Origin: a virus
Length of the DNA: 25,343 nt
Reading direction: 5' to 3' (one strand)
Virus record (IMG/VR): IMGVR_UViG_3300046011_002258
Location: 1 to 25,343 of that record
Positions 1 to 25,343 of this stretch are shown one piece after another. Made by a program: the position numbers and the translations under genes. The notes beneath the pieces were generated by a model. The model was not told the origin of the DNA. It saw nothing but the letters and a program-made list of their open reading frames with translations, and ran no database searches. How positions within the stretch are numbered: the first letter of the stretch is position 1; each line of letters opens with the position of its first letter.

Positions 1-359
1 AGTATGCGGTTATTAGCTAGTCCTGGTTCATACTTCATAGAGGGGTGTAACCAAGAAGGTTTACCAACCTCAATCATATCTACTAGATTTTGTTGATGGG
101 GAAATGTCTTGTTCTTTAAGAAGCGATCTCTGAAGGTAGCAAAGCTAATCTCATTTACATCACCAAGTGCAAAGTTCTTATCTCGTAAACCTAGCCTAGT
201 TCGATCGACCTTATCGGCGAATACCTTATCGCTTCTACGGTAGTACTCGTAGGTCTTCATAGATTTGCCGGCTGAAGCGCAGGCTTGCTCTATTGTCATA
301 CCCTCTGCTACACAACCGAGAATAATTCGCTTCGCGATATCTGCTGAGTTCTCAGCCAT
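1..359 (-). CDS. terL: terminase large subunit, N-terminal part (cut by window edge)
   Basis: The gene starts at an ATG at 359-357 behind a strong Shine-Dalgarno (GGAG, 6 bases upstream) and runs off the left end, leaving 119 codons. The visible part opens with a helix-turn-helix-like segment (about residues 10-45, with EQACASAGKS) of the kind that selects packaging DNA. It then reads FPHQQNLVDMIEVGKPSWLH, which resembles the stretch just before the Walker A loop in terminases of aquatic actinobacterial and related phages. The ATPase and nuclease domains lie outside the window. The large terminase pumps DNA into the prohead and cuts it. No small terminase gene precedes it; the 850-base gap upstream may hold the packaging site. 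The call rests on the N-terminal signature only. Confidence 0.72.
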   Translation of the reverse strand, partial: MAENSADIAKRIILGCVAEGMTIEQACASAGKSMKTYEYYRRSDKVFADKVDRTRLGLRDKNFALGDVNEISFATFRDRFLKNKTFPHQQNLVDMIEVGKPSWLHPSMKYEPGLANNRI

Positions 360-403
360 TAATCTCCTTGTGAAAAAAGCGCCGGAATATCAAATTATAA
401 ATT

Positions 404-656
404 TATACTGGGAGGATGATAGGGGTTACTAGGAGTAACCTATTACACCTGCCGCGATAGTGTGTGTGCTCGGCTCGCTTCGCTGTCGCTTTGCTCCCGA
501 GCAAGCCTAAAGCGCAGTGAGGGGTAAAACCTCGGCTCGCCCTTAGGGGTCTCGCCGAGGCAACAGCCGAGGCGGTATGGGTCGTAAAACTAATAAGGTC
601 CGTTTTACTCCCCTACTATATATAAGGCGGGAAATATAACTCATTTCCCGTTTTTT
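404..656 (+). ncRNA. candidate structured RNA ending in an intrinsic terminator
   Basis: An AT-rich stretch with a TATACT hexamer (404-409) could be a -10 box, although no good -35 is visible. It is followed by stacked inverted repeats (424-440, 468-502, 530-560) and ends at a textbook terminator (628-656). No plus-strand protein gene lies upstream to need that terminator, so a short RNA of roughly 240 nt is one explanation. The same hairpins could instead be a terminase recognition site in DNA. It matches no RNA family that I recognise. Confidence 0.25.
628..656 (+). terminator. Rho-independent terminator, plus strand
   Basis: A perfect 8-bp stem CGGGAAAT/ATTTCCCG (628-635 with 643-650) has a 7-base loop and is followed directly by six Ts (651-656). 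The T tract makes it directional for plus-strand transcription. No coding gene is seen upstream on that strand. Confidence 0.75.
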
Positions 657-858
657 AGTAAAAAATCTTTATAAATGTGACTAACCTCACTAACAAAGTA
701 TATCAAATCGGACATAACGGACAGCACTGGTGGTAGCTCTGTGGTAGATCAATCACGGCGGTTTACAGTTCACTTTAGCAAAAATTTTTATTGTGGGAGT
801 ACTGGTATATAGTCTGGGTTTTTTAACTTGGTGGGGTCGGTTTACGCGGTGTCTGCCT

Positions 859-915
859 ATTGTGCGCCTATATTGTGAGCCTAATACGCCACTATTGCGG
901 GTAATTGTGCGCTTA
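859..915 (+). repeat. three iteron-like 12-base repeats
   Basis: ATTGTGCGCCTA (859-870), ATTGTGAGCCTA (872-883) and ATTGTGCGCTTA (904-915) follow the pattern ATTGTG(C/A)GC(C/T)TA. A related inverted copy, GGCACAAT, lies at 981-988. The first two are spaced 13 bases apart, the third 32 bases later. Such direct repeats in a gene-free region suggest binding sites for a replication initiator or a terminase, but no partner protein is identified. Confidence 0.4.
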
Positions 916-1043
916 TCGGTGGCTTATTGATTACGATTACCCCTTATTTAATAAAGATTACTTGGGCGGGCTACTTAATCGGCACAATATCGGCAGCAAT
1001 AGGGCGACATCTTAATTATCTTTGAAGCTCATTAAAAGCGATA

Positions 1044-1069
1044 GGGGCTACCTATTGCTAGATAGCCCC
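1044..1069 (-). terminator. possible weak terminator downstream of the DUF4192 gene
   Basis: A 7-bp stem GGGGCTA/TAGCCCC with a 12-base loop lies about 140 bases past the stop of the minus-strand gene at 1211-1750. Read on the minus strand, the stem is followed after a few bases by a short T run. The T run is not adjacent, so this is a weak call. Confidence 0.3.
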
Positions 1070-1210
1070 CTTAGGGTAAGTATCGCCTATCGGTTAATGA
1101 AGCACTTATCCATTGACCCGATACACCAACTATTACCCACCCACCAAATTTTGGTGGCTATTAAGTAGGCAATAGTTAGAATAATTAACCCCACTACTAC
1201 TTTACCCCTT

Positions 1211-1750
1211 CTAGTTATTCTCATCATCATCACCATAGATACCCGCGATTACTTTCGCGTGTAATTGCTTACGCATTACGGTAAATATCTCTGGACTATC
1301 GACGCTAGCAATAACCCTACGAATTAAGTTAGTTAATGAATAATTAGGGTTATCCTTATCCGCAGTATCTAGCCACTCGCTAGCCGTATGCTTATTTCCC
1401 GCTTCATAATTGGCTATAGCGCATAGGTTAGCAAGTGGGGCTATCGATCCACTAGGCGCGATAATTGCTAACTGCTGCCATAAGTTAATCAACTTATCGC
1501 GGTTATCCTCGCTAGTGATACCGATAGCATAATCTCTAACTTGAAGGTCAATTAGCGACCCGACTACTAGGTCAATAGTATCGCTATCCACTTCATCATC
1601 AGAGATTAACTTATTTATTGCTTCGACCCCATTAATCTCAAATTGCCTAACCTTACTTATCATAGTTTTTTCATCATCTATGTTAAGTAATGCTTCGAAG
1701 TTATCCCGAAGCTCATTAACTTTATTCTTATTTATCTCTATAGTCTTCAT
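1211..1750 (-). CDS. DUF4192-like family protein
   Basis: A 179-aa acidic, mainly helical protein of unknown function. The second half follows the pattern of the actinobacterial DUF4192 family: RDK-x2-NLWQQL (about 83-92), then IAPLANLCAIANYEAGNKHT (about 103-122), then a D-NPNYSLTNLI segment (about 131-142). The first 60 residues are not recognised, and family members are usually longer, so this would be a short form. It starts at an ATG preceded by GGGTAAG. It is the only minus-strand gene in this part of the window and has its own promoter (1799-1827). DUF4192 is common in Actinobacteria and their phages and supports the host assignment. Confidence 0.6.
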   Translation of the reverse strand: MKTIEINKNKVNELRDNFEALLNIDDEKTMISKVRQFEINGVEAINKLISDDEVDSDTIDLVVGSLIDLQVRDYAIGITSEDNRDKLINLWQQLAIIAPSGSIAPLANLCAIANYEAGNKHTASEWLDTADKDNPNYSLTNLIRRVIASVDSPEIFTVMRKQLHAKVIAGIYGDDDENN

Positions 1751-1798
1751 CTACTTACCCTATCTTTATTTTCTATCGTGGGGCTATCCCACTCTCCT

Positions 1799-1827
1799 AT
1801 TATGGGGTATATACCCTAGATAATCAA
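1799..1827 (-). promoter_or_regulatory. sigma-70-type promoter with a palindrome in the spacer
   Basis: On the minus strand a -35 TTGATT (1827-1822) and a -10 CATAAT (1804-1799) are separated by exactly 17 bases. The spacer contains a perfect 12-base palindrome GGGTATATACCC (1805-1816), which looks like an operator for a dimeric regulator. It drives the DUF4192-like gene. Related GGGTAT/ATACCC half-sites occur at 1827-1832, 1880-1885 and 2287-2292. Confidence 0.5.
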
Positions 1828-1927
1828 TACCCCCACCAAATAGAGATTATGGCGTGTCGTAGATATTAGCCTAGTTATAGGGTATATTCGCCCTAGCCTT
1901 CAGAGTGGGGGCAGATAGGTGGGAATT

Positions 1928-2095
1928 ATGGCTACGCGTAAGTATAGAGTGCCTAGTTATATTCGCCCTTGCGATAAGTGCGGGCAAGGTAAGGGATACC
2001 ATAGCGAGGGCGTAGATTATCGCTTATGCGATACTTGCTTTAAGGCTAAGTGTCTAGACCTTATCTCGCACTTATTAAGGGGAAGTAATGCCTAA
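1928..2095 (+). CDS. small CxxC/CxxC zinc-ribbon-like protein
   Basis: A 55-aa basic protein with two CxxC pairs: C15-x2-C18 (CDKCGQGKGY) and C34-x2-C37 (CDTCF). The spacing of 15 residues between pairs fits a treble-clef or zinc-ribbon fold that could bind nucleic acid or a host protein. It starts at ATG 1928 behind a GGTGGG-like ribosome site. The next gene starts inside its 3' end, with an 8-base overlap. Possible TATATT -10 at 1883-1888. It is the first plus-strand gene after the divergent promoter region. Function unknown; codon-scale overlap and the ordered Cys pairs argue that it is real. Confidence 0.6.
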   Translation: MATRKYRVPSYIRPCDKCGQGKGYHSEGVDYRLCDTCFKAKCLDLISHLLRGSNA

Positions 2096-2228
2096 GGTAA
2101 TCAAATCAAATACTGCCCTAATAGATAGGGAAGGTGAAGTATGGGTAGAAGCGGAATTAAGCGATACCCAAATTAAGCGGTTAATCAAGGCCTACGATAA
2201 ATTCGAAGTTAGCCTTAAAATAAAGTAA
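2088..2228 (+). CDS. small protein of unknown function
   Basis: A 46-aa protein starting at ATG 2088 with a very good ribosome site (AGGGGAAG, 3-10 bases upstream) inside the end of the previous gene. The sequence has a short beta-like N-terminal half (EGEVWVEAEL) and an amphipathic helix (QIKRLIKAYDKF), and a basic C-terminus. I do not recognise a family. It ends two bases before a long hairpin (2231-2273), so the two-gene unit 1928-2228 may be its own transcript. Confidence 0.55.
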   Translation: MPKVIKSNTALIDREGEVWVEAELSDTQIKRLIKAYDKFEVSLKIK

Positions 2229-2230
2229 AG

Positions 2231-2273
2231 ATAGCCCCCACGCTTATCCAAATCGGGTAAGTGGTGGGGGCTA
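2231..2273 (+). terminator. long stem-loop after the first two small genes
   Basis: An 11-bp perfect stem ATAGCCCCCAC/GTGGGGGCTAT (2231-2241 with 2263-2273) is extended inward by CTTATCC/GGGTAAG with one G-U pair, giving a near-continuous hairpin. It follows the stop at 2228. No T run follows it, so it may stabilise RNA 3' ends or act as an atypical terminator rather than a classic one. Confidence 0.45.
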
Positions 2274-2286
2274 TTACTTGCGAGTA

Positions 2287-2356
2287 ATACCCTATAATAA
2301 ATAGAGGGAGAGAGTGAGCGAACGCTCACCGAGAGAGAGAGAGAGAGAGAGCGAGA
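2287..2356 (+). promoter_or_regulatory. promoter -10 plus hairpin and GA-tract leader
   Basis: A perfect TATAAT (2293-2298) follows an ATACCC half-site (2287-2292); the -35 is not clear. The presumed 5' leader then has the perfect inverted repeat GTGAGC-GAAC-GCTCAC (2314-2329) and an uninterrupted GA run (2331-2351) reaching almost to the GTG start at 2357. The purine run probably serves as an extended Shine-Dalgarno. The 12-base core GAGCGAACGCTC recurs at 2970-2981 in front of another GA run and gene. Confidence 0.5.
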
Positions 2357-2716
2357 GTGATAGACCTAATAGGCGTTAACACTTATGCCCAAATAGTTAT
2401 GGAAAAATTAGAGGGCGAGGGAGAGTTAACCGATAAATTCAATGAAATAATTAATTCGCTAGAGAGTAAGTTAGCGGATAGGCAAGAAGTATTATCTAAA
2501 CTAGAGAGTAAAGCTAGAGAGATAGATAGCGATAACCTATGGAATAAGTATGAGAGTGCTGATGAAGCCTATGGTTATGGGGGTGAACTTAAATCCTTGC
2601 TAAGTGATTATCTATGCGGTTATGAGGATAAAGAAGGGTTAGAGTGGCAAGTGGCCGATCTAGTTAAAAAAAGTGGCAGCGAACTATTATATAGATTAGA
2701 GCGTTCCCAATGGTAA
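2357..2716 (+). CDS. hypothetical coiled-coil-like protein
   Basis: A 119-aa acidic protein starting at GTG 2357, directly behind a GA-rich leader. Residues about 18-60 look like a charged helix or coiled coil (FNEIINSLESKLADRQEVLS), and the C-terminal half is acidic with aromatic residues. Family not recognised. It overlaps the next gene by 7 bases. Its position at the head of the plus-strand micro-gene run suggests an early protein that acts on the host, but nothing in the sequence shows the target. Confidence 0.6.
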   Translation: MIDLIGVNTYAQIVMEKLEGEGELTDKFNEIINSLESKLADRQEVLSKLESKAREIDSDNLWNKYESADEAYGYGGELKSLLSDYLCGYEDKEGLEWQVADLVKKSGSELLYRLERSQW

Positions 2717-2871
2717 TCACTAGCATAGATAAGAATAGGGAAGGTGCGTGGCGTATATCTGCCTTCGTAGGTGAGGGAATAGATGAATACCTATTGACTA
2801 AGACCTACTATTTCTATACTAAGCGGGAAGCTATCCGCTTATTTAAGCAACAAATAAAAGAAAATAAATAA
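2710..2871 (+). CDS. small hypothetical protein
   Basis: A 53-aa basic protein starting at ATG 2710 inside the end of the preceding gene. The N-terminal part looks like a small beta-sheet (GAWRISAFVGEGIDEYLLTK), followed by a basic helix (KREAIRLFKQQIKENK). It resembles short phage proteins that fold as a three-stranded sheet plus helix, but I cannot name a family. Translational overlap with 2357-2716 supports expression. It ends eight bases before a strong hairpin (2879-2917). Confidence 0.5.
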   Translation: MVITSIDKNREGAWRISAFVGEGIDEYLLTKTYYFYTKREAIRLFKQQIKENK

Positions 2872-2878
2872 TCAAAAT

Positions 2879-2934
2879 ACTAGGCTAGTCTGCCCGAATA
2901 GGGTAGGCTAACCTAGTGCCCTATGAAGATAGGG
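2879..2934 (+). promoter_or_regulatory. two adjacent hairpins between gene blocks
   Basis: The first hairpin pairs ACTAGG with CCTAGT (2879-2884, 2912-2917) and AGTCTGCCC with GGGTAGGCT inside it (two G-U pairs). The second is CCCTAT-GAAG-ATAGGG (2919-2934). Neither is followed by a T run. They separate the first transcript block from the second GA leader, and could be a processing site, an RNA stabiliser or part of the leader of the next gene. Confidence 0.4.
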
Positions 2935-2968
2935 AGAGGGTAAGAGAGTGAGAGAGGGAGAGAGGGAG

Positions 2969-3004
2969 AGAGCGAACGCTCTATCCTAATTAGAGAGAGA
3001 GAGA
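2969..3004 (+). promoter_or_regulatory. second copy of the hairpin plus GA-tract leader
   Basis: The hairpin AGAGC-GAAC-GCTCT (2969-2982) contains the same 12-base core GAGCGAACGCTC found at 2316-2327. It is embedded in purine-rich DNA (about 2931-2972) and followed by a GA run (2991-3003) that abuts the ATG at 3005. The repeated order hairpin, GA run, start codon indicates a shared translational or regulatory leader. Confidence 0.5.
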
Positions 3005-3316
3005 ATGATCAACGCTAATCTAGTTCGTAATCGTATAAGTGAAGCAGAAGCTATCGCTTGGGATAACTGCCATAAGATTTATATCCTTATGGATAGTGAG
3101 CAAGTAGACCTTATGCGTGGCTATGGGTATGACCCAATAATCACCAATGAGGAGATGAACCCTGACGATATGTTTGATGAAGTTAAAAAGTGGTATGAGA
3201 ATAGTTGCTCATTACGCTTTATTCAGGCGGTATCTACTAATGATATAGACCCTAATCTGGGATTTGAGAGTTTAGTATCTCAGTTTGAAGATCAAGATGA
3301 GGAGATATCAGTATGA
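3005..3316 (+). CDS. hypothetical acidic protein
   Basis: A 103-aa acidic protein beginning at ATG 3005 after a GA run that acts as the ribosome site. It has an N-terminal helix (about 5-25), a short hydrophobic strand (KIYILMD, about 24-30) and a strongly acidic tail. Similar proteins occur in small-gene regions of phages, but I do not recognise a named domain. It is coupled to the next gene by a GTATGA overlap (the ATG starts 4 bases before the end). Function unknown. Confidence 0.6.
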   Translation: MINANLVRNRISEAEAIAWDNCHKIYILMDSEQVDLMRGYGYDPIITNEEMNPDDMFDEVKKWYENSCSLRFIQAVSTNDIDPNLGFESLVSQFEDQDEEISV

Positions 3317-3600
3317 ATACAATAAACAAACTTACTATTGATGAGTGGGATAAGAATTACAAACCTATCACCAATAAGTTTGATAAAAATGCCTCGTTTA
3401 ATGGGGTTATGTTTGAAACCTATGGGAAAGAGCTTGATTATGTGCTGACCCATAAGAATAATAAAATATGGACCCTAATAGACACAAGCAAGGGAGATAT
3501 AGCAATAATTAACGGCTATCACTTAGTTAATCGTATCGGCTACTTTATTACCAAGTCTGTTTGGGTAGAGGAGTATATAACTGTGGAAATGGGTGAATAA
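3313..3600 (+). CDS. conserved phage hypothetical protein
   Basis: A 95-aa protein coupled to its upstream neighbour by an ATGA overlap. The sequence reads as a compact mixed beta fold: FETYGKELDYVLTHKNNKIW (about 30-49), then TLIDTSKGDIAIINGYHLVN (about 50-69), then RIGYFITKSVW. Short proteins with a GYH-x-VNRIGYFIT-type motif recur in phages of many aquatic bacteria, by memory of the pattern and without a search. No catalytic residues are evident. Its stop overlaps the start of the next small gene by one base (TAATG). Confidence 0.6.
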   Translation: MNTINKLTIDEWDKNYKPITNKFDKNASFNGVMFETYGKELDYVLTHKNNKIWTLIDTSKGDIAIINGYHLVNRIGYFITKSVWVEEYITVEMGE

Positions 3601-3731
3601 TGAGTTATACCGTTTGGGTAGGTGGTGGAGAGATTAACTCTGACTTACTAAATTATGAACAAGCCAATTATCTAGCAGGGTATTGGATAGGTAGAGGTTA
3701 TGATGATGTGAGAGTGGAGGAGGTTAAGTAA
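3600..3731 (+). CDS. very small phage protein
   Basis: A 43-aa protein starting at the ATG that overlaps the previous stop (TAATG at 3598-3602) and ending where the next ATG begins (3731). The pattern is a beta-hairpin (YTVWVGGGEIN), an amphipathic helix (NYEQANYLAGYWIGRGYDDV) and a short strand (VRVEEV). This beta-helix-beta layout is common among tiny phage proteins that sit in such cassettes. Function unknown. The exact junctions on both sides are the main evidence that it is real. Confidence 0.55.
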   Translation: MSYTVWVGGGEINSDLLNYEQANYLAGYWIGRGYDDVRVEEVK

Positions 3732-3973
3732 TGAAAGGTTATTTTGTAATAGATAGGCAGGATACAGGGTGGAAAGAAGGCTACCTATGGAAATCTATTA
3801 AAGAGATAGCCGACAGTATCCGCGATTATGATGACTATAAAGAGTTAGAAGTATCTCATTTAACTCACTCACAAGTTTGCGACTTATGGGACTTTGAGTA
3901 TCACCGAATAACACCCGCTAATTGTAATAAATATGGTGTTAGACCTAGTGAACTAACAAGGGAGTATCTATGA
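3731..3973 (+). CDS. hypothetical protein
   Basis: An 80-aa protein whose ATG shares one base with the previous stop and sits behind GGAGGAGG, a very strong ribosome site (3717-3724). It has an N-terminal strand-turn-strand (KGYFVIDRQDTGWKEGY), a central helix (SIKEIADSIRDYDDYKEL) and the segment LTHSQVCDLWDFEYHRITP. Function unknown. It ends in CTATGA, coupling it to the next gene. Confidence 0.55.
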   Translation: MKGYFVIDRQDTGWKEGYLWKSIKEIADSIRDYDDYKELEVSHLTHSQVCDLWDFEYHRITPANCNKYGVRPSELTREYL

Positions 3974-4107
3974 AAGCTACACCGGCAATATGTGGCGATC
4001 ATCTAGTCCCAATAAGCGAGTGCGACTGCCTCAGTTATATGAGGGAGATAGCAAGTGCAGCAGAACGATTAATACAACTAACAAAAGAGAGAGAGGAAAT
4101 GAGATGA
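3970..4107 (+). CDS. small cysteine-containing protein
   Basis: A 45-aa protein starting at ATG 3970 in the CTATGA junction with the previous gene and ending in an ATGA junction with the next. Three cysteines and a histidine lie in the first half (C8, H11, C18, C20), followed by a charged helix ending in EREEMR. A metal site is possible but unproven. A longer ORF in another frame covers the same DNA (from 3990), but the coupled junctions favour this frame here. Function unknown. Confidence 0.45.
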   Translation: MKATPAICGDHLVPISECDCLSYMREIASAAERLIQLTKEREEMR

Positions 4108-4238
4108 AAGATATCTGTCAATTCTGTGGGTGGGAAGTAACTAAACCTGAATGGTATAATTACTACAATAAAAAACCATTATGCGATGACTGCAATATGG
4201 ATATGTCGCTTGAGAGAGAGAGGGAGAACTCTTTATGA
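4104..4238 (+). CDS. mini zinc-ribbon protein
   Basis: A 44-aa protein starting at ATG 4104 behind the purine-rich site GAGAGAGAGGAAATGAG and overlapping the previous stop (ATGA). It has two CxxC pairs: C5-x2-C8 (CQFCGWEV) and C26-x2-C29 (CDDCNMDM), a zinc-ribbon spacing. The frame is open upstream to 3990, but the added 38 residues are the out-of-frame shadow of the previous gene, so 4104 is preferred. It is one of four Cys-pair proteins in this plus-strand cassette. Target unknown. Confidence 0.6.
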   Translation: MKDICQFCGWEVTKPEWYNYYNKKPLCDDCNMDMSLERERENSL

Positions 4239-4399
4239 GTGAGATCAAGGGCTATGAATTCACAGAGGGCGAGGGCGATACTATTACCTGCGATTATTGC
4301 AATGAGGTATTTGGTAGCTGGTATAGCGATCTTACCCACGCTATATGTAGAGCTTGTTTAATACATAAGATAGTAATAGGGGAGAGGGAGAGCGTATGA
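4235..4399 (+). CDS. mini zinc-ribbon protein
   Basis: A 54-aa protein coupled to the previous gene by TTATGA and to the next by GTATGA. Cysteine pairs C19-x2-C22 (CDYCNEVF) and C38-x2-C41 (CRAC) with H35 nearby fit a small zinc-binding ribbon. The N-terminal 18 residues are acidic. The GA-rich stretch at 4211-4226 supplies the ribosome site. It probably binds RNA, DNA or a host protein, but the sequence does not say which. Confidence 0.6.
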   Translation: MSEIKGYEFTEGEGDTITCDYCNEVFGSWYSDLTHAICRACLIHKIVIGERESV

Positions 4400-4608
4400 A
4401 GGTGAGTAAGGTACTAGAACAATTAAATGATATGCCATTAGATGAAGAGTTAGTTATCAAGTGGTATAGAAAACAAGAGGTAGAAGAGTATAAGAAGAGA
4501 GAGATAAGCAGGGAAGTTTGGGAGTTTATTACCCAATGGGCGCCCGATTATATTTCAGAGGAAGACTTTGGGATATCAAGACTACTAGATAAAGCGGAGG
4601 AAGATTAA
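4396..4608 (+). CDS. hypothetical protein
   Basis: A 70-aa acidic, helix-rich protein starting at ATG 4396 behind GGGGAGAGGGAGAG. The sequence begins with KVSKVLEQLNDMPLDEELVI, a pattern seen in small phage proteins with a helix and a short beta strand (the expected strand being EELVIKWY). Function unknown. It joins the following gene by a TAATG overlap at 4606-4610. Confidence 0.55.
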   Translation: MKVSKVLEQLNDMPLDEELVIKWYRKQEVEEYKKREISREVWEFITQWAPDYISEEDFGISRLLDKAEED

Positions 4609-4874
4609 TGGGTAATATATTAGAGATATTCAATGAGCAAAAGAGAGATGTTGTTTTCTATGAGGTATCAGACTCTCAAGGTATAGCTATATGGGGCGGA
4701 GAAAATGTCCTAGAGGCCATTAAATGGTATCGTAATAGTCCTCCTGATAGTAAGGTTTGGGTGGGACAGTATGAAACGACAGAGGAGGAGGCTAAGTTAA
4801 CTATGGAGTTCATAGAGATTACGCCTATTGTCCTTGCTACTATTGCTAATTGTGTGGACAGGTGGCAGCAATGA
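4608..4874 (+). CDS. hypothetical protein
   Basis: An 88-aa acidic protein starting at the ATG that overlaps the previous stop. It has an alpha-beta character: FYEVSDSQGIAIWGGENVLE (about 17-36) followed by AIKWYRNSPPDSKVWVG (about 37-53), and a helical C-terminal half. I recognise no domain. An ATGA junction couples it to the next gene. An antisense ORF across the same region (4676-4912) is taken as a shadow. Confidence 0.55.
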   Translation: MGNILEIFNEQKRDVVFYEVSDSQGIAIWGGENVLEAIKWYRNSPPDSKVWVGQYETTEEEAKLTMEFIEITPIVLATIANCVDRWQQ

Positions 4875-5095
4875 GAAAACAAGCAAGACAAAGAACAGAG
4901 GCCGCCAAACAAAAAGCAATTAACTATAGAAATTACCGCAGAGTGAGAGATAGAGCACTAGCTAGATTAAGTAGAGAATACCCTGAGGCTTATCGAGCCT
5001 TTTACGAAGAGGAGTTAAAAGCTGATGAAAATATGGGTAAGAAATGGCTTGATATCGCTGGCAACACTAAGTCTAATCGTTTTCGCAGAAGGTAA
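4871..5095 (+). CDS. small very basic protein
   Basis: A 74-aa protein very rich in Arg and Lys, starting at ATG 4871 in an ATGA junction with the previous gene. The frame is also open from a GTG at 4850, but the junction and the preceding GGTGGCAGC favour 4871. The N-terminal 35 residues form a long basic helix (KQARQRTEAAKQKAINYRNY), a pattern compatible with nucleic-acid binding. Its last 71 bases overlap the next gene in another frame. Family not recognised. Confidence 0.55.
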   Translation: MRKQARQRTEAAKQKAINYRNYRRVRDRALARLSREYPEAYRAFYEEELKADENMGKKWLDIAGNTKSNRFRRR

Positions 5096-5447
5096 GTTAT
5101 CAACACCAACAGTAAAACAAATACCAAATGGAGTTATAGAGAATAGGAAGGCAACACAAGATGAGAAGAGTCGTAATAGAAAGCTCGCACAAGAGTACGC
5201 TTCGGCTGGTTGGGACTGGAGAGGAAAAGAGTGGACCTGCCTTAAGTCCCTTTGGACCCGTGAGAGCAGGTTTGATAACTATGCAAAGAACCAAAGAGGA
5301 TCAAGTGCTTACGGAATTGCTCAACTCCTTAGAGAGAAAGATAGCAGAGCTGAATTTCAAATCTTACGAGGCCTTAAATATATTGATGCTCGCTATGGCT
5401 CCCCTTGCAAGGCCTACAACTTTTTCCTTAGAAACAACTACTACTAA
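5025..5447 (+). CDS. secreted lytic transglycosylase-like protein
   Basis: A 140-aa protein with an N-terminal signal or anchor sequence (hydrophobic core about 8-21, after K2 and R6). The C-terminal domain has the lysozyme-like transglycosylase pattern of Actinobacteria: W70-x-CLKSLWTRES with E80 as likely catalytic acid, SSAYGIAQLL (93-102), and GLKYIDARYGSPCKAY ending in YY. C72 and C128 could form a disulfide. It would cleave the peptidoglycan glycan strand outside the membrane. It starts 71 bases inside the preceding gene and is the last gene before the terminator. It is not in the lysis block, so it may act early, for example at the envelope of the infected cell; that is inference. Confidence 0.7.
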   Translation: MKIWVRNGLISLATLSLIVFAEGKLSTPTVKQIPNGVIENRKATQDEKSRNRKLAQEYASAGWDWRGKEWTCLKSLWTRESRFDNYAKNQRGSSAYGIAQLLREKDSRAEFQILRGLKYIDARYGSPCKAYNFFLRNNYY

Positions 5448-5497
5448 TGAGTATGATAGTATTTAATTATTGATCGGCTCTCTCCGATCTAGAAAAG

Positions 5498-5537
5498 GAA
5501 AGCCTTGCCCCCCTTCCGGCAGGGCTTTCTTTGTTTT
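5498..5537 (+). terminator. Rho-independent terminator of the plus-strand cassette
   Basis: A 12-bp stem GAAAGCCTTGCC/GGCAGGGCTTTC (5498-5509 with 5518-5529, one G-U pair) is followed by TTTGTTTT. It lies 50 bases after the last plus-strand gene. A smaller perfect hairpin GATCGG-CTCTCT-CCGATC (5472-5489) precedes it. Confidence 0.85.
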
Positions 5538-5540
5538 GTA

Positions 5541-5576
5541 AAGACAAAAACCCCTTCGGGATAGGAACCGAAGGGG
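5541..5576 (-). terminator. Rho-independent terminator of the minus-strand replication block
   Basis: A perfect 9-bp stem CCCCTTCGG/CCGAAGGGG (5551-5559 with 5568-5576), read on the minus strand, is followed by TTTTTGTCTTT. It lies about 60 bases past the methyltransferase stop and faces the plus-strand terminator. Confidence 0.85.
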
Positions 5577-5633
5577 CTATTGCCAGCACTCAACTGAGTA
5601 TAGGACCCAGCCTTGTACTATAAGTATAACAGA

Positions 5634-6206
5634 TTATTTTTTTCTAATCCAGTACTGATCGTTGATAACTAGTGTGTCTATCTCAGCCTTGTGTCGCTCA
5701 GTAAATAGAAGTATGCCAGGGCGAGGTGTCTTAGATGGTGGTAGATGGCGACCCCAAGTGTAATCATCAAAGGCCATAATCCCACCGGACTTTAGTAGAG
5801 GCCAGCTAAGTTCAGCATCCATCAACACACTAACTGCTGTGTGGTCTGCATCAATATAAATAAAATCATATGAGTCCATAAAGTTATTACGTTGTCTAAT
5901 TAGATACTCAACAGTATCGCTAACTACAGATATAACAGATAGATTATTGATCTTCTCCTTGTATGTCTTCTCAACATCGCTAAAGTCCATCTCGGCGTGG
6001 CTTTGCTCATCACTTCCCCGCCAAGTATCAACATCAATTAGTATTGAACTCTTATCGGTTAAGATGTTATTGCATAACCATACACTGGCATCTCCTGTGT
6101 ATACACCAAGTTGTAAGAACCTTAGGTTAGGTTTGCCTGCATACTCTGATAGGTAGGTAGTAAAATTATTTTGTGCGGTTTGTGCAAACCAATTAGGATA
6201 ACTCAT
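5634..6206 (-). CDS. class I SAM-dependent methyltransferase (Methyltransf_24 type)
   Basis: A 190-aa protein. The SAM-binding motif I is LRFLQLGVYTGDASVWL (about 28-44), an acidic residue follows in motif II (SSILIDVDTW), and the core ends with YDFIYIDADHTAVSVLMDAE (about 113-132) and LLKSGGIMAFDDYTWG. IDADH-x5-DAE-x-W is typical of Methyltransf_24/cephalosporin-hydroxylase-like phage enzymes. The substrate could be a small molecule, a sugar or a base; nothing shows which. It is the last gene of the replication operon. Its ATG overlaps the previous stop (ATGA). Confidence 0.78.
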   Translation of the reverse strand: MSYPNWFAQTAQNNFTTYLSEYAGKPNLRFLQLGVYTGDASVWLCNNILTDKSSILIDVDTWRGSDEQSHAEMDFSDVEKTYKEKINNLSVISVVSDTVEYLIRQRNNFMDSYDFIYIDADHTAVSVLMDAELSWPLLKSGGIMAFDDYTWGRHLPPSKTPRPGILLFTERHKAEIDTLVINDQYWIRKK

Positions 6207-6376
6207 TTGTCTGTAGTGTAGAAGCCATTACCTTTAAAAGCAATAGCGGGTGGAGTATAGATACGCCTGAGCGTAGCACCACAGGTTGAACACCTATAGT
6301 TTTCTTCGGGATCTGTAATAGACCTTTCAATCTGTATTACTTCATCCCCTCCTGGACACTCATATTCGTAGATCAA
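6203..6376 (-). CDS. FmdB-like zinc-ribbon protein
   Basis: A 57-aa protein that starts at a TTG overlapping the TGA of the upstream gene and ends overlapping the methyltransferase ATG. The sequence follows the FmdB family: IYEYECPGGDE at the N-terminus, then YRCSTCGATLRRIYTPPAIA, then FKGNGFYTTD. FmdB proteins are putative regulatory zinc ribbons common in Actinobacteria. The second Cys pair (C29, C32) is intact, but the first is degenerate: C7 is followed by PGG, so the usual second cysteine is missing. Zinc binding may therefore be altered. No ATG start exists in this frame, which makes the start codon the least certain part. Confidence 0.68.
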   Translation of the reverse strand: MIYEYECPGGDEVIQIERSITDPEENYRCSTCGATLRRIYTPPAIAFKGNGFYTTDK

Positions 6377-6765
6377 AGCTGTATTCCATCCTCTAGTTTT
6401 AAGAACCCTACTAGTTTAGTACGCTTAGTCCTATTCTCAAACTCAGTAGTAATGGGTAGCCACTTCTCCTGCCACTTAGGTTGAGGTATCTCAGTTAGAT
6501 TAAATCCCCACACACCTTCCGGTGTAGAGTTTATATACCAAGGTGTAAGTGATCTAATACCTGCTGCTAAAAGTAATCCCTGATACTTACTCTCTTCAAT
6601 AAGTAGATCAGGGTAGTGGGTCTTGCGAGATTTTAATTCTATAAACATCTTAGACTCTAATGAAATACAATCCCAGTTATCAAACTCTTCACTCTTCTCA
6701 AGGTCGGAGTAATACTTCTCTTTGAGATACTCAAATAACTCTGGCTCTTTAAACTCTATGCCCAA
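6373..6765 (-). CDS. putative PD-(D/E)XK nuclease-like protein
   Basis: A 130-aa protein. A candidate nuclease core is D32 (NWDCISLESK), then FIELKSRK with E43-x-K45, and K60 a little later, followed by a hydrophobic helix. The ExK pair on a strand after an acidic residue fits the PD-(D/E)XK fold of resolvases and restriction-type nucleases, but the fold is assigned from this short motif only. The start is a TTG at 6765 that overlaps the end of the sigma-like gene by 10 bases. It probably processes DNA ends or branches during replication or packaging. Confidence 0.5.
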   Translation of the reverse strand: MGIEFKEPELFEYLKEKYYSDLEKSEEFDNWDCISLESKMFIELKSRKTHYPDLLIEESKYQGLLLAAGIRSLTPWYINSTPEGVWGFNLTEIPQPKWQEKWLPITTEFENRTKRTKLVGFLKLEDGIQL

Positions 6766-7391
6766 GGTGTCTCACCCCCGAGCCTATCTTGTAATCTACG
6801 CAGGGCTGAGATTGATCTGCGATCAGCAGTAGATGTAGCACATTCTAAATATTGTGCTACTTGTTGCAGTGTATAGTTATCGTAGTATCTCATCTGTAAT
6901 ATAGTTTTATCTTCTTGGCCTAGCTTTAGATAAGCCTTCTTTAAATCAATTAGGATAGCTAATAGGTTGCCACCTTCAGCCGGTGTTGATTGCTTACGAG
7001 GTGTGCCATCATTAATCATCTCTTGTGCTTGCTCTAGTACAGTTCCCTCTACAACGGATGCAATAATAAATGGGATTAACTGTGCAATAGTTGAGGTATC
7101 GTAGAACGCCTCATCTCCTACCTTATATCCAGCCTTACGAGCCTTCTCTTTACGGGCATATCTTTCTGCAACTCTACGCATCTGATAGGCAATACGCTTT
7201 TCATTCTGCTCACGCTTATCGGGGTTCTCTTCATTAAGTAGATCAGTAAAATGTTGACCGCGACCAATAGCCCAGAGATAACACTCTTGCCTTACATCAT
7301 CAGTATCAACCCAGCCCTTAAACTTACGAACAATAATATAAGTAACTGAAGGGACTAACTCATACAGAGTTGGGTGTAGCTCTGGACTCAT
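6756..7391 (-). CDS. sigma-70-family-like RNA polymerase sigma factor
   Basis: A 211-aa protein with the two-part layout of small sigma factors. Residues about 25-45 (WVDTDDVRQECYLWAIGRG) resemble region 2, and the end (LGQEDKTILQMRYYDNYTLQ, then QVAQYLECATSTADRRSISA) is a region 4 helix-turn-helix of the sigma-70/ECF kind. The long basic linker at about 60-90 is unusual. It could direct host polymerase to phage promoters or act as a transcription-linked regulator. Its ATG overlaps the previous stop (GAATGA). The partner promoters cannot be named from this window. Confidence 0.65.
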   Translation of the reverse strand: MSPELHPTLYELVPSVTYIIVRKFKGWVDTDDVRQECYLWAIGRGQHFTDLLNEENPDKREQNEKRIAYQMRRVAERYARKEKARKAGYKVGDEAFYDTSTIAQLIPFIIASVVEGTVLEQAQEMINDGTPRKQSTPAEGGNLLAILIDLKKAYLKLGQEDKTILQMRYYDNYTLQQVAQYLECATSTADRRSISALRRLQDRLGGETPWA

Positions 7392-7783
7392 TCACAATCC
7401 AGTGTCTGAACCTCAGGCCAGTTCCCATCTAGTACCATAACTGCAATAGCTGAATAGTTAAGTAGATCTATAAAAGAATCTCGTAATGATTCATTACTAG
7501 GTGCAACATTGTTGTCTACTAAATTATTGATACGAGCAATCTTGTCCCACATACGAACTCTTAATCCATTGATAGGACCACCTGGAGATCTTGCAATATT
7601 TAATGGACCGTAATCGTGGTGCTTATCTATAAGTAAGTTACCTGCTGAGTCTAGAACTGTCCACATATTGGACACAAATTCACTGTCTAAATTAGATTCT
7701 TTTCTCATTGCACCCTGTCTGCGTAGATCTTTAAGATCTCCGACTATTCTGGTAGTACCATCAGTTCTAAGTTCCTCATACAT
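7388..7783 (-). CDS. DUF1599 / nucleotide-modification-associated domain 1-like protein
   Basis: About 131 aa. The core LLIDKHHDYGPLNIA, then GPINGLRVRMWDKIARINNL, then SLRDSFIDLLNYSAIAVMVL matches the all-alpha DUF1599 (Nmad1) pattern, a group tied by genome context to modified nucleotides in phages. The ATG at 7783 has a TAGGTG ribosome site 6 bases upstream; a GTG at 7792 would add three residues. It overlaps the TOPRIM primase end by 8 bases and the sigma-like start by 4. Biochemical role not established; no base-modifying enzyme other than the methyltransferase at 5634-6206 is visible. Confidence 0.7.
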   Translation of the reverse strand: MYEELRTDGTTRIVGDLKDLRRQGAMRKESNLDSEFVSNMWTVLDSAGNLLIDKHHDYGPLNIARSPGGPINGLRVRMWDKIARINNLVDNNVAPSNESLRDSFIDLLNYSAIAVMVLDGNWPEVQTLDCE

Positions 7784-8423
7784 TTGGCACACCTATTGTC
7801 CGTTTTGTCTCTTCTATACCCTTTGCTAAGTATAGATCATTGAGGTCCATACCAGCCGGTAGCGACACGATAGTAGAGTTGATAACCTCTTGAGCTACCA
7901 TCCTTGAGAACTCTGCACCAGGATTTGTACCATCATCTTTTAAATCATTATCACCAATAATATAAACCTTGCCATACCCAGTAAACATCCTAGTAAAGTG
8001 CGACTTCCAAGCCTGTACACCAGGAACTCCAACTGCTGGTATACCTAAGATTGCAGATGCAACAATGGTATCTAACTCACCCTCACAGATTGCTATGTAT
8101 TCACTACTTAAAATGATATCGCTAACATTATACAGATGACCCTTCTGTCCTGTTGGCGCACCATACTTAGGTTTACCTTCATCTAATCTTCTAAACTTAA
8201 ATCCAACACAGTGTCCCATTACAGTCATATAAGGTATGGATAGCCAGCCTTGATAGAACTCGTGACCTGCAATAGGTTGCTTGATATAACCTAAGTAGTA
8301 CTGGTCAGCTACCTCTTTAGAAATCCCACGACCTGCGAGAAATTCTATTGCTTCCTCGCCTAGATCCTTGTTGTACTGGACTGCCGCTTCTAGCGAGGAT
8401 TTCAATTGCTCTGATGAGAGCAT
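7776..8423 (-). CDS. DNA primase, TOPRIM half
   Basis: A 215-aa protein carrying the catalytic half of a DnaG-type primase. The N-terminus (EEAIEFLAGRGISKEVADQY, about 23-42) is the usual linker after the zinc finger, and LSIPYMTVMGHCVGFKFRR begins the core. The TOPRIM signature is ICEGELDTIVASAILGIPAV with E114 and D118, and IIGDNDLK supplies the D158-x-D160 metal pair. It makes RNA primers for the phage helicase complex. The zinc-finger half is a separate gene (8317-8694) that overlaps this one by 107 bases in another frame. A full-length primase would need the two to work as a pair or be joined by a frameshift. Confidence 0.82.
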   Translation of the reverse strand: MLSSEQLKSSLEAAVQYNKDLGEEAIEFLAGRGISKEVADQYYLGYIKQPIAGHEFYQGWLSIPYMTVMGHCVGFKFRRLDEGKPKYGAPTGQKGHLYNVSDIILSSEYIAICEGELDTIVASAILGIPAVGVPGVQAWKSHFTRMFTGYGKVYIIGDNDLKDDGTNPGAEFSRMVAQEVINSTIVSLPAGMDLNDLYLAKGIEETKRTIGVPNV

Positions 8424-8694
8424 CTTTAAACTCCATATTCTCTTTGATACTAATAATGTTTACTGCGTTGCCACCCTTACCGCAAGTATGACAGAAGTAT
8501 AAGTTCTCTCTGGTATTTATTACCGCACTTCTTCTACTGTCATCGTGGAGTACACACCTAACAGAACAAGCCCTACCCTCTCTTACCTCACCGCCATAGT
8601 GAGAAACAATTACTCCAATAGGTATTGCATTTGCATCAGTATCTGAACTGCCTTTACTAGATCTTCTACTCCTTGACCAATCCTGTGCCGGCAT
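8317..8694 (-). CDS. DNA primase, CHC2 zinc-finger half
   Basis: A 125-aa protein. After a basic, Ser/Arg-rich N-terminus (1-16), residues 30-80 form the CHC2 zinc-binding domain: ligands C47, H50, C68 and C71 in CVLHDDSRRSAVIN and YFCHTCGKGGNAVN. It recognises the priming site and contacts the helicase. The C-terminal 25 residues are Arg/Ser/Gly-rich and lie in the overlap with the TOPRIM gene, whose frame is +1 relative to this one. Its ATG at 8694 lies inside the 38-aa gene upstream. Confidence 0.78.
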   Translation of the reverse strand: MPAQDWSRSRRSSKGSSDTDANAIPIGVIVSHYGGEVREGRACSVRCVLHDDSRRSAVINTRENLYFCHTCGKGGNAVNIISIKENMEFKDALIRAIEILARSGSPVQQGSRRGSNRISRRSWDF

Positions 8695-8782
8695 CTGTAC
8701 TCTCCTCTTTTTCTTCTACCACCTCTGGTACTGGTTGTAGTATTTCTGTTGTAGTTATCTCACCCTCTGGTACTGGTGTCAT
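8666..8782 (-). CDS. tiny acidic protein between nuclease and primase
   Basis: A 38-aa acidic protein rich in Glu, Val, Pro and Thr, too short for routine calling. Its ATG overlaps the stop of the upstream nuclease gene (CAATGA) and has the strong ribosome site AAAGGAGAA at the right distance. Its 3' end overlaps the primase start by 29 bases. It lacks a recognisable domain and looks unstructured; it may mainly couple translation of the primase. Real translation is likely, function is not. Confidence 0.5.
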   Translation of the reverse strand: MTPVPEGEITTTEILQPVPEVVEEKEESTDAGTGLVKE

Positions 8783-9141
8783 TGCTTCTCCTTTAACCAT
8801 TGTGTTAGGTCCTGTATGACCCAAGCCTTTTCTATTCCTGCGCTTCTTCTTTTGAATAGTACATAAGATAAAGGCTGATTAATGCTACGATGCTTAGCAT
8901 AATTAGCAGCTTCCTTTTGCGCTTCATCCCAGAACTCCTTTAGATTTAACTTCTTAGTATTCTTTAACTCAAAGATATAAGTTTCACCAGCGACTATAAC
9001 TACTAGATCACCCTCATCCTCACCGCCAGATAGACGTAGCCTCTCAGCTACTAGACCCATCTTCCTAAACCACTTCATTACATCAGTCTCAAACTTTGCA
9101 CCTTTAGTCTTATTGTATTTTGGAGTCACTATAAATAGCAT
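8779..9141 (-). CDS. PD-(D/E)XK resolvase/endonuclease-like protein
   Basis: About 120 aa from ATG 9141. The fold signature is complete: E18 in KGAKFETDVMKWFRKMG, D45 in SGGEDEGDLVVI, and E58-x-K60 in YIFELKNTKK, matching Holliday-junction-resolvase-like nucleases of phages. It would cut branched DNA during replication or before packaging. The frame is open upstream to 9246, but that part lies antiphase inside the helicase gene and reads as non-family sequence. The ATG at 9141 has its AGAAGG ribosome site too close; a GTG at 9129 is an alternative start. It overlaps the helicase end by about 32 bases. Confidence 0.68.
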   Translation of the reverse strand: MLFIVTPKYNKTKGAKFETDVMKWFRKMGLVAERLRLSGGEDEGDLVVIVAGETYIFELKNTKKLNLKEFWDEAQKEAANYAKHRSINQPLSYVLFKRRSAGIEKAWVIQDLTQWLKEKQ

Positions 9142-9952
9142 CCCTTCTATACATTCTACCCATTGCATCTGAATCACTGATCTGACATACCTCATAGTTA
9201 ACAAATAAACCAACGTGGTCAGAGCCATCCGCAGTATGCGGTCCAAATCTATTCTTAACTGCAGCTATCTTTAATACTTTATTGTATGGATCAAAGCCAA
9301 GCGTAAGTATTAGTGCCGGTAATTGAGATACTTTACCGTGAATTGCTCTACGAGCAGGTGGTTCAGTGGTCTTGCCATACTCTGTTTGTTCGCTGACGTG
9401 GTGCAATACCATCACACAAGCCTCAGTCTTACGAGCCATATCGTGGAACTCCACCATAATAGATCTAAGTCCTGCCCACTCATTATCAGATTCTGCTGCC
9501 ACATTCATTAGGTTATCTATTACAACCAGCTCTGGTGGAACTCCAAACAATTCAACATAGGCCTTTATCTCTAACTCAATATCATCTAATGATGGTGATG
9601 AATCAAAGACAAACTGTATGCTATCTAAATTACCTAGATGCTTATCGTAGTAATGACGATTACTAGTTAAGTTATTCTCCACCATAATCTGGCTGTGTCC
9701 TGATAAGTGGGCTGCTGCCCTCATCATTACCGTTGCAGTATCTGTATCTGCCGAGAAGAATAAAGTAGGAACCTTTGCTTTGATTATATAGATAAGAGCA
9801 AACATACTCTTACCAACATTGGGCGCAGCAGCAATCATACATACCTGACCTCTGCGAAACTTAATCTGTTTTTTAGATAGAGTTTCCCATACGTCAGGTA
9901 GTGGTGTTGCATTAGTGGTTGACCCACGCCACGCCCTGTTTAAATTAAGCAA
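9110..9952 (-). CDS. DnaB/RecA-type ATPase, probable replicative helicase
   Basis: A 280-aa protein. It has a RecA-like core with Walker A AAPNVGKS (42-49, with the first Gly replaced by Ala), a sensor-like FFSADTDTATVMMRAAAHLS (about 65-84), Walker B LVVIDN with D146, and VMVLHHVSEQ (H184-H185) as the H3-like motif. This order is typical of phage helicases of the DnaB superfamily 4 group that lack the N-terminal DnaB domain. It would unwind DNA with the primase encoded downstream. Its ATG overlaps the whiB end by 8 bases. The short C-terminal part lacks any special domain. A RecA-like recombination ATPase is the alternative. Confidence 0.78.
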   Translation of the reverse strand: MLNLNRAWRGSTTNATPLPDVWETLSKKQIKFRRGQVCMIAAAPNVGKSMFALIYIIKAKVPTLFFSADTDTATVMMRAAAHLSGHSQIMVENNLTSNRHYYDKHLGNLDSIQFVFDSSPSLDDIELEIKAYVELFGVPPELVVIDNLMNVAAESDNEWAGLRSIMVEFHDMARKTEACVMVLHHVSEQTEYGKTTEPPARRAIHGKVSQLPALILTLGFDPYNKVLKIAAVKNRFGPHTADGSDHVGLFVNYEVCQISDSDAMGRMYRRDAIYSDSKIQ

Positions 9953-10208
9953 CGTCTTCCTTCTTTAAAGTTATACCTCTGGCAGATCTAATACGTTTTC
10001 TTTCATCAACATTTAATCCACCCCAGATACCGAAATACTCTTGGGTAATACCCCACTCAGCACACTCTGCTAAATAGGGACATCTATTACAAATGCTTAC
10101 TGCTGTTTTAGTATGAGTCCGATGGCTTGGATCTTCTATATCGGGGAAATATATTTCCATTCCAACTTCTGCACATAACGGGTTCTCAAATTCCCAAGGA
10201 ACCCGCAT
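9945..10208 (-). CDS. whiB: WhiB-family iron-sulfur transcription regulator
   Basis: An 87-aa protein with all WhiB hallmarks: C12, C40, C43 and C49 (CNRCPYLAEC) to bind a [4Fe-4S] cluster, followed by the turn GIWGGL (60-65) that contacts the sigma factor, and the basic tail ERKRIRSARG for DNA binding. W5 and the PDIEDPSHRT segment also fit. WhiB proteins modulate the host's main sigma factor; the phage copy likely steers or imitates host regulation. It sits between the exonuclease module and the helicase. The ribosome site is weak (AAGAAA). The gene ties the phage to Actinobacteria. Confidence 0.9.
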   Translation of the reverse strand: MRVPWEFENPLCAEVGMEIYFPDIEDPSHRTHTKTAVSICNRCPYLAECAEWGITQEYFGIWGGLNVDERKRIRSARGITLKKEDVA

Positions 10209-10211
10209 AAA

Positions 10212-10685
10212 TTATTTCTTAAATTTTGATACAGAGTCTGGATAAATCGGATCAACCTTTACATAGCCAGGACCCATACGTACAGGCTTTGGTCCTGCTG
10301 CTGGATCACACCAAGCCCAATATGGAGAGCCATCTTTTCTAACACCAGCCTTGTGTATCATCTTTCCATTAACACAATCAGGTGCATCAGCTCTGTTGTA
10401 TGTATATACAGAACCAAACTTATCTGTAAGCACATCACCATCAGTATCTGTTGCTATTGATGTAGCACCTAATGCTTTCTTAGCATAAGAGATAGCACCG
10501 CCTCCATTAAATGATTGTGGTGTTGCACCTAGTGTGGTGCCTGTAGTTGTTATCAATGTTGATAGATCAGACAATGATGTTAAAGATAATTCTAACTCAG
10601 CCTGATTAGTTGCGTAGATATTTATTAAAGTTCCATCAGCTAACTTATAGTTAACCTGAAACTTTGTGCTTTCCGGTGCAGCCAT
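10212..10685 (-). CDS. hypothetical protein with Cys/His segment, possible DNA-binding partner of exonuclease
   Basis: A 157-aa protein not assigned to a named family. The N-terminal 50 residues are beta-rich with Ser/Thr, and the middle holds a Gly/Ala-rich stretch. The C-terminal part has C104-VNGKMIH-x14-C126 (with H111) and aromatic residues YWAWCDP, which looks like a small metal-binding or strand-turn-strand unit. It overlaps the exonuclease stop by one base (TAATG) and precedes whiB. Its place beside a Cas4/RecB-like nuclease would suit a single-strand binding or annealing factor; that is inference only. Confidence 0.45.
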   Translation of the reverse strand: MAAPESTKFQVNYKLADGTLINIYATNQAELELSLTSLSDLSTLITTTGTTLGATPQSFNGGGAISYAKKALGATSIATDTDGDVLTDKFGSVYTYNRADAPDCVNGKMIHKAGVRKDGSPYWAWCDPAAGPKPVRMGPGYVKVDPIYPDSVSKFKK

Positions 10686-11641
10686 TACTTACCTCCAGTA
10701 TATTTGACAGTTAATCGTACTGATTCCTGTCCCTTTTTAATTGGTACATTACCGAGAAGTTTTTTAACCTCATCGATATCTACTGACTCTCGACCAGCTA
10801 TGGTGCTCCAACTAATTTGGATACCACTATTAGTCTGACCAGTAAATCCTTCTAACGAACTCTTTAATGACTCCTTCTCATTAGTAAGTTCTTTTATCTT
10901 TGCATCTAATTGTAGATATTTCAAAGCGGATGTGTCAACCTCTGGGTTGTCTATAAATACTTCACCCTCTTTGATAAGTTCTTTTTTTATACCAGTACAT
11001 CCAATCTTGCCCGACTCATCAAAGTACTTGCAATAGAACTTGCAGTAACTTTGATCGCGCTCTGGCTCTGGTGCAATTGCGCTCTCTTTGATAGCTGATA
11101 ACCAATTCAAAGCATCTTGTGCTAGTGATTCATCATAAGGTTCTGAATGAACTTTGACATCTCGCTCATCACCATCACGGGCGATGGCTACTAGGTTAAC
11201 AGTCTTGGGCTTCCCTTTCCCAGACTTATCAAGTAAGTAGCCATACACCTGTACTTGCCAACGCTGTTGTAGCGAAGGAAAGTAGGATAGATTTTTTACC
11301 TTAACGGTTTTCCAATCTATCACATCTCCGGTCTCTGGTATATATAAATCTATATGAGCTTTCATTCCTTCAAACTCAGCCTCTGTCTCAACCAAATACT
11401 TCTCACCCTTTGGGTCAAGTGCTGATATAGCCTTCTCAATCTCAGCGTGAATAGCAGTACCCATAATGGCAGCCAACTTTAATTCATTATCATTAGTTGC
11501 ATCTCGCCCATTGAGACGATACCAAACTTTTCTACGGCAACCACCTAACTCTGATGGACCTACCTGGGTTTGCTTTGATCTAGATCTACCGGCATCTTTA
11601 GCTCGTAGAACATCAATCAATAACTGCTTTGGATCGCTCAC
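10685..11641 (-). CDS. Cas4/RecB-like PD-(D/E)XK exonuclease
   Basis: About 318 aa. From the GTG start at 11641, C35 lies in SELGGCRRKVWYRL, H65 in MGTAIHAEIEKA, D98 in MKAHIDLYI, D109-x-K111 in VIDWKTV, then the QxxxY-type helix QRWQVQVYGYLL. Three more cysteines (CKFYCK and GC) lie near residue 200-215, so an iron-sulfur cluster with C35 is likely, as in Cas4 and AddB-type nucleases. The C-terminal third has a coiled coil (about 255-285). It would trim DNA ends for recombination. GTG 11641 overlaps the previous stop and has GGGGA 6 bases upstream; GTG 11653 would add four residues. Confidence 0.75.
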   Translation of the reverse strand: MSDPKQLLIDVLRAKDAGRSRSKQTQVGPSELGGCRRKVWYRLNGRDATNDNELKLAAIMGTAIHAEIEKAISALDPKGEKYLVETEAEFEGMKAHIDLYIPETGDVIDWKTVKVKNLSYFPSLQQRWQVQVYGYLLDKSGKGKPKTVNLVAIARDGDERDVKVHSEPYDESLAQDALNWLSAIKESAIAPEPERDQSYCKFYCKYFDESGKIGCTGIKKELIKEGEVFIDNPEVDTSALKYLQLDAKIKELTNEKESLKSSLEGFTGQTNSGIQISWSTIAGRESVDIDEVKKLLGNVPIKKGQESVRLTVKYTGGK

Positions 11642-11733
11642 TCTAATCCCCACTTAATAAAACATTCTAGAATAAATTTATACATCTCTAAGTCTAATAG
11701 ATAAAACTGTAATTGCCAATATATTTCTATCAT
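11638..11733 (-). CDS. tiny hydrophobic protein upstream of the exonuclease
   Basis: A 31-aa aromatic, hydrophobic peptide (IEIYWQLQFYLLDL, then MYKFILECFIKWGL), which could sit in or on a membrane. The ATG at 11733 has an excellent ribosome site (AAGGAAGG) 4-5 bases upstream, and the stop overlaps the likely GTG of the exonuclease (GTGA). No known domain. It may be a coupling leader rather than a working protein; only the ribosome site and junction support it. Confidence 0.4.
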   Translation of the reverse strand: MIEIYWQLQFYLLDLEMYKFILECFIKWGLE

Positions 11734-11742
11734 AAACCTTCC

Positions 11743-12312
11743 TTACTTAGTAAATTGTGTCTTGATACTAGGTGTGCCACCACACCATACGTTGTACTGT
11801 ATAGCAATATTGATTGCTTTCTTTGCAGCACTCGCTGCTTTAGCGTGTGTTTTGGTTTCACTCTCTAGTGCTACTAGCGCACCCAGAGCTATACCACCAC
11901 CTGAACCTATGCCGTAGAAGTTTCTATCATCTCTCATATACCCATAGTCATCACTGATCTGATATATCTTTCCATTAAAACAAAGTAGTGCATCCCAACC
12001 TGAGTCATCATCACTCTTATTCTTAGGTGCAGGATCATAACCTGCATCGGTCAGGGCTTGTTTAATAGATGGTAGAACTCTAATCATTAAGAAGCGATCA
12101 GGTTCTTGAGTTTTAATTACCTTCGGTGGTTGCCATAAGTTATTTAAAATATCTCCAGCAGTAGCATCACCTGCTACAGCTATTAGATATTCATTGACCT
12201 TAACTATCTTGTCATAACCCTTAGCAATATAAGGTTTATCAGTATAGGTAGTCATTGAATCTGAGGCTATTACTGCCCAGCCTTTACCTTGAATACCGAT
12301 TATTGCAGTCAA
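11743..12312 (-). CDS. proteasome/HslV-like Ntn-hydrolase peptidase
   Basis: A 189-aa protein starting at a TTG behind GGAGAT. The second residue is threonine, so removal of Met would expose T2 as N-terminal nucleophile. Counting from T2, an acidic residue (D18, in VIASDSMTT) falls at the position of proteasome D17, and K35 is close to K33. FYGIGSGGGIALGALVAL (132-149) matches the conserved GSGG-x-A element of HslV and proteasome beta subunits. It would form a self-activating protease, with no ATPase partner visible nearby. It is the first gene of the replication operon, with a minus-strand -10 at 12337-12342. Targets unknown. Confidence 0.72.
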   Translation of the reverse strand: MTAIIGIQGKGWAVIASDSMTTYTDKPYIAKGYDKIVKVNEYLIAVAGDATAGDILNNLWQPPKVIKTQEPDRFLMIRVLPSIKQALTDAGYDPAPKNKSDDDSGWDALLCFNGKIYQISDDYGYMRDDRNFYGIGSGGGIALGALVALESETKTHAKAASAAKKAINIAIQYNVWCGGTPSIKTQFTK

Positions 12313-12336
12313 TCTAATCTCCTATCTCTTAAAATA

Positions 12337-12342
12337 ATTATA
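12337..12342 (-). promoter_or_regulatory. likely -10 box of the replication operon
   Basis: A perfect TATAAT on the minus strand lies 25 bases upstream of the TTG of the peptidase gene. The -35 region is not clear. It sits in the 180-base divergent region between this operon and the plus-strand gene at 12493. Confidence 0.45.
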
Positions 12343-12417
12343 GCACCGAAATAAATTATTAGTGGTAGGCACTAGCGACACGCCGTGTATGCGATGATAT
12401 CGGTTACTGGAGGGTAA

Positions 12418-12468
12418 ATGGTTATACTACGAGCCGTGAGGCGAGTTAATCCAGAGGCGGCGCATTGA
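12418..12468 (+). CDS. short leader ORF in frame with the zinc-ribbon gene
   Basis: A 16-codon ORF (MVILRAVRRVNPEAAH, then TGA) with GGAGGG just upstream of its ATG. It is in the same frame as the gene at 12493, and the frame between the TGA and that ATG is open. The TGA (12466-12468) lies in the loop of a GC-rich hairpin: stem GCGGCGC (12457-12463) with GCGCCGC (12470-12476). It may be an attenuating leader peptide, a readthrough extension or a nonsense change. Nothing here distinguishes these. Confidence 0.4.
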   Translation: MVILRAVRRVNPEAAH

Positions 12469-12476
12469 AGCGCCGC
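12457..12476 (+). promoter_or_regulatory. GC-rich hairpin over the leader stop codon
   Basis: A perfect 7-bp GC stem with a 6-base loop (ATTGAA) that contains the TGA of the leader ORF. No T run follows. It is placed to respond to ribosomes on the leader, a layout typical of translation attenuation. Confidence 0.4.
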
Positions 12477-12492
12477 ACTAGGTATCCATAGG

Positions 12493-12729
12493 ATGTTCCG
12501 TCTACCAACCCTGCGAAAAAATAAAGATAAACTACCACCGAAATTTGGTACAGATCTTAGATCTTTAGGTCCAATACACGCTTGTCCTTGTGGTTCTAAA
12601 GTCTTCTCTATCTTAGCTACCTTTGATAACTATGAGATATCCTGGTATATGTTAGATGCAACCTGTGTTAACTGTGGCAATCTAGTTATAGTTCCTTGCC
12701 CAATAGATGATCCTGCTAGGGAAATTTAG
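12493..12729 (+). CDS. zinc-ribbon protein on the opposite strand
   Basis: A 78-aa protein with C31-x-C33 (ACPCGSKV) and C58-x2-C61 (CVNCGNLV), a small zinc ribbon flanking beta strands (FSILATFDNYEISWYMLD). Short proteins of this type, with a CPCG and a second Cys pair, recur in actinobacterial phages by memory of the pattern. It is the only plus-strand gene among minus-strand operons, with its own upstream region, like a moron. Its own ATG has only a weak ribosome site (ATAGG abutting), whereas the leader ORF 75 bases upstream has a strong one. A minus-strand terminator follows it. Confidence 0.6.
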   Translation: MFRLPTLRKNKDKLPPKFGTDLRSLGPIHACPCGSKVFSILATFDNYEISWYMLDATCVNCGNLVIVPCPIDDPAREI

Positions 12730-12732
12730 ACA

Positions 12733-12765
12733 ACAAAAAAGAAGCCACCCCGTTTAAAGGGTGGC
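12733..12765 (-). terminator. Rho-independent terminator of the lysis/late block
   Basis: A perfect 7-bp stem GCCACCC/GGGTGGC (12744-12750 with 12759-12765), read on the minus strand, is followed by TTCTTTTTTG. It ends transcription of the lysis genes and separates them from the oppositely oriented zinc-ribbon gene. Confidence 0.8.
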
Positions 12766-12793
12766 CTCCGTATTACCTCGCAGTAGAACTAAA

Positions 12794-12982
12794 TTACTCT
12801 GAGCCTCTACCAAATTCTGTAGCTGATGGATCTAGCCACTTCAATAATGGTCCTGCTAGACCTGCTAATGCTGCTGCTCCTAATTGCTTAGGATCGGTGA
12901 TTCCACTTACATACAGTGCAACTGCTGCTGCGGCTGCTGCTCGGAACCAACTTAGTGCTGCTTGCTTGAACGTTGGGTTCAT
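12794..12982 (-). CDS. holin-like small membrane protein
   Basis: A 62-aa protein with two Ala-rich hydrophobic segments (about 8-26, AALSWFRAAAAAAVALYV, and about 35-48, AAALAGLAGPLLKWLD) separated by a polar turn. The tail is charged. This small, Ala-rich, double-helix layout beside an endolysin gene fits a holin or spanin-associated membrane protein. The ATG at 12982 has GGAGAG upstream. It is the last gene before the late terminator. Confidence 0.55.
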   Translation of the reverse strand: MNPTFKQAALSWFRAAAAAAVALYVSGITDPKQLGAAALAGLAGPLLKWLDPSATEFGRGSE

Positions 12983-12993
12983 TTTCTCTCCTT

Positions 12994-13497
12994 CTATTTT
13001 GTCTTGCTATGCACCTTGCAACAGGTACACACTGGGACTTTATATGCTTTTTTTGCTGGTGTAGTCATAACCGAAGCAATCAAAGTATTGATCGCCTTAG
13101 GTTGATTCATCCACCAGAACCAAGGTGATGTGTCATTTGCTGACCCATCATTAATAGAAATATGTAAATGTTTATTATGTTGATTACTGCCGGTATAGGT
13201 ACGGTTACCTTCTTTAGCCTTTTCTTTAGACCAGATCTTTCCCTGAAATATTAGGTACTTAACTCTTGCATCTTCTTTTAACTTCTCAAATATCTCTACG
13301 CAATCCACACCATTCTTAGGATCGTGAGTTAAATCAACTGCTAATCCAGTATTGTGATCTGAGTTAGGGTTTTGTTTAATGTGTGCCGATGAAGGCAATA
13401 GCCCGTCTGACAGCTTCTTGCGCTTCGGATATAAGGCTGTTGCTTGGCGTAGCACAGCTATCGCAGCAGGAGTTGCCCTCTTTGCAAGTATTTTCAT
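12994..13497 (-). CDS. endolysin, M15/VanY-like peptidase
   Basis: A 167-aa protein. Metal ligands H48 and D55 lie in NSDHNTGLAVDLTHD, and the HxH motif is KHLHISI, with H112 as the third ligand. This is the M15 peptidase (VanY/DacY) pattern that cleaves the peptide cross-links of peptidoglycan. Upstream residues 29-41 (LSDGLLPSSAHIKQ) fit the same fold. The C-terminus has the cysteine triad CTCCKVHSK, possibly a wall or metal-binding tail. No signal peptide is seen, so release depends on a holin. It overlaps its upstream neighbour by 4 bases. Confidence 0.75.
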   Translation of the reverse strand: MKILAKRATPAAIAVLRQATALYPKRKKLSDGLLPSSAHIKQNPNSDHNTGLAVDLTHDPKNGVDCVEIFEKLKEDARVKYLIFQGKIWSKEKAKEGNRTYTGSNQHNKHLHISINDGSANDTSPWFWWMNQPKAINTLIASVMTTPAKKAYKVPVCTCCKVHSKTK

Positions 13498-13763
13498 TTG
13501 TCATCCTCATCTCTTTTCTTACTCTTTAGTCCATTGGCGGATACGATTCCTGCAAGGGTTCCCGTAAGGAACACACACAGAGTTGATACTAGATCAATAG
13601 CAGCTTTATCATTTGGTGCTTGTTCACCTAAAGGTTGTGTAATAAATAAGAACGCATATAGTAAAGAGAATACTGAACCAGCAAATACAATTGCTAATAT
13701 AATCCCGATAGCAACTATTAATCTAGCGTGTAACTCTTCAGCGCTTAGTCGTTGTCTTGTCAT
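13494..13763 (-). CDS. two-helix membrane protein, holin candidate
   Basis: An 89-aa protein with two hydrophobic segments (about 14-42, IVAIGIILAIVFAGSVFSLL, and about 60-77, STLCVFLTGTLAGIVSA) and a highly charged C-terminus (KSKKRDEDDK). Two helices plus a charged tail, directly before the endolysin, is a class II holin layout. It overlaps both the endolysin start (4 bases) and the lipoprotein end. Of the membrane proteins in this block it is a strong holin candidate. Confidence 0.6.
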   Translation of the reverse strand: MTRQRLSAEELHARLIVAIGIILAIVFAGSVFSLLYAFLFITQPLGEQAPNDKAAIDLVSTLCVFLTGTLAGIVSANGLKSKKRDEDDK

Positions 13764-13956
13764 TGCTTTCCCCTACTGACTCTGGTATTAAGTCTTTAGT
13801 ACACTGTCCTACTGCTAAACACTGAGGCGGATTACACTCAGGATTTTCCCAATTCTTAAACTCTTGGCAGGGATAACGCATCCAACCTTGGTAGCCACAA
13901 CTTGTTAATAAGGTAAGGCTAGATGCTATTAAAAGTAATGTAATATATTTCTTCAA
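13738..13956 (-). CDS. small lipoprotein
   Basis: A 72-aa protein from a TTG start at 13956. The N-terminus is a lipoprotein signal: KK, hydrophobic stretch ITLLLIASSLTL, then the lipobox LTSC with C20. After it comes GYQGWMRYPCQEFKNWENPE, a stretch found in small phage lipoproteins, with further cysteines (PPQCLAVGQC). Such proteins may act in lysis as outer-envelope spanin-like parts or in superinfection exclusion. The host envelope here would be that of an actinobacterium, so the spanin role is doubtful. Confidence 0.55.
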   Translation of the reverse strand: MKKYITLLLIASSLTLLTSCGYQGWMRYPCQEFKNWENPECNPPQCLAVGQCTKDLIPESVGESNDKTTTKR

Positions 13957-13975
13957 CTAGCCTATCCAATCTATG

Positions 13976-14224
13976 CTATGAAATGCCTTTTTCTAGTAAT
14001 AATAAATGTAGTGCGTTAATCTTATCTGGTCTAAATCCTGACCAATGGAAGTTGTTATATACAACTACAGGTGCTTGTTTATATCCTAAATCTTCTGCAA
14101 CTTTTTTAGCATCCTCATCTTCACTCATATCTACTGATGAGTACTGCACTTTATACTTATCTAAAACTTTCTTAGTCATATCGCATTGGATACAATCTGG
14201 TAATGTGTAAACTATTACTGCCAT
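13976..14224 (-). CDS. nrdH: glutaredoxin-like (NrdH-type) redoxin
   Basis: An 82-aa protein with the thioredoxin-fold start AVIVYTLPDCIQCDMTKKVL (active-site C11-x2-C14), a central VDMSEDEDAKKVAED helix, and the conserved cis-Pro region APVVVYN followed by HWSGFRPDKI. This order fits NrdH, the small electron donor of class Ib ribonucleotide reductase. No reductase gene is in the window, so it may serve the host enzyme. It sits between the lysis genes and the structural genes. The ATG has GGGGGAAA upstream. Confidence 0.78.
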   Translation of the reverse strand: MAVIVYTLPDCIQCDMTKKVLDKYKVQYSSVDMSEDEDAKKVAEDLGYKQAPVVVYNNFHWSGFRPDKINALHLLLLEKGIS

Positions 14225-14233
14225 TATTTCCCC

Positions 14234-14431
14234 CTATTGTTTTCGGATAAGTATACTTATTATTTCCTCCACTTGTCGTTCAAGGCGGTCAACGGAGTCT
14301 CGTAAACTTGAGCCTCCATTCGGGCGAAGCTCTGATAGATAGTATTTAACTAGGTGTCTAACGCTTATTGCCAGTGCTCCAATCAGGGTCGTTGTTGCTA
14401 CTGCTAGTCCTGCCCATTCATTAGGTGTCAT
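14234..14431 (-). CDS. single-helix membrane protein, holin-like
   Basis: A 65-aa protein with one N-terminal transmembrane helix (about 5-24, EWAGLAVATTTLIGALAISV) and a charged C-terminal helix (SLRDSVDRLERQVEEIISIL) that reads as a coiled coil. Similar one-helix proteins with a coiled-coil tail sit beside phage endolysins and can act as holins or holin partners. Its ATG is 4 bases from the end of the 636-aa structural gene. Function is inferred from layout only. Confidence 0.5.
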   Translation of the reverse strand: MTPNEWAGLAVATTTLIGALAISVRHLVKYYLSELRPNGGSSLRDSVDRLERQVEEIISILIRKQ

Positions 14432-14435
14432 ATCA

Positions 14436-16346
14436 TCATATCAATCTAATAGTAGCGATTAATAATCCACCGTATCCGGAGAATCTTCTATCACTTGGGG
14501 TTCTGTTTATAAAGTCAAGCTCTTCAATTAATCCAATGTATGACTCACCAGTTCTAAAGTCTTCTACTCTAATGGTATCTCCTACATTCTCTACCGCTTC
14601 TAGTTGACTCAACCGATCATAGGCTGAACCTTCATAGCCCACCTCAACACCCATATTATCGCTCTCGTGGTCATAGCAGAACAAAGGGTATTGGATTATT
14701 CTTTGACGAGGTACAGCAGGTAAAGACTTCAATTGGTATCCAGTAAATAGTGGACCCTTAGTTGCATCAGTTGATGATCTAGAGATAGTAAATTTAAAAG
14801 CAAGATACTCTTGCGCTGTAGTAGGATAAGGAATACCTATCTCACTACTTGTAACACCTTGAGCAAAACCACCTAGGTTGGCTTCAGTATTTACATAATC
14901 AATAGATTGAATAGATATAGCACCATCTGTGGTATCTATTCTAGGGTTAAGTAATTTATATAATTTATTCTCTAATGTGTTATATCGTATAAAACCTGTT
15001 TGTAAGTAGCCACTTGTTACCTTATCAGTAGTGGACTCAGCGTAGATAACATTGCCAGAAGTAAAGGCTGCTCTATCTGAGTTACCAAAGAAGGCTACCT
15101 GATTAGATGCAGCAGCGACACCACTTGCTACTAGATCCCAAGCCCAAGGAAATACTAGGCTGTTAGCTATTACAGTTGTAGATAAATCTACCTTTACTAG
15201 CCCTGCCTCACCATCAATAGTGGTTGCAATATAAGCAAAGCGATCTCTAAATGCTATTGAGTTACAGGCAGCTTGATCAAATAATAAAGGACCATACTGG
15301 ATGTTACCATTTGTATCTGATACGCCTACTCTAAATCCTTTATTAGTCGCAAGGACTGCATAGGTACCAAGATATACATCAAAGTCATTGATGCGTTCAC
15401 CCTCTGGCAGGTCAATAATAACCGTAGGTGTTTCAAGAGTTGGAAAACCTAATGAGTTGGCATTTGTTACATCTAAGACAATTTTAAAGACAGATGAGGA
15501 TGTTCCATTAGGATCATATCCTGATATGTAGATAGCACCAGGTCCCTCTGATATAGAAGACCATACCCAAGATGAGTTAGGATGGGTAAAAAATGCAGTA
15601 GGTAGTCCTGTAGAAGAAGTCCTTGTAGCATCTAGTTCATAGATAGCAGGACCGATAGCAGCGATAAGGCGCTGCTTTACATAACGGATTGTGGCACGAG
15701 TAACAGTAGCATTATAGATTTCAGCATCGGCAGGTGTAGCACCGACTGAACCTTTGTGAACGTGGGTACCATTAATAAAGTAATAATTAGAACCATTAGT
15801 AGTAAGGCTAAAGATAGTAGATGGTGTACCAGCTTGAGAAATAGTAGTAGGTGAACCAGCAGATGTTGCTTGTTTCTTTAAAGCAGTTCCATCTGTAAAG
15901 AAGATACAGTCATTAGTGCCATCATTAACACCTATTAATTGAGCAGGTGCTGCGCCTGAATAAAAACTAGCAGTGCTATTTAATAGGGTAACTTGTCCTT
16001 TAGTAAAGACCTCTACACCTTTAGACTCTGTGTACTGGAAACGAAGTGACTCATCCTGTGCCGGTTCAAAGTATTTAATACCTGCGCCAAGATGGAATGT
16101 TGATTGAGATCTAAACCACCAACCAGTAAGTGATTGCTCACCAGCTTCTCTAGTCTGGTCATACTGTTCTTTACGATACTTAGCAGTTACTCTGCGATAA
16201 GGTGAATCATCAGAGGCTGCAATAAAGAACGGCAAACCGGCGATAGCCATATCATAATTAACACCGGTAGCTGAGTAGTTCGTAGCACCTGCAGGATTGG
16301 ATAGTACGTAGGGGATACCTTCGGTAATATCATCGCCGTATGCCAT
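14436..16346 (-). CDS. large structural protein, probable tail component
   Basis: A 636-aa protein with no catalytic motifs. It is Gly/Ser/Thr-rich with many short aromatic-beta motifs spaced through the chain (for example YRKEQYDQTREAGEQS at about 57, LTTNGSNYYFINGTHVHKGS near 185, and GERINDFDVYLGTYAVLATN around 310). The spacing suggests a beta-propeller or repeated beta sheets, as in phage tail or virion-stabilising proteins. It lies between the fibre genes and lysis genes in the virion operon. The ATG has GGAGAT upstream. A strong terminator lies just upstream of this gene. Confidence 0.55.
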   Translation of the reverse strand: MAYGDDITEGIPYVLSNPAGATNYSATGVNYDMAIAGLPFFIAASDDSPYRRVTAKYRKEQYDQTREAGEQSLTGWWFRSQSTFHLGAGIKYFEPAQDESLRFQYTESKGVEVFTKGQVTLLNSTASFYSGAAPAQLIGVNDGTNDCIFFTDGTALKKQATSAGSPTTISQAGTPSTIFSLTTNGSNYYFINGTHVHKGSVGATPADAEIYNATVTRATIRYVKQRLIAAIGPAIYELDATRTSSTGLPTAFFTHPNSSWVWSSISEGPGAIYISGYDPNGTSSSVFKIVLDVTNANSLGFPTLETPTVIIDLPEGERINDFDVYLGTYAVLATNKGFRVGVSDTNGNIQYGPLLFDQAACNSIAFRDRFAYIATTIDGEAGLVKVDLSTTVIANSLVFPWAWDLVASGVAAASNQVAFFGNSDRAAFTSGNVIYAESTTDKVTSGYLQTGFIRYNTLENKLYKLLNPRIDTTDGAISIQSIDYVNTEANLGGFAQGVTSSEIGIPYPTTAQEYLAFKFTISRSSTDATKGPLFTGYQLKSLPAVPRQRIIQYPLFCYDHESDNMGVEVGYEGSAYDRLSQLEAVENVGDTIRVEDFRTGESYIGLIEELDFINRTPSDRRFSGYGGLLIATIRLI

Positions 16347-16356
16347 TGATCTCCTT

Positions 16357-16382
16357 AAATAGAAAACCCCGCCGAAGCGGGG
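16357..16382 (-). terminator. Rho-independent terminator inside the virion operon
   Basis: A perfect 6-bp GC stem CCCCGC-CGAA-GCGGGG (16367-16382) has, on the minus strand, a T run TTTTCTATTT immediately after it. It lies between the fibre gene at 16403-16750 and the 636-aa gene, with only about 10 bases before that gene's ribosome site. It could reduce transcription of the downstream genes. Confidence 0.75.
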
Positions 16383-16402
16383 TCATTAATAATTGTTATT
16401 AC

Positions 16403-16750
16403 TTAGAGAGCAGGTGCTTCAACCCAGGAGGTTGTTGCTTCATCCCAACTGTAACGCTTGCCTTCTTCAATTGGCATAGGAGTTGGTGATTCCCACAGAT
16501 AAGTATCTGAGTTCTTTGTCCAAGAAGGGAATGGTTGTGGGGCTGCAAAGCCTGATCCATCCCAAGTGTATCCAACACCTGCATAGTTCTTATGTAGTGC
16601 TTGCCCACCTTGACGGGAGTTAACTCCGCCGTGTGTGTTATAGGAAGTTTGTACCCACTCGCCACCTAGATTTGCTTGACACCACTCTTTAGAATCGGCA
16701 ACGATAACCTGTGTCACCACACCGTTTTCTACTTTTGCATAATGAGCCAT
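16403..16750 (-). CDS. small fibre-associated structural protein (paralogue A)
   Basis: A 115-aa protein starting MAHYAKVENGVVTQVIVADS. The C-terminal half has GFAAPQPFPSWT, and TYLWESPTPMPIEEGKRYSW near the end. The protein at 21618-21962 follows the same plan (MAYFAEIDENNIVKQVVVIP; VFVAPQPFPSWTLNESHDW), so these are paralogues. Such small proteins are common next to tail-fibre genes in cyanophages and related phages, where they may cap or mature the fibre. Its ATG overlaps the previous stop (TAATG). Confidence 0.6.
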   Translation of the reverse strand: MAHYAKVENGVVTQVIVADSKEWCQANLGGEWVQTSYNTHGGVNSRQGGQALHKNYAGVGYTWDGSGFAAPQPFPSWTKNSDTYLWESPTPMPIEEGKRYSWDEATTSWVEAPAL

Positions 16751-16953
16751 TATTTATCCTTGTCTTCTCCATACAAAGTTGCTGTGTTTAATAATTTTAC
16801 ATCTCGTTTTGTAACTATTCCACCTTTATCATCAAGTTGGGTTTTAGCAGTTGTTTCATTATCGGCTATAATATGAACTAACATAACTACTTCATAACTA
16901 AAGCATTGGGTTTTCTTTATTTCTTTAATATTTGTTACGTTGTCTTTTGACAT
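16750..16953 (-). CDS. small hypothetical protein in the fibre block
   Basis: A 67-aa protein with a basic N-terminus (KDNVTNIKEIKKTQ), a mixed middle (FSYEVVMLVHIIADNETTAK) and a charged tail (YGEDKDK). The composition is not that of a fibre. It is linked to the next gene by a one-base overlap (TAATG), so it is translated with it. No domain recognised. Confidence 0.45.
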   Translation of the reverse strand: MSKDNVTNIKEIKKTQCFSYEVVMLVHIIADNETTAKTQLDDKGGIVTKRDVKLLNTATLYGEDKDK

Positions 16954-16965
16954 ATTACCCTCTCG

Positions 16966-18648
16966 TTAGACTGCATATCTTATTATAACGATACCTGACC
17001 CACCAGCACCTGATGTTGTGCCAGTATTACCACAGTTACCACCACCACCACCGCCTGTGTTAACTGTTCCTGCTGTTCCAACAACATTAGCACCAGCACC
17101 ACCTGCGCCACCACCGCCAGTACCACCTGCACCAGCAGCTAAGTTTCCACCTCCACCACCACCACCTGCATAAGTTACTGAAGTTCCACTAATTGAAGAT
17201 GCTGTACCTGCACCACCATCACCTGAAGTAGCACCACTAACGCCAACTGCGCCAGCACCACCACCACCACCGCCTCTATATGGTTGTCCACTTGGAGATG
17301 AACCAGCGCCGCCATCATTACCTTGTCCTGCTGTACCTGCGCCACCTGCTGAGCCACCGCTACCAAACATATTTCCACCGCCACCACCTGAACCACCACT
17401 ACTTCCAGCAGATGCAGTATCACCACCTCTACCTCCTGCACCACCAGCAGTTGATGTGATTGTTGAAAATACAGAGTTATTACCGTTATTGCCTTGAGTT
17501 TCTTGCGTTGATTGTCCAGCGCCACCAGCACCAACAGTCACTGTGTATGCCTGTGCAGTTAAAGATAAAGCTGAACCACCAATAGAAGTTCTAAAACCAC
17601 CAGCTCCTCCACCACCAGCACCTACACCACCTTTACCAGCACCTCCTGATCCGCCTCCTGCTACAACTAAGTAATCAGCACTTAAAGATTGGTTTGGAGT
17701 AAACGTTCCTGATGATGTAAATGTGTGAATCCAATATCCATTATCAAATGTAATAGTTCCACCAGTTGCTTTAGCAACGGCAGTAACAAAATTACCTGAT
17801 GAAGTAAAAGTATGAATCGTGTTACCACCTGATGTAGTTACAGTTCCGCCAGTTGCTTTTTGTACTGTACCAGAGTAGCGGGCTACAACAATTCCTGAGC
17901 CGCCAGCACCACCATTAGTGGTTCCTGCTGCACCACCGCCGCCACCACCACCAGTATTTGCAGTTCCTGCATTTCCATTACCTGAGCCAACTCCACCACC
18001 GCCGCCTCCTGCGCCACCTGATGAACTGCCTCCATTTGAACCACCACCACCGCCACCTGCATAAGTTATGGATGAACCAGTTATAGATGTAGCAACTCCT
18101 GTGCCTCCATTTGTTGGTACACTATTTTGTCCACCATCGCCACCTGTTGCACCAGCACCACCACCGCCATTACCTGAATAATCTCCGGTGAACATACCTG
18201 AACCAGCAACACCATTACCACCTCTAAAGCCTTGACCGGTAGTTCCAGTACCACCATTTAAACCTGAACCTACACCCCAAGTTGCACCGCCACCACCTGA
18301 ACCACCATTAGGATTTGAAGAAGCATTAAAGTCACCACTACCTCCTCCACCAGCAACAGAGGTAATTGTTGAAAAAATTGAATCATTACCTTTTGCACCA
18401 GCAGTACCACTTGAGCCACCACTGCCACCAGCACCAATTGTTACTGTGTAACTAGTATTAAGTGTAAGTGTTAAGGCTGATTCAAGAGTTCCACCGCCAC
18501 CTGTTGCAGTTACTGTTGAACGCAAACCACCAGCACCACCACCGCCACCGCGACTTCCACCACCACCAGCACCACCAGCAACAACAAGGTAATCAACAGT
18601 GATGCTACGAACGGAATCTTGAGATGCAATAATCCCTAAGATTGGCAT
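16966..18648 (-). CDS. glycine-rich tail-fibre or adhesin protein
   Basis: A 560-aa protein made of two homologous glycine-rich units. Each unit opens with a DYLVVAGG-type strand (residues about 19 and 326), runs through long glycine-rich loops that carry TVTIGAGGSG or TVTVGAGGAG and SITYAGGGG or SVTYAGGGG, and closes with GGSGIVV-x-RY. A short segment (IHTFTSSG-x-F, twice) links the two. Such poly-glycine domains sit at the tip of some phage fibres, for example gp38-type adhesins of T-even phages, where they bind the host. That parallel is from architecture only. Its DNA is rich in CCACCA-type codons, which explains shadow ORFs in other frames. Confidence 0.65.
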   Translation of the reverse strand: MPILGIIASQDSVRSITVDYLVVAGGAGGGGSRGGGGGAGGLRSTVTATGGGGTLESALTLTLNTSYTVTIGAGGSGGSSGTAGAKGNDSIFSTITSVAGGGGSGDFNASSNPNGGSGGGGATWGVGSGLNGGTGTTGQGFRGGNGVAGSGMFTGDYSGNGGGGAGATGGDGGQNSVPTNGGTGVATSITGSSITYAGGGGGGSNGGSSSGGAGGGGGGVGSGNGNAGTANTGGGGGGGAAGTTNGGAGGSGIVVARYSGTVQKATGGTVTTSGGNTIHTFTSSGNFVTAVAKATGGTITFDNGYWIHTFTSSGTFTPNQSLSADYLVVAGGGSGGAGKGGVGAGGGGAGGFRTSIGGSALSLTAQAYTVTVGAGGAGQSTQETQGNNGNNSVFSTITSTAGGAGGRGGDTASAGSSGGSGGGGGNMFGSGGSAGGAGTAGQGNDGGAGSSPSGQPYRGGGGGGAGAVGVSGATSGDGGAGTASSISGTSVTYAGGGGGGGNLAAGAGGTGGGGAGGAGANVVGTAGTVNTGGGGGGNCGNTGTTSGAGGSGIVIIRYAV

Positions 18649-19667
18649 TAAGATAGATCCCCAATCACTGTAAAGGTATTACTTGCTGTACAGATAATTG
18701 AACAAGCTGAATACTGTGCTCTTAACTTAGGAGCAGTTGCAGTTGCGCCTGTAGATGTAATAGTTACACCAGCACCCTGTGCAAATGTAACCTGCCCTAC
18801 GCCAATCTGTTGAAGATTAATAACATCTCCAGCAGTAAATATGCTTGGTGGCACTGTTACGGTAATTGCTGACGCATTAGATGCTGTAACTAATTTATAA
18901 GAAGCATCGGCTGCTACTAAAGTGTAAGTAGTTCCAGTTTGGGCATTAAGGGTAAGTCTTTGTGTTGGGGTTGTAATGATTGGTGATGTTAAAGTCTTAT
19001 TAGTTAGTACATCTGTTGTATCTTTACCTACCAAAGTGTCTGTTGCATCTGGAAGAGTAAGTGTTTTGGCAGTAGTAAAAGCTGTAGCAATAGTTCCTGT
19101 AACAGCAGTTGTACCACCTATATCAAACTTAATTACCTTAGTAACATCAGTAGCATCTACTATTGTAGTAGTAGAATCAGATAACTTTTTGTTAGTTAAA
19201 GTGTCAGTAGTTGCTTTACCTACTAAGGTATCACTTGTAGTTGCCGGCAAAGTTAAGGTATTAGTACCAGCAACAGCAGTTGCTTGAACTGTAGTTGTAC
19301 CAGATGTTGAACCAGAAAAACCTAGACTAGCAACAGGCGAGATACCAGCAGCAAAAGCTGTTAAATCATCTGAGGTTAGAACGTGTTTAATGCTAGCACC
19401 AGTGGAATGAGATATAGCACTAGATCCTGCCCTACCCCTAGTTACTGTAAAAGTATCTCCTGCTGGACCTGCTGTTATAAAAACAATTTCTTCATTGATA
19501 GTATCGGGATCTATTGCTACAGTAAACTGACTGTTTGCTACTATAGTAACTCCACCAAGTAAGGTGGTTGCAGTTCCAGTTGCTACTGTTATTGATGTAA
19601 CAGCGCTATTAATACTAGATGCTAGTGTCGTCTCAACACTTGTGGAGCTATATAAACGAGTTGCCAT
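18648..19667 (-). CDS. repeat-rich fibre-like structural protein
   Basis: A 339-aa Thr/Ala/Val-rich protein. The N-terminal part has the strand motif NEEIVFITAGPAGDTFTVTR (about 60-79), also present in the neighbouring 19677-20579 protein. The middle carries near-repeats LPATTSDTLVGKATTDTLTN and LPDATDTLVGKDTTDVLTN, typical of beta-helical fibre shafts. The last 80 residues match the C-terminus of the collagen-like protein at 22748-24454, so the domain is shared. The ATG has GGAAGG upstream. Likely a tail-fibre or receptor-binding component. Confidence 0.6.
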   Translation of the reverse strand: MATRLYSSTSVETTLASSINSAVTSITVATGTATTLLGGVTIVANSQFTVAIDPDTINEEIVFITAGPAGDTFTVTRGRAGSSAISHSTGASIKHVLTSDDLTAFAAGISPVASLGFSGSTSGTTTVQATAVAGTNTLTLPATTSDTLVGKATTDTLTNKKLSDSTTTIVDATDVTKVIKFDIGGTTAVTGTIATAFTTAKTLTLPDATDTLVGKDTTDVLTNKTLTSPIITTPTQRLTLNAQTGTTYTLVAADASYKLVTASNASAITVTVPPSIFTAGDVINLQQIGVGQVTFAQGAGVTITSTGATATAPKLRAQYSACSIICTASNTFTVIGDLS

Positions 19668-19676
19668 TAACCTTCC

Positions 19677-20579
19677 TTACTTTAGATAGTGTATACGTAT
19701 TGGATATTTGTCTTTTAATTTCAATGCCTCTTCGTTTAGTCTCTGTTGGTACAGAGCGAAGATATAACGAGAAGCTGAAACACCGGCTGTTGATGGAGTT
19801 TTGCTATCGGCATTATCAGCCTCAGCAGATGTAAGGTTAATACGACCTGCATCTAAGAATGATAGTAATTTATAGGAAGCACCAAGAGTTACTACATCTT
19901 GAGCTGATTGTGGCAAGCCAGTGACATCAGCAAAGTCATCAGTATTAGCATCTAATGTGTTAGCTGTAGTTGTATACCAAACTTGAACTGTTCTACCAGG
20001 CTGTACATTGTCATAAATATTTAAAGTAGCATTAGTATTAAAGGTTGCACTGTTAGCAAAGTTATCTAAGCGCCATCTTCTTAATGGTAACCACTCTTGG
20101 CTTGATCCAGTAGTTTGCCAAGATACATACAAGACATCCTCAACATCATCTGGTAGAGCATAAGTTGTTACTGATGCGTTAAAGGTAAAAGTATATGAGG
20201 CTACAGCCCAGAGATTAGGATACAAAGAGTTGATAGTATCGTTGATAGCCCTTTTAATTGTAGTTCTTGGAAAGGTAGGAGCCAAAGTAACTTGAGCATT
20301 TACTGTATGAGGTGCAGGAGATGTTCCTTGGTAACCTCTACCAAATCCTGGCATTACGTTAAGTACGTTAGTTGCCTTATCAAAAGAATCAATAAAGATA
20401 AGTTCATCATCAATTTCAATAATACCTTTAGCAAGATTTGCGCTAGTACCGAGAGTGATAGCAGTGCTGGTTGTGGTTAGACCGGCAGGGTTAGCCACAT
20501 TACTGATACGATCTTGTCGCAAGGTATAGCCTTGTAGGTTAGACTTTATCTCATCTACCATATCGTTAAGAGTGCTCAT
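19677..20579 (-). CDS. head-tail adaptor-like or tail structural protein
   Basis: A 300-aa protein. Its N-terminal third has IIEIDDELIFIDSFDKATNV, then VMPGFGRGYQGTSPAPHT, which pairs with a similar element in the 339-aa gene downstream. The central part is mainly beta (ASYTFTFNASVTTYALPDDV) with SLYPNLWAVA, and the C-terminus is helical. This mix is seen in connector or tail-adaptor proteins of short-tailed phages, but the assignment is by feel, not by domain. It overlaps the glycosyltransferase by 14 bases. Confidence 0.45.
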   Translation of the reverse strand: MSTLNDMVDEIKSNLQGYTLRQDRISNVANPAGLTTTSTAITLGTSANLAKGIIEIDDELIFIDSFDKATNVLNVMPGFGRGYQGTSPAPHTVNAQVTLAPTFPRTTIKRAINDTINSLYPNLWAVASYTFTFNASVTTYALPDDVEDVLYVSWQTTGSSQEWLPLRRWRLDNFANSATFNTNATLNIYDNVQPGRTVQVWYTTTANTLDANTDDFADVTGLPQSAQDVVTLGASYKLLSFLDAGRINLTSAEADNADSKTPSTAGVSASRYIFALYQQRLNEEALKLKDKYPIRIHYLK

Positions 20580-21621
20580 TCATCTTCTCTCTGTAGTGTT
20601 TTAAATTAGTTTGTAATCTTTCATCATCTGGGCTGAAAGCTAGTGCTTTCTCACCGTGCTCTATTGCAGTCTTCCATTCACCTAATTGCCAGGCTGCTAT
20701 TGCTACTAGATCATCAGCCATATGTCCCCAAGCCCAACCTTCAGCCATAAAATCTGTTTGCTTCTCAGTTATACCTAGCGCTCTTGTTGCAGTTCTAAAA
20801 CACTCAGGCCACTGCATCTGTTGATAGTAATGATTAGCTAGTGCCAATACTGATTCTCTACTAGTACACTCCGCTATTGATTGCTCTAAATGTTTCTCAG
20901 CATTATCAGGATCACACTTAGCCATCATTCGCAGTGCATAAGATCTCTCTGCTTTGAACTCAGATTGTTCTAAATATCTTTTTAAAGTTTGTAATGAGTC
21001 ATAGTATCTTTGTTTGTAGTAATACTCTCTACCAAGATAGTAAAGACTACGAGAACATTTTGGATCTTCATCTACTGCCATCTCAAGCATATCTAGGTAT
21101 TGTTCTCTAGACTTTTCTTTATCTTGGAAGTGATGTATTGTTAAATCTATTCTTGCTCTAACTTCAGGAATCTTATAAGGAGATACTGCCTCGTGTATTG
21201 GAAACTTCCATCTATATCCTCTACGGGCGTGGATTTTAATACCATCAAAGTTTAAATCTGGTTTACCATTTTCATCCCAACCATAAACATAATTATATAT
21301 TGGTCTAGTAACACCAGCCTCTAGAGCTTTAGGTAAATCTTTCTTCCAACCTTTTACTAGCACCTCATCCATATCTAGTGCTATGCAGTAATCAATATAT
21401 CCTGGTATTGCAGCAAGGGATGCGTTACGAGCATCATCAAATCTCCAAGGATCTATCTTAATCTTTATAACATTAATACCTAAAGACTCAGCAATCTCTA
21501 CTGTCTTATCTGTTGAACCAGTATCTGCTATTAGTAGGTAGTCTGCATCTTTAGCTGAATCAAACCATCTCTTAACGTGCTTCTCTTCATTAAGGGCAAT
21601 TGTATATACGGCGATTCTCAT
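20566..21621 (-). CDS. GT2 glycosyltransferase with TPR-like repeats
   Basis: A 351-aa protein. Residues 1-100 are a GT2 domain: AVYTIALNEEKHVKRWFDSA, then LLIADTGSTDKTVEIAESLG, and the sugar-nucleotide-binding D83-M-D85 in CIALDMDEVL. The second half (about 190-345) is helical with a repeated SRSLYYLGREYYYKQRYYDS-like pattern and EHGEKALAFSPDDERLQTNL, typical of tetratricopeptide repeats. It would transfer a sugar from a nucleotide donor; the acceptor is unknown. Lying inside the fibre block, fibre proteins are a natural candidate, DNA is another. It overlaps its neighbours by a few bases on both sides. Confidence 0.8.
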   Translation of the reverse strand: MRIAVYTIALNEEKHVKRWFDSAKDADYLLIADTGSTDKTVEIAESLGINVIKIKIDPWRFDDARNASLAAIPGYIDYCIALDMDEVLVKGWKKDLPKALEAGVTRPIYNYVYGWDENGKPDLNFDGIKIHARRGYRWKFPIHEAVSPYKIPEVRARIDLTIHHFQDKEKSREQYLDMLEMAVDEDPKCSRSLYYLGREYYYKQRYYDSLQTLKRYLEQSEFKAERSYALRMMAKCDPDNAEKHLEQSIAECTSRESVLALANHYYQQMQWPECFRTATRALGITEKQTDFMAEGWAWGHMADDLVAIAAWQLGEWKTAIEHGEKALAFSPDDERLQTNLKHYREKMNEHS

Positions 21622-21962
21622 AAATATCTATCTGTTACATCCCAATCAAGGATCTCTTCATTCCAAGAATATATCATATTACCTTCTGGTTTAGGCTTAG
21701 GAGCTTGCCAGTCGTGGCTTTCATTTAATGTCCACGAAGGGAAAGGTTGAGGTGCAACAAAAACATCAGATGCCTCATTATAAGAAAATCCAATTTCTGC
21801 ATACTGCTTACGGAATTTGTGATCGTAAGAAGTTTTAATCCATCTACCACCTAATTTTAAATCGCTTGAAAGAAAAACTTGGCCGCGATATTCTTGTTCA
21901 TCAGGAATAACTACTACTTGTTTAACAATATTGTTTTCATCTATTTCCGCAAAATATGCCAT
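21618..21962 (-). CDS. small fibre-associated structural protein (paralogue B)
   Basis: A 114-aa protein of the same plan as 16403-16750: MAYFAEIDENNIVKQVVVIP, then a middle GRWIKTSYDHKFRKQY, then VFVAPQPFPSWTLNE and EEILDWDVTD. The paralogues agree best in the first 16 residues and in the APQPFPSWT motif. It lies between the glycosyltransferase and a glycine-rich fibre gene. It ends in ATGA with the glycosyltransferase start. Confidence 0.6.
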   Translation of the reverse strand: MAYFAEIDENNIVKQVVVIPDEQEYRGQVFLSSDLKLGGRWIKTSYDHKFRKQYAEIGFSYNEASDVFVAPQPFPSWTLNESHDWQAPKPKPEGNMIYSWNEEILDWDVTDRYL

Positions 21963-21971
21963 TACATTCCT

Positions 21972-22747
21972 TTATAGTACATATCTTACAATTACAACAC
22001 CTGAACCACCAGCGCCTGAATTTGCTTGATACATTCCCATTCCACCATCTCCAGTATTCGCTGCACCACTTGTACCAGGGGAAATATTATAAGCATAATT
22101 TACTCCGCCACCTCTGGAATATGTTACTGAAGTACCAGTTATAGAACTAGCACGACCTGCTGCTCCAAAACTTGTTGGTCCTAAAGGTGGGGTATTACCA
22201 CTTGCCCCACCACCAGCACCTGCGTTACCGCCACCGCTATTATCATTTCTTCCAGCTCCACCATAACCAGTTAATCCACCAGAGTTTCCTTGAGTTGCTG
22301 CACCACCATTTGAGTTGTTTCCGCCACCACCGCCAGATCCACCTGAAAGACCAACGCCACTAGCACCGCCACCACCACCGCCAAGTGCAGTTGCATTATC
22401 AAAAACAGAATTTCCACCATTTTCTCCTGCTTGATTAGCGCCAGTTCTTACTGCTCCACCAGCGCCTACAGTTACTGTAAAAGAACCTACTGTTAAATTT
22501 TTATCTCCTTCTAAATACCCACCAGCGCCACCGCCACCTGCGCCATTTGTGTCATATCTAGCGCCACTAGCACCGCCAGCTATTACCAAGCAATTTACAG
22601 TGCCAATACCTTTTGCAATATCAAAACTAGTAGTACCAACAGTAGTAAAAGAGTGGACTTTAAATCCAGTTATATTGGTAGTAGTGCCACCAGTTGCTCT
22701 TATTGCTTGGTTGTTAGCACCACCTAAAATTCCAGCAGGAAAAGGCA

Positions 22748-22748
<1 letters not shown>
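21972..22748 (-). CDS. glycine-rich fibre-like protein (single unit)
   Basis: About 258 aa from ATG 22748, which overlaps the previous stop (TAATG). The frame is open further upstream to 22778, but the first ten residues there lie inside the collagen-like gene. It is one unit of the same type as the two in the 560-aa protein: NCLVIAGGASGARY, then TVTVGAGGAVR, then SVTYSRGGG, ending GGSGVVIVRYVL. So the region carries three copies of this unit. The role is likely fibre tip or host adhesion. Confidence 0.62.
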
Positions 22749-24791
<2,043 letters not shown>

Positions 24792-24795
<4 letters not shown>

Positions 24796-25079
24796 GTTGA
24801 GATCGCTCTCAGAGCTTGTGCTGCTGGTAATCCAGTAGTAGATGCTAGAGCATTACAGATACCACTGTAGTCAAGGAATTTATTAGAATCAGTACGACTA
24901 TCAATAGCATTTAATACACCTACAGTATCTGTAAGGTTAGTAGTTATTGATCTTTGCACAGCCCACTGGCGAGCAGCAAGTGCTTCACCAACCATTGCTG
25001 AAGATGCTCGGTAGGTGCCACCATTTGCTAGGCGATTTAATTCTGCTAATAATGTTGTGCCTGATACTCCTGTTGCCAC
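24792..25079 (-). CDS. small structural hypothetical protein
   Basis: A 95-aa helical protein with TTLLAELNRLANGGTYRASS, then AMVGEALAARQWAVQRSITT and a helical C-terminus. Neither motif names a family. It begins after a CACTTC gap and is joined to the following gene by an overlap (ATGA). Position suggests a virion component or chaperone. Confidence 0.5.
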
Positions 25080-25087
25080 CTGCTACC

Positions 25088-25255
25088 TCACTTCTTTTTA
25101 GATTTTTTAGCTACTGCTGCGTTATCTACTAGATTTGGATAAGGTCTACCAGCAGCCTTAGCCTTTGCTTTAGCAGCACTCTTTTGTGCTGGCGTTAATT
25201 TCTTAGAAGTTTTCTTAGGGTTCTTCTTATCCCAAAATGCTACTTTCTTTTTCAT
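25088..25255 (-). CDS. small lysine-rich protein
   Basis: A 55-aa, very basic protein (about one third Lys) ending in KKSKKK, with TPAQKSAAKAKAKAAGRPYP and NLVDNAAVAK in the middle. Short Lys-rich proteins of this kind occur beside virion genes in actinobacterial phages and could bind DNA or the virion interior; this is by memory of the pattern. Its ATG overlaps the stop of the gene at the right edge (ATGA). A gap of 8 bases separates it from the next gene. Confidence 0.55.
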   Translation of the reverse strand: MKKKVAFWDKKNPKKTSKKLTPAQKSAAKAKAKAAGRPYPNLVDNAAVAKKSKKK

Positions 25256-25343
25256 CTACAACTACAATCCCAAGCCCGTAAGGACTTGTTTATTCTAGAG
25301 TTAGGATCTCTTGCTGTTTTAGCAGAGGTTAATTTAGATTCTC
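25252..25343 (-). CDS. C-terminus of a gene cut by the right edge
   Basis: Only 30 codons remain. They read ESKLTSAKTARDPNSRINKS, then LRAWDCSCR, stop. The stop overlaps the start of the Lys-rich gene (ATGA). The family cannot be told from this piece; the position implies a virion-related gene. Confidence 0.5.
   Translation of the reverse strand, partial: ESKLTSAKTARDPNSRINKSLRAWDCSCR

Follow-up and report, generated by a model that had tools for sequence, protein, structure and literature searches.

A mosaic micro-gene cassette and a candidate RNA boundary element in a relative of freshwater 'Ca. Planktophila' phages

The region 1928–5447 of the window (the whole 25,343 nt of IMG/VR record IMGVR_UViG_3300046011_002258 analysed here) is an accessory cassette built as a mosaic of real micro-genes, with a gene set that varies among related viruses, and comparison of its gaps across relatives shows a conserved, previously uncatalogued RNA structure on the coding strand. 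With moderate confidence, we read the locus as one in which units are set apart by this RNA, acting as a portable boundary element. Most phages carry hypervariable runs of tiny orphan genes, and it has long been asked how these can be swapped while expression stays intact. At the joints of this cassette lies a defined RNA structure that can be searched for with covariation models, so that both shuffling and expression become testable at named sites.

The phage and its cassette of micro-genes

The window phage is related to LanE43-AprE7 and LanE43-AprF5 (here E7 and F5; OX376640 and OX376641; PMC10202952), the two phages of 'Ca. Planktophila' in culture, within the freshwater actinophage family to which common core genes and layout assign it. 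Matches to E7/F5 include the M15-like endolysin (77%), holin (71%), terminase (40%) and sigma factor (29%), plus the primase and WhiB. Its hosts are abundant lake bacteria. As in the window phage, E7 and F5 have the terminase on one side of the locus and gene O with the sigma factor on the other, and micro-genes with CxxC proteins lie between terminase and gene O; unlike the window phage, they carry other micro-genes and a WhiB gene within the cassette. A nucleotide search of annotated phages with the whole window gave no match, and a tRNA search of it found none. The + strand unit is closed by an intrinsic terminator with a T run (5495–5532), and the opposing unit by another on the − strand (5549–5578).

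Fifteen frames, A to O, were counted on the + strand, as the initial annotation had estimated, and all of them were found again in related freshwater viral contigs. Gene A (1928–2095, 55 aa) has seven relatives in viral contigs (62–76% identity) and overlaps gene B (2088–2228, 46 aa; 22 loci, dN/dS 0.19) by 8 nt. Genes C (2357–2716, 119 aa, GTG start; 4 loci, dN/dS 0.15 from one usable pair only) and D (2710–2871, 53 aa; 20 loci, 0.21) overlap by 7 nt and lie between the sole two gaps of the cassette, B–C (128 nt, 2229–2356) and D–E (133 nt, 2872–3004). The run then continues with genes E (3005–3316, 103 aa; 17 loci, 0.23), F (3313–3600, 95 aa; 4 loci, 0.25), G (3600–3731, 43 aa; 17 loci, 0.39), H (3731–3973, 80 aa; 6 loci, 0.11), I (3970–4107, 45 aa; 67 loci, 0.23), J (4104–4238, 44 aa; 64 loci, 0.29), K (4235–4399, 54 aa; 17 loci, 0.20), L (4396–4608, 70 aa; 40 loci, 0.25), M (4608–4874, 88 aa; 78 loci, 0.25), N (4871–5095, 74 aa, basic; 81 loci, 0.31) and O (5025–5447, 140 aa; 84 loci). 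Overlaps are of 4 nt at E/F (ATGA), H/I, I/J, J/K, K/L and M/N, of 1 nt at F/G (TAATG), G/H and L/M, and of 71 nt at N/O (5025–5095). The earlier statement that genes from 2710 onwards are joined by overlaps of 1–7 bases holds for most junctions; it fails at the D–E gap and at N/O. Since ATGA and TAATG overlaps occur within short gene runs, the overlapping genes are probably translationally coupled.

All 14 testable frames, B to O, are under purifying selection (dN/dS 0.11–0.39), versus 0.5–2.2 for control families of false-frame ORFs from the same regions, so that the frames noted before as easy to miss behave as genes, and the lack of purifying selection named earlier as a refuting outcome was not seen. 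Ab initio codon scoring detected only part of them and missed the real genes I, K, M and N, and for this reason families were judged by selection. The partial recovery by codon score is what could be said for the view that most of these small frames are spurious ORFs of an AT-rich region and that the hairpins are chance or assembly artefacts; dN/dS, covariation and recurrence across many independent assemblies refute it for genes and element alike, and we give it almost no credence. Across 62 related cassettes, 59 small-gene families were under purifying selection, and families with two CxxC pairs were enriched (9/59 vs 4/191 among small ORFs elsewhere, p = 4e-4). Gene order in more than 85 loci, a comparison that the initial annotation had called for, revealed a mosaic with near-constant anchors, I–J and M–N–O, and with B–H, K and L variably present. 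Annotation of Nanopelagicales phages thus probably overlooks many genes shorter than 60 aa, and the roughly 59 conserved small families, nine of them with paired CxxC, make up a list to be screened for effects on bacteria that rank among the most abundant groups in fresh water.

The two CxxC pairs expected in each of the genes starting at 1928, 4104 and 4235 were seen in A, J (CxxC-x18-CxxC) and K (CxxC-x15-CxxC), and the scattered cysteines at 3970 correspond to four C/H positions of gene I, candidate metal ligands followed by a helix. In I, C8 and C18 never vary, and the two remaining ligands alternate between C and H among relatives (alignment A5), such that CxxH-x6-CxC is exchanged for CxxC-x6-CxxH with all four candidate ligands retained. 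Gene A weakly resembles zinc-type ribosomal protein S14 (NF005974, E 0.0014, far under cut-off). The AlphaFold2 model of J (pLDDT 82) is treble-clef-like and reaches Z 4.4 to 2ds8, a score equalled by other zinc folds; ClpX zinc-domain chains are among its top fold matches. The window protein itself had no listed match to the ClpX zinc-binding domain or Gin profiles, and its 29 relatives touched them below cut-off (PF10764 Gin, best E 0.0016; zf-C4_ClpX, 7 members, best 0.011). Profiles of J, O and M gave nothing usable against solved structures. Among the Pfam and NCBIfam families scanned, A–N had nothing above curated cut-off; the earlier description of the region as the least explained by known families is therefore right for A–N and wrong for O, which has matches to AggPromo_Cterm and to phage transglycosylases. 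The micro-proteins encoded behind the element probably act as small regulators of host or phage targets, in many cases binding zinc.

A three-hairpin RNA in the gaps

The two gaps contain copies of an RNA of about 100 nt with three hairpins, which spans from the upstream stop codon to the ribosome-binding site (Shine-Dalgarno tract) of the next gene. Copy 2 (2872–2993, +) starts directly 3' of the stop of D, with P1 at 2878–2918, P2 at 2919–2934 and P3 at 2964–2987 (GAGCGAACGCTC at 2970–2981), and leads into the GA-rich ribosome-binding tract of gene E (2992–3004); it scored 60.4 bits with model R2 (E 3.8e-10; fold z −5.5). Copy 1 (2229–2336, +) has P1 at 2230–2275 and P3 GTGAGCGAACGCTCAC at 2314–2329, followed by the GA-rich tract of gene C (2337–2356). 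This copy is divergent and matches the element model weakly (R1 unfiltered, E 8.7e-5; R2, E 0.0026 in 1.1 Mb; fold z −6.3), and a mismatch-only hairpin scan overlooked its P1 because of a bulge.

Pairing is kept across relatives. In the first alignment, 96.3% of 492 cells were paired, versus 38–47% in slid controls, with two-sided changes in 16 pairs against 8.9 in shuffles; in a second, independently aligned set of 19 sequences, 100% were paired and 9 pairs changed on both sides against 1.5. G-U cells greatly exceed A-C cells (52 vs 2 in P1, 21 vs 0 in P3), which points to an RNA of the coding strand, and a DNA cruciform or recombinase site was rejected as the main cause of the hairpins. P1 has 14–17 pairs, the long P0–P1 helix comprises some 20 pairs and an internal loop, and the element ends 11–23 nt ahead of most starts. 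A search of 1.1 Mb gave 98 matches at E<=0.01, with 96 lying on the coding strand; at gene-O loci, all 62 element matches listed sit 1.3–4.2 kb upstream of the end of O, and the upstream stop is flush with the element in 58/72 cases (7% expected). Rfam 15 had no match in the window at gathering score, a permissive search of 1750–5600 had none on the element, and the strict element pattern was absent from 84,980 species genomes. The element was not found in E7 or F5 either, so the phage family can live without it.

The element recurs in about 70 related loci, ahead of 30 next-gene families. Among 303 element pairs that agree in at least 70 bases, 219 are flanked on either side by unrelated sequence. 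The element therefore reassorts against the genes around it and marks the joints at which genes appear to be swapped. Element identity with unrelated flanks could partly stem from metagenome assemblies that are chimeric at a shared repeat, but identical junctions, with frame and spacing kept, were found in independent assemblies (loci L004, L005 and L008; L033, L039 and L061; L073 and L077).

Role of the element and rival readings

The element resembles T7 RNase III sites, PeSL or ESAS/SAS in layout, and its biochemical role is inferred. In the T7 early region, RNase III sites are long hairpins with an internal loop, upstream of ribosome-binding sites. The element shares with them the long internal-loop hairpins between genes, ahead of ribosome-binding sites; it differs in its unrelated sequence and extra P2/P3, and processing is putative here. 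PeSL (promoter-stem-loop cassettes) of T4-type phages are reportedly intergenic stem-loop repeats between small genes of a hyperplastic region, proposed to promote modular shuffling (Arbiol 2010; Comeau 2014; cited in PMC4503421). The element is alike in being repeated between unrelated small genes with reassortment; it has the stem of their stem-loop terminator with no T tract after P1 (0/36), and as a candidate for their early promoter it shows only a -10-like TATCCT with no conserved -35, although the phage's own promoter consensus may differ. It is set apart from PeSL by covarying RNA pairs where these have a promoter motif, and by its occurrence in unrelated phages. The SAS/ESAS of cluster K mycobacteriophages are intergenic, in one orientation and in the non-structural region (Pope 2011, PMC3203893; Freeman 2024, PMC11373665), with an inverted repeat some 17 bp long and, after it, an AGGAG-type sequence immediately ahead of the start codon of many gene families. 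The element shares this setting, being intergenic, in a single orientation, in the non-structural region of actinophages and ahead of many gene families, with imperfect inverted repeats of about 17 nt and an AGGAG-type sequence upstream of the start, and the SAS core GATAGG[AG]G is in or just 3' of 35/72 elements; unlike SAS/ESAS, it conserves three hairpins through their pairing rather than through half-site sequence, occurs in a single cassette only, and its P2/P3 have no described counterpart. Membership in SAS was rejected, since the 13-bp GGGATAGGAGCCC, allowing up to 2 mismatches, occurs in 0/72 elements searched together with 70 nt of downstream sequence.

We propose that the element would work as a portable boundary within a polycistronic mRNA. 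The P0–P1 helix would most likely be a processing site for a double-strand-specific RNase, or one for stability, as in the T7 early region. Processing would release the following mini-operon, its 5' end protected by a hairpin and its ribosome-binding site a strong one. Near-identity of the element across genomes would let homologous recombination swap whole mini-operons with reading frames intact, the fixed end of the unit being M–N–O, with its probably exported cell-wall enzyme.

The joint could instead be one of transcription, with P1 terminating the upstream unit and transcription starting again from a promoter in or after P1; the element helices would then be partly incidental or repressor-binding. 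The order stop, stem, ribosome-binding site and start is that of PeSL and ESAS, the ESAS of Adephagia contains inverted repeats as well as putative SigA promoters (PMC11373665), a TATC-TAC stretch readable as a -10-like TATCCT is nearly invariant 3' of P1, and the phage carries its own sigma-70-like gene. However, P1 is followed by only 3–4 T in 8 nt, with 5 T in none of the 36 sequences, whereas the phage's own terminator at 5495 does have a T tract, and an ordinary intrinsic terminator was rejected on this ground; moreover, no conserved -35 was found, that stretch covaries as a helix, and promoter-like sites are no commoner in the region than in shuffles. We consider such a joint unlikely, though not negligible. 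The mutually exclusive P0 and P2 would also suit a translation-coupled switch. P0 holds the upstream stop codon (UAGUGG pairs with CUACUA) and in P2 the same CUACU pairs with AGUGGGA, so that a terminating ribosome would open P0 and P2 would form, which would alter how accessible the next start is; alternatively, a phage micro-protein may bind one state. Both pairings are 92–100% kept in two separate alignments despite the common strand, and the stop codon itself is within P0 in 24 cases; yet P0 hardly varies and so gains little covariation support, P2 has two-sided changes at only 1–2 pairs, and the window copies do not form P0, which makes the switch quite improbable. A wider version, in which the element would be a phage regulatory RNA of a new class whose P0/P2 toggle, worked by the ribosome finishing the upstream micro-gene or by an encoded zinc micro-protein, sets expression of the plugged-in mini-operon, is very doubtful; if true, it would be a plug-and-play RNA adaptor by which newly arrived genes are regulated at once.

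The initial annotation had called a host-takeover island plausible, a reading compatible with the element. Early in infection, the micro-proteins would shut off the host's transcription, translation or proteolysis, or divert them. J would then be either a treble clef that mimics the ClpX zinc domain or an anti-sigma factor like Gin. Small treble-clef-like zinc proteins are enriched in a hypervariable, phage-specific locus, the relatives of J touch both profiles and its top fold matches include the ClpX chains, and WhiB immediately precedes gene O at the same locus of E7 and F5; WhiB proteins are known to act in host regulation, TM4 WhiB being the example (cited in PMC10202952). In mycobacteriophage Adephagia, 25/66 tested genes were toxic or inhibitory (PMC11373665), giving a substantial prior for some growth-inhibitory members of the cassette. 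Nevertheless, the similarities are all under cut-offs, treble clefs are generic, the last gene of the unit encodes a muralytic enzyme, and for the most constant genes, M, N and O, action on the host is at most putative. We regard host takeover as possible, though less likely than not.

Genes M, N and O

No match to M or N was found in annotated phages, and M had no relative in species genomes. The model of M (pLDDT 88) has a fold without a match; the best candidate, ERH (Z 5.2, 65 residues at 3.6 A), is in the noise range and was rejected. The N/O overlap (5025–5095, +), out of frame by +1, is conserved and dual-coding, as judged from its length of 68 or 71 nt in 69/77 loci and from the pS of N, which is 0.23 within the overlap vs 0.53 outside. 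Gene O, with a hydrophobic N-terminal segment and a lysozyme-like domain, exceeds the curated cut-off of NCBIfam AggPromo_Cterm (NF052397; 58.8 bits vs 40), and families of phage transglycosylases are further matches (phrog_12661, E 5e-16); against SLT (PF01464), it scored 18.9 bits, under the gathering cut-off of 21.3, and 18/25 of its relatives matched SLT at E<=0.01. It shares the invariant E80 and an SSAYGIAQ-type motif with AggPromo_Cterm/SLT proteins of actinophages (phrog_12661, phrog_15428), and differs from them in being free-standing and in its hydrophobic N-terminal segment, encoded in the N/O overlap. The product of O is probably an exported lysozyme-like enzyme directed at the cell wall. 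The phage's own holin and M15-like lysis genes lie on the opposite strand, apart from gene O.

An RNA element in two gaps of the cassette

Fifteen micro-gene frames, here A to O, lie on the forward strand between 1928 and 5447, and the more interesting object in this cassette is an RNA element in two gaps that the initial annotation passed over. Two copies of the motif GAGCGAACGCTC in the window and others in a dozen relatives all lie upstream of gene O, and alignment of their surroundings revealed a unit of about 100 nt. This unit is composed, in order, of the helices P0 (GTGG/CTAC), P1 (14-17 pairs), P2 (7 pairs) and P3 (9 pairs), with a ribosome-binding tract, either GA-rich or GATAGGAG, located 3' of P3 and followed by a start codon. 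Strong covariation was detected with RNAalifold and pair counts, and a second subclass, aligned separately, has the same fold. Since G-U pairs are far more numerous than A-C pairs, the molecule under selection is the coding-strand RNA.

Two covariance models of the element, R1 and R2, gave 98 matches at E<=0.01 in 1.1 Mb, 96 of them on the coding strand; their matches in the window are confined to the gaps at 2229-2356 (copy 1) and 2872-3004 (copy 2). Copy 2 is a strong match (E 3.8e-10) and copy 1 a weak one (E 0.0026; 8.7e-5 with R1 unfiltered on the window alone), and both fold far better than shuffled sequences. Upstream of gene O in five related loci (L021, L022, L024, L042 and L043), a variant intergenic hairpin, TCATTA-aaagc-TAATGA, precedes GA tracts and may represent another subclass of the boundary element.

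Placement and possible role of the element

In 58 of 72 cases, against 7% expected, the element starts flush with an upstream stop, and in 24 cases the TAG stop is itself the first codon of P0; its end mostly lies 11-23 nt upstream of the next start, and the genes that follow belong to 30 families. Of the 303 element pairs sharing 70 or more matching bases, 219 are flanked on both sides by unrelated DNA, for example L035 and L085 (94 nt at 99% identity); assembly chimeras are a concern for this comparison, yet an identical junction was seen again in separate assemblies.

Plain termination is unlikely because P1 is followed by no U tract, whereas the real terminators of the same phage possess one. 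P0 and P1 together form a helix of about twenty pairs, interrupted by an internal loop and adjoining a strong ribosome-binding site, a layout that would probably correspond to an RNA-processing or mRNA-stability site separating mini-operons, for which T7 is the model. The pentanucleotide CUACU is used exclusively by either P0 or P2, which leaves room for a switch between these two helices as alternatives. The nearest described arrangements are the ESAS/SAS of cluster K mycobacteriophages (PMC3203893, PMC11373665) and the PeSL of T4-type phages (PMC4503421). As the features defining both were only partly found in the element, we file it as a putative functional analogue of both and a member of neither.

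Micro-genes and the N/O overlap

The positions of frames A to O were borne out. The short overlaps that the initial annotation reported hold at most junctions (1-8 nt), with three exceptions, the B-C gap (128 nt), the D-E gap (133 nt) and the N/O overlap (71 nt), the last two of which went unnoticed within the range it covered; its observation is confirmed in part. About 95 loci were recovered by scanning viral contigs, with relatives of I in 67, J in 64, L in 40, M in 78, N in 81 and O in 84; of B in 22, D in 20, and E, G and K in 17 each; and of C and F in 4 and H in 6. A separate scan with A found 7. Pooled dN/dS of B to O was 0.11-0.39, from non-independent pairs and, for C, a single pair. 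Approximate clustering over 62 non-redundant upstream regions, in which some true families were merged or split, gave 83 ORF families present in at least three loci; dN/dS was at most 0.5 in 59 (median length 60 aa) and higher in 19, several visibly alternative frames of real genes. The micro-genes are real, and their locus is a mosaic: M-N-O terminates the unit almost everywhere, most loci have I-J upstream of it, and the presence of B-H, K and L varies.

Families with two CxxC pairs number 9/59 in the cassette versus 4/191 among small ORFs elsewhere (p 4e-4). J is modelled as a treble clef (pLDDT 82) and comes close to both Gin and the ClpX zinc domain, with every likeness below cut-offs; I keeps four C/H ligands through position swaps, and M gave a confident model for which fold comparison yielded no usable match. 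The earlier interpretation is partly supported, and host takeover by the micro-proteins is a fair guess.

N and O overlap in the +1 frame by exactly 71 nt in 51 loci and 68 nt in 18. Within this overlap, which codes for the hydrophobic N-terminal segment of the lysozyme-like protein O, synonymous change in N is 0.23 versus 0.53 outside. A separate further lysis module lies at 12794-13497 on the reverse strand. In L072 (2633-3205) and L075 (4574-5083) N and O are fused in a single frame, really or by sequencing error, and near 10001-11400 of L038 gene O is duplicated, its copies lying about 590 nt apart and being 74% and 90% identical to that of the window.

Kinship and other features of the window

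A nucleotide search with this IMG/VR virus record (25,343 bases) gave no DNA match to annotated phages. Protein searches led to LanE43-AprE7 and LanE43-AprF5 (E7 and F5), the two phages cultured on 'Ca. Planktophila' (PMC10202952), and from this kinship we infer Nanopelagicales as the probable host order. Their records (OX376640, OX376641) have no annotation deposited and escape name searches because they are filed as 'Caudovirales sp. ct2KA10'. Shared with the window are an M15-like endolysin (77%), a holin (71%), part of the terminase (40%), and a further core of sigma factor, primase, DnaB-like helicase, WhiB and gene O; the left-end gene of the window is related to the N-terminal part of their terminase gene. 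Their terminase-to-O interval likewise bears micro-genes with CxxC proteins, and WhiB, instead of N, directly precedes O, whose start is again signal-like. WhiB has relocated within this phage family, since it lies on the reverse strand amid replication genes in the window (9945-10208) and inside the cassette in E7 and F5 (26074-26361 in F5, locus L101), with a 4-nt overlap with O.

About 850 nt without a convincing gene (360-1210; GC-rich and palindromic at 440-600), possibly an origin or packaging region, separate the left-end gene from a reverse-strand DUF4192 gene (1211-1750; Pfam E 4e-12) divergent to the cassette. A phage-encoded glutaredoxin (13976-14224, reverse strand; Pfam E 1e-11) adjoins the lysis genes. 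Reverse-strand genes for proteins with collagen-like GPTGATG repeats and glycine-rich proteins (22748-24454, 16966-18648 and 21972-22778) adjoin the tail region, and the second hypervariable island of E7 and F5, as described, resembles them.
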